NCBI GenBank assembly: GCA_009921265.1
Contig: RFYV01000003.1
Coordinates: 1 to 64,000 of the forward strand
Length of the DNA stretch: 64,000 nucleotides
Direction: 5' to 3'
From: Betaproteobacteria bacterium
GTDB lineage: Bacteria > Pseudomonadota > Gammaproteobacteria > Burkholderiales > Burkholderiaceae_C
A program made the position numbers and the translations under genes. Of this stretch, positions 1-64,000 are shown piece after piece. Under the pieces are notes generated by a model. That model was not told the DNA's origin and did not search any database. It saw only the letters and a list, made by a program, of their open reading frames with translations. Position 1 is the first letter of the stretch, and each line of letters opens with the position of its first letter.

Positions 1-313
1 GCCATTCCGCCATTTGCCATTGCTGCCGCGATAGGTGCAAGGAAGGCGAATGATGAACCTAAATAGCTAGGTACTTTGTTCTTAGTTAGCGTTAAGAAAA
101 CTAGAGTTCCAACGCCAGAGAAAAATAGCGTTGTGCTTGGTGGAAATCCGGTGATGATTGGTACTAAAAATGTTGCGCCGAACATAGCGGCGATATGTTG
201 AACGCCAACGCCAATTGTCAGTGGCCAAATTAGACGTTCTCCTGGCTTAACTACATCGCCGTCAGCAATGCTCTTTCCATTTCCATGAAGCTTCCAAGAT
301 AAAAGCGACATTC
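1..313 (-). CDS. NCS2 uracil/xanthine permease, N-terminal part (cut by window edge)
   Basis: This frame is not in the ORF track because it runs off the window. Read from an ATG at 313 it gives 104 codons with no stop. It contains [18 protein letters not shown] followed by a segment with [18 protein letters not shown], which are hallmark N-terminal stretches of the NCS2 nucleobase:cation symporters (UraA/xanthine permease type). These are inner-membrane carriers that import uracil or purines. A GGGAAGG-type ribosome site precedes the ATG. The next gene upstream is the chimeric ORF at 487-1572, read the same way. Its phylogenetic flavour, like the DUF4389 end next to it, looks actinobacterial rather than betaproteobacterial. 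That is an impression from the protein sequence, not a computed result. Confidence 0.85.
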
Positions 314-486
314 ACTTTCCTTCCCATTGCATATTTATATGGCCATAGACCTCTCTATGACTGGGGAATATTTAGAACGAGGGTATGCGGATACGCCTTA
401 GTAACCCAGTAAATACACGCAAAATTACGGGCTATTTTGGGATGAACTGAGCGTGGTGCCCAAGAATTAAAAGTGAATCTTGGGGA

Positions 487-1572
487 TTAAAGGGTAAATC
501 GTGGGTAATCGTCGGTTACCAAAACTATTGCGTAACCATAGATGCGATTCCAAAATTCAATTGTTCCAAGAACAAAGTTCGCAGTTCCCTCTGGATATTT
601 TCCAGTTGCACTTGTGGTGATCCACGCGAAAAAAGTTAGAACAAATGCAATTGCCACGTAGATAATTCCCACAATATAAAGTGGAATTGCGAAGAGCCAT
701 TTAACTAGAGGTAGAACGCGAGATAGCTTTGCGCCACCTTCTATTTCTGGAAGGTCTACCTTGATATTTGGATTCGCTTCAATTGAAGGATATTCATCTG
801 TAAGCAATAAGGCGTAAGCCGCAATTCGCGCATTTAATTCCAGCATTGATTTATTAAAACTTAGAACATAACTTGGATAAACGCCACGAACCAAGAGTGC
901 ACTGTCTTTTTCTCCCATGGTTTGTTTGATATGGGTGGGCATATAACGAATGGCAAAGCCAACGCGTGGATGGTTGGCCAAATTAGGTTCCGAGCCATGA
1001 AAAATCATGACATGGTGCAGAGACATTTGACCTGGTTGAAGAATGATAGGGACCACTTCTTTGGGATCGACTTTGACAGCAATTTCTTGGCCTCTGGAAA
1101 GCAAATTGTTTTCTGCAAACGTATCAATGTGCTGCACCCTTTGATTTTGAGATCCTGGGACAACATTCATACAACCTGATTCAAGTGTGCTTGGTGTCAG
1201 TGCAATCCATGCTGTAATCACATCAACCGATGATAGGCCCCAGTAGTTGCCATCTTGATGCCATGATACGTATGCCTTGTCACCCGCATCTTTTGCAAAA
1301 AACTGAGATGCCCAACAAAAGATATTGGGACCTAAGACGTCTTCGACTGTATCTAAAACTTTTGGGTGTCTAACGATCGAGTTAATCCAAGGAGAAAGTA
1401 GATGCGGTTTTTGGTTGTAACGGCCCGCAATCTTTCCGCCAATTTTGGTTCTGAATTGATCTAAATGAACGTTGAGATTGCTAATTTCATCTGGCGCAAA
1501 TACATCAATAGGTGAGACATAGCCATCTCGTTGGTATTTTTGAATTTGCTCAGAGGATAAAACCTTTGTCAT
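487..1572 (-). CDS. Chimeric ORF: phytanoyl-CoA dioxygenase (PhyH) N-part joined to DUF4389-like C-part
   Basis: Residues 1 to about 230 are a PhyH-family Fe(II)/2-oxoglutarate dioxygenase. The iron ligands appear as H105-x-D107 in SWHQDGNYWG and H192 in FHGSEPN, and R204 in HPRVGFAIRY is the likely 2-oxoglutarate anchor. The part ends at SALLVRG, where PhyH proteins normally continue with a soluble tail. From about residue 231 the sequence instead resembles a DUF4389 membrane protein: a partial first repeat ending LNARIAAYALLLTDEYPS, then PLVKWLFAIPLYIVG, a hydrophobic helix, and a second repeat ending AIVLVTDDYPRFTL. The two repeats align with each other (GVYPSYV.. and GKYPEGT..). DUF4389 proteins are typical of Actinobacteria. 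The fusion point lies near base 885. A true fusion is possible, but a join of two genomes is more likely. Divergent from the IclR gene. Confidence 0.7.
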   Translation of the reverse strand: MTKVLSSEQIQKYQRDGYVSPIDVFAPDEISNLNVHLDQFRTKIGGKIAGRYNQKPHLLSPWINSIVRHPKVLDTVEDVLGPNIFCWASQFFAKDAGDKAYVSWHQDGNYWGLSSVDVITAWIALTPSTLESGCMNVVPGSQNQRVQHIDTFAENNLLSRGQEIAVKVDPKEVVPIILQPGQMSLHHVMIFHGSEPNLANHPRVGFAIRYMPTHIKQTMGEKDSALLVRGVYPSYVLSFNKSMLELNARIAAYALLLTDEYPSIEANPNIKVDLPEIEGGAKLSRVLPLVKWLFAIPLYIVGIIYVAIAFVLTFFAWITTSATGKYPEGTANFVLGTIEFWNRIYGYAIVLVTDDYPRFTL

Positions 1573-1739
1573 TCAATGCTCCAGTTTGATAGATGAAATT
1601 AACATTTAAATATGAAAGTCTAATGCTCGCAGTAAGTTTGGTGTTAATGCATTGGTAGATACCCTGATGGGGGTTTCGCTTGTTCTGCTTTTCGAAATTG
1701 TTATACGATCAAACCTCAATTGATGTAATGTTCTCTTCT

Positions 1740-2552
1740 ATGACGAAAAATAAGTCTAATGTGCATTCCACTCTGACCAAACAATTATCGGGTGCTTTGT
1801 ATGCAGCTCCTGCCCTAGAAAAGGGCTTGGATATTTTGGAGTGCTTGGCGCAGGGTCCTGAGGGTAAAACTTTATTAGAGCTCTCTGAGGCATTAGGAAA
1901 ATCTTCAAGTGAAATTTACCGAATGGTAGAGGTGCTTGCAAGACGCGGTTACATCACGCGACAAGACGATGGTTTTCGATTAAGTTTAAAAATGTTTGAT
2001 TTGGGCAAACAGTTTTTACCATTAAGCGATATCACATCGATTGCCACATTGCATATGCACGAATTGGCTCTGTTAACGAGGCAATCGGTTCACTTGAGCA
2101 TGCACCACGACAAGCGTTTGGTGGTGGTGATATCCGTGCAAACGCCCGAACCTCTGGGCTTTAGTGTTCGACTTGGATCTCATTTTCCCTTTAGAACCGA
2201 TCGCACATCTGCTCGGGTGATTGCTGCATTTCAACCTGCAGAATTACAAAAAAAATGGATTGTTGAGTTGGTTGAAAATGCAAAGCCAACTGTTTTAAAC
2301 CCACGGTTGCTATTAAAAAAATTAAATGAAATACGGTTTAGAGGTTACGAGCAAGTACCCAGCGATACGGTCAATGGCATCACCGATATTGCGTTTCCTA
2401 TCTTTGATGCTTCTCATATGGGGGCAATCGCTTCCATCAATATGCCATATCTGAAACAACGCGATGCTCAAATGACAATTGCGCAATCACGATCGGCACT
2501 CAAAAAAACAGCAGAAACGATTTCAATTTATTTGGGTTCCAATTTGGCGTAG
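1740..2552 (+). CDS. IclR-family transcriptional regulator
   Basis: An N-terminal winged helix-turn-helix (APALEKGLDILECLAQGP through SSSEIYRMVEVLARRGYI) is followed by the IclR effector-binding domain (the RTSARVIAAF region, then a C-terminal DIAFPIFD and GAIASINMPY). IclR proteins bind DNA as dimers or tetramers and respond to small organic acids, often controlling aromatic or organic-acid catabolism. The track ORF opens at a TTG at 1680, with ATGs at 1725 and 1740. I chose 1740 (MTKNKSN) because it gives 270 aa, close to the family norm, though no site has a convincing Shine-Dalgarno. It is divergent from the dioxygenase gene and upstream of the oxygenase island, so it may control either. 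No specific operator was identified. Confidence 0.88.
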   Translation: MTKNKSNVHSTLTKQLSGALYAAPALEKGLDILECLAQGPEGKTLLELSEALGKSSSEIYRMVEVLARRGYITRQDDGFRLSLKMFDLGKQFLPLSDITSIATLHMHELALLTRQSVHLSMHHDKRLVVVISVQTPEPLGFSVRLGSHFPFRTDRTSARVIAAFQPAELQKKWIVELVENAKPTVLNPRLLLKKLNEIRFRGYEQVPSDTVNGITDIAFPIFDASHMGAIASINMPYLKQRDAQMTIAQSRSALKKTAETISIYLGSNLA

Positions 2553-2636
2553 ATGGCAATACCTGTCTCATAAGGGCTTGTTTTATAACGGATTCGTTGT
2601 AAGAATAGCCGTTGACCTTTATATAGGGGAAATGAT

Positions 2637-3029
2637 ATGAAACGCGTCAAAAATAATACTTTCAGCGTACTTTTTTTATTAATGACTTTTTCAACAATGG
2701 TCATGGCAGATGCGTCGCCAGAATCCTTAGGCAAATGTGTGGGCTACATGGTTTATGCCACCTCCATGCAAAAAATGAAGGTTTCTGATTTTTCCAAAAA
2801 ATCACAAAACGTTTTTTCAAAAAATATAGGTAATTTTCAGCGCGACCAAGGTGCAATTACCAAATGCAAACAACATAACGAAACCGAGGCCAAATGCATC
2901 AGCGCCTTACCCACGTCTGCAGACGCTGTATTTTTCAAAAGCGTGATGAATGGCATCAATCAAGGAGGGAAAAATCACGATCCACAAGCCATTATCAAAA
3001 GCACCGACGAGGTTTGTGAAGCCTCTTGA
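2637..3029 (+). CDS. Small secreted four-cysteine protein, unknown family
   Basis: 130 aa. A signal peptide (KR-rich start, hydrophobic FSVLFLLMTFSTMVMA, cleavage after MADA or nearby) precedes a mature part of about 105 residues that is Lys-, Gln- and Asn-rich. It has four cysteines at residues 34, 77, 87 and 127, which could form two disulfides in the periplasm. No family is recognised. A good ribosome site (AGGGGAAATG region) precedes the ATG. The stop lies 19 bases before the Bug receptor start, so the two are probably co-transcribed, but nothing shows a shared function. Confidence 0.6.
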   Translation: MKRVKNNTFSVLFLLMTFSTMVMADASPESLGKCVGYMVYATSMQKMKVSDFSKKSQNVFSKNIGNFQRDQGAITKCKQHNETEAKCISALPTSADAVFFKSVMNGINQGGKNHDPQAIIKSTDEVCEAS

Positions 3030-3048
3030 ATATCATAGGAATCTAATC

Positions 3049-4002
3049 ATGAAATTATTTTTGTCTCTCTGTTTATTTGTAATCAGTATTTCTTTGCAAG
3101 CACAAACGTATCCATCAAAGTCCATTCGTATTGTGGTTCCATTTCCACCAGGAGGTTCTGCGGATTTATTGGCGCGTGCTCTGGGCGAAAAACTCACCGC
3201 ATCCATGGGTCAACCTGTCTTGATTGACAACAAACCCGGTGCAGGTGGTATTCCAGGGGCAGAAGCTGTTGCAAAATCTACAGCCGATGGATATACCTTG
3301 TTGTTTGCCAATACCAATATCGCCATCAATCCCAGTTTGTATCCCAAATTGCCTTATGACACGGCAACAACATTTACACCTGTTTTGTTGTTAGCCTTGG
3401 TACCTTCATTGATCATGGTGTCAGAAAAAACACCTGCAAACAATATTCAAGAGTTGATTGCATTGGCCAAAGCAAAACCCGAAACACTCAACTACGCATC
3501 GGCGGGCAGTGGAACTTTTCCACACTTGGCAATCGAGCTTTTTAAAATGCAAGCTGGTATTTCAATCACGCATATTCCATACAAGGGTGCAGCACCTGCA
3601 CTCAATGCCTTGCTCACAGGTGAAGTGCAAGTGCTTTGTAACGATATGTTGACGGGCTCGCAACACGTTAAATCAGGACGCTTGCGTGCATTGGGTTACA
3701 CAGGAAGCACACGTGCGCCAACCTTGCCGCAAATTCCAACCATGGCAGAAGCTGGTGTTAAAGACTATGTGGCTGTGGGTTGGCAAGGCATCATGGTTCC
3801 TACGGGCACACCCAAAGCAATCATTGATCGACTCAATGCAGAATTTAATAAAGCGCTCACAGATCCAACCTTGCGACAAAATTTATCGGCGCAAGGTTTG
3901 GTCATTAGTGGCGGTACTACTCAACAATTTGCAGAATTTATTGCACAAGATACTGAGCGTTGGCGCGCTGTCGTTAAAGCATCGGGTGCAAAACCAGAAT
4001 AA
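3049..4002 (+). CDS. Bug/TctC-family tripartite tricarboxylate receptor protein
   Basis: Periplasmic solute receptor of the Bug (Bordetella uptake gene)/TctC type, 317 aa. Signal peptide MKLFLSLCLFVISISLQAQ is followed by the diagnostic YPSKSIRIVVPFPPGGSAD and, later, HIPYKGAAPALNALL and SGRLRALGYT. These proteins bind carboxylates or other small acids in a closed cleft and normally feed a TctAB permease. The track ORF begins at 2950, but the ATG at 3049 with AGGA upstream places the signal peptide correctly and avoids overlap with the upstream gene. The Rieske oxygenase begins 21 bases after the stop, so this receptor probably captures the oxygenase substrate or a related acid. No tctA or tctB is present in the window. 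Confidence 0.92.
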   Translation: MKLFLSLCLFVISISLQAQTYPSKSIRIVVPFPPGGSADLLARALGEKLTASMGQPVLIDNKPGAGGIPGAEAVAKSTADGYTLLFANTNIAINPSLYPKLPYDTATTFTPVLLLALVPSLIMVSEKTPANNIQELIALAKAKPETLNYASAGSGTFPHLAIELFKMQAGISITHIPYKGAAPALNALLTGEVQVLCNDMLTGSQHVKSGRLRALGYTGSTRAPTLPQIPTMAEAGVKDYVAVGWQGIMVPTGTPKAIIDRLNAEFNKALTDPTLRQNLSAQGLVISGGTTQQFAEFIAQDTERWRAVVKASGAKPE

Positions 4003-4023
4003 AAATTTCAGTAAAGGACAAAA

Positions 4024-5307
4024 ATGCTGAGTAGAGAAGATAACAATCGTTTAACGCAAGTCGGGCCCGATACACCCTTGGGTCGCATGATGCGACGTTA
4101 TTGGCATCCGATTGCCACATCCGCAGAATTACCCAAGCCCGATTGCAAACCCATGCGAGCCAAATTATTGGGTCAAACCTTTGTGGCTTTCAGAGATACG
4201 AGCGGAAAAGTAGGCGTGATGGATGAGTTGTGCACGCACCGCGGTGCATCCATGGCGTTGGGGCGCGTTGAAGATGGAGGCATTCGTTGTATCTATCACG
4301 GATGGAAATTTTCTGTTGATGGCACGATATTGGATATGCCCAACAATGCAGACTCTACTTTTAAAGATCGATTAAAAGCACCCGCATATCCTGTTGTAGA
4401 AGTGTCGGGTTTGATTTGGACTTATATTGGTGACGCAAACAAAAAACCTCCCTTTAGAAGGTTTGCATACGATGAAGTACCCGATAGCAATCGAATTTTA
4501 TTTAGAGTCAATACCAGTGCTAATTTTTTTCAGATGTGGGAGGGAGGTACCGATTCTTCGCACGTGGGTATCTTGCACAGCAACCTCACGCGACCTGGTT
4601 GGCTCAAAGAAAACCATGGGGAAACTGCATTAGAAGTAAACGATATGGTGAGCGATGCGTGGGACGATATGTCTCCACAACTTGATATCGAAAATACGGC
4701 ATTTGGCTTTCATTACGCCAGCATTCGAAAAATTGGTGGGCCACAAGCCCGAAACAATGTTCGCCTCGTGCCGTTGTTTGAGCCTTATGGACGAGTGATT
4801 CAATTTCCTGATTTTTTTACCACCGTCTATGATGTGCCGATGGATGACGAGAACACGGCCACTTATTTGATTGATGCAAGCTTTTCACGCAAACTCGATT
4901 TGCAAGAAAGACTCAAACGCTCTGGCATGACCGAAGAACGTTTTTACAAAGACAACACCTTTGTCGCCAATTGGGATAACAGCTATTGGCAAGATCGCGA
5001 TGCGATGGAGAAAAGAAAAAATTGGAGTGGCTTTAAAGGCATCACACAAGAAGATGCAGTTATTTCAACGTCAATGGGCCCCATCTACGATCGAACACAA
5101 GAGCATCTGGTTGCGGCAGATGCAGCGGTTGTGCGCTTACGAAAGAGACTCATGGACTCTATCAATCTCAATGAGAAGGGTGAAGATCCGATAGGCCTTC
5201 ATTTGCAAGACATGACCAACGTGATTGGTTTTGATGTGGACATGCCTGATGGAAAAATATGGCGTGAGTACGCGCATCAACAAGGTTTGCACAAGGGTGA
5301 AAAATAA
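4024..5307 (+). CDS. Rieske non-haem iron oxygenase, alpha subunit (phthalate-dioxygenase-like)
   Basis: 427 aa aromatic-ring hydroxylating oxygenase. The Rieske [2Fe-2S] ligands are C70-x-H72 (CTHRGAS) and C89-x2-H92 (CIYHGWKF). The mononuclear iron site is D177-x2-H180-x4-H185 in DSSHVGILH. The domain order and the start MLSREDNNRLTQVGPDTPLGRMMRRYWHP match the phthalate 4,5-dioxygenase / oxygenase-reductase type that has no beta subunit. It would hydroxylate or demethylate an aromatic acid in the cytoplasm, using electrons from a flavin/ferredoxin reductase. No such reductase is encoded nearby, which is unusual. The stop overlaps the ATG of the next Bug gene (TAATG), indicating one operon. 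The substrate cannot be deduced. Confidence 0.93.
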   Translation: MLSREDNNRLTQVGPDTPLGRMMRRYWHPIATSAELPKPDCKPMRAKLLGQTFVAFRDTSGKVGVMDELCTHRGASMALGRVEDGGIRCIYHGWKFSVDGTILDMPNNADSTFKDRLKAPAYPVVEVSGLIWTYIGDANKKPPFRRFAYDEVPDSNRILFRVNTSANFFQMWEGGTDSSHVGILHSNLTRPGWLKENHGETALEVNDMVSDAWDDMSPQLDIENTAFGFHYASIRKIGGPQARNNVRLVPLFEPYGRVIQFPDFFTTVYDVPMDDENTATYLIDASFSRKLDLQERLKRSGMTEERFYKDNTFVANWDNSYWQDRDAMEKRKNWSGFKGITQEDAVISTSMGPIYDRTQEHLVAADAAVVRLRKRLMDSINLNEKGEDPIGLHLQDMTNVIGFDVDMPDGKIWREYAHQQGLHKGEK

Positions 5308-6308
5308 TGAACAATAAAATGAATGCACGCGTTTTATCGCGCCGCCATTATTTAAAGCGGTCCGTAGCAGCGTCATTGATTGTGTCTGCTCCATTTGCAT
5401 TTGCTGCAGATGACAAGTACCCATCCAAGTCCATCAAGATGTTGGTTGGTTTTCCTCCTGGTGGTGCGATTGATTTAATTTCGCGATCGGTTGCAATTGA
5501 AGCGTCTAAAAAACTGGGACAAACGATCGTTATTGAAAATCGATCAGGCGCCAGTGGCACGATTGCATACAACGCACTCAAAAATTCTCCCTCCGATGGC
5601 TACACCCTTGCGCCTGTCACGATCACCGCATTTCGTGCGCCTGTGATTGAAAACGTCACCTTCGATCCGTTGCAAGATTTTGATTATGTGGCGGGTATCA
5701 CTGATATTCCATTTGGTGTTGTTGTTAAAGAAGATTCACCGTTTAAAACATGGGCTGATCTTTTGGCGTGGGGTCGCGCTAATCCTTCACAAATGATGTA
5801 TGGCGCGGCGGCAGGTTTGGGGAACACATCACATTTGTTTGTTGAAGAAGTCGCAGCAAAAGAAAATCTAAAGTGGACGCCTGTTCCATTTAGAGGAACA
5901 ACCGATTGCATGCAAGCATTACTCAGCAGTCAAATTGTTTTTACAGTTGATACCATTGCGGGCACTTCGGGACTCATCAAGGGCGGAAAGGTTCGTATCT
6001 TGGCCGTTGCAACCGATGCACGCTTACCCAGTTGGCCTCAAATACCCACCATGCGAGAGCTGGGATCTGCCATATCGGTCAATAACCTATGGGGCATTGC
6101 AGGACCCAAAGGCTTGCCCACTTCTGTGTATCAAACCCTAGAGGCTGCATTCAAATTTGCGATGGAGCAACAAAGCGTCATTGCGTTGCTTCAAAGTGTT
6201 GAGCAAAAGTCTTTGTACACGGATGGTAAAACATTTAGAGCGTTTGCAGAGCGTTCGGTTAAAGAGCAAAAAGAGGTACTTACTAAATACGGTTTTGCGA
6301 AAAAATAA
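5307..6308 (+). CDS. Bug/TctC-family receptor with twin-arginine-like signal
   Basis: 333 aa periplasmic receptor. The N-terminus MNNKMNARVLSRRHYLKRSVAAS contains SRRHYLK, close to the Tat consensus SRRxFLK, followed by a hydrophobic stretch and AFAAD cleavage site. The core has KYPSKSIKMLVGFPPGGAID and the family's later blocks (VPFRGTTDCMQALLS, GGKVRILAVATD). The ATG overlaps the oxygenase stop and has AGGGTG upstream; a second ATG four codons on is an alternative. It is the second receptor of the same operon. The usual PYKG in the ligand-binding loop is replaced by PFRG, suggesting a ligand different from that of the receptor at 3049. Confidence 0.92.
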   Translation: MNNKMNARVLSRRHYLKRSVAASLIVSAPFAFAADDKYPSKSIKMLVGFPPGGAIDLISRSVAIEASKKLGQTIVIENRSGASGTIAYNALKNSPSDGYTLAPVTITAFRAPVIENVTFDPLQDFDYVAGITDIPFGVVVKEDSPFKTWADLLAWGRANPSQMMYGAAAGLGNTSHLFVEEVAAKENLKWTPVPFRGTTDCMQALLSSQIVFTVDTIAGTSGLIKGGKVRILAVATDARLPSWPQIPTMRELGSAISVNNLWGIAGPKGLPTSVYQTLEAAFKFAMEQQSVIALLQSVEQKSLYTDGKTFRAFAERSVKEQKEVLTKYGFAKK

Positions 6309-6317
6309 AAAACACGC

Positions 6318-6767
6318 ATGATGGAATCACATTCGCTCAATTGGTCCGATGAATGGTTGCTAGGCTATACGCCAATGGACCAAGAACATGAAGAATTTGT
6401 TAAACAAATAGCATGCATGCAACAAGCCAATGAAACCGAATTACTGGGTCTGCTTGACTCTTTTTATCTTTTGGCCAAGCAGCATTTTGAAGCTGAAAAT
6501 AATTGGATGACGCAAACGCAATTTCCGCCGCGTGATTGCCATATCGATGAACACAATGCGGTGCTTCGTTCGATCGAAGAAGTCCGCCAACTGTTATCTG
6601 TTGGGCGTGTTGATGTTGCTCGTTCGCTCGTGGCTGAATTGGTAAATTGGTTTCCAGGGCATGCCACGCATCTTGACTCAGCACTCGCACATTGGATGTT
6701 TAAACAAAAAAATGACGGTAAGCCCGTTGTAATTCGACGAGGTCTAAATTTTGAAAAAACCAGCTGA
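6318..6767 (+). CDS. Bacteriohemerythrin-like di-iron O2-binding protein
   Basis: 149 aa single-domain hemerythrin. All seven canonical di-iron ligands are visible: H24 (MDQEHEE), H56-x3-E60 (HFEAE), H75-x3-H79 (HIDEH) and H115-x4-D120 (HATHLD). Such proteins bind O2 reversibly in the cytoplasm and can deliver it to oxygenases or act as sensors; here there is no attached signalling domain. It starts 9 bases after the Bug stop, and its end overlaps the DUF3500 gene by 17 bases, which suggests translational coupling. Sitting in an operon with a Rieske oxygenase, an oxygen-supply or oxygen-buffering role is a reasonable inference but is not shown by sequence. Confidence 0.9.
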   Translation: MMESHSLNWSDEWLLGYTPMDQEHEEFVKQIACMQQANETELLGLLDSFYLLAKQHFEAENNWMTQTQFPPRDCHIDEHNAVLRSIEEVRQLLSVGRVDVARSLVAELVNWFPGHATHLDSALAHWMFKQKNDGKPVVIRRGLNFEKTS

Positions 6768-8154
6768 TTTTCGACCTTCTGTTCCAACGTTGGAGTATCC
6801 ACGCGTTGCTGCATTTCAAGGGCGCGACGCATTTGATCATGCAAAGGCAGGTTTATCGCATCCCATATTTTCTGAGATGCTTTATAAACCGTGGGAGGCC
6901 GCGTACGCCCAATCCTTTCGTGGCATCACCACCGACGGTCATGTTATGCACGGATTGTTTTCATTGGGTCAACACGGTGCGCCTGTGGTTGCAATGCGCC
7001 AAGCAGTCGGTTATTTGTGGGAACAATTGTCCTCTGATGAACGTCAAGCGTTGAGCTATGCAGTTGACGCGCGTGAATGGCGCAGATGGAACAACACCGA
7101 ATATTATGTGTATCAACAAGGTTTGCGTTTGGAGTTGGTGTCGCCCGCTGTGCGTCAATTGATACTCGATGTTTTAAAAGCAAGCTTGAGTGAAATTGGT
7201 TATCAAAAAACGCGTGACGTCATGCGCTTAAATCATTTTTTGGGTGAACTCACCAACAACACCAAGGTGTTGGGTGAATGGAGTTTTAATTTCACCTTGT
7301 TTGGTTCTCCATCCGATACTGAACCTTGGGGTTGGCAAGTGATGGGTCATCATTTGGCGCTCAATTGTTTTGTAGGAGGCGGACAAATGATTTTGTCACC
7401 AGCATTTATGGGGGCTGAACCCACCTATGCTGATGTTGGCCCTTGGGCAGGTACACGTTTATTTGAAGCCGAAGAGAGTGGTGGTTTAGAGGTGATGCGT
7501 TCGCTCACACCATTTCAGCGCGATCAAGCGGTGTTATTTGCGTCTAATTTAGCCAAAGATTTGCCCGAGGGTCGCAGACACCGCGCCGATCAATTGCATT
7601 TGGGTGGCGCTTTTCATGACAATCGAATCATTCCACTCGAGGGTTTGTGTTGCAATCAATTGTCGTTGGAGCAAAAAAAGAAATTGCTCGATTTGGTGAA
7701 AGTTTTTGTAGAGCCATTACCAGAAGGCCCACAAAAAGCCCGATTAGAAGAAGTTGAAAAACACATTGATGCCACTTATTTTTGTTGGATCGGTGGATTT
7801 GGTGAAGACGATACGTTTTACTATCGCATTCAAAGTCCTGTGGTGATGATAGAGTTTGATCATCACTCGGGTGTTTATCTCGCCAATGAATTGCCCGCCA
7901 AATTTCATATACATACCATTGTGCGCACACCTAATGGCAACGACTACGGCATTGATTTGTTGCGACAGCATTACGCACAAAGTCATCACCAAGAAAGTAA
8001 ACCTGGCGATCATGGCGGTCATGTGGGGCATACCTACCCGCATTCGCACCTGGATTCCCATTCACACAACTTCAGTCATACGCATGATGGACACACCCAC
8101 CATCACTTGCATGATCACTCCAACGATCACCCACCAAACAAGGACAAAAAATGA
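6751..8154 (+). CDS. DUF3500 protein with histidine-rich C-terminal tail
   Basis: 467 aa. Residues about 45-400 match the DUF3500 family pattern (GYQKTRDVMRLNHFLGEL, LGEWSFNFTLFGSPSDTEPW, GHHLALNCFVGGGQ, GAFHDNRIIPLEG). The biochemical function of the family is not established to my knowledge. The last 50 residues are extremely His/Asp/Ser-rich (HSHNFSHTHDGHTHHHLHDH), a pattern typical of metal storage or metal delivery tails. The start is a TTG at 6751 with GAGG eight bases upstream; the next in-frame Met is near residue 43 and would cut conserved-looking sequence. It overlaps the hemerythrin gene upstream and the Bug gene downstream (ATGA), so all three are tightly coupled. No signal peptide is visible. 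A metal-dependent enzyme acting with the oxygenase is a hypothesis only. Confidence 0.8.
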   Translation: MKKPADFRPSVPTLEYPRVAAFQGRDAFDHAKAGLSHPIFSEMLYKPWEAAYAQSFRGITTDGHVMHGLFSLGQHGAPVVAMRQAVGYLWEQLSSDERQALSYAVDAREWRRWNNTEYYVYQQGLRLELVSPAVRQLILDVLKASLSEIGYQKTRDVMRLNHFLGELTNNTKVLGEWSFNFTLFGSPSDTEPWGWQVMGHHLALNCFVGGGQMILSPAFMGAEPTYADVGPWAGTRLFEAEESGGLEVMRSLTPFQRDQAVLFASNLAKDLPEGRRHRADQLHLGGAFHDNRIIPLEGLCCNQLSLEQKKKLLDLVKVFVEPLPEGPQKARLEEVEKHIDATYFCWIGGFGEDDTFYYRIQSPVVMIEFDHHSGVYLANELPAKFHIHTIVRTPNGNDYGIDLLRQHYAQSHHQESKPGDHGGHVGHTYPHSHLDSHSHNFSHTHDGHTHHHLHDHSNDHPPNKDKK

Positions 8155-9137
8155 AACATTCATCGCAAAGACGCAAACTTGTCTTATCTGCTGCATTAGG
8201 CGCGCTTGTTTTACCCACAGCATGGGCGCAAAAACCAAAATTTCCCAATCGCGTTGTCAAGATGGTTGTTCCCTCAACACCAGGAGGTGGCCCCGATTTT
8301 GTCGGTCGCTTGGTTGCGCAAATGCTAAGTGTCAAATGGGGTCAAAGTATCATTGTTGAAAACCTTGCAGGCGCGTCTATGCAATTGGGAACCAACTCGG
8401 TTGTCAAAGCGATGCCTGATGGACATACGGTTTTATTCACGCCACCCACGCCGATCACTATTGCAAATTTTTTTGAACCTAAGCCGCCGTATGAAGTGAA
8501 CAAAGATTTAGTCACTGCTGGTTTGATGGGCCGCAATCCTGCTTTGATTGTGATTAATTCACAGGTTAAAGCTAATACCATGAAAGAATTTATTGCCTTA
8601 GCCAAAAAAGAAAAATTATTTTATGCGTCTCCTGGTCAAGGCCATGCGTTTCAACTCACCACAGAAATTATTTGTACCAAAGCAGGCATTCACATGACCC
8701 ACGTTCCCTACAAAGGCAGTAGCCCTGCGGTGATGGGGTTGATTGGTGGCGAAGTACAGTTTTTAGTTCAATCAACCGAGGCAGTCAAAGAGCACATCAA
8801 AAGTGGCCGCTTGCGTGCATTGGCAACGCTAGAAAATACAAGACTTGAAGCGTTTCCAGATGCGCCTACATTGGCAGAATCAGGTTTAGAAAATCTGGGA
8901 ATTATGAATTGGTATGGTTTATTTATGCCCATTGCAACGCCCAAAGATATTTTGGAATTTTGGGAAAGTGAATTGCAAGCGTTATCCAAAGATCCTGGAT
9001 TTAGAAAAAAAATGTTCGACATGAGTTTTGATCCTGTTTTTTATGGAACACAAGATTTTCTAAGCATCATGCAAAAAGAGCGCATGCAATGGCGTGATGT
9101 GATTGCTTCAACACAAGTTCAAACCAAGAAAGAGTAA
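8151..9137 (+). CDS. Bug/TctC-family receptor, third of the island
   Basis: 328 aa. The start MKHSSQRRKLVLSAALGALVLPTAWAQ is a signal peptide with a paired arginine (Tat-like, but QRRKLVL is a weak match). The family blocks FPNRVVKMVVPSTPGGGPD, HVPYKGSSPAVMGLIGG and SGRLRALATLENTR are all present. The ATG overlaps the stop of the DUF3500 gene (ATGA), and the SDR gene follows after 3 bases. It is a periplasmic acid receptor without its own permease in the window. Three different receptors in one operon suggest several related substrates, or recruitment as sensors. Confidence 0.92.
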   Translation: MKHSSQRRKLVLSAALGALVLPTAWAQKPKFPNRVVKMVVPSTPGGGPDFVGRLVAQMLSVKWGQSIIVENLAGASMQLGTNSVVKAMPDGHTVLFTPPTPITIANFFEPKPPYEVNKDLVTAGLMGRNPALIVINSQVKANTMKEFIALAKKEKLFYASPGQGHAFQLTTEIICTKAGIHMTHVPYKGSSPAVMGLIGGEVQFLVQSTEAVKEHIKSGRLRALATLENTRLEAFPDAPTLAESGLENLGIMNWYGLFMPIATPKDILEFWESELQALSKDPGFRKKMFDMSFDPVFYGTQDFLSIMQKERMQWRDVIASTQVQTKKE

Positions 9138-9140
9138 AAA

Positions 9141-9923
9141 ATGGATTTAGGAATTAAAAACAAAAAAGCAATTGTTTGTGCATCATCGCAAGGACTAGGC
9201 TTGGCGTGTGCCACGGCATTGGCACGTGAGGGGGCTATTGTTTATATCAATGGACGTGATGTAACGCGTTTGGAAGCTGCCAAAGCTAAACTATCAAACA
9301 CGGTTGCGAGTGCACAGGTTCATATCGTAGCTGCTGATATCACCACCGAAAAAGGCAGAGAAGCATTAGTCAATGGGTGTCCTGATGCAGATATCCTCAT
9401 CAATAACAATGCAGGTCCACAACCAGGCAATTTAGCAGACTGGGATCACTCCGCGTGGATGGTTGCTCTAGAGTCCAACATGTTGGCGCCTATTTTGCTC
9501 ATTCGTGCGTTGATTCCTGGTATGCGTCAAAGAAAATTTGGACGCATCGTTAATATCACCTCCGCTATGGTTAAAAGTCCAAGAACACACATGGGTTTGT
9601 CAACATCAGCGCGCACAGGTCTGACAGCTTTTTCTAAGGCAGTCGGTATTGATGCCGTGATTGATAACGTTACGATTAATAATTTATTGCCTGAGCGAAT
9701 CGATACACCCAGGCAAGAATTTTTAGCGCAGCGAATGATGAAAATGCACAGTATTGATCACGCAGAGGCCAGGCGTCGAATTGTTGAAACGGTTGCGGCT
9801 AAACGATTTGGAACACCTGAAGAATTTGCTGATGCGTGTGCGTTTTTGTGTGCCGCTCAATCGGGTTTTATTTCAGGTCAAAATTTGCAACTCGACGGCG
9901 GTTCTTATTCTGGTTTGATTTAA
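9141..9923 (+). CDS. SDR-family oxidoreductase lacking the usual Tyr-x3-Lys
   Basis: 260 aa Rossmann-fold short-chain dehydrogenase/reductase. The nucleotide loop reads ASSQGLGLACA in place of the usual TGxxxGIG, the NAG motif is present (INNNAGP), and the C-terminus has FISGQNLQLDGG. The region that normally carries Ser...Tyr-x3-Lys reads NITSAMVKSP then MGLSTSARTGLTAF, with no tyrosine. Members of this subgroup, often annotated as FabG-like, share the replacement, so either another residue serves or the enzyme is atypical. It is sandwiched between the Bug gene (3-base gap) and the MFS gene (start immediately after its stop). A role in oxidising a diol or hydroxy-acid intermediate made by the oxygenase is inferred from position. 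Confidence 0.85.
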   Translation: MDLGIKNKKAIVCASSQGLGLACATALAREGAIVYINGRDVTRLEAAKAKLSNTVASAQVHIVAADITTEKGREALVNGCPDADILINNNAGPQPGNLADWDHSAWMVALESNMLAPILLIRALIPGMRQRKFGRIVNITSAMVKSPRTHMGLSTSARTGLTAFSKAVGIDAVIDNVTINNLLPERIDTPRQEFLAQRMMKMHSIDHAEARRRIVETVAAKRFGTPEEFADACAFLCAAQSGFISGQNLQLDGGSYSGLI

Positions 9924-11063
9924 ATGCCGATTTACCTCATTGCACTGCTTTGTGTTTTTAATCACAGTTGTTTCGGTGGCAGTCGCATGGCGATTGCACT
10001 CTATGCACTCGATTTAGGTGCATCTCAGTTTGATGTGGGTGTGTTGATGGCCTTTTACGCTTTGTTTCCCGTTTTTTTAGCGATATGGGTGGGCAAACTG
10101 GTTGACAGGATTGGACCCCGAAACCCAATGATGTATGGAAGTTTGGGCGTTGGATTGGCAACTTTATTGCCGTCTTTTTTTCCAAGCTTGGCTACTTTGT
10201 ATTTTTGTTCATTATTGATTGGTTTTTCTTTTCATTTTTTCTTTATTGCAGTTAATGGCGTGAGTGGTGGAATTGGAGGGCCAGAAAATAGAACCAAAAA
10301 CTATGCCGTGGTCAGTATTGGTTTTTCAAGTGCTGCTTTTTTAGGACCATTTACCACTGGGTTTGCGATCGATCATTTTGGTTTTTTGACCGCTTTTCAA
10401 TTTTTATCGGCGCTTACATTTGTGCCTTTTTTATTGCTGTTACTTAAGCCTGATTTTCTACCAGGCCCCAACAAGCAAAGTAGCGATCGATCTAAAAATA
10501 AAATCACAGATCTATGGAAAATACCGCAACTGCAAGGCGCTTTTATCGCAAGTGGAATTTTATCGTCAGGACTTGATTTATTTCAATTTTATTTTCCTGT
10601 GTATGGCCACTCGATTGGTTTGTCTGCTTCCATCATTGGTACTGTTATGGCGTGCTTTGCAGTGGCAACTTTTAGTGTGCGTTTGATCATTCCCTATTTT
10701 GTTAAACATTGGGGAGAAGCTGTCATCTTGATGTACGGCATTTTTATTGCAGCGTTTGCAATCGCACTGTTTCCATTTTTTGCCAATCCTTGGATTCTGG
10801 GCATGATTGCATTTGTTTTGGGTCTGGGCTTGGGCAGTGGCCAGCCAATGTCGATGTCACTCATTTATGTATTGGCCCCCGATGGGCGTTCATCAGAGGC
10901 TGCAGGACTTCGAATCATGATCAACAACATGGTTCATTTTTCATTCCCGTTGGTGTTTGGAGGACTCGGCACTGCTTTGGGATATTTCCCTGTCTTTTTG
11001 TCGAATTCTGCATTGCTCATGTCGGGAGCTGCATTTTTAAAAACAAAATACAATAAAAAATAA
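9924..11063 (+). CDS. MFS transporter
   Basis: 379 aa with about 12 hydrophobic helices. The N-terminal half carries LVDRIGPRNPMMYG, the loop 2-3 motif of the major facilitator superfamily, and the second half carries GLGLGSGQPMSMSLIYVLAP. It resembles the small-molecule MFS group of drug or metabolite carriers with 12 helices. The ATG directly abuts the SDR stop codon, so translation is very likely coupled. Uptake or efflux of the island's substrate is the natural inference; direction and substrate are unknown. The gene is AT-rich with long T runs from its Phe- and Leu-rich helices. Confidence 0.88.
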   Translation: MPIYLIALLCVFNHSCFGGSRMAIALYALDLGASQFDVGVLMAFYALFPVFLAIWVGKLVDRIGPRNPMMYGSLGVGLATLLPSFFPSLATLYFCSLLIGFSFHFFFIAVNGVSGGIGGPENRTKNYAVVSIGFSSAAFLGPFTTGFAIDHFGFLTAFQFLSALTFVPFLLLLLKPDFLPGPNKQSSDRSKNKITDLWKIPQLQGAFIASGILSSGLDLFQFYFPVYGHSIGLSASIIGTVMACFAVATFSVRLIIPYFVKHWGEAVILMYGIFIAAFAIALFPFFANPWILGMIAFVLGLGLGSGQPMSMSLIYVLAPDGRSSEAAGLRIMINNMVHFSFPLVFGGLGTALGYFPVFLSNSALLMSGAAFLKTKYNKK

Positions 11064-11083
11064 ATTAAATAGGTTTCAACGAA

Positions 11084-11635
11084 ATGCCACTCTCAACACC
11101 ACACGCGCGCAAACCGATTCATGATCGCAAAATTCATATGCAAGCCTATCAAAGAGATGATGGCTTTTATGATATTGAATCGCATTTGGTGGATACCAAG
11201 CCTTATCCCTTTAAACGTTTTTTGGCAACTGAGCCTGCCCCACCGCACACACCGTTGCATGATTTATGGATTCGTTTTGTTTTGGATGAAGACTACGTTG
11301 TTCAATCCATTGAAGCTGCTTCTGACGTGACGCCTTTCCCGATTTGTAAAGAGGCTGAAAATACATTGAAGGTGTTGATCGGTGAGCGCGTGGGTTCGGG
11401 CTGGTCAAAGATGGTGAAAGAAAAACTACGCGGTGTGGCCAGTTGTACTCATTTGGCTGAGATGTTGATACCGATGGCAACAACAGCGCTTCAAGGAATT
11501 CGTGGCCTCAAATTGGGCGATTTTTTGAATACAAAAAGTGAAGGCAAGCCTAGACATCTGAATAGTTGTTATGCCTATGCGGAGCACCGCGATGTGGTGC
11601 TCAAGATTTGGCCTGAATATCATCGAAAAAATTAA
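11084..11635 (+). CDS. DUF2889-family protein
   Basis: 183 aa cytoplasmic protein. MQAYQRDDGFYDIESHLVDTKPYPF, then LHDLWIRFVLDEDYVVQSIEA and FPICKEAENTLKVLIG, match the DUF2889 family, whose role is unknown. It has two conserved-looking Cys (ICKEA and ASCTHLAEML). The family often neighbours aromatic or heterocycle degradation genes in Burkholderiales; I state that from general familiarity. It follows the MFS gene by 20 bases and closes the operon. Its end meets the end of the Bug gene on the other strand, with the two stop codons overlapping. Confidence 0.82.
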   Translation: MPLSTPHARKPIHDRKIHMQAYQRDDGFYDIESHLVDTKPYPFKRFLATEPAPPHTPLHDLWIRFVLDEDYVVQSIEAASDVTPFPICKEAENTLKVLIGERVGSGWSKMVKEKLRGVASCTHLAEMLIPMATTALQGIRGLKLGDFLNTKSEGKPRHLNSCYAYAEHRDVVLKIWPEYHRKN

Positions 11636-12621
11636 TCCGCCTTCACACCCGCACTTTTAATAATTCGCGCCCACTTTGCAGTATCAGCTCTCAAATACTC
11701 CGCAAATTTTTCAGATGAACTGGTAAGTGGATCCATTCCTTGTGCGGCCAGCTGTTCTTTCCATTTTTCATTGGTAAATAATTTTGCGGTTTCACGATTG
11801 AGTCGCTCAATCAAATCGGGCGTCGTACCTTTGGGTGCCATCAAACCAAACCAAACCGACGCTTCAAAACCTGCGAGGCCAGATTCTGCAACGGTTGGTA
11901 ATTCAGGCGCAGAGGCTGTGCGTTGTGCACCCGTGGTAGCCAATGCCTTGAGGCTACCCGCCTTGATGTGTTGAAGCACAGAAGAGGTTGGCGCGAACAT
12001 CACCATCACGCGACCTGCAATCAAATCCGTCACCGCTTGAGGACTGCCTTTGTAGGGCACATGCATCATTTGAATATCAGCCATGTTGTTAAATAATTCT
12101 GCGGCAAGGTGAGTGCCTGTTCCATTGCCTGATGATGCGTAAACAACAGAACTGGGTTTTGATTTTGCAAGTGCAATGAGTTCTTGCACCGATTTAACGT
12201 TAACCGATGGATGAACCACCAACAAGTTGGGGACGCTAGCTACAATTCCAATGGGTGCGAAGTCGCGCAAGATATCAAAATTCGCGCTGGGCATCAAGGT
12301 GGCGTTGATGGCGTTTGCCACCGTTGTTAAAAGAAGTGTGTAGCCGTCGGGTGCAGAACGCGCAACAGCGTCAGCGCCTAAATTACTTCCCGCGCCCGGT
12401 CTGTTTTCGATGGTAATTGGTTGTCCGAGGCTTTCGCCTAAGCGAGTTGCTAGCAGGCGGGCAAGGACGTCAGAAGAGGCACCAGGCGGAAAACCTACAA
12501 CCAGCTTGATGGGTTTGTTAGGATAGTTTGAATTGCTCTGTGCCCATAGGGACGTGCTTGTTGCGCAAATGGCAATCACGACCCATAACAATGAACGGCA
12601 TAAGAATTGAACTTGTTGCAT
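11632..12621 (-). CDS. Bug/TctC-family receptor
   Basis: 329 aa from the ATG at 12621, which has GGAGACAGC directly upstream; the track's earlier ATG at 12654 lacks a ribosome site and would put a charged stretch before the signal peptide. The signal peptide is MQQVQFLCRSLLWVVIAIC..LWAQ, then YPNKPIKLVVGFPPGASSD, HVPYKGSPQAVTDLIAG and AGSLKALATTGAQR. It is a periplasmic organic-acid receptor. It is convergent with the DUF2889 gene and divergent from the alpha/beta hydrolase gene, with 91 bases between the two starts, so it may share a control region with the hydrolase rather than belong to the oxygenase operon. Confidence 0.92.
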   Translation of the reverse strand: MQQVQFLCRSLLWVVIAICATSTSLWAQSNSNYPNKPIKLVVGFPPGASSDVLARLLATRLGESLGQPITIENRPGAGSNLGADAVARSAPDGYTLLLTTVANAINATLMPSANFDILRDFAPIGIVASVPNLLVVHPSVNVKSVQELIALAKSKPSSVVYASSGNGTGTHLAAELFNNMADIQMMHVPYKGSPQAVTDLIAGRVMVMFAPTSSVLQHIKAGSLKALATTGAQRTASAPELPTVAESGLAGFEASVWFGLMAPKGTTPDLIERLNRETAKLFTNEKWKEQLAAQGMDPLTSSSEKFAEYLRADTAKWARIIKSAGVKAD

Positions 12622-12712
12622 GCTGTCTCCTATCTGTCTACTGTGTGTGCTCATTTTTGTCGATGCGTTGTTATAGTAGCCTAAATTTCAATCAATTTCA
12701 CGGGAGACGCAC

Positions 12713-13636
12713 ATGATTGACAACATCGCTTACAAAGAACCCTTGGTGGTTGGCAAAGAGCATTGGACTAGCAAGGGAGATGTCAAACTTTTTATTTGGG
12801 AAAAAAAGCGCCATCCATCGACCAACTATCGCGGCACCATTATTTTTAACCATGGATCTTCATGGTGTTCGCAACCCTCTTTCGATTTGTACGTGCCAGG
12901 GCGGCCTTATTCGTCGGTGATGGATTGGTTTGCAGCGCAAGGCTTTGATACCTGGTGCTTTGACAATGAGGGCTATGGTCGATCCGACAAATACCGCCCG
13001 ATAAACTTTGGTATTGATAACGGCGCAGATGATTTGGCTTGCGTGATGGACTATGTATTAAAAGCCAGTAGCTTAAAGCAAGTGATGTTGTATGGCATTT
13101 CTTCGGGTGCACTTAAAGCAGCTGTGTACACGCAAAAGCATCCAGGAAAAGTATCTCGATTGGCGCTCGATGCGTTTGTGTGGACGGGTGAGGGCAGTCC
13201 CACATTGGTTGAGCGAAGAAAAAAATTACCCGAGTATTTGGCTTCCAATCGCAGGCCATTTACGCGTGAAGTGATTCAAAGCGTATTCGATCGCGATCGG
13301 CCCGGTACCGCCGAGCAAGTGATGATTGATGCATTTGCAGACGCATCGATGGCATTGGATACAACAGTGCCTACAGGTACTTATGTGGATATGTGTTCTA
13401 AGTTGCCGATGGTGGACCCTACCAAGGTGTTGGTACCTACCATTGTGATGCGTGGTGAGTATGACGGTATTGCAGGTGTAGACGATTTGATCGATTTTTT
13501 TAGGGGACTGCCCCATGCCGACAAACAATTTGTTTGCATGCCAGGCGTTGCGCATGCCAGTTTTCAGCAGACCAATTATTTGTTGGTGTATGAAACCTTG
13601 TTGGGATTTTTTGGCAGAGTCAAACCAGTTTTTTAA
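12713..13636 (+). CDS. Alpha/beta-fold hydrolase
   Basis: 307 aa. The order of motifs fits the alpha/beta hydrolase fold: oxyanion region FNHGSSWCS, FDNEGYGRSD, nucleophile elbow YGISSGALKAA, acid in MRGEYDGIAG, and catalytic His in MPGVAHASFQ. No signal peptide is seen, so it acts in the cytoplasm. The family covers esterases, C-C bond hydrolases of meta-cleavage pathways and lactonases; the sequence alone does not decide. GGGAGACGC lies before the ATG. Being next to the oxygenase island, hydrolysis of a ring-fission product or an ester is plausible. The stop faces the DsrE-like gene with a 3-base gap. Confidence 0.85.
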   Translation: MIDNIAYKEPLVVGKEHWTSKGDVKLFIWEKKRHPSTNYRGTIIFNHGSSWCSQPSFDLYVPGRPYSSVMDWFAAQGFDTWCFDNEGYGRSDKYRPINFGIDNGADDLACVMDYVLKASSLKQVMLYGISSGALKAAVYTQKHPGKVSRLALDAFVWTGEGSPTLVERRKKLPEYLASNRRPFTREVIQSVFDRDRPGTAEQVMIDAFADASMALDTTVPTGTYVDMCSKLPMVDPTKVLVPTIVMRGEYDGIAGVDDLIDFFRGLPHADKQFVCMPGVAHASFQQTNYLLVYETLLGFFGRVKPVF

Positions 13637-13639
13637 ACC

Positions 13640-14062
13640 TCAAGGCTTGATGTACGCATAGCCTTCTTTGGATTGCAGTCTTCCTACTCTCACTACGCCC
13701 GAGGGTGTAAAGTCTGCATCCATAATAAATTGCTCTTTTTTGAGATTTCTATTTTTAAGCGTAATCTCACACACTTCAAATTTAACTTTTCTGGCTTTGA
13801 GTGCTGACACTAAGGACGCGTAATCAATACTTGGATTATTTTTATCTTTAGCGCCTTCCATTAAAAAATCAACACCGTCTGCATGCGTGACTACAACAAT
13901 TTCTGTGTCAGGTGCAACGTCTAAGTGGTTGCGAATGTTGCGCAGTCCTTTGGTTGCTTGCGCAGCCGCATTGTCAATGTGATAGACCACTTTGTCCGCT
14001 TGTGCCCACGTGAGGGTGCTAGTGAATAGACAAATAGCAACGAGGAAATTTTTGATTGACAT
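13640..14062 (-). CDS. Periplasmic DsrE/DsrF-like protein
   Basis: 140 aa. Signal peptide MSIKNFLVAICLFTSTLTWAQA, then KVVYHIDNAAAQATKGLRNI, IVVVTHADGVDFLMEGA and VKFEVCEITLKNR, the pattern of the DsrE-like (DUF1791) group found widely as exported single-domain proteins. Cytoplasmic DsrE proteins relay sulfur through a conserved Cys; here one Cys lies in FEVCEITL at the expected place. Its exact role is not known. It is transcribed toward the alpha/beta hydrolase and follows the membrane protein gene by 23 bases, so those two may be one unit. Confidence 0.75.
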   Translation of the reverse strand: MSIKNFLVAICLFTSTLTWAQADKVVYHIDNAAAQATKGLRNIRNHLDVAPDTEIVVVTHADGVDFLMEGAKDKNNPSIDYASLVSALKARKVKFEVCEITLKNRNLKKEQFIMDADFTPSGVVRVGRLQSKEGYAYIKP

Positions 14063-14085
14063 GGGATGACCTTGGTTAAAAAAAA

Positions 14086-15036
14086 TTATAAAAAAACAAC
14101 TTGTAATAATGTATCAAAATGAAAGCCACGCAAAATAAAATGGTGAATGTGAGCGGAAATGCGGTACCAAGTTAATTCTGCGTGCACACTCCAGTTGACA
14201 AAGGGATACAGAACAGCGTGTGACTGTTGCAACTGAGGTGCCAAAACTTCTGTATACGTTTTTGATAGTGCCAATCGATGGGGAATCAACCATGTGCCCA
14301 ATATGATCGCCAAAGACAAACCACTTACTGTGTATCGTCTGATCCAAATCTTGAGTTTGTTTTTGGATCGCAAATATTGCATGATCAACAAAGCCACGCA
14401 TTGCGCCAAATTGAGCAAACCAAAAAATGAAGATAAAGCCAATGTGATGGGTGGCGAGATGAGATTGCGATAAGCTTTATTCAAGGTTTCTTCAGAAAAA
14501 ATGGAAATCCATTCTTTTTTAACAACGAGTGTTTTGTCATAGGGCGCATCGAGATCGCTGGGTTGCAAGCCCAAACCCAAAACAGGAAATAAAGCAAAGA
14601 GTGTTTTTTCTTCGGGTTCATCAATAGGGTTGATCAAAATCGCTTGACCCTGCAAACGCAATTCACCACTTGCAGCCAATTTGGCCAATGGCAGCAATTG
14701 AATACTCATTTGTTTGTCGCTGATACTGGCACGCGCCACCAATTGATCCAAAATAACTTGTTGAAAATTCCACATGGCACTCATGCCCACAATCAAACTC
14801 AATAAAACTGCAATCCAGCGTTGATCCATGTGCATGTCTAACCAGCGCACAATTAGCATCGAGAGACCAAACCCTGCTATTAAACGCCCCCAAGTTTGTA
14901 AGCCATCAAATTCAGATTGAGACAGGGAAGCGCCCGCAGACTCCAATAAGCGGTGATTAAAAGACAATTCGATCAGCGCATAAAGGCCAACGATACAGGC
15001 AAAGGCAAATGAATAGTGAAGGGGTTGGCGTTTCAT
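14086..15036 (-). CDS. Multi-pass membrane protein, unknown family
   Basis: 316 aa from MKRQPLHYSF; the track starts 12 codons earlier at 15072, but the positive MKRQ start right before the first membrane helix is more natural. Five hydrophobic segments are visible, near residues 6-26, 48-63, 72-90, 200-228 and 240-260. A long loop of about 100 residues between the third and fourth (containing LAASGELRLQGQAILINPID) is likely outside the membrane. No motif is recognised. It lies upstream of the DsrE-like gene and divergent from the M14 peptidase. Confidence 0.6.
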   Translation of the reverse strand: MKRQPLHYSFAFACIVGLYALIELSFNHRLLESAGASLSQSEFDGLQTWGRLIAGFGLSMLIVRWLDMHMDQRWIAVLLSLIVGMSAMWNFQQVILDQLVARASISDKQMSIQLLPLAKLAASGELRLQGQAILINPIDEPEEKTLFALFPVLGLGLQPSDLDAPYDKTLVVKKEWISIFSEETLNKAYRNLISPPITLALSSFFGLLNLAQCVALLIMQYLRSKNKLKIWIRRYTVSGLSLAIILGTWLIPHRLALSKTYTEVLAPQLQQSHAVLYPFVNWSVHAELTWYRISAHIHHFILRGFHFDTLLQVVFL

Positions 15037-15111
15037 TCTTACATTGTTACAGACGTTTTCATCAAAATACAATAAGATAACTCTAACCCTACATGCCAGT
15101 TATGCTTGTTC

Positions 15112-16968
15112 ATGCGATTAAATCTGTTTGCATTCTATTTTTATATCACTTTTGTATGCTCTTTTGTGGGGGGCAGCTTTGCTGCGGGTACCAACAACTG
15201 GAAACTCAAGGCTGAACAAACGGGATTTAAAGAAACGGGTACATACGAAGAAGTTGAGCGTATTTGTTTTCAATTGGCGCGTGATTTCTCTTCTGCTGTG
15301 CGGTGCCAATCGATCGGACAAACATCCGAGGGCAGAAACATTTATTCCATCATTGCGAGTCGTACGGGTGCATTAGACCCTGGCACTGCAAAAAATAAAA
15401 ATATTCCTGTTGTCTTGATGATTGCTGGCACACACAGTGGCGAAATTGATGGGAAAGATGCTGGATTGATATTACTCAGAGAGTGGCTATCAACACATCA
15501 AAAAAATCCATTGAATGAACTTATCATCGCTTGGATACCCGTTCTTAATGTGGATGGACACGAAGACCGCGGTCGGTTCAATCGACCCAACCAAAATGGC
15601 CCTCTTGAGCAAGGTGCGAGAACAACTGCACAGCGCATCAACATCAATCGCGATTGGATTCTGGGTCAGTCAACAGAAGTTCGATCGGTCTTGCGTTGGA
15701 TGAATCGCTGGGATCCGTTGGCTATTATCGATCTGCACGTGACTGACGGTTTAAAGTTTCGGCACAAAGTGTCAATTACGTTATCGACTGAATACAGTGT
15801 CAATCAAACTTTAAAAAATAAAACTGCAGAACTTCATCAACATATTTTGAATGAGGTTACTCAATTGGGCCATTTGCCGTTAGGGTTTTATCCACAACTC
15901 AGAGATGTTGATAATCCAGGCGCCGGATTTTTATTAGAAGCCGATGCACCGCGTTTTTCGCATGTGTATGCGGTTTTGCGAAATCGGATTGGACTATTGA
16001 TAGAAAACTACGCGTGGAACGATTACGCAACCCGTATTCAAACAAGCAAAGATACGATTTCTGCAATCGCAAAATCAATCGCTAAACAAAAGCAACAATT
16101 GATGCAAGCCACTCGTTTGGCGGACCAGCAAATCAATCAATGGTCGGGTGCTCATGTGGGTATGGTGTGGGCGAATTCCTTGGAGTTGAACACGCAATTG
16201 ATGCCCAAGTTTTTAGAGTTGCAAGGTTATCGCTACCAAGTTCACAATGACGCCCCAGTTGTGGGTGGTCGCAATATTACATATGACGAGACGGTTCCTG
16301 AGGTTTGGCGTGTTCCATTTTTTAATGAGATTAGAGCAGTACCAGAATCAATGGTTAATTTGCCCCATGGCGGTTATGTGATTCCTGCCGCTTGGGCGGG
16401 GTTGGTCAAACCCTATTTGATTCAACATGGTATTAAATTCAAAACACTCACATCATCAAAAAAGAGTTTGCAATTGGAGGCCTTGCGAGTTCAACCCAAT
16501 GATGTTGTGTATGACACGGAAAGTTTTCAAGGTCGACTCAGAACGAATATCACAGGCGTTTGGCAAGTTGAATCGATTGATTTATACAAAGGGGCGTTGT
16601 TTGTACCTATCAGACAGTCGAAGGCGTTATTGCTCGCTCACTTGTTAGAACCCTTTGCGCCTGATTCATTGTCCTCATGGGGATTATTTAATACGGCCTA
16701 TGAGGTGAGTGACTATATGGCCAATCACAGAGAACTTGAGTTGATACGCTGGATGTATGAAAAAAATCCAAAGATCAAAGATACGTATGGTCAAGAATTA
16801 TTTAATCGTTTAGACGATATCAAACAAAGCTATGAAAAGAGAATGTTGGCAGATGAAAATTTTAAAAAAGATTCACAGGCCCGCATTGATTTTTGGTTGT
16901 CTTATTTGCCTGCATTTGACACAAAATTAAATTTATACCCCATCTATCGATCGGCGTATCAACTGTAG
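15112..16968 (+). CDS. Exported M14-family zinc carboxypeptidase
   Basis: 618 aa from the ATG at 15112 (the track opens at a TTG two codons earlier). A signal peptide runs through LFAFYFYITFVCSFVGGSFAA. Zinc ligands appear as H-x2-E in THSGEIDGKD and a later His in IIDLHVTDG; the substrate-binding NVDGHEDRGRFNRP and NINRDW are present, and the catalytic Glu is likely in LLIENYAWNDY. M14 enzymes remove C-terminal residues from peptides; this one would act in the periplasm or outside. About 250 residues after the catalytic domain are not assigned. Its end overlaps the GMC gene end by 10 bases. It is divergent from the membrane protein gene. Confidence 0.88.
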   Translation: MRLNLFAFYFYITFVCSFVGGSFAAGTNNWKLKAEQTGFKETGTYEEVERICFQLARDFSSAVRCQSIGQTSEGRNIYSIIASRTGALDPGTAKNKNIPVVLMIAGTHSGEIDGKDAGLILLREWLSTHQKNPLNELIIAWIPVLNVDGHEDRGRFNRPNQNGPLEQGARTTAQRININRDWILGQSTEVRSVLRWMNRWDPLAIIDLHVTDGLKFRHKVSITLSTEYSVNQTLKNKTAELHQHILNEVTQLGHLPLGFYPQLRDVDNPGAGFLLEADAPRFSHVYAVLRNRIGLLIENYAWNDYATRIQTSKDTISAIAKSIAKQKQQLMQATRLADQQINQWSGAHVGMVWANSLELNTQLMPKFLELQGYRYQVHNDAPVVGGRNITYDETVPEVWRVPFFNEIRAVPESMVNLPHGGYVIPAAWAGLVKPYLIQHGIKFKTLTSSKKSLQLEALRVQPNDVVYDTESFQGRLRTNITGVWQVESIDLYKGALFVPIRQSKALLLAHLLEPFAPDSLSSWGLFNTAYEVSDYMANHRELELIRWMYEKNPKIKDTYGQELFNRLDDIKQSYEKRMLADENFKKDSQARIDFWLSYLPAFDTKLNLYPIYRSAYQL

Positions 16969-18572
16969 TGCAGTTTTCCTTTGATCATGTCAGCGGCTTT
17001 TTCTGCGACCATGGTTGTTGCTGCTAATGTGTTGGCGCTAGGCACTTGTGGCATCACCGAGGCATCGACCACGCGTAAATTTTGAATGCCATAGACGCGT
17101 AATTGCGAATCAACAACGGCCATTGAATCGTTTGTGGTGCCCATCTTGCAAGTACCCACCAAGTGATAGGACGTAGAGCCTCGTGTGCGCGCAAAATCAA
17201 GTAAGGCCTCGTCAGACATGCAATGAGAGCCAGGTACAAGCTCTGAATGGAAGTGTGGCGCAAGTGATGCGCTCGCCATTAATTCTCTGGCGATTTTGAT
17301 TCCAGCAACCATCACTTGCTGATCGACTTCATCGGTCAAATAATTGGGTTGAATAATGGGTTTATCGTTGACATTGGCCGATCGTAATCGGAGCGTGCCT
17401 GAACTGTTGGGTCTTTGTTGACGTACTCCACAACTCATACCCGGAAAATCATCGAGCTCGTAATTTTTTCCAGATTTGTAACTGGCAGGCGTGAATAAAA
17501 CTTGAATATCACCACGCGTTAATTCAGGTTTTGATTTCCAACACACATGAACCATCGATGGGCTCAATGCCAATATGCTGGGTAAACCCAAGAGCCACTT
17601 GGAAATTTCTATACCTAATCTCCACCCGCGTGATAGCTCATTAATCGACGCTGCATTTTTTGCGCGCGCAACCAATCGAACGGTGAAGTGATCGCGTAAA
17701 TTTTTTCCAACGCCAGGCAAATGGTGGGTGACAGGAATTCCTAAGGCTTGTAAGTCAGTTGAGTCTCCAATACCTGAGTGTTGCAAAATTTGGGGTGAGT
17801 TGAGTGTGCCAGCGCAAATAATCACTTCTTTGTTGGCCATCACATCGTGAATGACACCGTCTTGCAAATATCGAACACCAACAGCACGTGTTTCTTCAAA
17901 TAATATCTTTTGAACTCTTGCATTTACTTGCAACTGAACACCGCCTCTTTTGATTGCGGGATGCAAAAATGCATCGGCGCAACTCACGCGTTTGCCTTTA
18001 TAAATATAGCGTTGAAAGTAACCTACGCCATCGTGGACAACGCCATTGAAATCTTGATTGCGTGGAATGCCGTGATCCATCGCGCCTTGAATGTAGGATT
18101 CACAAAGTTTGCTTTTCCAATCGGGATTGGTGATGGGTAACTCACCATTTCTGCCTCGTACATTCTCGTCAGCAGGGCCGATTCTTTTTTCGGTGCGTTT
18201 GAAATAGGGCAGGATGTCTTTGTAAGCCCAACCCACATTGCCCATCTGTGCCCAGTCGTCAAAGTCTTCGGGTTGACCACGGCTATAAACCAAACCATTG
18301 ATTGAGCTTGATCCACCTACTAATTTTCCTTGCGGTAAATTGATGGATCGTCCATTGATGGAGTCGCTCGGTTCGGTTTCGTACGACCATAAAAAACTCG
18401 GGTCGTACAGTGTTTTTACAAAACCTGCAGGTATGCGAATGTACATGCTCGTGTCTGGAATGCCAGCTTCAATCACGCACGCGGTGTGAAGTTTGTCTTG
18501 TGTGAGTCGGTTGGCAAGAATGGATCCAGCGGTGCCGGAACCCACAATGATGTAATCGAATGAATGGTTCAT
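16959..18572 (-). CDS. GMC-family FAD oxidoreductase (choline dehydrogenase-like)
   Basis: 537 aa. The FAD-binding DYIIVGSGTAGSILANRL lies at the N-terminus, GMC signature 1 is GKLVGGSSSINGLVYSRG, signature 2 is GTLNSPQILQHSGIG, and the C-terminal active-site His-Asn pair lies in STSYHLVGTCKMG and PSANTLAATTM. The family oxidises primary alcohols (choline, polyethylene glycol, aliphatic alcohols) with quinone or other acceptors. There is no signal peptide. The gene stands alone, with three inverted repeats 27 to 74 bases upstream of the start. The substrate is not determined; proximity to the CoA-transferase/TRAP operon suggests organic-acid metabolism. Confidence 0.92.
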   Translation of the reverse strand: MNHSFDYIIVGSGTAGSILANRLTQDKLHTACVIEAGIPDTSMYIRIPAGFVKTLYDPSFLWSYETEPSDSINGRSINLPQGKLVGGSSSINGLVYSRGQPEDFDDWAQMGNVGWAYKDILPYFKRTEKRIGPADENVRGRNGELPITNPDWKSKLCESYIQGAMDHGIPRNQDFNGVVHDGVGYFQRYIYKGKRVSCADAFLHPAIKRGGVQLQVNARVQKILFEETRAVGVRYLQDGVIHDVMANKEVIICAGTLNSPQILQHSGIGDSTDLQALGIPVTHHLPGVGKNLRDHFTVRLVARAKNAASINELSRGWRLGIEISKWLLGLPSILALSPSMVHVCWKSKPELTRGDIQVLFTPASYKSGKNYELDDFPGMSCGVRQQRPNSSGTLRLRSANVNDKPIIQPNYLTDEVDQQVMVAGIKIARELMASASLAPHFHSELVPGSHCMSDEALLDFARTRGSTSYHLVGTCKMGTTNDSMAVVDSQLRVYGIQNLRVVDASVMPQVPSANTLAATTMVAEKAADMIKGKLHYS

Positions 18573-18598
18573 GCGATTACTTTAACAGTATTGAACTG

Positions 18599-18646
18599 TC
18601 ACATGTGTGATTCGAAAACTCGAAACTAGGTTCGCTTAAAACCTAG
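18599..18646. promoter_or_regulatory. Cluster of three inverted repeats between the mcr-like and GMC genes
   Basis: Three short inverted repeats follow one another: TCACA-TG-TGTGA (18599-18610), TTCGA-AAAC-TCGAA (18611-18624) and CTAGGTT-N7-AACCTAG (18626-18646). They lie after the CoA-transferase stop and before the GMC start on the minus strand. The last could act as a weak terminator for the upstream operon. The first two look more like operator half-sites for control of the GMC gene. There is no strong T-run after any of them in the direction of transcription. Confidence 0.4.
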
Positions 18647-18668
18647 GTATACAAGGCCAACTACCCAC

Positions 18669-19766
18669 TTACAACCAGTCTTTTAAAATTTGCTCACTGT
18701 CTGCACCTGCGAGGTGAGGCGGATTTTGAATCGCTGAGGGTGTGTGACTAAACCGAGGTGCGGGCTGTGCTTGTAAAACACCTTGCACGCGTGTGTAGGT
18801 TTGACGCTCCACATGATGCTGGTGCTTATCTGTTTCCATCAAATCGAGTACGGGTGCAAAGCATGCATCTGTTCCCTCCAAAAGAGAGCACCAGTGGTCG
18901 CGCGTTTGCGTCAAAAAAAGTTTTTCTAATTTTGTTTTAACTTGATTCCAATGTTCTTGAGAATTTTGTGGAGGTAACTCTTGGATATCAATTTCAAGTC
19001 GACTCATCAATTCTTCATAAAATTTTTTTTCTATCGGTGCAATGCTGATGTATTTACCATCAGATGTTTCATACACGTCATAAAAGGGCGCACCACCATC
19101 AAGAATATTTTGTCCTCGACCACCACTCCATTGCCCCATTTGAGCAATTGCATATTGCATTGTCATCAAACTCGCCGCACCATCGACCATCGCTGCATCG
19201 ACCACTTGGCCTTTGCCACTTTGTTTGGCGTGCAAAAGGGCAGCAAGCAAGCCCATTGCCAAGTACAAGGCGCCACCACCAAAGTCACCAATTAAATTAA
19301 GTGGGATCATGGGCTTGTGATGAGGTCTGCCCATGCTGTGTGTCACACCAGTGAGCGAAATGTAATTCAGGTCGTGACCTGCGGCATTTGCCAATGGCCC
19401 ATGTTGTCCCCATCCCGTGATTCTTCCAAAGCACAATTTGGGATTGAGTTGCATACAAACATCCGCCCCCAAGCCCAATCGCTCCATCACTCCCGGTCGA
19501 AAGCCTTCAATCAAACCATCGGTTTTACCGATGAGTTTTAAAACTGTTTGCAGTCCTTCATCGGTTTTTAAATCAACAGCAATGGATCGTTTGCTGCGAT
19601 TGAGTAAATCGAATTCGGGTGAAAAGTTAATGCCTTTATCGTGTGAAGAGACGCGATCAACGCGCACCACATCGGCTCCCATATCTGCGAGCAACATGCC
19701 ACAAAAGGGTCCAGGGCCAATGCCAGCCATCTCGATGATTTTGATGCCTTTGAGTGGACCGCTCAT
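18669..19766 (-). CDS. CaiB/BaiF family III CoA-transferase, alpha-methylacyl-CoA racemase-like
   Basis: 365 aa. The start LKGIKIIEMAGIGPGPFCGMLLADMGADVV closely resembles alpha-methylacyl-CoA racemases. GRITGWGQHGPLANAAGHDLNYI carries the His and Asp region used by the racemase, and VDAAMVDGAASLMTMQYA is also typical. The enzyme either moves CoA between acids or epimerises 2-methylacyl-CoA; the sequence leans to the racemase subgroup. It is the last gene of the dctPQM-linked operon (18-base gap after dctM), so the imported acid is probably activated to, or handled as, its CoA ester. Confidence 0.88.
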   Translation of the reverse strand: MSGPLKGIKIIEMAGIGPGPFCGMLLADMGADVVRVDRVSSHDKGINFSPEFDLLNRSKRSIAVDLKTDEGLQTVLKLIGKTDGLIEGFRPGVMERLGLGADVCMQLNPKLCFGRITGWGQHGPLANAAGHDLNYISLTGVTHSMGRPHHKPMIPLNLIGDFGGGALYLAMGLLAALLHAKQSGKGQVVDAAMVDGAASLMTMQYAIAQMGQWSGGRGQNILDGGAPFYDVYETSDGKYISIAPIEKKFYEELMSRLEIDIQELPPQNSQEHWNQVKTKLEKLFLTQTRDHWCSLLEGTDACFAPVLDLMETDKHQHHVERQTYTRVQGVLQAQPAPRFSHTPSAIQNPPHLAGADSEQILKDWL

Positions 19767-19784
19767 GATTGAACTCCAAAAAAA

Positions 19785-21080
19785 TTACATTTTTAAAATT
19801 TGTGGCAATACCATCACGATAGAAGGAAACGCAACAATCAAAGCAAGCACCACAATCAAACAATAAACAAATGGCATCACGCCTTTAAAAATAACACCTG
19901 TTGTGAGATGGGGCAGCATATTTTTAACGACAAACATATTCATCCCCACAGGCGGGCTGATAAGTCCAATCATCACCACCAAAACAATGATGACGCCAAA
20001 CCAAACAGGATCCATGCCCATACCCACAACCAATGGAAAGAAGACGGGGATGGTTAGAAGAATCATGGATAACTCTTCCATGGCGGTACCAAGCAACACA
20101 TAAATCACGCAAATGGTCATCATCACCATGGTGGGGCTGATGTTGTTGGACATCACAAAATTGCGCAAATCGGCTGGCATAGAAGTGAAGTTGATGAAGT
20201 TACCAAACACCAGCGCGCCCACCAAAATCATAAATAGCATGCCCGTAGTGCGTGCGCTATCGACTAATATTTCTAATAATATTTTGAAATTTAATGTCTT
20301 GCGACTTATCGCAATGCACAAAGCACCAAACGCACCGATACCTGCGCCTTCAGTTGCTGTAAATACACCACCATAGATGCCACCCATGACAATGACAAAC
20401 AACAGAGCAACTGCCCATACGTGTTTGAATGCATCCCAACGCTCGCTCCAAGAAGACCGTTGTGCGCCAGGTCCCCATGTGGGATGACGCCATGTGAGAT
20501 ATGAAACAGTGACGCACATGAGTGCTGCCGTTAATAAGCCAGGAATCAATCCTGCAGCAAACAATTTACCGATGTTTGTCTGTGTAACCAATCCGTAAAT
20601 GACCATGATGGTCGATGGTGGTATCAAGATACCCAATGTGCCGCCCGCAGCAATCGTTCCTGCAGAAAGCTCATCGGAGTAGCCATTGATTTTCATGGAG
20701 GGGTAAGCTACTTTGGTCATTGTCGCTGCTGTAGCAATTGAGGAACCACAGATAGCGCCAAACCCTGCACACGCCAATACAGTAGCCATTGCCAATCCAC
20801 CACGCAAATGACCAATGAGTGTGTAGGCCAATCGATATAGCTCATTGGACATACCTGCTCGTGTCACCAGGTTGCCCATTAATATAAATAAAGGCACGAC
20901 CGATAGCGTGTATTGAAAACCTGATTCATAAACAGTGGATGTAACCGATGCCATTGATGGCATCACACCGCGCATCCACCACAAACCTAAAAAACCCATC
21001 AAGCCCATCGAGATTGCAATGGGTATTCGAATCATCGATAGCATCAACATGGCGACAAGGCCAACGATTGCTTCAGTCAT
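19785..21080 (-). CDS. dctM: TRAP transporter large permease subunit (DctM type)
   Basis: 431 aa with about 12 hydrophobic helices. Diagnostic stretches include GFGAICGSSIATAATMTKVAYPSM, GGTLGILIPPSTIMVIYG and IGLISPPVGMNMFVVKN. DctM is the membrane subunit that moves a substrate, usually a dicarboxylate or other organic acid, with sodium or protons. It lies 20 bases after dctQ and 18 before the CoA-transferase gene in one minus-strand operon. Confidence 0.94.
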   Translation of the reverse strand: MTEAIVGLVAMLMLSMIRIPIAISMGLMGFLGLWWMRGVMPSMASVTSTVYESGFQYTLSVVPLFILMGNLVTRAGMSNELYRLAYTLIGHLRGGLAMATVLACAGFGAICGSSIATAATMTKVAYPSMKINGYSDELSAGTIAAGGTLGILIPPSTIMVIYGLVTQTNIGKLFAAGLIPGLLTAALMCVTVSYLTWRHPTWGPGAQRSSWSERWDAFKHVWAVALLFVIVMGGIYGGVFTATEGAGIGAFGALCIAISRKTLNFKILLEILVDSARTTGMLFMILVGALVFGNFINFTSMPADLRNFVMSNNISPTMVMMTICVIYVLLGTAMEELSMILLTIPVFFPLVVGMGMDPVWFGVIIVLVVMIGLISPPVGMNMFVVKNMLPHLTTGVIFKGVMPFVYCLIVVLALIVAFPSIVMVLPQILKM

Positions 21081-21100
21081 GTCATGGTTTCAATCACAAA

Positions 21101-21589
21101 TCAAGTGGTGGTAGGGCCAATATCGAATGTTTCCGCACGGGGCATGAAAATTAATACGAATTGAATAAGTGCAGTGGAAACAATCATGAAGGCCATGACA
21201 TAAGCAACAGGGGCTAAAGGAATATGTAACACGTGGGTCGTATCGCCATAATTAGCAATACGTGTAGCGCGATTAAAAATTAAATAACCAATACCTAAAA
21301 ATACAAATGCACAAACGGTGTCAGATAGTTTATTTAAAAATTGTTTGACGGCAGGACTCATGAATGAATCTAACGTATCAATCACAATGTGTTCGCGTCG
21401 TGCGGTGACCAAGGGCAGGGCAGAGTAGATGAGCAAAGCCAATGCCATCTCTGTCATCTCTAAACCGCCTAGCAAAGGAATATTAAAAAAATAACGCCCA
21501 ATCACATCAACGGTGGTGATGCCCATCAATGCAAACAAAACGAATGCACTGATGAATTCAAGAATTTGAATGGGCGTTTTTCGATTCAT
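21101..21589 (-). CDS. dctQ: TRAP transporter small permease subunit (DctQ type)
   Basis: 162 aa with four hydrophobic helices. It contains the DctQ pattern GITTVDVIGRYFFNIPLLGGLEMTEMALALLIYSALPLVTARREHIVIDTL, quoted here only as its conserved order (VIGRYFF, EMTEMAL, REHIVID). DctQ pairs with DctM and the periplasmic DctP. The start overlaps the dctP stop by 4 bases, so translation is coupled. The last residues FDIGPTTT are a short polar tail. Confidence 0.92.
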   Translation of the reverse strand: MNRKTPIQILEFISAFVLFALMGITTVDVIGRYFFNIPLLGGLEMTEMALALLIYSALPLVTARREHIVIDTLDSFMSPAVKQFLNKLSDTVCAFVFLGIGYLIFNRATRIANYGDTTHVLHIPLAPVAYVMAFMIVSTALIQFVLIFMPRAETFDIGPTTT

Positions 21590-22617
21590 CGACCTGCTGC
21601 TACACGTTTGATTTCTTCATGAAACTCAGCCAATACTTTGGTGCCATCGATGCCTTTTGCGTTGGCTGCCTTGATCCAATCGTTGGAGAGTGGTTCGGTA
21701 CGCTTGCGTACATCTGCAACAAATGCGGGGTTGGCGTCAACCATAGCAACCCCAGCAGCTTTTAAAGCGTCGTATGCAACTTTGTCAGCGGCGTCCCAGG
21801 CCTTACCTGCTAAGCGTGCCAATGATTCACCAGAAACCGAAGTGATGGCGTCTTGATCTTGTTTGGACAATGAATTCCATTTGTCTTCATTCATGAAAAA
21901 ACCAAACGACGATGAATAAAAGCCGCCAGGAAAATATGTGGCGTGTTTAACGACTTTATCGAGGTTGAATGATTTGATCGATTCAGAAGGAAAGAACGTG
22001 CCGTCTGCAATGCCTGATGAAAGAATTTCATAGGACTCAACTGAAGGCTTGACCAATGGGGACGCGCCCAATGCTTTGGCTGATGCTTCAGAGATACCAC
22101 CGCCACTTCTGATTTTCATACCCGCCAAATCGGCAACCGAGTTGACTGGTTTTTTGACGGAAAACATTTGACCAGGACCGTGCGTGAATACAGCCAACAA
22201 CTTAACACCTTTGTATTCGTTGGCTTGTTGCAAATATTTCCAGTGAATGCGGTTGTAAGCCACTGAATTGATTTCTGCCGTTGGACCTGAACCAGGCAAT
22301 TCGGCTAATAGAGGGAGTGGATGACGTGCGGGTGTGTAGCTTGCCGTTACAAACGATACATCCATCAAACCGTCTCGTACACCGTCGAAAGTTCCGGGAG
22401 GAGCGACAGGGTGTTTGGGGAGCATTTGAACTTTGACGCGTCCGTTGGTTGCTTTTTCGACGGCAGAGGCCCAACCCATCATCACATCTTTGGTGAGTAA
22501 ATGCGTGGGGGGTACCCAACTTGACATATTGACGACGGTTTGCGCTTGCAATAGGGTGGACCCCAAGAGTGCAAAAGCTGCGCAGAATTTGGCTAGGTTT
22601 TGAAGGGTGGATTTCAT
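21586..22617 (-). CDS. dctP: TRAP transporter periplasmic receptor (DctP type)
   Basis: 343 aa from the ATG at 22617. The upstream ATG at 22629 lies inside its own ribosome site (GGAGTCGTTT before ATGAAA), so 22617 is preferred. Signal peptide MKSTLQNLAKFCAAFALLGSTLLQAQ. The DctP fold is shown by LAGMKIRSGGGISEASAKALG and FFPSESIKSFNLDKVVKHATY. It captures an organic acid for the DctQM pair that follows. The gene begins the operon, divergent from the denD-like gene, with a 93-base shared control region. Confidence 0.92.
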   Translation of the reverse strand: MKSTLQNLAKFCAAFALLGSTLLQAQTVVNMSSWVPPTHLLTKDVMMGWASAVEKATNGRVKVQMLPKHPVAPPGTFDGVRDGLMDVSFVTASYTPARHPLPLLAELPGSGPTAEINSVAYNRIHWKYLQQANEYKGVKLLAVFTHGPGQMFSVKKPVNSVADLAGMKIRSGGGISEASAKALGASPLVKPSVESYEILSSGIADGTFFPSESIKSFNLDKVVKHATYFPGGFYSSSFGFFMNEDKWNSLSKQDQDAITSVSGESLARLAGKAWDAADKVAYDALKAAGVAMVDANPAFVADVRKRTEPLSNDWIKAANAKGIDGTKVLAEFHEEIKRVAAGR

Positions 22618-22710
22618 AAACGACTCCATGTTTTATTTCGAAGAAAAACTCCACGAAGTATAGTCAGTATAAGATGGCATTTTGCCTAGGGCAAACCACA
22701 AGACATCTAA

Positions 22711-23736
22711 GTGACTCATTCATTGAATCAGACAAAGTTAAATCGAATATTGGTAACGGGGGCGTCAGGCTTTTTGGGTCAAGCATTGGTGCGTCAATTG
22801 TGCAGTTCAATGACAACGCAAACGCAATTGATTTTGACCGATACGTTAGCGGGTGACTTTCAACATCCGCAATGCACATGGATCACGGGCGATTTATCCA
22901 AACCTCAATTGCAATCTTTACTCTTTGAAAATCCTATTGATGCGGTTGTGCATTTGGCAGGTATCGTGAGTGGACGCGCAGAAGAGGATTGGCTCTTGGG
23001 TCAACGCGTCAATGTGCAAGCAAGTATGGATTTGCTTCATCGCTGTCGACATCAATGGTTGACACATCAACGCAAGGTGCGATGGGTGATGAGTAGCTCG
23101 ATTGCTGTTTATGGCGCGCCACTTCCTGTGCAAATCAACGAAGAAACCCACAGCATTCCAAGTTTGACTTATGGTGCGCACAAACGAATGATCGAGATGA
23201 TGCTCCATGATTTAAGTCGTCGGGGTGAACTCGATGCGCGTGCACTGCGCTTGTCGGGGGTGGTGATTCGACCGGCCACGCCCAACGGTGCATTGTCGGG
23301 TTTTAATAGTGATTTGCTCAGAGAACTTTTGTCAGGTCGTGATTTTGTTTGCCCTGTGTCACAAGATGCAAGTATTTGGATTATGAGTTTAGAAACAGCG
23401 GTTAAACAATTGTTGCAGTTGTTGAGGATGAATGAAGATCAATGGAATGACGTGATGTCTGGGCATGGTTGTTGGGTCAATGCGCCATCTTGGACTCTTA
23501 CAGTTGCACAATTGGTGCAAGCGATGACGCTTATCGATTCAAACATTCCATCTCGCATTCATTACCAAGTGCAAAATCATTTGCAACAGCAATTTGGCTC
23601 GTGGCCATTGCAAACTCAATTTGAAAGAGGTGTTGCGCTCGGTCTCAAATACGATAGAAGCGTTCACGACCAAGACATCGCATCATTTGTGCATCGTCTT
23701 TGGCAACAATATCAACATCAGAAAGTGATGACATGA
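22711..23736 (+). CDS. denD: NAD-dependent epimerase/dehydratase family, D-erythronate dehydrogenase-like
   Basis: 341 aa, starting at a GTG. The extended-SDR nucleotide motif is [14 protein letters not shown], with active-site Tyr-x3-Lys in TYGAHKRM and Ser in MSSSIAVYG. The run [36 protein letters not shown] strongly resembles DenD, which oxidises D-erythronate at C2, rather than sugar-nucleotide epimerases. The stop overlaps the ATG of the ilvD-like gene, heading a four-gene operon with lrgAB. Symbol given on family resemblance; the substrate could be another C4 sugar acid. Confidence 0.75.
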
Positions 23737-25448
23737 GTTCAGATTCACCGCGTATTTTTAAACCGCAAGACAAACTTAACTCCGCACGCATTGTGGAAGG
23801 TATGGATCGCACACCGCATCGTGCTTTTTTGCGTGCATTGGGTTTGGGTGATGAAGATTTTGGCAAGCCGATGATTGGCATTGTGAGTCAACATGGCGAT
23901 AACACGCCGTGTTCCAAATCATTGGGGCCACAAGCTGACGAGGCGCGATTAGGTGTTGCGTCTGAGCAAGCCATTCCCGTGCCTTTCACCACTATTTCTG
24001 TATCCGATGGTGTGTCGATGAATCATCCGGGTATGCGCATGAGTTTGGTTTCGCGCGAACTAATTGCAGATTCCATTGAAGCGGTGATTGCTGCGCACGC
24101 ATACGATGGCTTGGTTGGTTTTGCGGGTTGTGACAAAACATTGCCAGGTGTTTTGATGGCAATGGTGCGACTCAATTGCCCCAGTGTATTTGTGTATGGT
24201 GGTGCGATGTTGCCAGGGCAATGGAAGGGTCGCGATGTCACGATTTTGTCTGCGTATGAAGCCGTGGGTTCGGTGATTGCAGGACAAATGTCTGAAGCTG
24301 ATTTATTAGGACTTGAAAAAGCATGTTCACCCACTGTGGGCTCATGCCCAGGTCAATTCACAGCCAATACCATGGCGATGGTTGCAGAAACATTGGGTCT
24401 TGCTTTACCAGGATCGGCCATGATGCCTGCTGTTTATAGTGAACGATTGGCATTGGCTCGAATGGCAGGCAGACGTGTCACGCAAATTGTTCGTGAGGGT
24501 GGGCCCCTGCCACGCGATCTCGTCACGCGTCAATCCTTAGAAAACGCAGCAGCAGCCGTTGCTGCAACAGGTGGTTCAACAAATGCAGGTTTGCATTTAC
24601 CTGCGATTGCGCACGAAGCAGGTATTTCATTCACATTAGAAGATGTGGCCAAAGTGTTTGAACGAACACCATTAATTGCAGACTTACAACCCGGCGGAAA
24701 ATATTTGGCCGTTGATTTGCATCGTGTGGGTGGCGTTCAATCGGTGTTAAAAGTTTTGCTCGATGGTGGTTTTTTACACGGCGACGCACTCACACTATCG
24801 GGTCATACATTGGCGCAGTCATTGCGAGAAATGCCTGCGCCCGATGGTGGTGTTGTCAAAAGTATTTCGCAAGCACTCTCTAAGAGCGGTGGACTCGTTG
24901 TACTCAAAGGCAATCTTGCACCCGATGGTGCTTTGATCAAAGTAGCAGGACTTCAACAACGTGTGTTTGAAGGAACGGCTCTTGTATTTGAAAATGAAGA
25001 AGAAGCCTTTGAAGCGGTGTCTGCACGTCAATACAAAGAAGGCGATGTATTGGTCATTCGCAACGAAGGCCCCAAAGGAGGTCCAGGAATGAGAGAGATG
25101 CTGGGTGTGACCGCATTGGTTTACGGCCAAGGCATGGGAGAAAAGGTAGCGCTACTCACTGACGGTCGTTTTTCTGGTGCAACACGCGGCATGATGGTGG
25201 GCTATATTGGTCCTGAAGCGGCGGACAACGGTCCAATTGCATGGTTAAAAAATGGCGACCGCATTCGATTAGATACTCACAACGCAACCTTGGATGTGTT
25301 GATGGACGCAGCCTTATGGCTTCAAAGAAAAAAAGAAAGCGCGAATCGTGTGAAACCTTATTTGTCGGGTGTTCTTGAAAAATATGCGCGCTTGGTCTCG
25401 CCTGCAAGGTTAGGCGCCGTGACACACAGTGGGCCAGAAAAAAAATGA
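23733..25448 (+). CDS. ilvD: IlvD/Edd-family dehydratase (dihydroxy-acid dehydratase-like)
   Basis: 571 aa from the ATG at 23733, which overlaps the denD stop (ATGA); the track's extra N-terminal codons come from readthrough of the denD end. Iron-sulfur cysteines appear at [19 protein letters not shown] and [34 protein letters not shown] and [15 protein letters not shown] are classic family blocks. The enzyme removes water from a 2,3-dihydroxy acid to give a 2-keto acid. The TPCS in place of the usual TPCN, and the operon with denD and lrgAB, open the possibility of a sugar-acid dehydratase rather than the branched-chain biosynthetic enzyme. No ilvBCE genes are nearby. Confidence 0.85.
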
Positions 25449-25804
25449 TCGAAGGTTTGGTTTTTATTTTTATTTTTCAATCTTTGGGCGAATTGTTTTC
25501 GCATTTTATTTTTTCTCTGATTCCAGGTCCTGTTATTTGTTTGATTTTTTTATTGATTTTTCTATTCATGCGCGGAAATGTGCCTGCTTCAATTGATTGG
25601 GTGGGTAGTTCAATCTTGCAACATTTAGGTTTGCTATTCATTCCCGCAACAGTTGGTGTGGTTTTGTATTTGCCGCTGTTGCAAACGCATGCTTGGGGTA
25701 TCGCTTTGGCTTTGCTTGTCAGCACAATCACTACTGTCGCCGTTACATCGTTGTTTTTGAAGTTCATGGCGTCAGCCGATGGGGAGCAAAATCATCATGA
25801 CTAA
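25445..25804 (+). CDS. lrgA: LrgA/CidA-family membrane protein
   Basis: 119 aa with four hydrophobic helices and the family signature [19 protein letters not shown] followed by [16 protein letters not shown]. It overlaps the ilvD stop by 4 bases. LrgA-type proteins pair with LrgB. Members have been described as holin-like lysis modulators, and also as parts of pyruvate or glycolate/glycerate carriers. The operon here favours a transport role for a hydroxy or keto acid (inference). The C-terminus is polar with HH. Confidence 0.9.
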
Positions 25805-26534
25805 TGCATTGCCACCCATGACAGAAATTTGGGTTTATCTATCGGGTAGTCCCTTGCTTGCGTTGGTCTTCACTCTCAGTGCTTATTTACTGGGTTTGTC
25901 GGTCTATGAAAAATCTCAACGCCATCCATTAGCCAATCCCGTTTTAATTGCTGTGATTGTGGTTGCTGTGAGTATCACAGTGCTCAATATGCCTTATGCC
26001 AAGTATTTTGAAGGCGCGCAGTTTGTTCATTTTTTATTAGGAACTGCAACTGTCGCGTTGGCTATTCCAATTTACAAAGGTTTTGAATCCTTGCGTTCGC
26101 GCATGGGAGTGCTCTTGTTGGCCTTGATTGCAGGTGGCATTACATCGATAGCAACTGCAGTGGGTGTTGCCAAATTCATGCGTGTTGATGAAGCATTGGT
26201 CAGAGGCCTATGGGCTAAATCGGTGACTGCACCCATTGCTATGGGTGTGGCAGAGCGCATTCATGCATCGCCGACTTTAACGGCCATCTTTGCTGTGAGT
26301 ACAGGTATATTGGGCGCAGTATTGGGTCGATTTGTTTTGAATGCATGCGGCATCATTCCTTGGTGGCAAAGAGGATTTGCTTTAGGCGTTGCATCCCATG
26401 GAATCGGCACATCGCGCGCTTTCAGTGTTCATCCACAAGCAGGCACCTATGCCAGTTTAGGCATGGGCTTACATGGCATGGTTGGCGCTGTATTGATACC
26501 GTGGGCTGCAAGTTTTTTTTATACAAACATTTAA
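25797..26534 (+). CDS. lrgB: LrgB-family membrane protein
   Basis: 246 aa from the ATG at 25797, which overlaps the lrgA end by 8 bases; the track start 6 codons upstream lies deeper in lrgA. About seven hydrophobic helices are present. The conserved ALVRGLWAKSVTAPIAMG and GFALGVASHGIGTSRAF match LrgB. With LrgA it forms an inner-membrane complex. Chloroplast PLGG1, a fused LrgA-LrgB homologue, carries glycolate and glycerate, which fits the neighbouring hydroxy-acid enzymes. It is convergent with the next TRAP operon after a 13-base AT-rich gap. Confidence 0.92.
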   Translation: MTNALPPMTEIWVYLSGSPLLALVFTLSAYLLGLSVYEKSQRHPLANPVLIAVIVVAVSITVLNMPYAKYFEGAQFVHFLLGTATVALAIPIYKGFESLRSRMGVLLLALIAGGITSIATAVGVAKFMRVDEALVRGLWAKSVTAPIAMGVAERIHASPTLTAIFAVSTGILGAVLGRFVLNACGIIPWWQRGFALGVASHGIGTSRAFSVHPQAGTYASLGMGLHGMVGAVLIPWAASFFYTNI

Positions 26535-26547
26535 AATTTTAAAAATT

Positions 26548-27867
26548 TCATTTCATCATGTCAGGTGAAAACTGCGAGGGTAAGAATAAAGCCAATTGCG
26601 GAAAAATAATCACAGCGATTAAGACAACCAACATCGGTATCAACATAATCATGGTGTCTTTGAGTGCGTAGCGAAGAGGTACTTTAGCCACCGCGCACGA
26701 AATCATCAAGCACATGCCATAAGGCGGTGTGATCAAACCAAACGCGAGCGACACAATGCCAACAATTGCAAAGTGAACGGGATGCATACCAACTGACTCG
26801 GCCAAGGGTTGTAAGGTGGTGCCCACAATAATAATGGCGGGGATGGCATCTAAAAAACAACCCACAACCAAAAAAGCAAAAGCGATTAACAGTCCAACAC
26901 CAGTCACGCCTAATCCAATATTTTCAACATTTGACAGCAATGCTTTTGGAATTTGGTAATAGGCCAATAACCAACCAAAAACAGATGCAGTGCCCACACA
27001 AAACAAAGCTACTGCGGCTAATTTTCCAGTCTCAACCACAGCGTCAAAGAGTTGACGGGGTGAGAGTTCGCGATAGAAAAATAAAGACAATATTGACGCA
27101 TAGATCACGGCAACTGCAGCAGACTCTGTTGCAGTAAACCAGCCTAATAAAATTCCACCCACAATAATCACAGGCGTCATTAATGCTGGAATAGATACAG
27201 CAGCAGCTTTAAAAAATTCATTGAGGTTTGATCTTGGATAGACAGGATAGTTGCGTTTTTTAGCATAGGCATGAACGGTGGCCATTTGCGCCAAGCCAAT
27301 CAATAAGCCAGGAACAATACCCGCCAAATACATCGCACCAATCGATGTTGAAATAACACCGCCCCAAACTACCATCAAAATCGAGGGTGGAATGATGACC
27401 GCTAAAACAGCCGATACGGCTGTAATGGCAATAGAAAAAGACAAGTCATAGCCTTCTTTGACTTGAGCTTCGATGAATAACTTTCCTTGACTCGCTGCGT
27501 CAGCCGTCGATGAACCCGAGATGCCCGCAAAGAAAACAGACAACAACACATTGATTTGAGCCAAGCCACCTGGAAAATGTCCAACCATTGCTCTGGATAA
27601 ACGCATGAGTCGATCGGTGATGCCACCCACATTCATTAAGTTAGCGGTGAGTAAAAAAAACGGGACCGCTAATAAAATAAACGAGTTGTAAGACTTGAAC
27701 ATTTCATTGAACAAAACCATCGGCGATAGTCGGGGTTCGATGATTAAAACGGGGAGGGAACACAAACCCAATGCAAAGGCCACGGGTACGCGCAAAATCA
27801 ATAAGAGAAAAAATCCACCGAATAAAACCATTGCGGCGGAGCCTGAGGATAAAACTGCGGTGTTCAT
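26548..27867 (-). CDS. dctM: TRAP transporter large permease subunit (DctM type), second system
   Basis: 439 aa with about 12 hydrophobic helices. FFAGISGSSTADAASQGKLF, VIIPPSILMVVWGGVIST and GLITPPYGMCLMISCAVA are the standard DctM blocks. It belongs to a minus-strand dctP-dctQ-dctM operon separate from the one at 19.8-22.6 kb, and overlaps dctQ by 4 bases. Likely substrate is an organic acid. Confidence 0.94.
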   Translation of the reverse strand: MNTAVLSSGSAAMVLFGGFFLLLILRVPVAFALGLCSLPVLIIEPRLSPMVLFNEMFKSYNSFILLAVPFFLLTANLMNVGGITDRLMRLSRAMVGHFPGGLAQINVLLSVFFAGISGSSTADAASQGKLFIEAQVKEGYDLSFSIAITAVSAVLAVIIPPSILMVVWGGVISTSIGAMYLAGIVPGLLIGLAQMATVHAYAKKRNYPVYPRSNLNEFFKAAAVSIPALMTPVIIVGGILLGWFTATESAAVAVIYASILSLFFYRELSPRQLFDAVVETGKLAAVALFCVGTASVFGWLLAYYQIPKALLSNVENIGLGVTGVGLLIAFAFLVVGCFLDAIPAIIIVGTTLQPLAESVGMHPVHFAIVGIVSLAFGLITPPYGMCLMISCAVAKVPLRYALKDTMIMLIPMLVVLIAVIIFPQLALFLPSQFSPDMMK

Positions 27868-28358
27868 GCGGCGCCTTTGCTTGCATTGATTTGTTTGTAG
27901 GCTTGGATATTGTTTTTAAAGCTTTCAAATAAAAACAAAAGCCATAGAAATCCAGCAATTGGCCAAGAAATGAATATTTGCCACATGGGTAAATCAGCCA
28001 ACTCGGAAGTTTGGTTCCAGCCAAATTGGGTGAACTCAATGCCCCAATAAAAGATAACTCCAGCAAAAACAACCACCAATGTATCGCTCAGCATTTTAAA
28101 GGTCAGGGATGTTTTATCGCTTAAATTGCTCCAAACGTCGACATCAAAATGTAATTTTTCACGGACACCCACAGTTGCGCCCAGCATCACCATCCAAATA
28201 AAAAAGAAACGACTCATCTCTTCGGTCCACATATAGCGTGGAATGATTTCGGTGAATCGAGAAAAAATTTGTAGACTCACAGGAATCAGCAAAACAACAA
28301 CCGTGATTGCCAGCAACACAATGAGAAACTGGTGAATGCGCTCGAGTAATTGATGCAT
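27864..28358 (-). CDS. dctQ: TRAP transporter small permease subunit (DctQ type), second system
   Basis: 164 aa with four hydrophobic helices and the DctQ pattern RYMWTEEMSRFFFIWMVMLGATVGVREKLHF. It starts 68 bases after the dctP stop, a gap holding a strong hairpin (see terminator 28383-28413). Its stop overlaps the dctM start. Some transcripts evidently must read through the hairpin to express these two genes. Confidence 0.92.
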   Translation of the reverse strand: MHQLLERIHQFLIVLLAITVVVLLIPVSLQIFSRFTEIIPRYMWTEEMSRFFFIWMVMLGATVGVREKLHFDVDVWSNLSDKTSLTFKMLSDTLVVVFAGVIFYWGIEFTQFGWNQTSELADLPMWQIFISWPIAGFLWLLFLFESFKNNIQAYKQINASKGAA

Positions 28359-28382
28359 GACCCGCTTTCGAAAAATAAAAAG

Positions 28383-28413
28383 AAAAGAGGCTACGTGTGA
28401 GGCAGCCTCTTTT
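28383..28413 (-). terminator. Rho-independent terminator/attenuator between dctP and dctQ
   Basis: The sequence AAAAGAGGCT, 11-base loop, AGCCTCTTTT forms a 10-bp stem. On the minus strand, the direction of dctP, it is followed by a U-rich run (TTCTTTTTATTTTT). It sits between dctP and dctQM of one operon. It would reduce downstream transcription and keep the periplasmic receptor in excess over the permease. Confidence 0.85.
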
Positions 28414-28426
28414 TACTGGATTGAGC

Positions 28427-29413
28427 TTATTTAATAGAGTTGATCTTGTTATAGATCGCTTCTGCGCCAACTTCTTTAGCGTATGCCGCCATTACAGGCT
28501 CAACCAACTTTTGCATTTGTGCACGCTCGGTAAATGCAACTTGTTTGAGTTTGCCTTCTTTGGCATATTTGTCCAATTTGGCTTGGTCTTCTGAAGACTC
28601 CACTTGTCGACCATAAGCACCCGCTTCTTTGCCAGCTTTGATGATTGCTGCTTGTAAATCCTGTGGCAAGCTCTTAAGTGTCTTGACAGAAAAACACAGG
28701 GGGCGAATGGTGATGGCATGGCGAGTCATCAATAGGTTGGGTCCTACTTCAAAAAACTTCATGGCTTCAACGCCAGCAGCCTCATTCTCACCCGCGTTAA
28801 TCACGTTGTTTTGAATCGCGTTATAAACCTCGTTATAAGCAATCACGGTAGGCGCCATTCCAATTGCACCGAATGTGCGGCTCCAAATAGGAGCTCCTTG
28901 TACACGAACCTTTAGATTTTTTAATTCAGCGAGGTTGGTTGCTGATTTGTTTGAAAAAATATTTCTTACACCACCACCTGCATAACCAATCAACATGACT
29001 TCGGCTTTTTGTGCCACTTCATCTGCAATGGGTTTGAGGATGTCTTGATCTAACACTTTATTCCAATGGGTGAGATCAGAGAATAAAAATGGCGCATCAA
29101 TAAAAGGTGCCGCTTTGGAAAACGTCGACATGTGCGCAGGTGACACGATGGCATAGTCCACAGCTTTGCCTTGATTCATGTAAGCAAAATAATCTTTTTC
29201 TAAGCCCAGTTCGCTGTTTTTATGTAGAACAAAATTAATGGGCTTGCCGTAATATTTTTTAACCAATTCTTCAAATCGAACCATGGTTTTTGTAAATGCA
29301 TGGTCATCACCAAATTGTGAGGCTCCATGCAAGGTAATGGCTTGTTGCGCATGAGCGCCTAATACAAAGAGGGAAGAAATTAATCCGATGACTAAAGGTC
29401 GAAAGGCTTTCAT
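28427..29413 (-). CDS. dctP: TRAP transporter periplasmic receptor (DctP type), second system
   Basis: 328 aa. Signal peptide MKAFRPLVIGLISSLFVLGAHAQ, then LKNLKVRVQGAPIWSRTFGAIG and AYNEVYNAIQNNVINAGENEA, the core DctP pattern including the Arg that usually contacts the ligand carboxylate. GGAGACACGCA precedes the ATG. It heads the operon and is followed by the internal hairpin. It is divergent from the first HIBADH-like gene, with a 217-base region between. Confidence 0.93.
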   Translation of the reverse strand: MKAFRPLVIGLISSLFVLGAHAQQAITLHGASQFGDDHAFTKTMVRFEELVKKYYGKPINFVLHKNSELGLEKDYFAYMNQGKAVDYAIVSPAHMSTFSKAAPFIDAPFLFSDLTHWNKVLDQDILKPIADEVAQKAEVMLIGYAGGGVRNIFSNKSATNLAELKNLKVRVQGAPIWSRTFGAIGMAPTVIAYNEVYNAIQNNVINAGENEAAGVEAMKFFEVGPNLLMTRHAITIRPLCFSVKTLKSLPQDLQAAIIKAGKEAGAYGRQVESSEDQAKLDKYAKEGKLKQVAFTERAQMQKLVEPVMAAYAKEVGAEAIYNKINSIK

Positions 29414-29630
29414 TGCGTGTCTCCATGAGTTGTTTTAATGACCTATCCATTAAGAAATAGATTGATGGGTTCGTACATCGGGTTTAACCATATAAAAACG
29501 CCTGCTCGTTAATTCAATAGTATTCGTTCTTGTTTTTTTGTGTAGATTGCTAGGTATTTACTCAATTGGCACGTGCTTGATCCCGTTTCAAAATACGCAT
29601 CTGAAATGACTTTGATTTGAAAGATTAAAA

Positions 29631-30521
29631 ATGAAACACATTGGTTTTGTAGGTGCTTCTGGCCTGATGGGTCATGGAATGGCAAAAAATATCCTCTCCA
29701 AGGGTTATCAGTTGTCTTTAACGGTTCATCAAAAACGCGAACCGCTCAAAGATTTATTAGACATGGGCGCAAAGATTGTGAATGACTACGCTGCATTGAA
29801 CGCGTGTGATGCAGTGATCATTTGCGTCACGGGTTCGCCGCAAGTGGAGATGGCGATTCATGGACCGCATGGCATTTTAAAAAAACCACGCATGGGTTTA
29901 ATCATCATTGATGCATCCACCAGCGAGCCCGACTCCACGCGCCATTTGGAGCAATTGTGTCAAGCGCAAGGCATCACGCTCGTTGACGCACCATTGGCAC
30001 GAACACCTGTTGAGGCAGAGCTTGGCAAACTCAACACCATGGTGGGCGCATCCCAAGAAGTTTTTTCTAAGGTCGAGCCCTTGCTCAAAGCGTATTGTGA
30101 AAATGTTTTTCATGTTGGCACTTGTACGCATGGCCATGTCGTGAAGTTACTCAATAATTTTTTAGCGCAATCGATTTGTACTTCTGCCGCAGAAGCATTT
30201 GCCGTGGGCGCTAAGGCTGGAATCGACGTCAATCAATTGGTCAATGTTGTGTCTGCTGGGGGTGTTAATTCGGGTTTGTTTCAAGCCATGTCAAAAACCC
30301 TGTCAGGTGATTACACAGGCCTTAAATTTGAATTGAACAATGCAACCAAAGATTTACGTTATTTTTTGCATCTGGCTGAAAATTTAAAAGTGCCAGTTGC
30401 TGTGGGCAGTAGTGTGACGCAAAGCTTAACAACGGCATGCGCCGTTGGATTTGGGAGTGAATTGGTGCCATCCTTGGTGAAGGCGCAAGAAAAAATCAAT
30501 CAAATCAAAATTGGGAACTAA
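29631..30521 (+). CDS. NAD(P)-dependent beta-hydroxyacid dehydrogenase (HIBADH/GlxR family), first copy
   Basis: 296 aa. The nucleotide site is IGFVGASGLMGHGMAKNIL, with Ala-Ser where most members have GLGxMG. The substrate-binding DAPLARTPVEAELGKLNTMVG and the catalytic Lys in GHVVKLLNNFLAQS (K179-type) are clear. The family reduces or oxidises short 2- or 3-hydroxy acids such as tartronate semialdehyde, 3-hydroxyisobutyrate or four-carbon sugar acids. Nearby denD- and ilvD-like genes suggest a role in sugar-acid breakdown. A 195-base gap with a long inverted repeat separates it from the second copy. Confidence 0.9.
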   Translation: MKHIGFVGASGLMGHGMAKNILSKGYQLSLTVHQKREPLKDLLDMGAKIVNDYAALNACDAVIICVTGSPQVEMAIHGPHGILKKPRMGLIIIDASTSEPDSTRHLEQLCQAQGITLVDAPLARTPVEAELGKLNTMVGASQEVFSKVEPLLKAYCENVFHVGTCTHGHVVKLLNNFLAQSICTSAAEAFAVGAKAGIDVNQLVNVVSAGGVNSGLFQAMSKTLSGDYTGLKFELNNATKDLRYFLHLAENLKVPVAVGSSVTQSLTTACAVGFGSELVPSLVKAQEKINQIKIGN

Positions 30522-30588
30522 AGATTTATTGCGAGCAGGCACGGGGTTTGCGTTTCCTTAAAGCCAACTTACCAAGGTGTTGGTTTTT

Positions 30589-30655
30589 GGACAGCCCCTA
30601 GAGCCACTCTCGCCTTCATAAGAGTACACAGAGGGATTTGAAACAGGGGCTGTCC
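30589..30655. repeat. REP/MITE-like inverted repeat between two dehydrogenase genes
   Basis: GGACAGCCCCT (30589-30599) and AGGGGCTGTCC (30645-30655) are perfect 11-base inverted repeats around a 45-base centre. The loop also has a weaker GAG/CTC symmetry. The motif GGACAGCCCC resembles REP sequences linked to RAYT (Y1) transposases. No transposase is nearby. The CT-rich run after it could also help termination of the upstream gene. Confidence 0.55.
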
Positions 30656-30716
30656 CTTCTTTCTTTTCCATAGCTATCATCGACTCTATTATTTTTAAAA
30701 AATCGGAGCGTTGAAA

Positions 30717-31604
30717 ATGGAAATAGGAATCGCCGGAACGGGCAAGATGGGTTCAGCCATCGCCAAACGATTGATTCAATTGGGTCACACCGTTTATGTT
30801 TGGAACCGAACAGCTGAACGCGCCAAGCCCTTGATCGATCTCGGTGCCCATTGGGTCGCAACACCCCAAAAATTATCAACACAGGTGAGCACCATCATCA
30901 GCATCGTGACCGATGAAGCAGCCATGGATCAGGTTTATTTATCACCCGAAGGCTTAATCAGCGCAGACGTTAGCAAAAATCTTTTCATTGATATGAGTAC
31001 GGTCAAACCCGCGCAACAACAAAAAATGGGTGAAGCCGCGATTGCAAAAGGAGCTGCCTACGTTGAATGCCCTGTGGGCGGAAGTGTGGGACCCGCATCA
31101 GAAGGAAAATTATTGGGTTTTGCAGGTGGACTTGAAAAAGATTTCTTACGTGCAAAACCGATTCTTGATTTGTTATGCAAAAGAGCCGAACACTTAGGCG
31201 CATTGGGTTCAGGAGAAACCATGAAGCTCGCCATTAATCTTCCGTTGATGGTGTATTGGCAAACACTGGGCGAGGCTTTGTCGCTCATTGATCATTTGAA
31301 ATTAGATCCCAAGTTGGTGGTTGATTTATTTACTGAATCATCGGGAGGCCCCAATATGCTCAAGGTAAGAGGGGGCATGATTACCAACGCACTGGCAGGT
31401 GTTAAAAATGAAATGATCACCGTGAACGTTGCGACCATGCGAAAAGATTTGCGCGCCATGCTCGATCAAGGACAGAGTTTAAACAGGCAAATGCCATTAA
31501 CCACACAATCATTGGCTAACTTTGACAAAGCCGATGCAAGTGGTTTGTCATCTGCCGATTGCACGCAATTGTTGGTGTGGTGGTTGGCTAACGGTAAAAA
31601 ATAA
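30717..31604 (+). CDS. NAD(P)-dependent beta-hydroxyacid dehydrogenase (HIBADH/6PGDH-like), second copy
   Basis: 295 aa from the ATG at 30717; the track's TTG at 30711 sits only 2 bases from the GGAG ribosome site, while the ATG is at a normal spacing of 8. The motifs are IGIAGTGKMGSAIAKRL, ECPVGGSVGPASEGKLLGF and the catalytic Lys in GETMKLAINLPLM. It differs from the copy at 29631 (TGKMG instead of SGLMG; ECPVGGSVG instead of DAPLARTPV), so the two likely have different substrates rather than being a recent duplication. It is convergent with the GTPase gene, 1 base apart. Confidence 0.9.
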   Translation: MEIGIAGTGKMGSAIAKRLIQLGHTVYVWNRTAERAKPLIDLGAHWVATPQKLSTQVSTIISIVTDEAAMDQVYLSPEGLISADVSKNLFIDMSTVKPAQQQKMGEAAIAKGAAYVECPVGGSVGPASEGKLLGFAGGLEKDFLRAKPILDLLCKRAEHLGALGSGETMKLAINLPLMVYWQTLGEALSLIDHLKLDPKLVVDLFTESSGGPNMLKVRGGMITNALAGVKNEMITVNVATMRKDLRAMLDQGQSLNRQMPLTTQSLANFDKADASGLSSADCTQLLVWWLANGKK

Positions 31605-31605
31605 A

Positions 31606-32649
31606 TTAATGCGCAACAACGGCGCCCACAGCAGAGAATAAATTTTTAATGGCTGTGACTTCAATGTTGCGACTGATAAAAACCAAACGCGTGTCGTGAT
31701 CGTCGCTTGGCCAGCGATCCAATTTAACGGGCGGATGAAAAATATGTTGAACACCTTGAACCACAATCGGTTTACCGTCCACGTTGACTATGCCTTTGAC
31801 TCGCAGCAGATCGGGCCCGCGCAATTGACTCAACAACTCCATCGCCGAAGAAAAGGCCTGCCATTGAAATGGGGTTTCAAACCTCAAACTGAGTGTTGCA
31901 ATGCTTGAATCATGCAAGGCTTGTTTTTTTCCTAAATATCGTTCGCCATCAGAAGACAATTGATTCAAATCTTCGCCTAAAAAATACAAGGTGTTGTTGT
32001 TGACTCGAGATGAGTTGAGTCCTAGGTTGATTAAATCGTTGGGTTGTGCGTTTCCATTGAGTGAAAAAAGTATTTTGCTCATGGGTTGTAGTTGCACAAT
32101 GGCTTGTTGCAACTCGTCTAATTGCTCTAAAGCGACTAAATCTGTTTTGGTGATGACCACGCAGTCGGCCATGGCAATTTGTTTATTGGCTACCGATTCA
32201 TTTTTTAAAAGATTAAGGCCATGAAATGCATCGATCAAACTGATCATGCCATCCAGCCTAAATTGAGCACCAATCAAAGTGTCGCTCATCAGCGTTTGAA
32301 TCACAGGTGCGGGGTCGGCGAGCCCCGTGGTTTCAATCATCACGCGATCAAATTCTGGAATCAAGCCTGAGCGACGCTGGGCAAATAAATCTCGCAATGT
32401 ATCTTGCAAATCAGTTCTTACCGAGCAACAAATACAACCATTGGCGAGCAAACTGATGTTCTCATTGGACATCGATACCAAATCGTGATCGATACCGATT
32501 TCGCCCACTTCATTGATGATGACAGCCACCTTGTTCATATCGGGGTGGCGCACCAACTGAGAAATCAGTGTGGTTTTACCGCTTCCCAAAAACCCAGTGA
32601 TTAAACTCACGGGCAATCGAGAAGCCAAAAGATCGCGTTGTTGATTCAT
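31606..32649 (-). CDS. COG0523/CobW-family G3E GTPase (metallochaperone-like)
   Basis: 347 aa. Walker A is GFLGSGKTTLIS, the metal-binding CxCC motif is NGCICCSVR, and the guanine-specificity motif is ITKTDLV. The C-terminal CobW domain contains RVKGIVNVDGKPIVVQGVQH and a His/Asp-containing stretch. G3E GTPases of this group deliver Zn, Co, Fe or nickel to target enzymes. No Zur-box was recognised upstream. It is next to the LVIVD-repeat gene, 10 bases apart in the same direction, so the pair may be co-transcribed. Confidence 0.93.
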   Translation of the reverse strand: MNQQRDLLASRLPVSLITGFLGSGKTTLISQLVRHPDMNKVAVIINEVGEIGIDHDLVSMSNENISLLANGCICCSVRTDLQDTLRDLFAQRRSGLIPEFDRVMIETTGLADPAPVIQTLMSDTLIGAQFRLDGMISLIDAFHGLNLLKNESVANKQIAMADCVVITKTDLVALEQLDELQQAIVQLQPMSKILFSLNGNAQPNDLINLGLNSSRVNNNTLYFLGEDLNQLSSDGERYLGKKQALHDSSIATLSLRFETPFQWQAFSSAMELLSQLRGPDLLRVKGIVNVDGKPIVVQGVQHIFHPPVKLDRWPSDDHDTRLVFISRNIEVTAIKNLFSAVGAVVAH

Positions 32650-32659
32650 AAATCAAACA

Positions 32660-33907
32660 CTAGATATTCATCTCCAATGTATAAAGTCCACCCGTGAAGC
32701 GATCGACGGTATAAACAATGCGTCTTTCATCGACATACACATCGTTGAGTTGAATAGCGCCTGCAGGAGAGAGTTTGGGTGCGCCGGGTACAAAGTATGC
32801 AATCTCTTGAACTGCAAACGGATCGGTCGTGTCATAAATTCTCACACCCGCATTAAAAAACGAACCCACGATGATGGTGTCTGAAACAAATGATGTGGGT
32901 ACGGGTAAATTTTCATGCAAATTATGTGCGCCAAATCGCCCACCACGCTTGGCAAATACTGCAGGATCTGCCGCAGGAAATGTACCGATGGGAACAGGAT
33001 TTTTTTCATCGCGCGAGTCAATCATCCAAACCAATTTGGGCCAATCTTTGCCATCGTCTTGAACGCACTCATCGCTCACGATCCATAAGTTGCGTTCAAA
33101 CAAAGGTAGCAAGGTATGAATAAAACCATTGAACGGTGGCGAATGATTCCAATGTGTTGCAACTTTGATATCGCTTTTGTTGGAGATATCAAGAACGAAT
33201 GCACCGCCGTCGATGTAGCCGATGTATGCGCGATCGGGTTGTTGTGGAAATACGTTGGTGTTGTGCGCTCTAAAGCCTGTATCAAATTGTGGTTTTAGTC
33301 GAGTGGGCTGCGGCGCGCTATCACCCACGCGTGTGCCGGGATACCACCAACGTCCCACCTCAACAGGCTTGGATGGATTGGATACATCCAAAATTCTGTA
33401 AAACTGATCGTCGAGTTGATTGTGCGGTTGAAAGTCTGCTGAACCAGAACTCATATGAAGGTATTTACCATCGACAAACCAAACCGCATGAACACCGCGT
33501 GAATAGGGGCCTGAGCAATCAAAGTGTGAAATCAGCTTGGGTGCCTCGGGATGACTGACGTCAAACAAATCAACGCCCGCAGGTTTGAGACCTGGTTCAG
33601 AGCATTGATAGGCCACGGCCAAGATATTGCCAACGACATCCAAAGAATTGGAGCGAAGTTTCATGTGTGGCAACTCGGTTTGAACAATGACCTTTGGATT
33701 TTTGGGATCGGTGACATCCACGCCCGAAAAATTTTTAGGTGCTGATTCGTGCGCCAACCAAAGGATGCGTCGCCCATCGGATGTGGCTTGTATGCCCATG
33801 CCTTCTCCTAAGCCGCCAAACCCATTCAATTCATGGTGCGACAAGAGTTTCATGTTGTGTGAAAGTGTTTGATCTGCACGGCCTGCAGGTTGCGACATTT
33901 TGTACAT
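32660..33907 (-). CDS. LVIVD-repeat beta-propeller protein
   Basis: 415 aa. Repeated segments of the form VDVTDPKNPKVIVQTELP, DLFDVSHPEAPKLISHFD, RILDVSNPSKPVEVGRWW and FVLDISNKSDIKVATHWN are LVIVD repeats that fold as a beta-propeller. An HGLP-like metal or ligand site is not evident. There is no signal peptide, so it is cytoplasmic. The function is unknown; these proteins are common in organisms degrading organic pollutants, but that is not diagnostic. It is divergent from the Bug gene at 33981 and upstream of the COG0523 gene. Confidence 0.85.
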   Translation of the reverse strand: MYKMSQPAGRADQTLSHNMKLLSHHELNGFGGLGEGMGIQATSDGRRILWLAHESAPKNFSGVDVTDPKNPKVIVQTELPHMKLRSNSLDVVGNILAVAYQCSEPGLKPAGVDLFDVSHPEAPKLISHFDCSGPYSRGVHAVWFVDGKYLHMSSGSADFQPHNQLDDQFYRILDVSNPSKPVEVGRWWYPGTRVGDSAPQPTRLKPQFDTGFRAHNTNVFPQQPDRAYIGYIDGGAFVLDISNKSDIKVATHWNHSPPFNGFIHTLLPLFERNLWIVSDECVQDDGKDWPKLVWMIDSRDEKNPVPIGTFPAADPAVFAKRGGRFGAHNLHENLPVPTSFVSDTIIVGSFFNAGVRIYDTTDPFAVQEIAYFVPGAPKLSPAGAIQLNDVYVDERRIVYTVDRFTGGLYTLEMNI

Positions 33908-33980
33908 ATAAGGGTTGTCCTGTTTGTTTTAATTCCTCCACAATATAAACTATTCAAAAAACCAATTTATGGAGACAAAG

Positions 33981-34955
33981 ATGTTTAAACAAAAGATTGC
34001 TGTCGGTATATTTGTATTAATAACTCTTTTGGGTTACAACGTTCAGGCGCAAGATGCGAACTTCCCCAATAAGCCCGTCAAATTAGTTGTGACCTATCCG
34101 CCTGGTGGTAGTAGCGATTTAATGGCTCGCATCATGGGTCAAAAGTTGAGTCAATATTGGAATCAACCAGTCATCATCGAAAGTAAACCAGGTGCTGCAG
34201 GCTCCATCGGTATGGAGTTTGCAGCTCGACAAGCCGCTGATGGATACACCTTTGTGATCGGCAATTTAGGTCCTGCAGGTGTCAATCCTTTGCTGTCTAA
34301 AGTTCCATACAGCATGGAGAAAGATTTCATCGCCGTTTCTCTCACAGCAACGGGACCCAATATTTTGGTGGTGCCCACTACTTCACCTTATAAGAGTTTG
34401 TCTGATTTGGTGGCTGCTGCAAAAGCAAAACCCGATTCCATCTCTTTTGGAACGAGTGGTCCTGGCAGCATGTCGCATTTGGCTGGCGAGATGATCATGC
34501 GCCAAGCGGGCGTGAAGATGATTAGTGTGCCCTATAAAGGTGGTGGTCTTGCAGTGAATGATTTGATTGCAGGGCAAATCAATATGATGGTGTCGGATGC
34601 ATTGCCTGTCAGTCAACACATCAAAACAGGACGCTTGCGTGCATTGGGTATCACCAGTGCAAAACGTTCACCAATGTCACCCGAGATTCCCACCTTTGCC
34701 GAGGTCGGTATGAATGGCTTAGTTGCCGTTAACTGGTGGGGCGTATTTTTACCCACAGGAACACCCAAAGCAATTGTTGATCAGTACATGAGTGCACTCG
34801 TCAAAATCATGGCGGATCCCGACTTAAAAGAACGTTTTGCTGGATTAGGCGTTGAAGCCATGGCGAGTACGCCAGATGAATTTCGTGCATTTTTAGCTGA
34901 AGAAAAATCCAAATACTCCAAACTCATTTCAGACAACAACATCAAAGCAGAATAA
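33981..34955 (+). CDS. Bug/TctC-family receptor heading a catabolic operon
   Basis: 324 aa from the ATG at 33981, which has GGAGACAAAG upstream; the track's ATG at 33969 lies in the ribosome site. Signal peptide MFKQKIAVGIFVLITLLGYNVQAQ, then FPNKPVKLVVTYPPGGSSD, SVPYKGGGLAVNDLIAG and TGRLRALGIT. It is followed 10 bases later by an amidohydrolase and then by a full TAXI-TRAP system. Having a Bug receptor and a TAXI receptor in one operon is uncommon. Confidence 0.92.
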   Translation: MFKQKIAVGIFVLITLLGYNVQAQDANFPNKPVKLVVTYPPGGSSDLMARIMGQKLSQYWNQPVIIESKPGAAGSIGMEFAARQAADGYTFVIGNLGPAGVNPLLSKVPYSMEKDFIAVSLTATGPNILVVPTTSPYKSLSDLVAAAKAKPDSISFGTSGPGSMSHLAGEMIMRQAGVKMISVPYKGGGLAVNDLIAGQINMMVSDALPVSQHIKTGRLRALGITSAKRSPMSPEIPTFAEVGMNGLVAVNWWGVFLPTGTPKAIVDQYMSALVKIMADPDLKERFAGLGVEAMASTPDEFRAFLAEEKSKYSKLISDNNIKAE

Positions 34956-34965
34956 GGTCAATTTC

Positions 34966-36096
34966 ATGTTTTTCAAATGCCAACCCAATTGCTGTCATCC
35001 CGCACATCGTCACAGCGCAGCAGCAGCAAAAAAACCTGCAAAAAAATCAATTGCAGTTGCAGTCAAAAAATCTTCATCAACTGCAAAAAAACCATTGAAG
35101 ATTGATATTCATTGTCATTACTTCAATCCAACCGTTGCACAAAAAGCAGCCGTGATGAAACCCGCTGAGCAAGAAATGGCTTATGTGTATGCCAATCAAC
35201 TCACGCGTGACGTCAATGTCAAACAAATGAAGGACCGTGCGCCTAAGTTGTCGGATATTGCTGTGCGACTCAAAGACATGGATCGCATGGGGGTTGATGT
35301 TCAAGCGGTGTCGCCTGCGCCGTTTCAATACTATTATTTTGCAGAGCCTACATTTGGTGCCGAATTGGCAAGAGAAGTCAACGATGGTATTACCAATATT
35401 GTGGCGACGCACCCCAAACGTTTTGCTGGAATAGGAACAGTGCCTTTGCAAAATGCAGACATGGCGGTTGCAGAGCTCAATCGCGCCGTCAAAGATTTGG
35501 GATTGCGTGGCATTGAGATCAATACCCATGTGAATGGTAAAAATTTAACCGATCCATCACTCGGATTAGAAAAGTTTTTTGCACGAGTGGCCGAGTTGGG
35601 TGTGGCGTTATTTATTCACCCCAATGGTTTTAGTGATGCGCAACGACTCACCGAACACTACTTTAATAATGTGATTGGTAATCCGTTGGAAACCACCGTC
35701 GCAGTCAGTCATTTGATTTTTGATGGTGTCATGCAACGCAACCCCAAACTCAAAGTGGTGTTGGCTCACAGTGGCGGTTATTTGGCCCACTATTGGGCGC
35801 GTATGGATCACGCACATCGCGCGCGTCCCGACTGCAAAACAGTGATCAAGAAAAAACCATCGTCGTATCTCGAAAAATTTTATTTCGACACCATCACGTT
35901 TGATCCCGGTATGTTAAAAAATTTAATCGATCGCTTCGGTGCAGATCATGTGATGTTAGGAACGGATTATCCGTATGACATGGGTGAAGACGATCCTGTG
36001 GGTTTGATTAATTCCGTCAAAGGACTTAAAAAAATTGACAAAGATTTAATCATGGGTGGCAATGCTGCCAAACTTTTGAAAATTAAAACATATTGA
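34966..36096 (+). CDS. Amidohydrolase-2/ACMSD-like metal hydrolase or decarboxylase with Lys/Ala-rich N-terminus
   Basis: 376 aa. From residue 46 on it is an ACMSD-like amidohydrolase: metal site H-x-H in IDIHCHYFNP, later His in LFIHPNGFSD and VLAHSGGYLAHYW, and Asp in LGTDYPYDMG. These enzymes decarboxylate or hydrolyse unsaturated or aromatic carboxylates. The first 45 residues are unusual: MFFKCQPNCCHPAHRH with three Cys and three His, then an Ala/Lys tract (AAAAKKPAKKSIAVAVKK) like a histone-H1 tail. The only in-frame start with a ribosome site (AAGG) is the one used, so the extension is probably real. It is second in the operon. Confidence 0.88.
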   Translation: MFFKCQPNCCHPAHRHSAAAAKKPAKKSIAVAVKKSSSTAKKPLKIDIHCHYFNPTVAQKAAVMKPAEQEMAYVYANQLTRDVNVKQMKDRAPKLSDIAVRLKDMDRMGVDVQAVSPAPFQYYYFAEPTFGAELAREVNDGITNIVATHPKRFAGIGTVPLQNADMAVAELNRAVKDLGLRGIEINTHVNGKNLTDPSLGLEKFFARVAELGVALFIHPNGFSDAQRLTEHYFNNVIGNPLETTVAVSHLIFDGVMQRNPKLKVVLAHSGGYLAHYWARMDHAHRARPDCKTVIKKKPSSYLEKFYFDTITFDPGMLKNLIDRFGADHVMLGTDYPYDMGEDDPVGLINSVKGLKKIDKDLIMGGNAAKLLKIKTY

Positions 36097-36109
36097 TCTG
36101 AAAGGTTGA

Positions 36110-37063
36110 ATGATGAAAAAATTATTATTAACAATTGTTGCCAGTGTGGGTTTATGCGGCGCGTTGCAAGCGCAAAATATTTCGATTGCAACGGGTGGCA
36201 CGGGTGGTGTGTATTACCCCATGGGAGGCGGCATGGCGGCAGTGCTGTCTAAGCATGTACCTGGCATGCAAGCCACTGCAGAAGTCACTGGCGGCTCGGT
36301 AGATAACTTGAAATTGATTGGAACAGGCAAGCCCTATATCGGCTTTACCATGACCGATGCAGGACTTGACGCATACAACGGTGAAGATAAATTCAAAGGA
36401 CACAAAGTGCCTTTGCGCACGCTCATGATTTTGTATCCCAATCGCATGCATGTGGTAAGTATTGAAGGTCGTGGTGTTAATCGCATGGCTGACCTCAAAG
36501 GCAAACGCGTGTCTACTGGCTCTCCTGGTAGTGCAACAGAAGTAATGGCTTTTCGTTTGATTGAAGCGGCAGGTTTAGAAAGAGACAAAGACATGAAGCG
36601 CGAGCGGTTAGGTGCTGCAGAGTCAGTCAACGCCATGAAAGACGGAAAAATTGACGCATTCTTTTGGGTAGGTGGATTGCCAACGGCTGCAGTTACCGAT
36701 TTGGCCAACACGCCTGGTACCAAAATCAAGATGGTCGATCATGCAGAGGCAGTGGCTGCAATGAATAAAAAATACGGTAACTTGTATGTAGAGGACGTGA
36801 TTGATAAAGCAGTTTACAAAGGCATGGATACCGACAACAAACAAGCAACAGTAATGAATATTTTGGTTGCTCACGAAAATATGGATGACAAAACGGCTTA
36901 CAACATTGTGAAAACCATTTTTGATAAGCGCGATGATTTGATTGCTACGCATAAAGAAGCAATGAACTTCAAGTATGAAAATCAAAAACAAAAAGCTTCC
37001 CCGATTCCATTTCATCCAGGCGCTGCTAAATATTTTGCTGAAAAAGGCGTCAAGCTCAACTGA
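36110..37063 (+). CDS. TAXI-family TRAP periplasmic receptor
   Basis: 317 aa. Signal peptide (M)MKKLLLTIVASVGLCGALQAQ, then the TAXI hallmark ISIATGGTGGVYYPMGGGMA and VTGGSVDNLKLIG, LKGKRVSTGSPGSATEVMAF. TAXI proteins are the single-receptor type that works with fused DctQM permeases. The stop overlaps the ATG of the fused permease (TGATGA). The ligand is unknown; related proteins bind glutamate or other acids. Confidence 0.95.
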   Translation: MMKKLLLTIVASVGLCGALQAQNISIATGGTGGVYYPMGGGMAAVLSKHVPGMQATAEVTGGSVDNLKLIGTGKPYIGFTMTDAGLDAYNGEDKFKGHKVPLRTLMILYPNRMHVVSIEGRGVNRMADLKGKRVSTGSPGSATEVMAFRLIEAAGLERDKDMKRERLGAAESVNAMKDGKIDAFFWVGGLPTAAVTDLANTPGTKIKMVDHAEAVAAMNKKYGNLYVEDVIDKAVYKGMDTDNKQATVMNILVAHENMDDKTAYNIVKTIFDKRDDLIATHKEAMNFKYENQKQKASPIPFHPGAAKYFAEKGVKLN

Positions 37064-39096
37064 TGAATACACCTCAAGACATGCATCCAGGCTCTAACGG
37101 GCCTGATGTAGTGATCAGCCAAGAGTCACTGAGCAAAGCCGAAGAATTTATTGAAGCCGAGGAGGGCGCGGCCAATAAATTCAAAGGCTGGGCGGCGGTC
37201 TTGGTGACCTTGCTCGCCGTGGCAATGTCGGTGTTTCATCTTTATACGGCTTACGCGATTGTTCCCACGCAAATCCTCAGACCCATCCACGTGGGAATGG
37301 TTTTGTTTTTATGTTTTTTGATGTTTCCAATCAGTAATGCGTATCGTCATCGCATCATGTGGTGGGATTGGATTGCTGGCGCTTTATCCATTGCAGTCGT
37401 CGTTTATTTGGTGATGGGTGGAGATGACTTCACCGATCGAAATACATTGCCAGAAAACTGGGATGTCTTTTTTGGAATTTGTTTGATCGTACTCATCATG
37501 GAGGCCATGCGACGCACCAATGGGTGGATCATGCCCATCATCACTTCACTTTTTATTGTGTACGCATTGGCAGGGCCCTCATTGCCCGCACCGTGGACGC
37601 ACAAAGGTTACGAAGTAGGACGATTGGTGGGTGTGTTGTACATGACCTTAGAGGGTATTTACGGCGTTGCAGTCGACGTATCTGCTTCACTCATTATTTT
37701 ATTCACCATTTTTGGCGCATTCTTGCAGTATTCGGGTGCGGGTAAGTTTTACATTGATTTTTCTTTTTCTGCGATGGGCGGTAAATCAACAGGCGCAGGT
37801 CGCACGGTTGTATTGGCTTCATTTTTGTTAGGGGGTCCATCGGGTTCGGGTGTTGCAACCACGGTTACTTTGGGAGCGGTGGCTTATCCATTGCTCGCAA
37901 AAGTGGGGTATGAAAAAAATGCTGCAGGTGGTTTGTTGGCTGCAGGTGGATTGGGCGCTATCATCTCGCCCCCTGTATTGGGTGCGGCAGCTTTTTTAAT
38001 TGCTGAATTTTTAAAAATTTCATACCTTGATGTGTTGTTGATGGCGATCATTCCAACACTTCTTTTTTATCTCGCCCTATTTTTGATGGTTGAAATTGAT
38101 GCTCGCAAATACGGAATGCGCGATAGCGCCATCGAACGTGTTGATTCAATTTGGAATTTAACGCGCAAATATTGGTATCACTTTTTGTCTCTCATCTCGA
38201 TCGTGTTTTTTATGATGTGGGGCTTCTCGCCCGTGTTGTCGGTGTTTTGGGCTACGGTGGTTTCACTCTTTACCAGCATGCTTAGAAGCGACACCACACT
38301 CATCCCCTACGATCTGTTTGAAGGTGGAAGCGATTGGATGCAACGCATGTGGTCTTCACCATTCATCAAAGCGATGGAGGGCGGATCGATTGGCGTGCTC
38401 AATGTTGCGGCGACTTGCGCGGGTGCTGGCATTATTGTGGGCGTCGTCACGCTCACAGGCTTGGGACTTAAATTCAGCACCATCGTGATTGACTATGCGG
38501 CAGGTTCGTTGCTCTTAACAGCCATCTTCACATCTTTGGTGGTTTGGATTGTTGGACTCGCGGTTCCTGTTACTGCTTCTTATATTATTTGTGCAGTGAT
38601 TGCTGCACCCGCACTCACCAAATTAGGCGTTCCTGATTTTGCCGCGCACATGTTTATTTTTTATTACGCTGTGTTGTCTGAAGTTTCTCCACCCACCGCG
38701 CTTTCGCCTTTTGCGGCAGCAGCCATCACAGGCGGCGACCCCTACAAAACAACCTTGCAATGTTGGAAATACACAGTCCCTGCATTTTTATTGCCCTTTA
38801 TGTTTGTACTCGATCCCAGTGGACAGGGATTGTTATTGATGGGTTCTACAAAGTCCTTGGCGTCAGCCGATTGGGTCTCTATCGGTTTGGTATTCACAAC
38901 AGCAGCCTTGGGCATTGCATCGATCGCAGCAGGCTTTCAAGGATGGGCTTGGGTTAAAACCACCACCTACGAGCGCTTACTTTTTATCGCTGCAGGATTT
39001 GCTTTGGTCTACCCGTCGACTTGGAGTGATGGATTAGGCTTGGCCATGGTGGGAATTGCAGTTGCCTCACAACTCATCCGTCATCGAAAAAATTAA
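37063..39096 (+). CDS. Fused TRAP permease (4TM/12TM, DctQM) of the TAXI system
   Basis: 677 aa. A polar N-terminus is followed by 4 helices of the DctQ type (including YRHRIMWWDWIAGALSIAVV) and then the DctM part: GGKSTGAGRTVVLASFLLGGPSGSGVATTVTLGAVAYP, IISPPVLGAAAFLIAEF and SEVSPPTALSPFAAAAITG, quoted by short blocks. This is the TRAP fused-permease family that goes with TAXI receptors. It follows the receptor without a gap. The DapA-like aldolase starts 19 bases later. Confidence 0.95.
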   Translation: MNTPQDMHPGSNGPDVVISQESLSKAEEFIEAEEGAANKFKGWAAVLVTLLAVAMSVFHLYTAYAIVPTQILRPIHVGMVLFLCFLMFPISNAYRHRIMWWDWIAGALSIAVVVYLVMGGDDFTDRNTLPENWDVFFGICLIVLIMEAMRRTNGWIMPIITSLFIVYALAGPSLPAPWTHKGYEVGRLVGVLYMTLEGIYGVAVDVSASLIILFTIFGAFLQYSGAGKFYIDFSFSAMGGKSTGAGRTVVLASFLLGGPSGSGVATTVTLGAVAYPLLAKVGYEKNAAGGLLAAGGLGAIISPPVLGAAAFLIAEFLKISYLDVLLMAIIPTLLFYLALFLMVEIDARKYGMRDSAIERVDSIWNLTRKYWYHFLSLISIVFFMMWGFSPVLSVFWATVVSLFTSMLRSDTTLIPYDLFEGGSDWMQRMWSSPFIKAMEGGSIGVLNVAATCAGAGIIVGVVTLTGLGLKFSTIVIDYAAGSLLLTAIFTSLVVWIVGLAVPVTASYIICAVIAAPALTKLGVPDFAAHMFIFYYAVLSEVSPPTALSPFAAAAITGGDPYKTTLQCWKYTVPAFLLPFMFVLDPSGQGLLLMGSTKSLASADWVSIGLVFTTAALGIASIAAGFQGWAWVKTTTYERLLFIAAGFALVYPSTWSDGLGLAMVGIAVASQLIRHRKN

Positions 39097-39115
39097 TTCA
39101 AACTATTTTTTGATC

Positions 39116-40048
39116 ATGAAACTTTCAACACAAACCCAAGGCGTTTTTCCGATTGCGCCCACACCTTTTTTTGAAGATGGAAAAATTGATTATTCATCCA
39201 TCGATCGATTGGCCGATTTTTATGTGGGTTGTGGTTCAACAGGCGTGACCGTGCTTGGGCAATTGGGCGAAGCACCCAAACTGTCTTCGCAAGAAGGTAT
39301 TGCGATCACCAAACAATGGATTCAAAAATTTAAAAACTTACCCGTGATCGTGGGTGTGTCGGCACCTGGCTTTGCAACTATGCAGGCATTAACACACGAA
39401 GTGATGTCATTGGGCGCGGCTGGCGTGATGATTGCGCCACCCAATACTTTGCGCACCAACGAACAAATCATTACGTATTACGCACAAGCAGCCGAAGCTA
39501 TCGGCCATGATGTGCCGATTGTGTTGCAAGATTATCCGTTGACGTTTTCTGTGCAGATGTCGCCGCAAGTGATTCGTACCATGGTTGAGCAAATTAAAAG
39601 CATCGTGATGCTGAAACACGAAGATTGGCCAGGTTTGGAAAAAATTTCAACGCTTCGTGGCTATGAAGCAGAAGGCACGATGCGTCACATTTCTATTCTG
39701 TGCGGCAATGGTGGTTTGTTTCTTGACTACGAAATGGCGCGTGGTGCAGACGGTGCCAATACGGGATATTGCTTTCCAGATATGTTGTGTGATGTAGTCC
39801 GTTTGTCTCACAGTGGTCAGGCGCAAGAGGCGCATGATTTGTTTGACTCACACTTGCCATTGATTCGATACGAGCAACAACCAAATATTGGTTTGTCGGT
39901 TCGAAAAAATGTGATGTTCAGACGCGGCTTAATCAGTTGTGACGCACAAAGAAAACCAGGCGGCTTGATGAGCGTAAAAACCCATGCAGAGGTATCACAC
40001 TTACTGAGGAGATTAGCCCGACACGACCCACGTGCTCAAGGTTTATAA
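39116..40048 (+). CDS. Dihydrodipicolinate-synthase-like aldolase/lyase
   Basis: 310 aa from the ATG at 39116; the track start at 39056 lies inside the permease gene and adds a non-family stretch. The class I aldolase fold is shown by FPIAPTPFFEDGKIDYSSIDR, VLGQLGEAPKLSSQE (where biosynthetic DapA has GTTGE), the Tyr in VLQDYPLTFS and the Schiff-base Lys in IVMLKHEDWPG. It is unlikely to be the lysine-pathway enzyme and more likely cleaves a keto acid released by the operon's catabolism. Its last 13 bases overlap the convergent alpha/beta hydrolase gene. Confidence 0.88.
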   Translation: MKLSTQTQGVFPIAPTPFFEDGKIDYSSIDRLADFYVGCGSTGVTVLGQLGEAPKLSSQEGIAITKQWIQKFKNLPVIVGVSAPGFATMQALTHEVMSLGAAGVMIAPPNTLRTNEQIITYYAQAAEAIGHDVPIVLQDYPLTFSVQMSPQVIRTMVEQIKSIVMLKHEDWPGLEKISTLRGYEAEGTMRHISILCGNGGLFLDYEMARGADGANTGYCFPDMLCDVVRLSHSGQAQEAHDLFDSHLPLIRYEQQPNIGLSVRKNVMFRRGLISCDAQRKPGGLMSVKTHAEVSHLLRRLARHDPRAQGL

Positions 40049-40935
40049 TTACTATTGCGCTTTAAAAAATCGAGTTGAATCTGCAAATAGTGTTCAGGTA
40101 TTTCAAAATAGGGGAGAGCGCCTGTGGGGAGCGAGTGAACTTCCCATTTCCCTTGGCATGACGTATTGCGAATCCCACTGTAATCTTTGAAATCCCCTTT
40201 TTGACCGTGAATCATCAAAACAGGGCATTGAATATTTTCGTAAACCGTGTGAATGTCTTTGCTAAATAGGACTCCACTTAAAAAACACAATGGGGCATAC
40301 TCGGCGTTGGCTTGTTGAGCCGTTAAACAATTGTAGTCCCACAATTGTTCATCGATTAAAGATGATCCCCATGTCTTTTTTAAAAAAATACGAATAATTG
40401 AAGGTCTTGTAAGTTGCTTAAATAAAAATGCCCCCCATCCTTTTTCTCTTAATAAATGATTGAGCCACGGAATCATTCGCGTTGTGCCTGTGGGTTCGCG
40501 AAAACGTTGACCTTTGCGCAAACCTGTAGGGCTAATTAAGGTAATGGATTGAAACAACTCAGGTTTTAATGTGCACGCACGCGATAAAAATTCAGACGAA
40601 AGTGACAGCGCAACGGCATGAACTTTTTGATTGGTATGCCTCTGTGCAATCCAATTCGCTGTTTGTTTGATGGTATCGGTCATGATGGTGTGCGTGTATT
40701 GAATGTCCTTGCGGTCTGAGAGGCCGTATCCTGGCAAATCGATTGCATAGACCGTGTAATTCGCTTGAAGACTTTCAAACAATGGTCTCATTTCGGCTGC
40801 ACTGGCAACCGCATTGACGCTGTGAATTAAAAATAAGGGCGGTCCATTGCCCGATTGATAGAGGGTTATTTGTCCATTGGGTGTATCTAGATGATGCGCG
40901 ATGGCGTCAAGCGCTGGCGGTAAAGTTGTTGTCAT
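40036..40935 (-). CDS. Alpha/beta hydrolase with an apparent His-to-Tyr change
   Basis: 299 aa. Fold motifs are LFLIHSVNAVAS, DLPGYGLSDRKD and a nucleophile elbow VALSLSSEFL, where the usual Gly-x-Ser-x-Gly is Ala-Leu-Ser-Leu-Ser. The acid Asp is in MIHGQKGDFKD. At the C-terminal position where relatives have GALPHFE, this protein has GALPYFEIPEHYL. The catalytic His may therefore be lost or replaced by the His two turns later. It overlaps the YiiX-like gene by 4 bases and ends the three-gene operon. Confidence 0.78.
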   Translation of the reverse strand: MTTTLPPALDAIAHHLDTPNGQITLYQSGNGPPLFLIHSVNAVASAAEMRPLFESLQANYTVYAIDLPGYGLSDRKDIQYTHTIMTDTIKQTANWIAQRHTNQKVHAVALSLSSEFLSRACTLKPELFQSITLISPTGLRKGQRFREPTGTTRMIPWLNHLLREKGWGAFLFKQLTRPSIIRIFLKKTWGSSLIDEQLWDYNCLTAQQANAEYAPLCFLSGVLFSKDIHTVYENIQCPVLMIHGQKGDFKDYSGIRNTSCQGKWEVHSLPTGALPYFEIPEHYLQIQLDFLKRNSNYKP

Positions 40936-41696
40936 TGTTGTGTGTCAATCCACTCTAATTGATGGAAGTCAAATCCAGACTCAATCGTCGGTTTAACAAT
41001 TTGAAAATAGGGCGACACATCAAAATCTCTGGGTGTAAACAAGCTGTGATGTTTGGTTGGAAAAATTTGAGGTTGACCATATGAGTCTTTCGCCTGTTCC
41101 AATCGTGATCGATCTGCATCTGCCAATATGGGGTAGTGTATCGATTCAAAAGCTTGTGCAATTAAGGTAGAACAAATCGCTTGGCTAGGGTCTCCACTAC
41201 CTAGAGACAGCAACCTTCTTCGAAACCGTGTAGGTATCGGCGGCGTTGGAAAAAGATATCTTGCCAAATCAAAGATATTGCGCAGATCGTATTGATTGCC
41301 GATTTTTTCAATCGCATAGGATGTGATTGCTCTGCATTCTTCAGATTTGATCTTAGCAGGCCTACAAATGCGTGTGTGCATTTTGGAATAGCGTTCTAAG
41401 TCAGAACTGATCACGCCGCGCAAGGTATCCGCTTCCACTAAGCAGTGATTGGGATTGCCTCCCATATCAGCCAAATGTGATCCCACATATAGTGCGGCAT
41501 GCGACCATGTCGATTGCGTGAGGTATTTAATCGCAGTACTCACGCGCGTATTACCTTCGACCAACAAGACATCGCCAGGGCGAAGTGTGGTTTGCAAATG
41601 CAATGGATTAGACGGCGGGGCACTGCCTTTTATAAAAATTTCTTGAGCTAAGTAGCTTGCAATTTGTTTGCCCAAAAATTGAAAGGCTCTGTTCAT
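40932..41696 (-). CDS. YiiX-like permuted papain-fold (NlpC/P60-type) cysteine hydrolase
   Basis: 254 aa. LRPGDVLLVEGNTRVSTAIKYLTQSTWSHAALYVG carries the catalytic His, VEADTLRGVISSDL follows, and the catalytic Cys comes later in AICSTLIAQAFES, the circularly permuted order of YiiX-type proteins. Such enzymes cleave amide or ester bonds in lipids or cell wall; the exact substrate is not known. No clear signal peptide is seen, though the start MNRAFQFLGKQIASYLAQ is amphipathic. It sits between EamA and the alpha/beta hydrolase with 4-base overlaps on both sides. Confidence 0.82.
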   Translation of the reverse strand: MNRAFQFLGKQIASYLAQEIFIKGSAPPSNPLHLQTTLRPGDVLLVEGNTRVSTAIKYLTQSTWSHAALYVGSHLADMGGNPNHCLVEADTLRGVISSDLERYSKMHTRICRPAKIKSEECRAITSYAIEKIGNQYDLRNIFDLARYLFPTPPIPTRFRRRLLSLGSGDPSQAICSTLIAQAFESIHYPILADADRSRLEQAKDSYGQPQIFPTKHHSLFTPRDFDVSPYFQIVKPTIESGFDFHQLEWIDTQQ

Positions 41697-42610
41697 TTTT
41701 GTGTCGGGTTTGGGTTGAATTGCGATAGTGCCACACCTGCTAAGGCCATTAAGCCGCCCAAAATTTTGGTTGTTGTGAATTCTTCACCTGTGATAAGCCA
41801 TGAAAACACACCCGCTACCACAGGCATGAGATACATCAAAGGAGCAGATTTTGAAACACCTCTGACAGCATTGATCCAACCCCACACCAACCATCCCATA
41901 AACGCGGACATAAACACCGATAAAAATAAAATGAAGGCAATCGTTGGCGTGATCAACTCGGCTGTATGTTCCCAACTGAGCGATGCAGTGATAAAAAATA
42001 TCGGTACCGATCCGATCAATGTGGCATACCCCATGGTAATCCAACTGCCATGGCGTTCAATCATCGGTTTGGTTTTGATGGTGTATAAAGAAAATGAACA
42101 CGCCGCAGTTAATAAAATCAAATCACCCAAAGATGCTTGCCATTGCACGTGCATGATTTTTTGCGACAAAAAAATCATCACACCCATACAAGCAACGGTA
42201 ACACCAGTGAGTTGTCTGGCTCCCATGCGTTCCAATTTCATGATTCGCAAGATAAGTAAAGTAAATAGAGGTCCGCAAGCCAATATCACTGAACTCGAAA
42301 ATGGAGTTGACCAATGCGCGCCCCATGCCGCCAAAGTGGTGTGCAAACTGTGTCCAATCAAGCCCAAGATGGTCATGGGTAACCAATCTGCTCTTGGCAG
42401 TGGTGGAAAAAATTCACCGCATTTGATTCGAAACATGATCAATGCACAGACAGGCATCACCACGTAGCGACACATTAAAAAGCTGGTGGGTTCCAAAATG
42501 GTGAGCAAATATTTTTGAACGGTAAAGTTAGCTCCCCATATCAAGATCAAACCTATGGCAGCAAGCAGGGCCATATTTTGTAAACGTTGATGTTGAGATG
42601 GATTGTGCAT
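41693..42610 (-). CDS. EamA/DMT-superfamily transporter
   Basis: 305 aa with ten hydrophobic helices in two EamA repeats. LILIWGANFTVQKYLLTILEPTSFLMCRYV begins the first, and PVVAGVFSWLITGEEFTTTKILGGLMALAGVAL ends the second. DMT carriers usually export amino acids or metabolites. It leads the minus-strand operon EamA, YiiX-like, alpha/beta hydrolase. The upstream region (42611-42833, shared with the carbonic anhydrase gene) has an inverted repeat TGTGACT-N21-AGTCACA close to its start. Confidence 0.92.
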   Translation of the reverse strand: MHNPSQHQRLQNMALLAAIGLILIWGANFTVQKYLLTILEPTSFLMCRYVVMPVCALIMFRIKCGEFFPPLPRADWLPMTILGLIGHSLHTTLAAWGAHWSTPFSSSVILACGPLFTLLILRIMKLERMGARQLTGVTVACMGVMIFLSQKIMHVQWQASLGDLILLTAACSFSLYTIKTKPMIERHGSWITMGYATLIGSVPIFFITASLSWEHTAELITPTIAFILFLSVFMSAFMGWLVWGWINAVRGVSKSAPLMYLMPVVAGVFSWLITGEEFTTTKILGGLMALAGVALSQFNPNPTQK

Positions 42611-42787
42611 TAACCATTGTGACTCTTTTGGGTATATCCCTTGTAAGTCACATTAATCATGAGCTGAAGCAATCTTGTAATCATAATTGATTTAAATTTC
42701 TCTAAAACGAGTTCAAATGGATTCATTCGTTTGAATTGAAATTCATTGGTCTTCAAGTTTCCCCAGTTAGTGCCGACCTATTCGTTT

Positions 42788-42805
42788 TAGGATATTCTTA
42801 TCCTA
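42788..42805. promoter_or_regulatory. 18-bp palindrome upstream of the carbonic anhydrase gene
   Basis: TAGGATA-TTCT-TATCCTA is a perfect 7-base inverted repeat around 4 bases, ending 28 bases before the ATG at 42834. The position suits a repressor operator or an element of the promoter. No known regulator consensus was matched. Confidence 0.5.
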
Positions 42806-42833
42806 TGGAAATTGCATTCTTTAGGAGAAGTTC

Positions 42834-43430
42834 ATGTCCTCACTCGCTACCAAGCCCCAATCCCCTTTGTCTTGCACCTGCTGTGCGCCTTTTTCTTTAA
42901 CGGACAAGACAACAAGGCGTAGCTTGTTGGGCCTTGGCGCTGCCACATTGGCGGGAGTCGCATTGGGACTTCATTCAAACACCGCGCAAGCGTCCAGTGG
43001 CAACTACGAATCCATGTTGATCAATTGCATTGATCCTCGCTTTACGACTTTGAGTTGGCAATACATGGGTTTGTTGCAAGGCGTTAATCGCGACAAACTT
43101 GACGACAACTACAGTCACTTTGTAATTGCAGGCGGTCCTATTGGTGCTGTGCATCCCAAATTTGCAGCATGGCACAAAGCCTATTGGGACAATTTAGACA
43201 TCACCGTTTCTTTGCATCACATCAAGCGAGTTGTTGCACTCACGCACCGCGATTGCGGCGCCGCAAAATTGGCTTTTGGTGACGATAAAGTTTCTAATAA
43301 GGATGTAGAAACTGCTTCTCATTCAGATGCACTCAAAGAATTCAGATCACAAGTCATTAAGCGTCAACCCAAATTGAGCGTGATTACAGGAATCATGGAT
43401 TTGAACGGACGCGTTGATTTGGTTGGATAA
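42834..43430 (+). CDS. Tat-exported beta-type carbonic-anhydrase-like protein
   Basis: 198 aa. An N-terminal CTCCAPF cysteine cluster precedes a twin-arginine signal (TTRRSLLGLGAATLAGVALG, ending TAQASS). The mature part has the beta-carbonic-anhydrase zinc motifs C65-x-D67-x-R69 (CIDPR) and H138-x2-C141 (HRDCGA), with AGGPIGAV between. It is on the short side but has all ligands. Beta-CAs interconvert CO2 and bicarbonate; here the location would be the periplasm. TTTAGGAGAAG precedes the start, and an 18-bp palindrome lies upstream. Confidence 0.85.
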   Translation: MSSLATKPQSPLSCTCCAPFSLTDKTTRRSLLGLGAATLAGVALGLHSNTAQASSGNYESMLINCIDPRFTTLSWQYMGLLQGVNRDKLDDNYSHFVIAGGPIGAVHPKFAAWHKAYWDNLDITVSLHHIKRVVALTHRDCGAAKLAFGDDKVSNKDVETASHSDALKEFRSQVIKRQPKLSVITGIMDLNGRVDLVG

Positions 43431-43434
43431 AGCG

Positions 43435-44184
43435 TCAACGCTCTACCGTTACTAAGTTTCCCAACCACTCGTGCAAAACTTGTCTCGAGTTTTGTAGTCC
43501 GTTTGTTGATGGGAGTGCGTGTAACAACGCAGATCCGCTGGGCATGAATTTGCCAGTGGGTGCAGGCCTTACTTCAAAACCTACTTTTTGAAACTGAGCC
43601 ACACTGCGTTGCATATGCACATGGGTAGTCACCAAAACAATTTTTTTAATACCTTCTTTTTCTAGAATGGTCCATGTGTTTTGCGCATTTTCTTGCGTGT
43701 CACGTGAAGTCATCTCCATCCATCGCAAATTATTTTTGTAATGACGCAGTGCTACGATTTGAGCACTTTGAGCTTCTGCTATTTTTTGATTAGGTGCGCC
43801 GTGACCGATGCCGCCCGAAAATAGCACAGGTAACTGGATTTGATCTGCCAGCCATAAACCATAACGCAAACGTGCATGACTGGGTTCACTCAAGTCAGCC
43901 GTCTTGTATTCATCTCGTAAATCGTAAGAACCACCACCCAAAATAACAATAGCTTGCGCATCTTTCAATTCGGATACATCAATTGTTGGATAATTTTTGA
44001 GTAAATGGTCAGATAAGGCAATCGCCACCGATTGGCAACTCAAAATCCACAAAATAACAATACCAAAAAAAATCAAGCAGCAAGCAGTTTTAAAAAATCG
44101 CTTGATTAAAAATAAACCCAACAATGCACATAAAATAGGCCCTGCGGGTGGCAAGACAAAAGCAGCAATTAAAGGCTTGATCAT
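43435..44184 (-). CDS. YdcF/ElyC-like DUF218 membrane protein
   Basis: 249 aa from the ATG at 44184 (MIKPLIAAFVLPPAGP); the track start at 44223 adds 13 polar residues before the first helix. Two N-terminal helices are followed by a DUF218 domain: AIVILGGGSYDLRDEY, SHARLRYGLWLADQ, VLFSGGIGHG, SRDTQENAQNTW and IVLVTTHVHMQRSVAQFQ. Proteins of this kind have been linked to envelope polysaccharide and peptidoglycan precursor balance. It is convergent with the carbonic anhydrase gene and divergent from the UMF1 carrier. Confidence 0.9.
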   Translation of the reverse strand: MIKPLIAAFVLPPAGPILCALLGLFLIKRFFKTACCLIFFGIVILWILSCQSVAIALSDHLLKNYPTIDVSELKDAQAIVILGGGSYDLRDEYKTADLSEPSHARLRYGLWLADQIQLPVLFSGGIGHGAPNQKIAEAQSAQIVALRHYKNNLRWMEMTSRDTQENAQNTWTILEKEGIKKIVLVTTHVHMQRSVAQFQKVGFEVRPAPTGKFMPSGSALLHALPSTNGLQNSRQVLHEWLGNLVTVER

Positions 44185-44256
44185 CGTGTCTTCGTTGTTA
44201 CATCCAATACTGGCATGATACACAACGCTCTTTCATCGCTTCATACAGGAACAACC

Positions 44257-45570
44257 ATGTCCGATTCTTTGTCCAATTCTCTGAACCCAGGCGTTCAAAA
44301 GCGTGAAGTTTTTGGCTGGGCCATGTATGACTTTGCCAATTCTGGGTATGTCACCGTTGTTATGACGGCCGTGTTCGCCTCTTATTTTGTAGGTGGCATT
44401 GCTAAATCGGCAACATGGGCCACATTGGCTTGGACCATCGCTTTGAGCATTTCTTATGCGTTGGTGATGATCACTATGCCCATCATTGGTCAATGGGGCG
44501 ATGTGTACGCCATCAAAAAGAAATTGTTGATGTGGACTACAGCAGCCTGTGTTATCACTACCGCCATGTTGTCTTGGGTGCAACCTGGAGACATTTTTCT
44601 GGCGCTATTTTTAGTTGTTCTTTCCAATTTATTTTTTTCATACGGCGAAACGCTTGCTGCTGCATTCTTGCCTGAATTGGCACAACCCCAAGCCATGGGC
44701 AAAGTCAGTGGCTGGGGGTGGTCATTGGGATATGTCGGGGGCATGTTGTCGCTCGGCGTGAGCCTTGCCTATGTTTTAAACGCACAAAAAAATTCAATCC
44801 CAGCGTCTCAATTCGTACCCGCCACGATGTTGATTACAGCAGGTTTGTATGGGGTCGCTTCCTTGTTTTGTTTTGCACTCCTCAAAGAACGCGCCGTTGC
44901 CAAAGAAGTCAATGAAGATATTGACAAGCCAGCGCTCAATTTAAAAGCCTTGATGCTGACATTCAATAAGGCCCGCAAATACAAAGATTTTTTACAACTC
45001 TTGGCTTGCATCGTGGCCTATCAAGCTGGCGTTGCTGTGGCCATTACATTGGCAGGTATTTATGCAGAACAAGTGATTGGTTTTGAGCCACAAGAAACCA
45101 TGGTTTTGATTTTTGTACTCAATATCGCGGCCATGGTGGGCGCATTCGGTTTGGGTTACTTGCAAGACAAAATGGGACATAAATCCACACTCGCACTCAC
45201 ATTGGTCGGATGGATTCTCACTTGTATTTTGGCCGCTCTCACCACCAGCAAAGGTGTGTTTTGGATTGCGGCGGCGGTTGCAGGATTTTGTATGGGTTCG
45301 AGTCAATCCTCAGGGCGCGCCATGGTTGGTATTTTGGTGCCAGCCGATCAATCAGCAGAATTTTTCGGCCTATGGAGTTTCGCGGTTCGCTTGGCCAGTA
45401 TTTTGGGACCCTTGATGTATGGCTTGATCACGTTTCTGACAGATGGCAATCAACGCATCGCCATTGCATCCACCGGACTTTTATTTGTTGTAGGTTTGTT
45501 ATTGTTATTGCCCCTTAATTTAGATCGGGGACAAGAGTTACGCAGGCAAGAATCGAACGCAAGCCATTAA
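44257..45570 (+). CDS. UMF1 (Atg22-like) MFS transporter
   Basis: 437 aa from the ATG at 44257, preceded by CAGGAACAACC; the track start at 44215 adds a non-family stretch. The signature REVFGWAMYDFANSGYVTVVMTAVFASYF identifies the UMF1/Atg22-like group, followed by about 12 helices and GSSQSSGRAMVGILVPADQSAEFFG. The yeast relative exports amino acids from vacuoles; bacterial function is not defined. Its last 33 bases overlap the convergent histidine kinase gene. Confidence 0.9.
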   Translation: MSDSLSNSLNPGVQKREVFGWAMYDFANSGYVTVVMTAVFASYFVGGIAKSATWATLAWTIALSISYALVMITMPIIGQWGDVYAIKKKLLMWTTAACVITTAMLSWVQPGDIFLALFLVVLSNLFFSYGETLAAAFLPELAQPQAMGKVSGWGWSLGYVGGMLSLGVSLAYVLNAQKNSIPASQFVPATMLITAGLYGVASLFCFALLKERAVAKEVNEDIDKPALNLKALMLTFNKARKYKDFLQLLACIVAYQAGVAVAITLAGIYAEQVIGFEPQETMVLIFVLNIAAMVGAFGLGYLQDKMGHKSTLALTLVGWILTCILAALTTSKGVFWIAAAVAGFCMGSSQSSGRAMVGILVPADQSAEFFGLWSFAVRLASILGPLMYGLITFLTDGNQRIAIASTGLLFVVGLLLLLPLNLDRGQELRRQESNASH

Positions 45571-46947
45571 TCCTTTGGATTGTGGGTTGTCTTCAAGACT
45601 AAATTGCGCATTCATCAATCGTGCGTATTCGCTCACAATTGATAACCCTAAACCAGATCCGTTGGAAGACTCTGCGGTTTTTTTGCCTTTTGACCACCTG
45701 GCCAGGGCTTGTTGTTTTTGCTCATTGCTCAACCCTGATCCTTCGTCAATCACTCGCAGTTGAATTGGTTCATTCGCATATATTGTTTTAACAATCGCAA
45801 CCGTGATATTTGGCTTTTGATTTGAAAAATCACATCCATGACGCATCGCGTTATCAATCAAGTTATTCAAAATACCTTCTAACAAAGGGCGATGCGCTTT
45901 GATATTACAGGGCGCATCCAAACCCATTCCGCCTAAATCAATACCCATTGCATCTGCACGCGGTAAAAAGCGAATCAAAGTGTCTCGAGCTACTTCATCG
46001 AGTGCGATAGTTTCTAAAACAACGCTGTTGCGCGCTTCATCTGCCAAAGCCAAGGCAATCAGTTGATCGATCAAACGGCTTGCCTTGTCTTGCGTGCCCA
46101 ATATAGCGACAAGTTGATCTTTCATCACTTCGGGCGATTGATTTTTAACTCCGTATTCTGCCAATGCACGAATACCCGCCAGTGGTGTTCGCATCTCATG
46201 GGCGATATTTCCAGAGAACTCACGTTGTGCCTTGACTTGTTCTTGAATGCGCGACATTAAGCTATTAAAAGAATTGCCCAGTTTTTGAATATCGCTCACC
46301 TTGGCGTCTAAATTTAAAGGATTGAGATTATTGGAGTCACGGTGCCGCATGTTGTCCTCAAGATCAGACAAGGGCTGTAAATCATCGCGAATCATTTTTC
46401 TAAGCCAAAGCAGCAACAGCAACAATATAAAAATTTGCGGCAAGATGCTGATGTAAAGTAAATTTTCGAGCATGCTGTCTCTGCCTGTTGTGGTTTGTGC
46501 CATCACCACATAAAAATCAGGATCTGTTTGATGATGCAAGGTGATCGAGCGAAGGCTCTTTCCTTGATAGTTGTATTCTGTAAATGCGGGTTTTTTTTCT
46601 GCTTCTTTTAATTGCAAGGTAAGGCCGCCGTGTCCAGCCACCCATTTGCCATCGGGATCATAAATTGCAAAATAAATAGACTCTACAGGGTCAAATAAAA
46701 CCGTGCTTAAATCTTGCGAAGTTAAATTCAGTTTTATTTTTCTCTCGTTGTATTCATCTATTTCTAAAACTCGGCTTGAAATCAAATAGGCGTCATCCAA
46801 TAAGCTTCGGTCATGGGCTTTTTGAACAAAATAACTCGCCACCATCATGGTGGTGGCAGCTCCTAATATCCATGTAATCGCCAGAGGAATAAAGACATGC
46901 TGTAGTATTTTTGTTTTGAAGGATGGAAAACGAAATTGTTCAATCAC
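45538..46947 (-). CDS. Sensor histidine kinase (TctE/QseC-like)
   Basis: 469 aa. Two membrane helices flank a periplasmic sensor of about 125 residues resembling the 2CSK_N domain of TctE. A HAMP-like stretch and a HisKA domain follow (phospho-His in NIAHEMRTPLAGIRAL), then an ATPase domain with NLIDNAMRHG, VIDEGSGL and GSGLGLSIVSEYA. It would phosphorylate the response regulator whose gene overlaps it by 4 bases. Divergent czcCBA genes suggest it senses metal; the TctE-like sensor suggests a tricarboxylate or metal-citrate complex instead. Confidence 0.92.
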   Translation of the reverse strand: MIEQFRFPSFKTKILQHVFIPLAITWILGAATTMMVASYFVQKAHDRSLLDDAYLISSRVLEIDEYNERKIKLNLTSQDLSTVLFDPVESIYFAIYDPDGKWVAGHGGLTLQLKEAEKKPAFTEYNYQGKSLRSITLHHQTDPDFYVVMAQTTTGRDSMLENLLYISILPQIFILLLLLLWLRKMIRDDLQPLSDLEDNMRHRDSNNLNPLNLDAKVSDIQKLGNSFNSLMSRIQEQVKAQREFSGNIAHEMRTPLAGIRALAEYGVKNQSPEVMKDQLVAILGTQDKASRLIDQLIALALADEARNSVVLETIALDEVARDTLIRFLPRADAMGIDLGGMGLDAPCNIKAHRPLLEGILNNLIDNAMRHGCDFSNQKPNITVAIVKTIYANEPIQLRVIDEGSGLSNEQKQQALARWSKGKKTAESSNGSGLGLSIVSEYARLMNAQFSLEDNPQSKGLMACVRFLPA

Positions 46948-47639
46948 GATGAACTCACTTCTAAAACATATCCGATACCTCTAACCGTACGAATCGTGGC
47001 GCCACTGGCGGCAATTTTTTTTCTAATGCGTGAAATAAAAACTTCTAAAGCATTGTTGCCCAAGTAATCATCGAGGTCTGATAGTTTTTCGGATAACACC
47101 GATTTGCTCACCACGCGACCCGAGGGTGAGCATAGCTCCCACAGCACTTCAAATTCGCGCGCGGGCAAAATCAACTCATCTCCCCCCATTGAAAATCTTC
47201 TTTGCGCGCGATGCAAAACCAAGTGACCGACCTGATGTATTTCTTCTGATTTGTGTTGAATACGTCTTGTGAGCGCATGTAGTCTGGCTTCAACTTCGGC
47301 CAATTCAAAAGGTTTGCCTAAATAATCATCGGCGCCTAAATGGAGACCTTCGATTCGCTCTTCGGTGCGATTGCGCGCTGTTAAAACAAGCACAGGTGTT
47401 GTGTCACCGCGTTGCCTGGCTTTTTGAAGCAATTGCAGGCCACTGGCCGTTTCAAACTGTGCGTTGTGCGACATCGGTAAATTCAAATCAAGAACAACTG
47501 CGTCATAGGGTTGATTGCGCCACAGTTGATCAGCGTCTGAAAAATTGTCGCTTGCGTCAATTCGGTGCCCACTATCACTTAAGCTCTTTTGTAATACCTT
47601 TTGAATAACAGGATCGTCTTCAATTAAAAGAATTCGCAT
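46944..47639 (-). CDS. OmpR/PhoB-family response regulator (TctD/QseB-like)
   Basis: 231 aa. The receiver has acidic pocket EDD (residues 7-9), phospho-acceptor D51 in VVLDLNLP and TARN..EGLHLGADDYLGKPFEL. The C-terminal winged helix ends ISRIRKKIAASGATIRTVRGIGYVL. After D51 there is an unusual insertion of about eight residues (MSHNAQFETASG) in the loop that normally reads xxxMDG; this loop often contacts the partner kinase. The gene is divergent from czcC, and its promoter region holds an 11-bp direct repeat suited to this class of regulator. Confidence 0.93.
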   Translation of the reverse strand: MRILLIEDDPVIQKVLQKSLSDSGHRIDASDNFSDADQLWRNQPYDAVVLDLNLPMSHNAQFETASGLQLLQKARQRGDTTPVLVLTARNRTEERIEGLHLGADDYLGKPFELAEVEARLHALTRRIQHKSEEIHQVGHLVLHRAQRRFSMGGDELILPAREFEVLWELCSPSGRVVSKSVLSEKLSDLDDYLGNNALEVFISRIRKKIAASGATIRTVRGIGYVLEVSSS

Positions 47640-47676
47640 GGTGTGGTTTAAATCGCAAAAAAAAGATTAATCGCTG

Positions 47677-47696
47677 TTGGTCAGGTTTTGGTCAGG
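47677..47696. promoter_or_regulatory. Two 9-bp direct repeats with 11-bp period between czcC and the response regulator
   Basis: TTGGTCAGG occurs at 47677-47685 and again at 47688-47696, exactly one helical turn apart. OmpR/PhoB-type regulators bind such tandem repeats as head-to-tail dimers. The site lies in the 79-base space between divergent starts (47639 and 47719), so it could set expression of both the two-component genes and czcCBA. Confidence 0.65.
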
Positions 47697-47718
47697 GCGG
47701 GTATGAGATAAACTACGA

Positions 47719-49086
47719 ATGAGCATACGACATTCGTTTACATTTTGCAGGATTGCCCAAGCGCTGGCAAGCCTTTGCATCTTTATTTTGATGGGGTTTG
47801 CGCAAGCGCAAGTCACGCAAAGTACAAGGGGCTCTGCGCCTGCAAGTTTTCAACAGGCTACACCTTTAAAACTTTCCGTTGTTCTTGATTGGGTCAAGCG
47901 ACTGCCAGATGTTGGCGTTGCACTTCAACAATGGGAGTCTGCCAAGGCCAATATTCAAATCGCTGATCACGCACCATTACCCGTTGCTTCCATCAAGGCA
48001 GGATCGATTGATTTGCAAAATGGCATCGGCAACGGAACCATTCTTGGACAAAAGCGAGTGGATAAAGCATTGGGTGTTGACTGGACTTGGGAGAGGGGTG
48101 ACAAAAGGCTGCAACGCACACTCACTGCGCAAAATGAAGCGGCTGCTGCTTATTCCGAATATCTCGATGTCGTGGTGCAAAAAAATATTGAAGCATACAT
48201 AGCGTATTTTCAACTCAAGGCTTCACAACAACGATTTGAAGAACTCAATGATTTGTTACAAAGCTCAGTGCAACTCGAGCGTATCAGTCAACTTCGACTC
48301 AAAGCAGGCGACATTTCACAGCAAGACGTGTCTCGCATCGCAATTGAAACACTCAGAGCACAAACCGATGTGCTCACTGCGCGTTTAGAAAATCAAAAAT
48401 CTATTCGTACCCTGGCCATAGCCACAGGCATCGCCACTCCCGCAGATCAATGGTTTGCGGCTGACAATTGGCCCGAACAACAAGCGTCTTTTTTAACGCA
48501 AGATTTTTCAGATCAACAATTTTTAGCGTCTATTGAATCAAGACCCGATGTGATTGCGGCCAAGCAACGCGTCACAGCTGCAGAGTTTGCTCTGAAGTCT
48601 GCACAAGCGCTCAAGTCCACCGACGTGACAGTGGGCAGCTCCTTTGATCACTATCCGCCCGATCAACGCCGATCGGTTGAGTTGCGTATGCAGTTTCCTC
48701 TTCAATGGGGTTACTCGTATCAAGGTGAAATTGTTCGTGGGCAAACGCAATTACAAATTGCCAAAGACACCTTGCAAAAAGTGGTGGTCAATGCCAGCTC
48801 TCAATTGAGTAACGCATGGAGCAACGTCAAAATTGCTGCGCAACGATTGCAAGCCTTTGAAAATGAAATGGCGCCTAAGGCACAACAAGTTTTAGAGCAA
48901 GCCGAGCTAGCCTATCAAAAGGGCGGGATCAGTCTTACTGATTTATTAGAAGCCAGACGTATTTATCGTACCACTCGATTAGACGTTGTCAATGCAAAAC
49001 TCGAATTTTCATCCGCAACGGGCGCCTGGCAAATGCGCACCCAAAACAACAACACATCATCCACACAGCCCGTGATTAAGAATTGA
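47719..49086 (+). CDS. czcC: Outer-membrane efflux channel (CzcC/TolC family)
   Basis: 455 aa. A signal region (LASLCIFILMGFAQAQ) is followed by two outer-membrane-factor repeats with long helices (ASQQRFEELNDLLQSSVQLERISQLRLKAGDISQQDV and the matching AYQKGGISLTDLLEARRIY). The channel spans the outer membrane and extends into the periplasm to meet the CzcA pump through CzcB. CzcB begins 1 base after its stop. Symbol by family and operon. Confidence 0.9.
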   Translation: MSIRHSFTFCRIAQALASLCIFILMGFAQAQVTQSTRGSAPASFQQATPLKLSVVLDWVKRLPDVGVALQQWESAKANIQIADHAPLPVASIKAGSIDLQNGIGNGTILGQKRVDKALGVDWTWERGDKRLQRTLTAQNEAAAAYSEYLDVVVQKNIEAYIAYFQLKASQQRFEELNDLLQSSVQLERISQLRLKAGDISQQDVSRIAIETLRAQTDVLTARLENQKSIRTLAIATGIATPADQWFAADNWPEQQASFLTQDFSDQQFLASIESRPDVIAAKQRVTAAEFALKSAQALKSTDVTVGSSFDHYPPDQRRSVELRMQFPLQWGYSYQGEIVRGQTQLQIAKDTLQKVVVNASSQLSNAWSNVKIAAQRLQAFENEMAPKAQQVLEQAELAYQKGGISLTDLLEARRIYRTTRLDVVNAKLEFSSATGAWQMRTQNNNTSSTQPVIKN

Positions 49087-49087
49087 C

Positions 49088-50284
49088 ATGATTCCAATGC
49101 ACAACCGTTTTGTATTCGCAGCATTCGTATTATTTTTAAGTATTTTTTTGCATTCATGCAAAGATGCTGAAAAAGCAATAGCGCAAGCACCTCAACCGAT
49201 TTTAGAAAATAATCGATTGCGATATCCAGCAGGCCATCCACAACTGTTGTCATTCGCTATTATTCAAGCGCAACCCATGGGTATTTCTCACGTGGTTGCG
49301 CCTGCCAGAGTGGTGTGGAATGAAGACCGTACACAACGCGTCATGGCACCCTTTGCAGGTCGCGTGGCGCGCATTGTGGTCGACATGGGACAAGAAGTAA
49401 AACCAGGTACTCTATTGGCAGAAATTGCATCCCCAGAATTTGGTGTTGCACAAGCCGAAACCACGCGCGCACAGGCTGATGTCAATGTAGCGCAAAAAAA
49501 TCTAGAAAGACAAAAAGATTTATTCGAGTTGGGCATCGTTGCCAAAAAAGAATTAGAGCAAGCGCAAGCTGACGCCATCCGAGCCAAAGCAGAACTTGAT
49601 CGTGCCAACGCCAAAACTGCTTTGTATGGCGGTGCAAAAAGTGTTGATCAGCAATTGGCTTTGCGCTCTGAAATGCGTGGTTTGGTGGTCGAGCGAAACA
49701 TCAACCCTGGTCAAGAAGTCAAACCCGAATCAGCGAGTCCTACCAATCCCGCATTATTTTTAATTTCTGATCCCTACGAGATGTGGTTGCAAATCGATGC
49801 ACGCGAAGAGTTCCTCAATGATATAAAGCAAGGTCAGTGGGTTCAATTCAAAGCCAATGGGTTGAGCGATCAAGTTTTTAAAGCCAAAGTCGTGGCGTCA
49901 AGCGACTTCATTGATCCAGTCAGTCGCGTGATCAAAATGCGTGCATTGGTTTCCAATCCGCAACGATTACTAAAAGCCGAAATGTTGGGCTCTATTCAAT
50001 TTGACAGGTCGTCCATTTCGGGTGTGGTGGTGCCCGCCAAAGCCGTGTTTTTAAAAGGTGTGCAGCATTGGGTTTTTGTTGAGACAGCACCCAGTGTTTT
50101 TGAGCCACGAGAAGTGGCGGTGATGCCTCTTAGTCCTCAGCAAGTTGTGATAACAAAAGGTTTGCAACCGGGTCAACCATTCGTAAGCGACAACGTCTTG
50201 CTACTTGCACGCGAATTTAAAATCGCACAAGATAACTTAGAGATGTCTGCATCCCCCGTCTTGGCGCCTGCTCAAAAGCCATGA
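49088..50284 (+). CDS. czcB: Periplasmic adaptor lipoprotein (CzcB family)
   Basis: 398 aa. The signal peptide ends at a lipobox LHSC (residues near 23-26), so the adaptor is lipid-anchored. The biotinyl-lipoyl-like domain (VMAPFAGRVARIVVDMGQEVKPGTLLAEI), an Ala-rich coiled-coil hairpin (AQADVNVAQKNLERQKDLFELGIVAKKELEQ) and a barrel domain (GVVVPAKAVFLKGVQHWVFVE) are in the order of membrane-fusion proteins. Its end overlaps the czcA start by 4 bases. There is no His-rich metal-binding N-terminus as seen in some CzcB proteins. Confidence 0.9.
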   Translation: MIPMHNRFVFAAFVLFLSIFLHSCKDAEKAIAQAPQPILENNRLRYPAGHPQLLSFAIIQAQPMGISHVVAPARVVWNEDRTQRVMAPFAGRVARIVVDMGQEVKPGTLLAEIASPEFGVAQAETTRAQADVNVAQKNLERQKDLFELGIVAKKELEQAQADAIRAKAELDRANAKTALYGGAKSVDQQLALRSEMRGLVVERNINPGQEVKPESASPTNPALFLISDPYEMWLQIDAREEFLNDIKQGQWVQFKANGLSDQVFKAKVVASSDFIDPVSRVIKMRALVSNPQRLLKAEMLGSIQFDRSSISGVVVPAKAVFLKGVQHWVFVETAPSVFEPREVAVMPLSPQQVVITKGLQPGQPFVSDNVLLLAREFKIAQDNLEMSASPVLAPAQKP

Positions 50285-53200
50285 AAAATTTAATACGTTA
50301 CGCTTTAGATCAATACGTTGTAGTGGCCTTGGCCACATTGCTCTTTGCTTTTGCGGGTGTGATTGCATTCAAAAATTTAAGTGTTGAAGCATTTCCAGAC
50401 GTGACCGATACACAAGTTACCGTTATCTCTTTGTATCCAGGGCGTGCGGCAGAAGAAGTAGAAAAACAAGTCACACTACCGATCGAAGTGGCATTATCAG
50501 GATTGCCCAACTCGATTCGACTTTTTTCTCACACGCAGTTTGGGTTGTCATTCAATGTCATTACTTTCAATGACAATGCCGAAGTCAATTTGGCCAGACA
50601 ACAAGTGAACGAGCGTTTAAGAAGCATTGATTTGCCGCCAGGTGTTGAAGCCAATATTGCACCCAACGCGACGCCAGTGGGTGAAATCATGCGCTATCGA
50701 CTCAGAGGCGATGGTTTTTCAACCACCGATTTGCGCACCCTCGAAGATTGGGTGGTTGAACGAGCCTTGCGTCAAGTCAGTGGTGTTGCCGATGTGGTTG
50801 CCATGGGCGGTTACATCAAGCAATACGAAGTGAGGCCTGATCCTGCCAAATTGCGCGCCTACAAAATCAGCTATCAAAATTTACTCGATGCGTTGGGCAG
50901 AAGTAATTCAAATGCAGGCGGCAGTTATATCACTCAAGGCATTCAACAATACACGATACGCGGCATTGGCTTGCTTCAATCCGTTGATGACATTGGTCGC
51001 ATTGTTTTGTCGTCGCGCAACACCACACCCGTTCTCATTCGTGACGTTGCAGAAGTTCATATCGGCTCGGTCCCACGCTTGGGTACTGTGGGTCAAGATC
51101 AAGACGATGACATCGTCACAGGTATTGTGGTGATGCGTCGTGGAGAAAATCCATCGGTAGTTCTTAAAAACGTCAAAGAAAAAATTGAAGAACTCAATCA
51201 AAAAGGATTACCCAAGGGCGTACAAATCGTTCCCTTTTACGATCGAACATGGTTGATGGCCAAAACGCTTGGTACCGTATTTAGAAATTTAGTCGAAGGC
51301 GCATTGTTGGTCTCATTGGTGTTGTATTTGTTTTTATCCAATGTCCGAGCCAGTTTGTTGGTTGTGTTGGTGATTCCTCTTTCACTCTTGGCAACGTTCT
51401 TAGGCCTCAAGTTCATGGGTGTGCCAGCCAACTTGCTCAGTTTGGGTGCCATGGACTTTGGCATCATCGTCGATGGTGCTGTCATCGTGATTGAAAATAT
51501 CATGCATCGATTGGCCGAGCGCGGCGAAGGCATGAACGAAAAAGAGCGCAAAGACGTGATCGTGTCGGCAGCTAATGAAGTAGGGCGACCTACTTTGTTT
51601 TCCATGCTCATCATCATTGCGGCGCATATTCCGATATTTGCTCTTCAAAGACACGAGGGACGAATTTTTCAACCGATGGCCTTGTCGGTCACTTCTGCTC
51701 TTATTGGTTCATTGATTTTTTCACTCACCTTGGTGCCAATGTTGGCTTACTGGGTACTCAGAAAAAAATTACCTCATCACGACAACAAGTTGGTCACTGC
51801 TGCCAAATCTTTTTATAAACCGATTTTGCTTTGGTCGCTCAATCACAAAAAAAATATCATCATCGGCGCATTGATAGCATTTGCGATATCGATGTTTGCA
51901 GCTTCACGCTTAGGTTCAGAGTTTTTACCCGAACTCAATGAAGGCACCATATGGGTCAATGTTCGATTGCCCTCCAGCGTTTCCAACGATGAGGCCGCCA
52001 GAATTCTAAAAAATGTAAGGCGCGCATTGCTCACAGTGCCCGAGGTGCGAACTGCTGTATCAAAGGCGGGTCAACCCGAAGACGGCACCGATCCAAAAAC
52101 CATCAGCATGGCAGAGGTTTTTGTAGATATCAAACCACAAGATGAATGGCGCTCTGGTCTTACACGCGAACAACTCATTGATCAACTCGATCGTGCGGTT
52201 TCAGCTTTGCCGGGTATACAGCCTACATTTTCACAACCCATTCGAGATAACGTGTTGGAGTCCATTTCACAAATCGATGGACAAATCGTCATCAAAATTT
52301 CTGGTGATGATTTGGCGCAACTCAAAAAAACGGCAGAAGCCATCGAACTTGAAATCAAACAAGTCAAAGGTGTTTTTCGTGCAGAGATCGATCGACTCGG
52401 TGAATTGCCACAGTTATTAATTGAAATTGATCGCGAACGCGCCGCGCGTTTTGGCCTCAACATCAGCGATGTACAAGACGTGATTGAATCTGCACTGGCT
52501 GGCAAAAGTGCAACCAGTTTATGGGAGGGTGAACGCCGCTTTGCAGTTGCTGTTCGACTTTCACCCGACAAAAGACAGTTGGCTGATTTGTCTGCCATCT
52601 CCATTCCCGTAGCAGACGGGGGCTTCACCTCTCTCGGCCAGGTGAGCCAAATTCGCGAAGCCAGTGGAGCCATGAACATTGCACGAGAAGCAGGGCGCAG
52701 AACCATGGCGATTGGTATTTTTATCAAAGACCGCGATATGGGATCGATTGTGGCAGATATGAAAGTGCGTGTTCAACAACGCATACAAATTCCAGCAGGC
52801 TACACACTCACATGGTCGGGTGAATTTGAAAACCAAGAACGTGCCATGCAACGCTTGAGCATTGTGGTCCCTATTTCATTGCTCTTGATTTTTGTATTGC
52901 TATTTGATGCATTCAGCTCATTTAAAACGGCGATGTTGATTTTGCTCAATGTGCCTTTGGCGTTGATTGGTGGCTTCATCGCGCTGTGGATTTTTAATAT
53001 TCCCTTGTCGGTATCAGCTGCCATTGGCTTTATTGCATTGTCGGGGCAGGCCGTGCTTAATGGTGTGGTGATGCTCACCGTTTATCAACAACTGCGGCAG
53101 TCAGGGCAAACCGTATTGGATGCTGTGATCAATGGTTCTGATCAGCGACTGCGAACCGTATTGATGACGGCGATGCTGGCCGCTTTGGGTTTGCTTCCCA

Positions 53201-53352
53201 TGGCTTTGTCTCACGATATTGGTGCTGAGACGCAAAGACCTTTGGCCATCGTTGTGATTGGAGGCCTCTTCACAGCCACTTTGCTCACCTTGGTTGTTTT
53301 GCCCACTTTGTACGTGGCTTGGTTCACTCCCAAAACTGTCACAAAACGCTGA
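50281..53352 (+). CDS. czcA: Heavy-metal RND efflux pump (CzcA family)
   Basis: 1023 aa with 12 membrane helices and two large periplasmic loops. The membrane-helix-4 motif MDFGIIVDGAVIVIENI, with both Asp and the Glu, is that of heavy-metal RND pumps for divalent ions (HME1/HME3-like). It differs from the Cus copper/silver type. The start KNLIRYALDQYVVVALATLL and VSLYPGRAAEEVEKQVTLPIE (quoted in part) are standard. It uses the proton gradient to expel Co, Zn, Cd or Ni from the periplasm or cytoplasm. It is third in the czcCBA operon under the shared regulatory repeat. Confidence 0.94.
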   Translation: MKNLIRYALDQYVVVALATLLFAFAGVIAFKNLSVEAFPDVTDTQVTVISLYPGRAAEEVEKQVTLPIEVALSGLPNSIRLFSHTQFGLSFNVITFNDNAEVNLARQQVNERLRSIDLPPGVEANIAPNATPVGEIMRYRLRGDGFSTTDLRTLEDWVVERALRQVSGVADVVAMGGYIKQYEVRPDPAKLRAYKISYQNLLDALGRSNSNAGGSYITQGIQQYTIRGIGLLQSVDDIGRIVLSSRNTTPVLIRDVAEVHIGSVPRLGTVGQDQDDDIVTGIVVMRRGENPSVVLKNVKEKIEELNQKGLPKGVQIVPFYDRTWLMAKTLGTVFRNLVEGALLVSLVLYLFLSNVRASLLVVLVIPLSLLATFLGLKFMGVPANLLSLGAMDFGIIVDGAVIVIENIMHRLAERGEGMNEKERKDVIVSAANEVGRPTLFSMLIIIAAHIPIFALQRHEGRIFQPMALSVTSALIGSLIFSLTLVPMLAYWVLRKKLPHHDNKLVTAAKSFYKPILLWSLNHKKNIIIGALIAFAISMFAASRLGSEFLPELNEGTIWVNVRLPSSVSNDEAARILKNVRRALLTVPEVRTAVSKAGQPEDGTDPKTISMAEVFVDIKPQDEWRSGLTREQLIDQLDRAVSALPGIQPTFSQPIRDNVLESISQIDGQIVIKISGDDLAQLKKTAEAIELEIKQVKGVFRAEIDRLGELPQLLIEIDRERAARFGLNISDVQDVIESALAGKSATSLWEGERRFAVAVRLSPDKRQLADLSAISIPVADGGFTSLGQVSQIREASGAMNIAREAGRRTMAIGIFIKDRDMGSIVADMKVRVQQRIQIPAGYTLTWSGEFENQERAMQRLSIVVPISLLLIFVLLFDAFSSFKTAMLILLNVPLALIGGFIALWIFNIPLSVSAAIGFIALSGQAVLNGVVMLTVYQQLRQSGQTVLDAVINGSDQRLRTVLMTAMLAALGLLPMALSHDIGAETQRPLAIVVIGGLFTATLLTLVVLPTLYVAWFTPKTVTKR

Positions 53353-53382
53353 CATAATCTCAAGCAAAGCTAGGAGTTTGCG

Positions 53383-53944
53383 TTGGGCACTTGTTTGTTT
53401 AATTGTCGATTGATAAAAACTCTAGCGGTATCTATTACCGTTAGCATTTTTTATATTCATTCATGGGCTGCACGCCCGATGAATACCGATGACGCCAACA
53501 TCGTCGACTACAAATCGTGTCAAGTGGAGAGTTGGTATAAAAAAAATCAAAATAATTCAGAGTTCTGGAGTATTCCAGGATGCAACTTTGGTAATGACAT
53601 TGAATGGTCATTGGGCGGCGTTCACCAAACAGCTGGATCTAGCGACGCTGCCAATTTTTTTTATACATATCAATGTTGGTGGTGTACACCATGTGATGCA
53701 AGGGACGACGCAAGCCACATGGGGATTGGGCCTTGAGTATCCGTTATCAAGCCAGTTGATTTTGATATCTGAATCGTTTGGTGAAAAAAAGACAGCTAGC
53801 AAATATCAAGTAGGATTGCGATTTTGGATCGTGCCTCAACGATTACAACTGGATACAACTTACGGAAATGCTTGGCAAGGCACGCAACAAGATCGATGGA
53901 TGACGATTGGTTTGCGCGTGTTAACAGCCCCGTTTTTGCCTTAA
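53383..53944 (+). pseudogene. Frameshifted exported protein downstream of czcA
   Basis: Two overlapping ORFs in frames 1 and 2 together form one protein. The first (from 53383) gives a signal peptide and WAARPMNTDDANIVDYKSCQVESW with EFWSIPGCNFGNDIEWSLGG. It should then continue but ends at 53736. The second frame (to 53944) supplies WGLGLEYPLSSQLILISESFGE and beta-strand-rich RLQLDTTYGNAWQG. The shift lies between about 53620 and 53680 and needs one base removed. Proteins with this RPMxTDDAxIVDxKSCQVE pattern often follow RND operons and look like outer-membrane barrels. It may be a true pseudogene or a sequencing error. Confidence 0.7.
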
Positions 53945-54053
53945 AAGCGAAAACCGATCGACAAACGTCGTTGATCAATCTGTGTTAAATTAACTTTAGA
54001 GTTTCTGATTATTTTTAAAAAAAGTCGTTGGCGTCGTATCCAAAAGTAATTGA

Positions 54054-54691
54054 TTAAGCATTAATTACTTTAGGAATCACTTCACTATTTGTTACCGATT
54101 CTTTGCCTTTTTTATTGGCCCAATCAACAAGCCATCGCTCGCCTTTTTCTGGACTGAATTGCCAAACCACATGATTAACAGTTTGACCCGTGTTGAGGCG
54201 GTTGTCTTTGATAGAGTAATAATCCAAATTGGTTTATTTAAAAAATTTTGTTCCTATACCCAAAGAGATCGAATCCATAGGCTCAAAGCTAAGGTTGTAA
54301 TAGTCTTGAAGATTGGTGCGACTAAAGCCTAAGATGGAATAAACCTTATCCCCCATTTAATGGTTGATTGCTAAGTTTGTAAATCCTTTGGATGCAATTT
54401 GAACTGAGGGTTTGATGTGACCCAAATGCGCATCAAGCCTATATTCATATCCTGCGCGTACTTGTTTGAAATGCTCGGGGCCCTTGTAGTATCCTAATGA
54501 AGTAATGTGATCGGTCCTGAATTTGCCCTGAGGTTGAGGTCTGTGCCGTTCGTGTTGTTAGAGTTAGCCAAAAAGGTCGGTGTCAATTTATAAAATACCT
54601 CTTCCGTATTTTCATTGTCCGTATGAGCACTTTCAGAGCATTGAATGAGAAAAATGAGTAGGGGTGAAACAATTGATTTGTAGCTTTTCAT
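54054..54691 (-). pseudogene. Decayed exported/outer-membrane-like protein gene
   Basis: Read on the minus strand from ATG 54691, MKSYKSIVSPLLIFLIQCSESAHT looks like a signal sequence, and the mature part continues LTPTFLANSNNTNGTDL. The frame breaks near 54497. Another frame then carries SLGYYKGPEHFKQVRAGYEYRLDAHLGHIKPSV, a stop, MGDKVYSILGFSRTNLQDYYNL, a second in-frame stop, then TNLDYYSIKDNRLNTGQTV and VVWQFSPEKGERWLVDW. One frameshift and two nonsense codons mean it is dead. Alternating polar and hydrophobic strands suggest a beta-barrel. The region is AT-rich. Confidence 0.75.
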
Positions 54692-54778
54692 GACAAGAGG
54701 ATTTATTGGGTATATTTGTATTCAAATAAATTATTAATATAATCATAAATTGCTTAATTTAAACCTGGAGTTTTTCTT

Positions 54779-55606
54779 ATGTCCTTGTTTTTTAGTGCGA
54801 TGTGGCATGCTTGGGTCGGTAGTTTTCATCCCAAAATGATTGGCTTATCTTTTTTGCCTTTGATATTGATGGTGGTACTGACTCTTGGTGGTGGATATTT
54901 TTTATGGGAGCCTGCGCAAGCCGCTTTGCGCGGATGGATGCTTCAAATGCCCGAGCCTTGGTTGTTGAACTATCTCCACCCTTGGTTTTTACAAGCGCTT
55001 CAACATATTTTTATTCCAACATTGATCATTGTGTTGATCACACCTGTGTTGGTGATCTTTGCACTTTTAATCGTGTCATGGTTTGCTACGCCTTGGGTGG
55101 TTCAACATGTATCCATTCAAAATTTTTCAACTCTTGAAAAAAAACAAGGTGCGAATTGGTTTCACAGCATCGGCTGGTCGGTGTTTTGCACCTGTGTTGC
55201 CGTTTTCTTTCTATTGATCTCTTTGCCACTGTGGTTGATTCCGATGCTCGCTTTTTTTATACCTGCACTCATTATTGGATGGCTCACTTATCGAATTATT
55301 TTTTACGATTGTTTGTCTTCACATGCGTCAAGCGAAGAAAGAAAAATTTTATTTGAGCAACATCGATATCCATGTTTCATGATCGGCATCACCAGTGGTG
55401 CAATGGGTACGATACCAGGCATATTGCTTTCATCGTCATCCATGTTGGCCGCTTTGTTTTTGGTCATCGTTCCAATCGCAGTTTGGCTTTACACCTGGAT
55501 TATGATTTTTACGGTTCTGTGGTTTGTTCACTATGCATTAACAGCATTGCATCAACTTCGCATTGTTCCAACGATTTACCCCAGCGACAACGTCATTGAT
55601 ATTTAA
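54779..55606 (+). CDS. EI24-domain (CysZ-like) membrane protein
   Basis: 275 aa with about six hydrophobic stretches. FSAMWHAWVGSFHPKMIGLSFLPLILM at the start, YRIIFYDCLSSHASSEERKILFEQHR in the middle, and a C-terminal helix pair are typical of EI24/CysZ-like proteins in Burkholderiales. CysZ carries sulfate, but this branch is not proved to. AACCTGGAG precedes the ATG. The CinA-like gene starts 16 bases after its stop, a pairing seen often in this order. Confidence 0.88.
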   Translation: MSLFFSAMWHAWVGSFHPKMIGLSFLPLILMVVLTLGGGYFLWEPAQAALRGWMLQMPEPWLLNYLHPWFLQALQHIFIPTLIIVLITPVLVIFALLIVSWFATPWVVQHVSIQNFSTLEKKQGANWFHSIGWSVFCTCVAVFFLLISLPLWLIPMLAFFIPALIIGWLTYRIIFYDCLSSHASSEERKILFEQHRYPCFMIGITSGAMGTIPGILLSSSSMLAALFLVIVPIAVWLYTWIMIFTVLWFVHYALTALHQLRIVPTIYPSDNVIDI

Positions 55607-55622
55607 AAGTTAAAATTACCAG

Positions 55623-56453
55623 ATGACCAATACACAAGACCAACTTCAAACATTCGGACTCATCATCGTTGGCGATGAAATCATGTCGGGTAAACGTGCC
55701 GATAAACACTTGCCCAAGTGCATAGAAATTTTAGCCAAGCGCGGTTTGGAATTATCTTTTGCCGAGTATGTGGGTGACTCACCCGATCGGATCACTCAAA
55801 CATTAGAGCGTGCCTTTGCGCAGTCCAATATTGTTTTTTCTACGGGTGGTATCGGTGCTACACCTGATGATCACACGCGTCAATGTGCTGCCAAGGCTTT
55901 GGACCAAGAATTGAAATTACATCCGCAGGCAGAATTATTAATTCGAGAACGCATGCAAGACACGGCTAAAGAGCAGGGGATTGCTTATGAGCCCGATCGC
56001 CCCGATAACATTCATCGACTCAACATGGGTGTATTTCCGCTAAGCGCTCAAATTATTCCCAACCCTTACAACAAAATTCCTGGCTTTACTTGTCAAGGAG
56101 TAAAAGGAATTGTTCATTTTGTGCCTGGTTTTCCTGTGATGGCTTGGCCCATGATGGAATGGGTTTTAGATGCTTACTATCCGCATTTGTTTGTCAAAGA
56201 TCAGTGGCTCGAAAAGTCAGTGATTGTTTTTGGTGCCATGGAAGCTTCCCTCACTCCACTGATGGAAAAACTCGAAAAACAATTTTTTGGGATTAAAGTT
56301 TTTAGCTTGCCAAGCGTGGACCACCCCGAGTTTGGTCGCCATATAGAGCTTGGCGTCAAAGGAGAGCCGCAGCTGGTCGACAATGCGTTTATTTCGATGA
56401 AACAGGGCTTGCTCGAATTTGGTGCAAAATTAGGCCCCGAATTGGTGCGGTAA
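55623..56453 (+). CDS. CinA N-terminal-domain / molybdopterin-binding-like protein
   Basis: 276 aa. FGLIIVGDEIMSGKRADKHLP, then VFSTGGIGATPDDHTRQCAAKAL and IIPNPYNKIPGF and VPGFPVMAWPM, match the molybdopterin-binding (MoaB/Mog-like) fold of the CinA N-terminal domain. The C-terminal nicotinamide-deamidase domain of full CinA is absent, as is normal in this group. The role is not firmly known; the domain in CinA has ADP-ribose pyrophosphatase activity. It ends 6 bases before the NtrC palindrome of glnA. Confidence 0.9.
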   Translation: MTNTQDQLQTFGLIIVGDEIMSGKRADKHLPKCIEILAKRGLELSFAEYVGDSPDRITQTLERAFAQSNIVFSTGGIGATPDDHTRQCAAKALDQELKLHPQAELLIRERMQDTAKEQGIAYEPDRPDNIHRLNMGVFPLSAQIIPNPYNKIPGFTCQGVKGIVHFVPGFPVMAWPMMEWVLDAYYPHLFVKDQWLEKSVIVFGAMEASLTPLMEKLEKQFFGIKVFSLPSVDHPEFGRHIELGVKGEPQLVDNAFISMKQGLLEFGAKLGPELVR

Positions 56454-56459
56454 TTAGTA

Positions 56460-56476
56460 TGCACTATAATAGTGCA
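56460..56476. promoter_or_regulatory. NtrC enhancer site upstream of glnA
   Basis: TGCACTATAATAGTGCA is a perfect palindrome that matches the NtrC (NRI) consensus TGCACYA-N3-TRGTGCA. It is about 140 bases upstream of the -24/-12 promoter, a normal enhancer distance. A GGTGC half-site lies just before it within the upstream gene's end. Confidence 0.88.
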
Positions 56477-56616
56477 AAAAATGAATTGGCATATAACTGA
56501 TAAAAACACTTCAATTCCAGCGGTTTGGCTGATTATTGATGGTGATTTTGTCAGTTATAGCGATTCCGAGAGGCACAATACACGGTTACGCGGTGTGTGA
56601 AGCGGCCCATCTTAGA

Positions 56617-56632
56617 TGGCACAAAATCTGCT
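56617..56632 (+). promoter_or_regulatory. Sigma-54 (-24/-12) promoter of glnA
   Basis: TGGCACAAAATCTGCT matches the sigma-54 consensus TGGCACG-N4-TTGCW with the invariant GG and GC at the correct spacing. The predicted transcript start is near 56643, about 42 bases ahead of the glnA ATG at 56685. NtrC bound at 56460 would activate it under nitrogen limitation. Confidence 0.88.
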
Positions 56633-56684
56633 CAGCATATCAAGTACAAACACTTTTTCTAACACCTATCCTCAGGAGATTTTG

Positions 56685-58100
56685 ATGGCCAAAACCGTCG
56701 CTGATGTCATGAAGCTTGTGACTGACAACGAGCTTAAATTTGTAGATTTTCGATTCACCGATACACGCGGCAAAGAACAACACGTGAGCGTGCCTATTTC
56801 TGCATTCAGTGAAGATAAATTTTCTGAAGGTCACGCATTTGATGGTTCATCCATCGCAGGCTGGAAGGGTATTGAAGCGTCTGATATGTTGTTGATGCCT
56901 GATGCAAATTCAGCATTCATCGATCCGTTTTTTCAAGAGCCCACATTGGTTTTGTCATGTGACGTATTAGAGCCAGGCGACGGCAAATCTTACGACCGAG
57001 ATCCACGATCAATTGCAAAACGCGCTGAGGCTTATCTCAAAGCATCTGGCATTGGCGACACGGCTTACTTTGGACCCGAGCCTGAGTTCTTTATTTTTGA
57101 TAACGTCACATGGGGCAATGAAATGTCTGGTTCGTTCTTCAAGATTGACGAATACGAAGCACCATGGAACAGCAGTGCCAAACTCGAAGGTGGTAACCGC
57201 GGACATCGTCCAACTGTTAAGGGCGGATATTTTCCCGTTCCTCCCGTTGATAGCACACAAGATATGCGCGCCGAGATGTCTTCTATTCTTGAAGAAATGG
57301 GTATTCCTGTTGAAGTGTTCCACCACGAAGTGGCAGGCGCTGGTCAAAACGAAATCGGTACCAAATTCTCAACTTTGGTTGAGCGTGCCGACTGGACACA
57401 AAAGCTCAAGTATGTGGTTTGGAACGTAGCCAATGCCTATGGCAAAACAGCCACGTTCATGCCAAAGCCTCTCGTTGGTGACAACGGTTCAGGCATGCAC
57501 GTTCATCAATCCATTTGGAAAGATGGCAAAAACTTATTTGCAGGCAAAGGCTATGCAGGTTTGAGCGATACGGCTTTGTATTACATCGGCGGCATCATCA
57601 AGCACGCACGTGCACTCAATGCGATTACAAACCCTACAACCAACAGCTACAAGCGTTTGGTTCCTGGTTTTGAAGCCCCTGTGAAGTTGGCTTACTCAAG
57701 CCGCAATCGTTCTGCTTCAATTCGCATTCCACACGTTGCATCCGACAAAGGACGTCGTATCGAGGCGCGTTTCCCCGATCCAATGGCCAACCCCTATTTG
57801 TGCTTTTCTGCACTCATGATGGCGGGTCTTGATGGAATCGAAAACAAAATTCATCCTGGTGAAGCAGCGACCAAAGATTTGTATCACTTGCCCCCAGAGG
57901 AAGACGCATTGGTGCCAACCGTGTGTCACAGCTTGGATCAAGCGCTCGATTATTTGGATAAAGGACGTGCGTTCCTGACCAAAGGTGGCGTGTTCACAGA
58001 CAGCATGATTGACGCATACATCGAACTCAAAATGCAAGAAGTCACGCGTTTTCGCATGGCAACGCATCCTGTTGAGTACGACATGTACTACTCACTCTAA
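56685..58100 (+). CDS. glnA: Glutamine synthetase, type I
   Basis: 471 aa from the ATG at 56685, which has CAGGAGATTTTG upstream; the track start at 56616 lies in the promoter and must be wrong. Beta-Grasp N-domain [16 protein letters not shown], catalytic [23 protein letters not shown] and [11 protein letters not shown] are the glutamine synthetase blocks, and the adenylylation Tyr is in [10 protein letters not shown]. It makes glutamine from glutamate and ammonia in a dodecamer. The NtrC site and sigma-54 promoter upstream, and ntrB/ntrC downstream, show classic nitrogen control. A strong terminator follows. Confidence 0.98.
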
Positions 58101-58122
58101 GCCGTTTTCGCAACAAGCAATC

Positions 58123-58152
58123 AAAGGGACGGCGCGGCCGTCCCTTTTTTTT
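58123..58152 (+). terminator. Rho-independent terminator of glnA
   Basis: AAAGGGACGGC-GCG-GCCGTCCCTTT gives an 11-bp stem with a 3-base loop followed by TTTTTT. It ends 12 bases before the TTG start of the next gene and separates glnA from the ntrBC region. Confidence 0.95.
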
Positions 58153-58164
58153 AGAGAGAGAAAA

Positions 58165-58623
58165 TTGAAACGATTGTTGATGTGTCTGCTGAGTTGTATT
58201 TCGATTGCTTATGCGCAATCGAATGCTTCGATTTGGAAATGCGGCAATGCCTATACCAATCAACCTATTTCAAATGAGTCTTGCGTATTGATGCCTCAAA
58301 GTAATGTCACTGTGATTGAAGGTACCAAGTTGGCCAATCAAACGCCTTCTGCCTCAAGTTTGACATCGGTCAAGATTGATCCGCAACAGCAACGCGAAAG
58401 AGATGCGCAGGCTCGAAAGATTTTGAATGAAGAAATGACCCGCATCGATCAACGTTTGCTTGAATTAAAAAAACAATGGAATCACGGAGAAGTAGCCAAG
58501 CTTGCCAATGAAACCGCGCAATCGGCTGCTTATCTTCAGCGAGTAGAAAAATTAAAAATTGAAATGCAAAGAACGCAGGCCGATTTAGCGGGCGTGCAAC
58601 GCGAAATTGCTCGATTGCCATGA
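58165..58623 (+). CDS. Exported DUF4124-like small protein with coiled-coil tail
   Basis: 152 aa from a TTG at 58165, with AGAGAGAG just upstream; the much earlier track start at 58009 lies in glnA and is not credible. ATG at 58180 is an alternative. The signal peptide KRLLMCLLSCISIAYAQ is followed by ASIWKCGNAYTNQPISNESCVLM, resembling the DUF4124 domain, and a C-terminal Gln/Glu-rich helix (LLELKKQW..YLQRVEKLKIEMQRTQADL) predicted to coil. The function is unknown. Sitting between glnA and ntrB, 10 bases ahead of ntrB, it may be transcribed with ntrBC. Confidence 0.75.
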   Translation: MKRLLMCLLSCISIAYAQSNASIWKCGNAYTNQPISNESCVLMPQSNVTVIEGTKLANQTPSASSLTSVKIDPQQQRERDAQARKILNEEMTRIDQRLLELKKQWNHGEVAKLANETAQSAAYLQRVEKLKIEMQRTQADLAGVQREIARLP

Positions 58624-58633
58624 AGGAATTTGT

Positions 58634-59692
58634 ATGCCGATGATGACCCGTTTTGCAGCACTGGATTTATTGGCCACTTTGGTGATCGTCACAGACGCCA
58701 AGGGACAAGTGGTGTTTGCTAACTCTGCATTAGAGGATGTGATGGGCTTCACCCGTCGAAGTATTGAGGGCTCACAACTCAAAGATTTGTTTTTAGCTCC
58801 TGAGAATTTAACCAACGCCATTAAGGGCGCGGTCAATAATGAATTCAGTGCGCTCAGATTTGATGCGCAGATGCAAAGACCCAATCACGAGCCTGTTTTG
58901 GTGCATGTGATTGTTGCACCTACCCACGAGTTCGATGAGGTGTTGGTTGAATTATTGCCCCTGGAAAAACAATCTAGACAAGATCGTGAAGTCAGGCTGA
59001 TTGATCAAGCGCAGGCCAACAAAGAATTGATACGCAACTTGGCCCATGAAATCAAAAATCCCCTGGGTGGAATTCGTGGTGCGGCTCAGTTGCTGCAAAT
59101 GGAGTTAGACACCCGTGATCTCATCGAGTACACGCAAGTGATTGTCCGAGAGGCTGATCGTTTGCAGTCTCTGGTCGATCGATTGCTCGCGCCACATCGA
59201 AAGCCTCATGTTGTTGGCAATGTCAATATTCACGAAGTTTGTGAGCGTGTTCGAGCGCTGATCTTGGCCGAATTCCCTCGAGGCTTAAAAGTGGTGCGTG
59301 ATTACGATATATCGCTTCCCGAATTTCGCGGCGATGTAGAGCAATTGATTCAAGCGGTGCTCAATATTGCCCACAACGCAGCACAGGCTTTGGTCGATCG
59401 CATCGCCCAAGGCGAAGCTCAAATTGTTTTATCCACACGCATCGCAAGACAAGTTACTTTTGGCATGCAACGCTATCGGTTGGCATTGGAATTGCATGTC
59501 ATTGACAACGGACCAGGGATTCCAGAATCGATTAAGGATCGCTTGTTTTTTCCCTTGGTTTCTGGACGAGATGGTGGATCGGGTTTGGGCCTCAATTTGG
59601 CGCAAACTTTTGTTCAGCAACACCATGGTTTGATTGAATGTGAAAGTGAGCCAGGGCAAACAGATTTCAAAATCTTGATTCCCTTGCCGTAA
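58634..59692 (+). CDS. glnL: Nitrogen regulation sensor kinase NtrB
   Basis: 352 aa from the ATG at 58634 with AAGGAATTTGT upstream; the track start at 58607 lies in the previous gene. A PAS domain (residues 10-110) is followed by the phospho-accepting H138 in NLAHEIKNPLGGIRG and an ATPase domain with HVIDNGPGIPE and GGSGLGLNLAQTFVQQHHG. It is cytoplasmic and phosphorylates NtrC when nitrogen is low, with PII as the switch. NtrC follows after 45 bases. Confidence 0.96.
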   Translation: MPMMTRFAALDLLATLVIVTDAKGQVVFANSALEDVMGFTRRSIEGSQLKDLFLAPENLTNAIKGAVNNEFSALRFDAQMQRPNHEPVLVHVIVAPTHEFDEVLVELLPLEKQSRQDREVRLIDQAQANKELIRNLAHEIKNPLGGIRGAAQLLQMELDTRDLIEYTQVIVREADRLQSLVDRLLAPHRKPHVVGNVNIHEVCERVRALILAEFPRGLKVVRDYDISLPEFRGDVEQLIQAVLNIAHNAAQALVDRIAQGEAQIVLSTRIARQVTFGMQRYRLALELHVIDNGPGIPESIKDRLFFPLVSGRDGGSGLGLNLAQTFVQQHHGLIECESEPGQTDFKILIPLP

Positions 59693-59737
59693 AGATGAGG
59701 CAACTGTGATGCGAACAACAAAAGGCGGAGTACTGTC

Positions 59738-61270
59738 ATGAAGTCTATTTGGATCGTTGACGACGACCAGTCCATACGTTTTGTTCTTGAAAAAGCGTTG
59801 ATACGAGAAAATTTACCCACTCGCAGCTTCACCAATCCTCGTGAAGTGTTGCAAGCTTTGGATAACACGGCTGAAAGCGAAATGCCCCAAGTGTTGGTGA
59901 GTGATATTCGTATGCCTGGTGGATCGGGTCTCGATTTATTAGGCAAAGTCAAAGAACGTTTACCGGGTTTGCCCGTCATTATCATGACGGCTTATTCAGA
60001 TTTGGATAGTGCAGTCTCTGCGTTTCAAGGCGGTGCGTTCGAATATTTGCCCAAGCCCTTTGATTTGCCAAAAGCAATTGAATTAATTCGTCGTGCGATG
60101 GACGAGCGACAACGCGAACTCGTGGGCGAGACGAGTGCGCAAGAAACACCCGAGATGTTGGGTCAAGCGCCTGCCATGCAAGACGTGTTTAGAGCCATTG
60201 GTCGATTGAGCCAAAGTAATGTCACTGTGATGATCACAGGTGAATCAGGCACAGGTAAAGAGTTGGTGGCGCGTGCACTGCACAAACATTCATTGCGTGC
60301 AAGCGGAACATTTGTTGCGATCAACACAGCCGCCATTCCCAAAGATTTATTAGAGAGCGAACTTTTTGGTCATGAGCGTGGTGCATTTACGGGCGCGCAA
60401 ACCATGCGTCGTGGGCGCTTTGAACAAGCCGAGGGTGGTACTTTATTTTTAGATGAAATTGGGGACATGCCTTTGGATTTACAAACGCGTTTGTTGCGTG
60501 TGTTGAGTGACGGAAATTTTTATCGCGTCGGTGGACACAGTGCTATCAAATCCAATGTGAGAGTCATTGCAGCCACGCATCAAGATTTGGAACAACGCGT
60601 CAAAGATGGTGTGTTTCGTGAAGATTTATTCCATCGGCTCAATGTGATTCGTTTGCGTCTGCCGGCATTGCGCGAGCGCAGAGAAGACATCCCTGTTTTG
60701 ACGAAACATTTTTTAACGCAAAGTGCGTTGCAATTGGGCGTTGAAGCAAAGCGTATCTCTGATACAGCGATGGCTATGTTGCAAGATTTTCAATTCCCTG
60801 GCAATGTGCGACAACTCGAAAATATTTGTCATTGGCTAACTGTGATGGCGCCTGCACAATTGATTGAGTCCAAAGATTTGCCGCCCGAAGTGACCATGGG
60901 TTCTTCTGCCATTGTGATGCCCATGATTGCTGAACCGATTCATACCAACGGTCATGCCATAACTCAAGAGACACTATCTGCGACACACATTCAAACACCA
61001 CACAGTGATGACATCAATGGAATTCCTGCGCCCGTATTTTTAAATGTACCAGGCGAAGATTGGCAAGCGGGTTTAGAGGCGCAAGCGATGAATTTGCTGG
61101 TGTCGGGTCGAACCGATGTGTGGGACGTGTTAACAGCTAAATTTGAATCGACCTTGATTCAAACGGCGTTAGCCAATACAAGAGGGCGTCGCATCGAGGC
61201 TGCACAAAAATTGGGTATTGGTCGCAACACCATTACTCGAAAAATTCAAGAATTAGGTTTGGACGATTAA
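59738..61270 (+). CDS. glnG: Nitrogen regulation response regulator NtrC
   Basis: 510 aa. The receiver contains D56 in [13 protein letters not shown]. The AAA+ domain has Walker [11 protein letters not shown], the sigma-54-contacting GAFTGA in [10 protein letters not shown], and Walker [13 protein letters not shown] long linker (residues about 375-455) is followed by a Fis-type helix-turn-helix ([22 protein letters not shown]). When phosphorylated it binds the palindrome upstream of glnA and drives sigma-54 RNA polymerase. Its stop overlaps the convergent xthA end by 4 bases. Confidence 0.97.
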
Positions 61271-62055
61271 GTATGAATGCTCACGATCACCGGTGTGTGA
61301 TCGCTGGGCCGTTCATTTTTGCGCGGACGTTTGTCAATCCAACACGCGCTCACTCGATCTTTAAGTGCATTGCTAACTAAAACATGGTCAATTCTTAAGC
61401 CACGATTGCGTCTAAACGCAAACTCGCGGTAATCCCACCAAGAAAAACTTTTTTCGGGTTGATCAAACAATCGATGTGCGTCGTGCATGCCCAGTTGCAA
61501 CAAGCCCGCCATGCGTTCGCGTTCTTCTGTTGTGCAATGAATGGTGTCTTTGAGTGCGACAGGATCCCACACGTCAGCGTCGTCCCATGTAATATTGAAG
61601 TCACCCATCAAAATCAGTTGGGAGTGTTGTTGCAATTGGGTAGTTAACCAATTTTGCAGAGCTTGCAGCCATTTCATTTTGTAAACAAATTTATCCGAGT
61701 CGGGCGCTTGTCCATTGGGGAAATAAGCGCCAACTACGCGAACACCGTTGATGCTGGCGGAGATGACGCGTGACATGTCGTCATCAAAACCAGGAATGTT
61801 GTAAACCACATCAGTGATGGCGTGTTTTGAAATGAGTGCAACACCGTTGTAAGTTTTTTGTCCAAAGTAAGCCACTTGATAGCCCGCATCATTGATGGCT
61901 TGCGCAGGAAATTTATCGTCAGTGGTTTTGGTTTCTTGTAATGCCAATACATCAATGGGTTTTTCAGATTCGCACAGCGTAAGCCAATCAACTACTTGCG
62001 GTAAACGCACGGTGAGTGAATTGACATTCCATGTGGCGTATTGGTGTGCGGTCAT
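61267..62055 (-). CDS. xthA: Exodeoxyribonuclease III
   Basis: 262 aa endonuclease/exonuclease/phosphatase fold: YATWNVNSLTVRLPQVVDWL, the metal-binding Glu in VLALQETKTTD, GAYFPNGQAP, GDFNITWDDADVW, and the final RPSDHTPVIVSI with the catalytic Asp-His. It repairs AP sites and 3'-blocked ends. It is the usual neighbour of ntrC in many Burkholderiales. No special regulation is visible. Confidence 0.96.
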   Translation of the reverse strand: MTAHQYATWNVNSLTVRLPQVVDWLTLCESEKPIDVLALQETKTTDDKFPAQAINDAGYQVAYFGQKTYNGVALISKHAITDVVYNIPGFDDDMSRVISASINGVRVVGAYFPNGQAPDSDKFVYKMKWLQALQNWLTTQLQQHSQLILMGDFNITWDDADVWDPVALKDTIHCTTEERERMAGLLQLGMHDAHRLFDQPEKSFSWWDYREFAFRRNRGLRIDHVLVSNALKDRVSACWIDKRPRKNERPSDHTPVIVSIHT

Positions 62056-62156
62056 CGGTGTGCTTTAATCATTTTGTTTGGTGTGTTTTTAAGGGAGTTG
62101 GAGGCTTGCCGTGCACCTATCTTTTAAGCAATATACACCATATCAAAATGGCTCAA

Positions 62157-62555
62157 TTAATCCAAAAACTTTTTCCCACGCAATGCCTTGGTTTCGCCCA
62201 TTTTTTTCTTATCTGTTAAGCGACGCAAACGAGAAGCGCGTGTGGGCTTGGTGGCTTTGCGCTCGATGGGTTCTTGCTCCACACTTTCGATCAAAGAAAT
62301 CAAACGCGCATAGGCGTCGAGTCGATTCATGTCTTGTGTGCGATGGGCTTGCGCTTTGATGACGATGACGCCTTGCAAGGTGATGCGTTTATCGCGCAGT
62401 GCCAATAAGCGTTGTTTGATGGATGGAATAAGAGAGCTGGCCGCGATATCAAAGCGCAAATGAATAGCGCTAGAAACTTTATTGACGTTTTGCCCACCCG
62501 CGCCTTGCGCGCGAATGGCCATCATTTCAATTTCAGATTCTTTGATATCGATCAA
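62157..62555 (-). CDS. arfB: Alternative ribosome-rescue factor ArfB (YaeJ), peptidyl-tRNA hydrolase
   Basis: 132 aa. The GGQ motif in IRAQGAGGQNVNKVSSAIHLRF frees the nascent chain from stalled ribosomes, and the basic tail (RASRLRRLTDKKKMGETKALRGKKF) enters the empty mRNA channel. Length and order match ArfB. It follows xthA upstream on the same strand direction by 102 bases. Confidence 0.95.
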   Translation of the reverse strand: MIDIKESEIEMMAIRAQGAGGQNVNKVSSAIHLRFDIAASSLIPSIKQRLLALRDKRITLQGVIVIKAQAHRTQDMNRLDAYARLISLIESVEQEPIERKATKPTRASRLRRLTDKKKMGETKALRGKKFLD

Positions 62556-62681
62556 TGGGCCTCACGCAGTCGCAGTTGTTGGTAGTCGGCATTGAATATT
62601 TTGTACTAAAAATATTTAGATGGAATCTATCAAGTCTAAATCATCTAAAAGTGTTTGGGTTGCTCATGAAGTTGGGGTGAA

Positions 62682-63515
62682 TCAATATCTCAATTGTGCA
62701 ATTTCTCTGAGTACTTCGGGTGTGGTGGTTTTAAACCCAAAATATTCCAAATACGCGGGTATTTGTTCAAACAACATATCTGCACCTACCTGAACTTTGC
62801 AACCCCGCATTGCAGCGGCTTTGAGCAAGGCGGTGGTTTCGTTTTTGAGGACCACTTCGCCAACAAACGTATCTTGATGTAACAAAGACACATCAAAGGG
62901 CAGGGGATCGTCTTCTTTCATACCCAATGGTGTGGCATTGACGACCAAATCCATGTGTCGCGGGTTATTCGATCCATTAGCAACATCTGTTTTAGGAAAA
63001 TATTGTTTGATGCGTTGCGTCAATTGTTGCGCTGCCGATTCATTCATATCGAATACATGTAGTTGCGCAACTTGCGCTTTGGCCAAGGACGCGGCGATGG
63101 CACTCCCCACGCCACCACTACCGACAACCAATGCGCGTTTGCCACGCAAATCCAAACCTTTGCGTTGAATGCCTCGCACAAAGCCTTCACCGTCAAACAT
63201 ATCCCCCTGTAATAGGCCATCGCTGGTGCGCCTGACTGCATTGCAAGCACCTGCAACGCGTGCTGTGGGAGAAATATCTTTTAAAAAATGTGCCGTGGTG
63301 ACTTTGTGCGGCATGGTGATCAGCGCACCACGAATATTGGTGAGGTGGAAAACAGAATTTAAAAAGACTCCAAAATTTTCTGGCTTGCAACCCATGGGAA
63401 TGACAACAGCGTTAATCCCCATTTCTTCAAAATAGGGGTTGTAAATCATGGGTGATTTGAATGTGTGCGTCGGGTAACCGATATGCGCAATGAGCTCAGT
63501 GTTGCCGTTGATCAT
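62682..63515 (-). CDS. Shikimate-dehydrogenase-family protein with altered substrate site
   Basis: 277 aa. The fold and cofactor motif RALVVGSGGVGSAIAASL match AroE, and catalytic Lys is in ALITMPHKVT with Asp in GDMFDGEGF. But the conserved substrate residues differ: HTFKSPMIYN in place of the Ser-x-Ser-Pro..His-Asn pattern, ALITMPHK in place of NVTxPxK, and GDMFDG in place of GxNTDG. It is therefore probably a related dehydrogenase of another cyclic hydroxy acid, not the biosynthetic AroE. It stands alone; the next 120 bases downstream are gene-free. Confidence 0.85.
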   Translation of the reverse strand: MINGNTELIAHIGYPTHTFKSPMIYNPYFEEMGINAVVIPMGCKPENFGVFLNSVFHLTNIRGALITMPHKVTTAHFLKDISPTARVAGACNAVRRTSDGLLQGDMFDGEGFVRGIQRKGLDLRGKRALVVGSGGVGSAIAASLAKAQVAQLHVFDMNESAAQQLTQRIKQYFPKTDVANGSNNPRHMDLVVNATPLGMKEDDPLPFDVSLLHQDTFVGEVVLKNETTALLKAAAMRGCKVQVGADMLFEQIPAYLEYFGFKTTTPEVLREIAQLRY

Positions 63516-63641
63516 GATGTTGAGTATATGTAATGGGTTGATAAGAGACTTTTAAAAATCGTTCAATCGCTCATCTATCTTGGCAATGGCGATATAACGG
63601 GAAATAACAATTGATTGAGTACTTTGTTCGTAATGATGAGT

Positions 63642-63805
63642 TTATGGGTGGTTTGCTGTGACTTTGCTATTGATAGCAATCAACTAATAACCCCCTGCAC
63701 AATTTGAACAAATGCGACGCGATCAAAAGCCTAGATTTTTAGGGCACGACGAACTTCAATAGGAATCGTGAGTTGACCATTAGATTTGAGCGTCGCAGCA
63801 GGCAT
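63642..63805 (-). pseudogene. Relic of an AbrB/SpoVT-type antitoxin gene
   Basis: On the minus strand, ATG at 63805 reads MPAATLKSNGQLTIPIEVRR and then ALKI and a stop at 63731. The same frame resumes AFDRVAFVQIVQG, and the next frame continues with LIAINSKVTANHP. This order fits an AbrB-like DNA-binding antitoxin (TLTSKGQITIPxEVR..GDRVEFV) broken by a nonsense codon and a frameshift. No toxin partner is recognisable beside it. The rest of 63516-63854 shows no gene. Confidence 0.65.
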
Positions 63806-63854
63806 TCAAAATGTCCATGTTATTTACTTTTAGAAGTCCAGTATTATTCACCAC

Positions 63855-64000
63855 ATGTCCCCATCAGCCCCAACCAAATCCATGGCCGGCATCGGCCTAT
63901 TGCTGATGGCGGTGGCGTGTTTTGGTTTTATTGATACCCTCACCAAACAAGTCACGCTCACGGTTCCTATCTTGATGGTGGTTTGGGTGCGTTATTTCAT
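63855..64000 (+). CDS. EamA/DMT transporter, N-terminal part (cut by window edge)
   Basis: From the ATG at 63855 the open frame reads MSPSAPTKSMAGIGLLLMAVACFGFIDTLTKQ and continues to the edge (48 codons). The first helix with CFGFIDTLTK and the following PILMVVWVRYF are typical of EamA-family carriers. A start site with a clear ribosome site is not visible, but the ATG begins the natural helix. Confidence 0.8.
   Translation, partial: MSPSAPTKSMAGIGLLLMAVACFGFIDTLTKQVTLTVPILMVVWVRYF

Follow-up and report, generated by a model that had tools for sequence, protein, structure and literature searches.

In the phthalate-type operon of Polaromonas naphthalenivorans plasmid pPNAP04 (L097) and in those of related plasmids (L099, L100), genes for a hemerythrin, a Rieske oxygenase and a Bug receptor share one operon, and the oxygenases fall in the same broad clade as the one described here. 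These operons also code for a 4,5-dihydroxyphthalate decarboxylase, a VanB-type reductase and a Gfo/Idh/MocA dehydrogenase, all three of which our cluster lacks; unlike them, it possesses genes for a DUF3500 protein, an atypical short-chain dehydrogenase/reductase (SDR) and a DUF2889 protein. Plasmid pCAR1 (L096) carries a hemerythrin 42% identical to ours among genes for Rieske, meta-cleavage, hydrolase, ferredoxin, reductase and dmpE/dmpG products. It differs in having another type of Rieske oxygenase, its own ferredoxin and reductase, canonical meta-cleavage and no DUF3500 gene.

The DUF3500 family, at family level, is what the cluster has in common with the 1,2,3,5-tetrahydroxybenzene pathway, which has been described as seemingly restricted to fungi (PMC12388069, PMC13094099). 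The Aspergillus nidulans member AN10530 was proposed in the same work to open the ring of 1,2,3,5-tetrahydroxybenzene, and the family entry IPR021889 is called ring-opening in fungi. A gallate monooxygenase precedes DUF3500 in the fungal pathway, and an FAD-dependent aromatic monooxygenase is found beside DUF3500 in several bacterial relatives; our cluster has a Rieske enzyme where the fungal pathway has a flavin monooxygenase.

The only solved DUF3500 structure is 9x86 (ApmL/Amc20), the title of which is "dehydratase ApmL in Amipurimycin biosynthesis"; a literature search on Amc20 yielded unrelated papers only. It shares family and fold with the cluster's protein, and in a profile alignment it keeps the GHH, E-x-D and H-x-H motifs. 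It comes from a natural-product pathway, is approximately 23% identical and lacks the N-terminal extension, the C-terminal part with D398 and H407, and the His-rich tail. The solved structures closest to the cluster's SDR (5va8, 5idx and 5vps) likewise have S..R for Y..K, and their records say only short-chain dehydrogenase/reductase.

The present cluster lies in a stretch of 64,000 nucleotides, here called the window, from a Betaproteobacteria bacterium (contig RFYV01000003.1). It is a composite of two recurring modules; taken together, the nine genes do not represent one conserved pathway. Our best explanation of the whole is an IclR-linked, two-module operon for degrading an aromatic or cyclic acid, in which DUF3500 opens the ring or works as a lyase; we give it a probability of roughly 0.5. 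That the cluster is a catabolic ring-oxidation operon we consider quite probable.

Gene order and regulator

Based upon the ORF list and Pfam profiles, nine genes lie on the + strand between 3049 and 11635, behind a gene for an IclR-family regulator (Table 1). The original prediction had described just such a packed, one-strand run behind this regulator; all nine genes were found in the order it gave, and Pfam matches confirmed its family names. The intergenic gaps are 21, -1, 9, -17, -4, 3, 0 and 20 bases, and overlapping gene ends also cross the module borders. A scan for promoters and terminators gave a number of sites not above that of shuffled sequence.

The best NCBIfam matches of the IclR protein are PcaR/PcaU/PobR and BhcR, both well under their cut-offs. 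From its position this gene is probably the cluster's regulator. It is separated from the first Bug gene by a secreted-looking ORF of 130 residues, for which a Pfam search gave no match and which has no counterpart around other DUF3500 loci.

Table 1. Genes of the cluster and at its borders (window coordinates)
Feature	Position	Strand	Basis or remark
IclR-family regulator	1680..2552	+	PF01614 + PF09339
130-aa ORF, signal-like N-terminus	2637..3029	+	ORF call; operon membership uncertain
Bug/TctC periplasmic substrate-binding receptor 1	3049..4002	+	PF03401, 259 bits
Rieske non-heme iron oxygenase, phthalate dioxygenase/LigXa clade	4024..5307	+	PF00355 + LigXa_C PF19301
Bug/TctC receptor 2	5307..6308	+	PF03401
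Single-domain bacteriohemerythrin	6318..6767	+	PF01814, TIGR02481
DUF3500 protein	6751..8154	+	PF12006, 354 bits
Bug/TctC receptor 3	8151..9137	+	PF03401
Atypical SDR	9141..9923	+	PF00106/PF13561
MFS transporter	9924..11063	+	PF07690
DUF2889 protein	11084..11635	+	PF11136
Fourth Bug gene, convergent on the cluster's end	11632-12654	-	

The Rieske oxygenase and its hemerythrin

The Rieske protein possesses the [2Fe-2S] motif CxHx17CxxH at residue 70, CTHRGASMALGRVEDGGIRCIYH (expected CxHx(15-17)CxxH), the DxxHx4H part (DSSHVGILH, residue 177) of a mononuclear iron site that would also include a distal Asp, and a LigXa_C domain (PF19301, E 3.7e-39). Its closest PDB relative, matched over the full length, is 7fjl (E 3.6e-78), and orthologues occur in locus L002 (79% identity), genome G808 (66%) and Variovorax RA8 (63%). 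Neither a dihydroxyphthalate decarboxylase, a VanB-type reductase nor a Gfo/Idh/MocA dihydrodiol dehydrogenase is specified between 487 and 16968, and the nine-gene cluster holds no FAD monooxygenase, such as the decarboxylating gallate/protocatechuate enzyme that a tetrahydroxybenzene pathway would have. The genome assembly (95.8% complete) yielded no hit for a VanB-type reductase; a search of the rest of the genome for a dedicated reductase gave only a 32-bit match, which covers the ferredoxin portion of a reductase at C125 that looks unrelated, and was rejected. In line with the original prediction, no characterised counterpart of the oxygenase operon came to light.

The hemerythrin scores 65 bits against TIGR02481 (cut-off 52) and has the ligand set H / HxxxE / HxxxH / HxxxxD as H24, H56-E60, H75-H79 and H115-D120; a search of PDB sequences found no match to it. 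The first module, that is, a Rieske oxygenase with a small hemerythrin and in cases a Bug receptor, is also present in a Comamonadaceae MAG and on plasmids of Variovorax, Cupriavidus and Burkholderia. In L002 the order is Bug1-Rieske-hydrolase-Bug2-hemerythrin, with a gene 80% identical to Bug receptor 1 directly 5' of the Rieske gene and an orthologue of receptor 2 (79-80%) between the Rieske and hemerythrin genes. The order hemerythrin-VanB-Rieske is seen in Variovorax RA8, C. basilensis pRK1-2 and B. pyrrocinia. In a plasmid set biased to degradative plasmids, 13 of the 15 distinct neighbourhoods examined had a Rieske gene within ~6 kb of a hemerythrin homologue. They include the carbazole region of pCAR1, with its meta-cleavage and dmpE/dmpG genes, phthalate-type operons, and a Polaromonas region with a 4,5-dihydroxyphthalate decarboxylase. 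The pairing is, then, not a coincidence of this one genome.

We lean towards a functional link between the two proteins, in which the hemerythrin is a candidate O2 carrier for the oxygenase. It might, alternatively, sense O2/NO or iron, or be a diiron protein of detoxification, its closeness to Rieske genes then being due to shared mobile plasmids and not to any part in O2 delivery, an explanation which we hold to be possible at somewhat under even odds. A strict tie to Rieske genes is ruled out for chromosomes, where three of 60 hemerythrin homologues lie near one. Even among the close chromosomal homologues (46-55% identity) this is so in only one of five, and others have AMP-ligase/metallo-beta-lactamase-fold, efflux-pump or methyltransferase genes nearby, as the alternative would have it. 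Carriage by shared plasmids fits less well with the recurrence of the hemerythrin next to Rieske oxygenases of more than one type, on plasmids that differ in backbone and gene order. In the titles, abstracts and counts that the literature search returned, hemerythrin was tied to ring-hydroxylating operons only in passing. With one hemerythrin subgroup placed repeatedly by Rieske oxygenases, pCAR1 as a model plasmid included, the idea that these oxygenases have dedicated O2 or iron helpers can be tested directly in laboratory strains.

DUF3500 and its neighbours

The DUF3500 protein matches PF12006 with 353.7 bits (gathering score 27.2), and its TTG start codon aligns with the start positions of its relatives. 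G-H200-H201, E368xD370, H386xH388, D398 and H407 are invariant in an alignment of these relatives, and residues 406-467 constitute a disordered, His-rich tail (19 His) with pLDDT below 50 in an AF2 model of pTM 0.84. Judging by the invariant GHH, ExD and HxH, this is presumably a metal enzyme built on these residues.

The second module, DUF3500 - Bug - SDR, is recurrent. An orthologue of Bug receptor 3 (60-65%) directly follows DUF3500 in a dozen Burkholderiales loci, and an SDR orthologue (66-78%) is found downstream of DUF3500 in 11 loci with coordinates and in L040, the distance in a dozen loci being 50-1204 bases; the 20 control regions contain none. Classical SDR criteria do not describe this protein: SxxxR replaces the catalytic YxxxK, a loss common to every orthologue beside DUF3500, and CASSxGLG stands in place of TGxxxGxG, also in those orthologues.

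Of 25 non-redundant close DUF3500 loci, 16 have a catabolic partner (Rieske, FAD monooxygenase, FAH, LLM, ring-cleavage classes or VanB) within 7 kb, as against three of the 20 control regions (Fisher p = 0.002); the test is partly circular because several query proteins were taken from DUF3500 loci themselves. With the four loci that supplied most queries left out, the count is 12/21. The more distant DUF3500 loci show no enrichment (2/9). An FAD monooxygenase gene overlaps or abuts DUF3500 in four relatives (L035-L038) and in L007, and in Thioclava DUF3500 heads a FAH - HpaH - HpcH run, at a point that one would expect a ring-opening enzyme to occupy.

Our first choice for DUF3500, tentative and short of even odds, is the ring-opening step, as the fungal authors proposed for the family; in agreement with this no canonical ring-cleavage gene was recognised near L035-L038 and L013. 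Nearly as plausible to us is a dehydratase or lyase step, in which a metal-dependent enzyme, not an oxygenase, would dehydrate a ring diol or a cleavage product of the Rieske or flavin enzymes, the SxxxR SDR then rearranging or reducing what results. The sole PDB fold match to the DUF3500 model is the dehydratase-titled 9x86 (Foldseek E 5.4e-18, TMt 0.83), whose identity of approximately 23% is counted over the aligned part only and which serves a sugar-nucleoside pathway. The FAH, HpaH and HpcH lyases and hydratases next to DUF3500 would suit a dehydratase as well. The start of DUF3500 is overlapped in L006, L008 and L009 by a gene of extradiol type (glyoxalase fold), for an enzyme already cleaving the ring; DUF3500 therefore may act after, and not instead of, ring cleavage. 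We think it rather unlikely that DUF3500 represents, in bacteria as in fungi, a third structural class of enzyme for opening aromatic rings, with a fold of its own; in many Burkholderiales it would then have an SDR-fold partner without dehydrogenase residues and would replace intradiol and extradiol dioxygenases in pathways begun by Rieske or flavin oxygenases. Should DUF3500 open or dehydrate rings in bacteria, a family so far annotated only as of unknown function would point to unexplored catabolism, both plasmid-borne and in bacteria of fresh water and soil, and the tetrahydroxybenzene route, described as fungal, would gain a bacterial counterpart to test.

The cluster as a whole

In the reading which we prefer, an IclR-linked operon would serve the oxidative breakdown of a substrate predicted to be a carboxylic acid, aromatic or otherwise cyclic, with two mobile modules joined in what we assume to be one transcript. 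The products of the first (Bug1 - Rieske - Bug2 - hemerythrin) would bind the substrate outside the cell and then oxygenate it, the Rieske enzyme hydroxylating the ring or removing an O-methyl group, its electrons supplied by a reductase whose gene lies elsewhere, and the hemerythrin likely acting as its O2 (or O2/iron) buffer. Those of the second (DUF3500 - Bug3 - SDR) would work on the oxygenated product: DUF3500, presumably with bound metal, would open the ring or eliminate water, and the SDR would process its product, probably by something other than an ordinary dehydrogenase reaction. The MFS and DUF2889 proteins may be regarded as local additions.

That the nine genes form a single conserved island was also part of the original prediction, and this did not hold. 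The complete set was found again in no genome searched; around 43 other DUF3500 loci there is neither an MFS nor a DUF2889 homologue, and a hemerythrin only once. One might thus see in the cluster a chance run of catabolic genes in a Bug-rich genome, with Rieske, DUF3500 and DUF2889 genes from different, abutting pathways. The rarity of the Rieske subgroup (E <= 1e-100; one of 399 genomes of the order) and of DUF3500 (12 of 399) would accord with such a run, as would the differing identities of the two modules to L002 (Rieske 79%, DUF3500 61%). We nevertheless consider it improbable given the spacing of -17 to 21 bases with translational overlaps over module borders, the presence of both modules within ~10 kb of each other in L002, and the excess of catabolic neighbours by DUF3500 over control regions.

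The three Bug genes of the cluster (PF03401, 184-259 bits; N-terminal signal judged by eye) were rejected as an informative signal in a genome with at least 150 Bug/TctC genes. The MFS protein is a candidate importer or exporter of the substrate. The cluster was originally credited with two families of unknown function, a description which no longer wholly fits DUF3500, with its fungal ring-opening proposal and one structure titled dehydratase. For DUF2889 a PDB sequence search found nothing and a fold search no match at E <= 0.001. The family is common in Burkholderiales (58 of 150 genomes), and plasmid-borne members have CoA-transferase, MaoC and crotonase-type genes as neighbours; from this CoA-thioester context elsewhere we might suggest an accessory protein, possibly of CoA-ester metabolism.

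Cluster layout and recurrence

As originally predicted, nine open reading frames of the named families are present, all on one strand, in the order Bug1, Rieske oxygenase, Bug2, hemerythrin, DUF3500, Bug3, SDR, MFS and DUF2889 (Bug, Bug/TctC periplasmic receptor), with intergenic gaps of 21, -1, 9, -17, -4, 3, 0 and 20 bases. This tightly packed cluster is probably one operon oxidising an aromatic or cyclic acid. Upstream is an IclR regulator, separated from the first Bug gene by a 130-aa ORF of unknown kind, and a fourth Bug gene is convergent with the 3' end. Since the assembly (3.56 Mb, 95.8% complete) contains at least 150 Bug/TctC genes (184 first-look candidates), the presence of three in a catabolic cluster is no more than the background expectation. 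A PhyH-type dioxygenase with a C-terminal DUF4389 domain is divergent from the IclR gene.

Coordinates of features in the window and of hydrolase homologues in two other loci
Feature	Coordinates	Remark
PhyH-type dioxygenase	487-1572	
Nine-gene cluster	3049-11635	+ strand
Hemerythrin	6318-6767	
DUF3500 tail	7966-8151	residues 406-467
SDR	9141-9923	
DUF2889	11084-11635	
Alpha/beta hydrolase	12713-13636	just beyond the cluster
Hydrolase homologue	L002:17084-18172	Comamonadaceae MAG locus
Hydrolase homologue	L052:5165-6097	compared locus

The alpha/beta hydrolase may belong to the pathway, because both homologues (54-56%) lie within 7 kb of a DUF3500 gene.

Recurrence of the whole island elsewhere was not borne out: none of the DUF3500 neighbourhoods collected from GTDB contigs, whole genomes and annotated plasmids repeats the complete set. 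Hemerythrin occurs near one of 43 DUF3500 loci, and MFS and DUF2889 homologues near none of the 43. The cluster is a composite of two recurring modules, Bug1-Rieske-Bug2-hemerythrin and DUF3500-Bug3-SDR, and not a conserved nine-gene pathway. The interest lies in DUF3500 and the atypical SDR that accompanies it, and in the pairing of hemerythrin with the Rieske gene.

DUF2889 is common in the order (58/150 genomes) and its plasmid neighbours are CoA-transferases, MaoC, CoA lyase and crotonase-type genes. A link to CoA-ester metabolism is therefore probable, as is its local addition to the cluster. Cys88, Cys121-Thr-His123 and Cys162 are invariant, and its AF2 model weakly matches IscU scaffolds (1q48, probability 0.91, E 0.08, TM 0.33-0.43), a lead only towards a candidate metal or Fe-S binding role.

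The Rieske oxygenase and hemerythrin

In the Rieske protein the cluster and iron-site motifs are intact. Its closest solved relative is 7fjl (recorded as a Rieske domain protein), which we take to be the phthalate dioxygenase of Comamonas testosteroni KF1. Close orthologues are rare: at E <= 1e-100 one of 399 order genomes has one, the window's own. Others are found in L002 (79% identity), a further genome, G808 (66%), and Variovorax RA8 (63%). L002 has the order Bug1-Rieske-alpha/beta hydrolase-Bug2-hemerythrin, then a LacI-Bug-TauD group, then Bug-DUF3500-Bug3. Its Rieske protein is 79% identical to that of the window whereas its DUF3500 protein is 61% identical, which suggests separate histories for the two. 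Unlike related operons, the cluster carries no VanB-type reductase. The best reductase match in the genome is partial (32 bits), to a protein with an N-terminal ferredoxin domain; electrons would come either from this protein or from a gene within the genome's missing few per cent.

Among 15 distinct plasmid neighbourhoods examined around homologues of the hemerythrin, 13 have a Rieske oxygenase gene within about 6 kb (Variovorax RA8 and WDL1, C. basilensis, B. pyrrocinia, two Delftia, P. aromaticivorans, pCAR1, Polaromonas, Acidovorax, Comamonadaceae OTU4NAUVB1, Massilia WG5 and M. putida; compared loci L085, L086, L087, L092, L094-L101 and L162), the exceptions being Aquabacterium and a distant fused protein of Azonexus. 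On chromosomes of the order, by contrast, a Rieske gene is near 3 of 60 homologues, and near 0 of the 34 that are less than 36% identical. The pairing is thus typical of degradative plasmids and operons and not of hemerythrins generally; a small subgroup adjoins Rieske genes on degradative plasmids, among them the carbazole plasmid pCAR1, and in phthalate-type operons. By analogy with proposals for methane oxidisers, the hemerythrin may supply O2 to the oxygenase.

DUF3500 and its partners

DUF3500 homologues (E <= 1e-30) are rare, occurring in 12/399 order genomes and 2/399 of a phylum sample (the window's genome is among the positives in both), and in 10/61 of a first-look set of relatives. 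Several Burkholderiales genera keep the order DUF3500-Bug3-SDR, the SDR orthologues being 66-78% identical and 50-1204 bases downstream of DUF3500; in L005, L007 and the gammaproteobacterial L013 the Bug gene is missing. No such SDR was present in 20 control regions from genomes of the same collection, nearly all DUF3500-carrying. The SDR and its orthologues beside DUF3500 (L003-L007, L009, L013, L035-L038, L040, L043) have SxxxR for YxxxK, as do the nearest solved structures (5va8, 5idx, 5vps), and CASSxGLG for TGxxxGxG; these motifs make an ordinary dehydrogenase role doubtful.

Catabolic-type genes (Rieske, FAD monooxygenase, FAH, LLM, VanB, ring-cleavage-type) lie within 7 kb in 16 of 25 non-redundant close DUF3500 loci, compared with 3 of the 20 control regions (Fisher p = 0.002), a partly circular test, as some queries were drawn from tested loci and the window is one of the 25; leaving out the four main query donors gives 12/21. 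The enrichment was not found in a distant DUF3500 clade (2/9 loci), in which L050 and L054, from one Burkholderiales family, have M32 carboxypeptidase and not catabolic neighbours. The gene directly preceding DUF3500 varies: hemerythrin in the window, FAD monooxygenase in L007 and L035-L038, and, in the closely related loci L006, L008 and L009, an extradiol-type gene of the glyoxalase fold. Among annotated plasmids, that of Paraburkholderia has FAH proteins on either side of DUF3500 plus a Rieske gene; the partners elsewhere are FAH-HpaH-HpcH (Thioclava), Rieske and VanB (Streptomyces), and cupin, AMP-ligase and FAH (Rhodococcus).

DUF3500 has a single PDB relative, whether by sequence or by fold: 9x86 (Amc20/ApmL), whose title names it as a dehydratase in amipurimycin biosynthesis. 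The DUF3500 protein AN10530 of A. nidulans is a putative dioxygenase proposed to convert 1,2,3,5-tetrahydroxybenzene to 5-hydroxydienelactone (PMC12388069), and IPR021889 has been used as a ring-opening marker for a pathway that "currently seems restricted to fungi" (PMC13094099, which prints DUF3550, taken here as a slip for DUF3500). These proposals, dehydration and ring opening, conflict. Genome context leans slightly towards ring opening, because DUF3500 adjoins FAH-type and HpaH/HpcH-type enzymes, which normally act after ring cleavage, but the loci carrying an extradiol-type gene point the other way.

In a 36-member alignment G-H200-H201, W193/W195, E368-x-D370, H386-x-H388, R392, D398 and H407 are invariant, a pattern suggestive of a metalloenzyme. 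The AlphaFold2 model (pTM 0.84) is confident over the core and shows disorder in the C-terminal tail. The tail, 19 of whose 62 residues are His and which is found in many Burkholderiales versions, looks like one for metal storage or metal loading.
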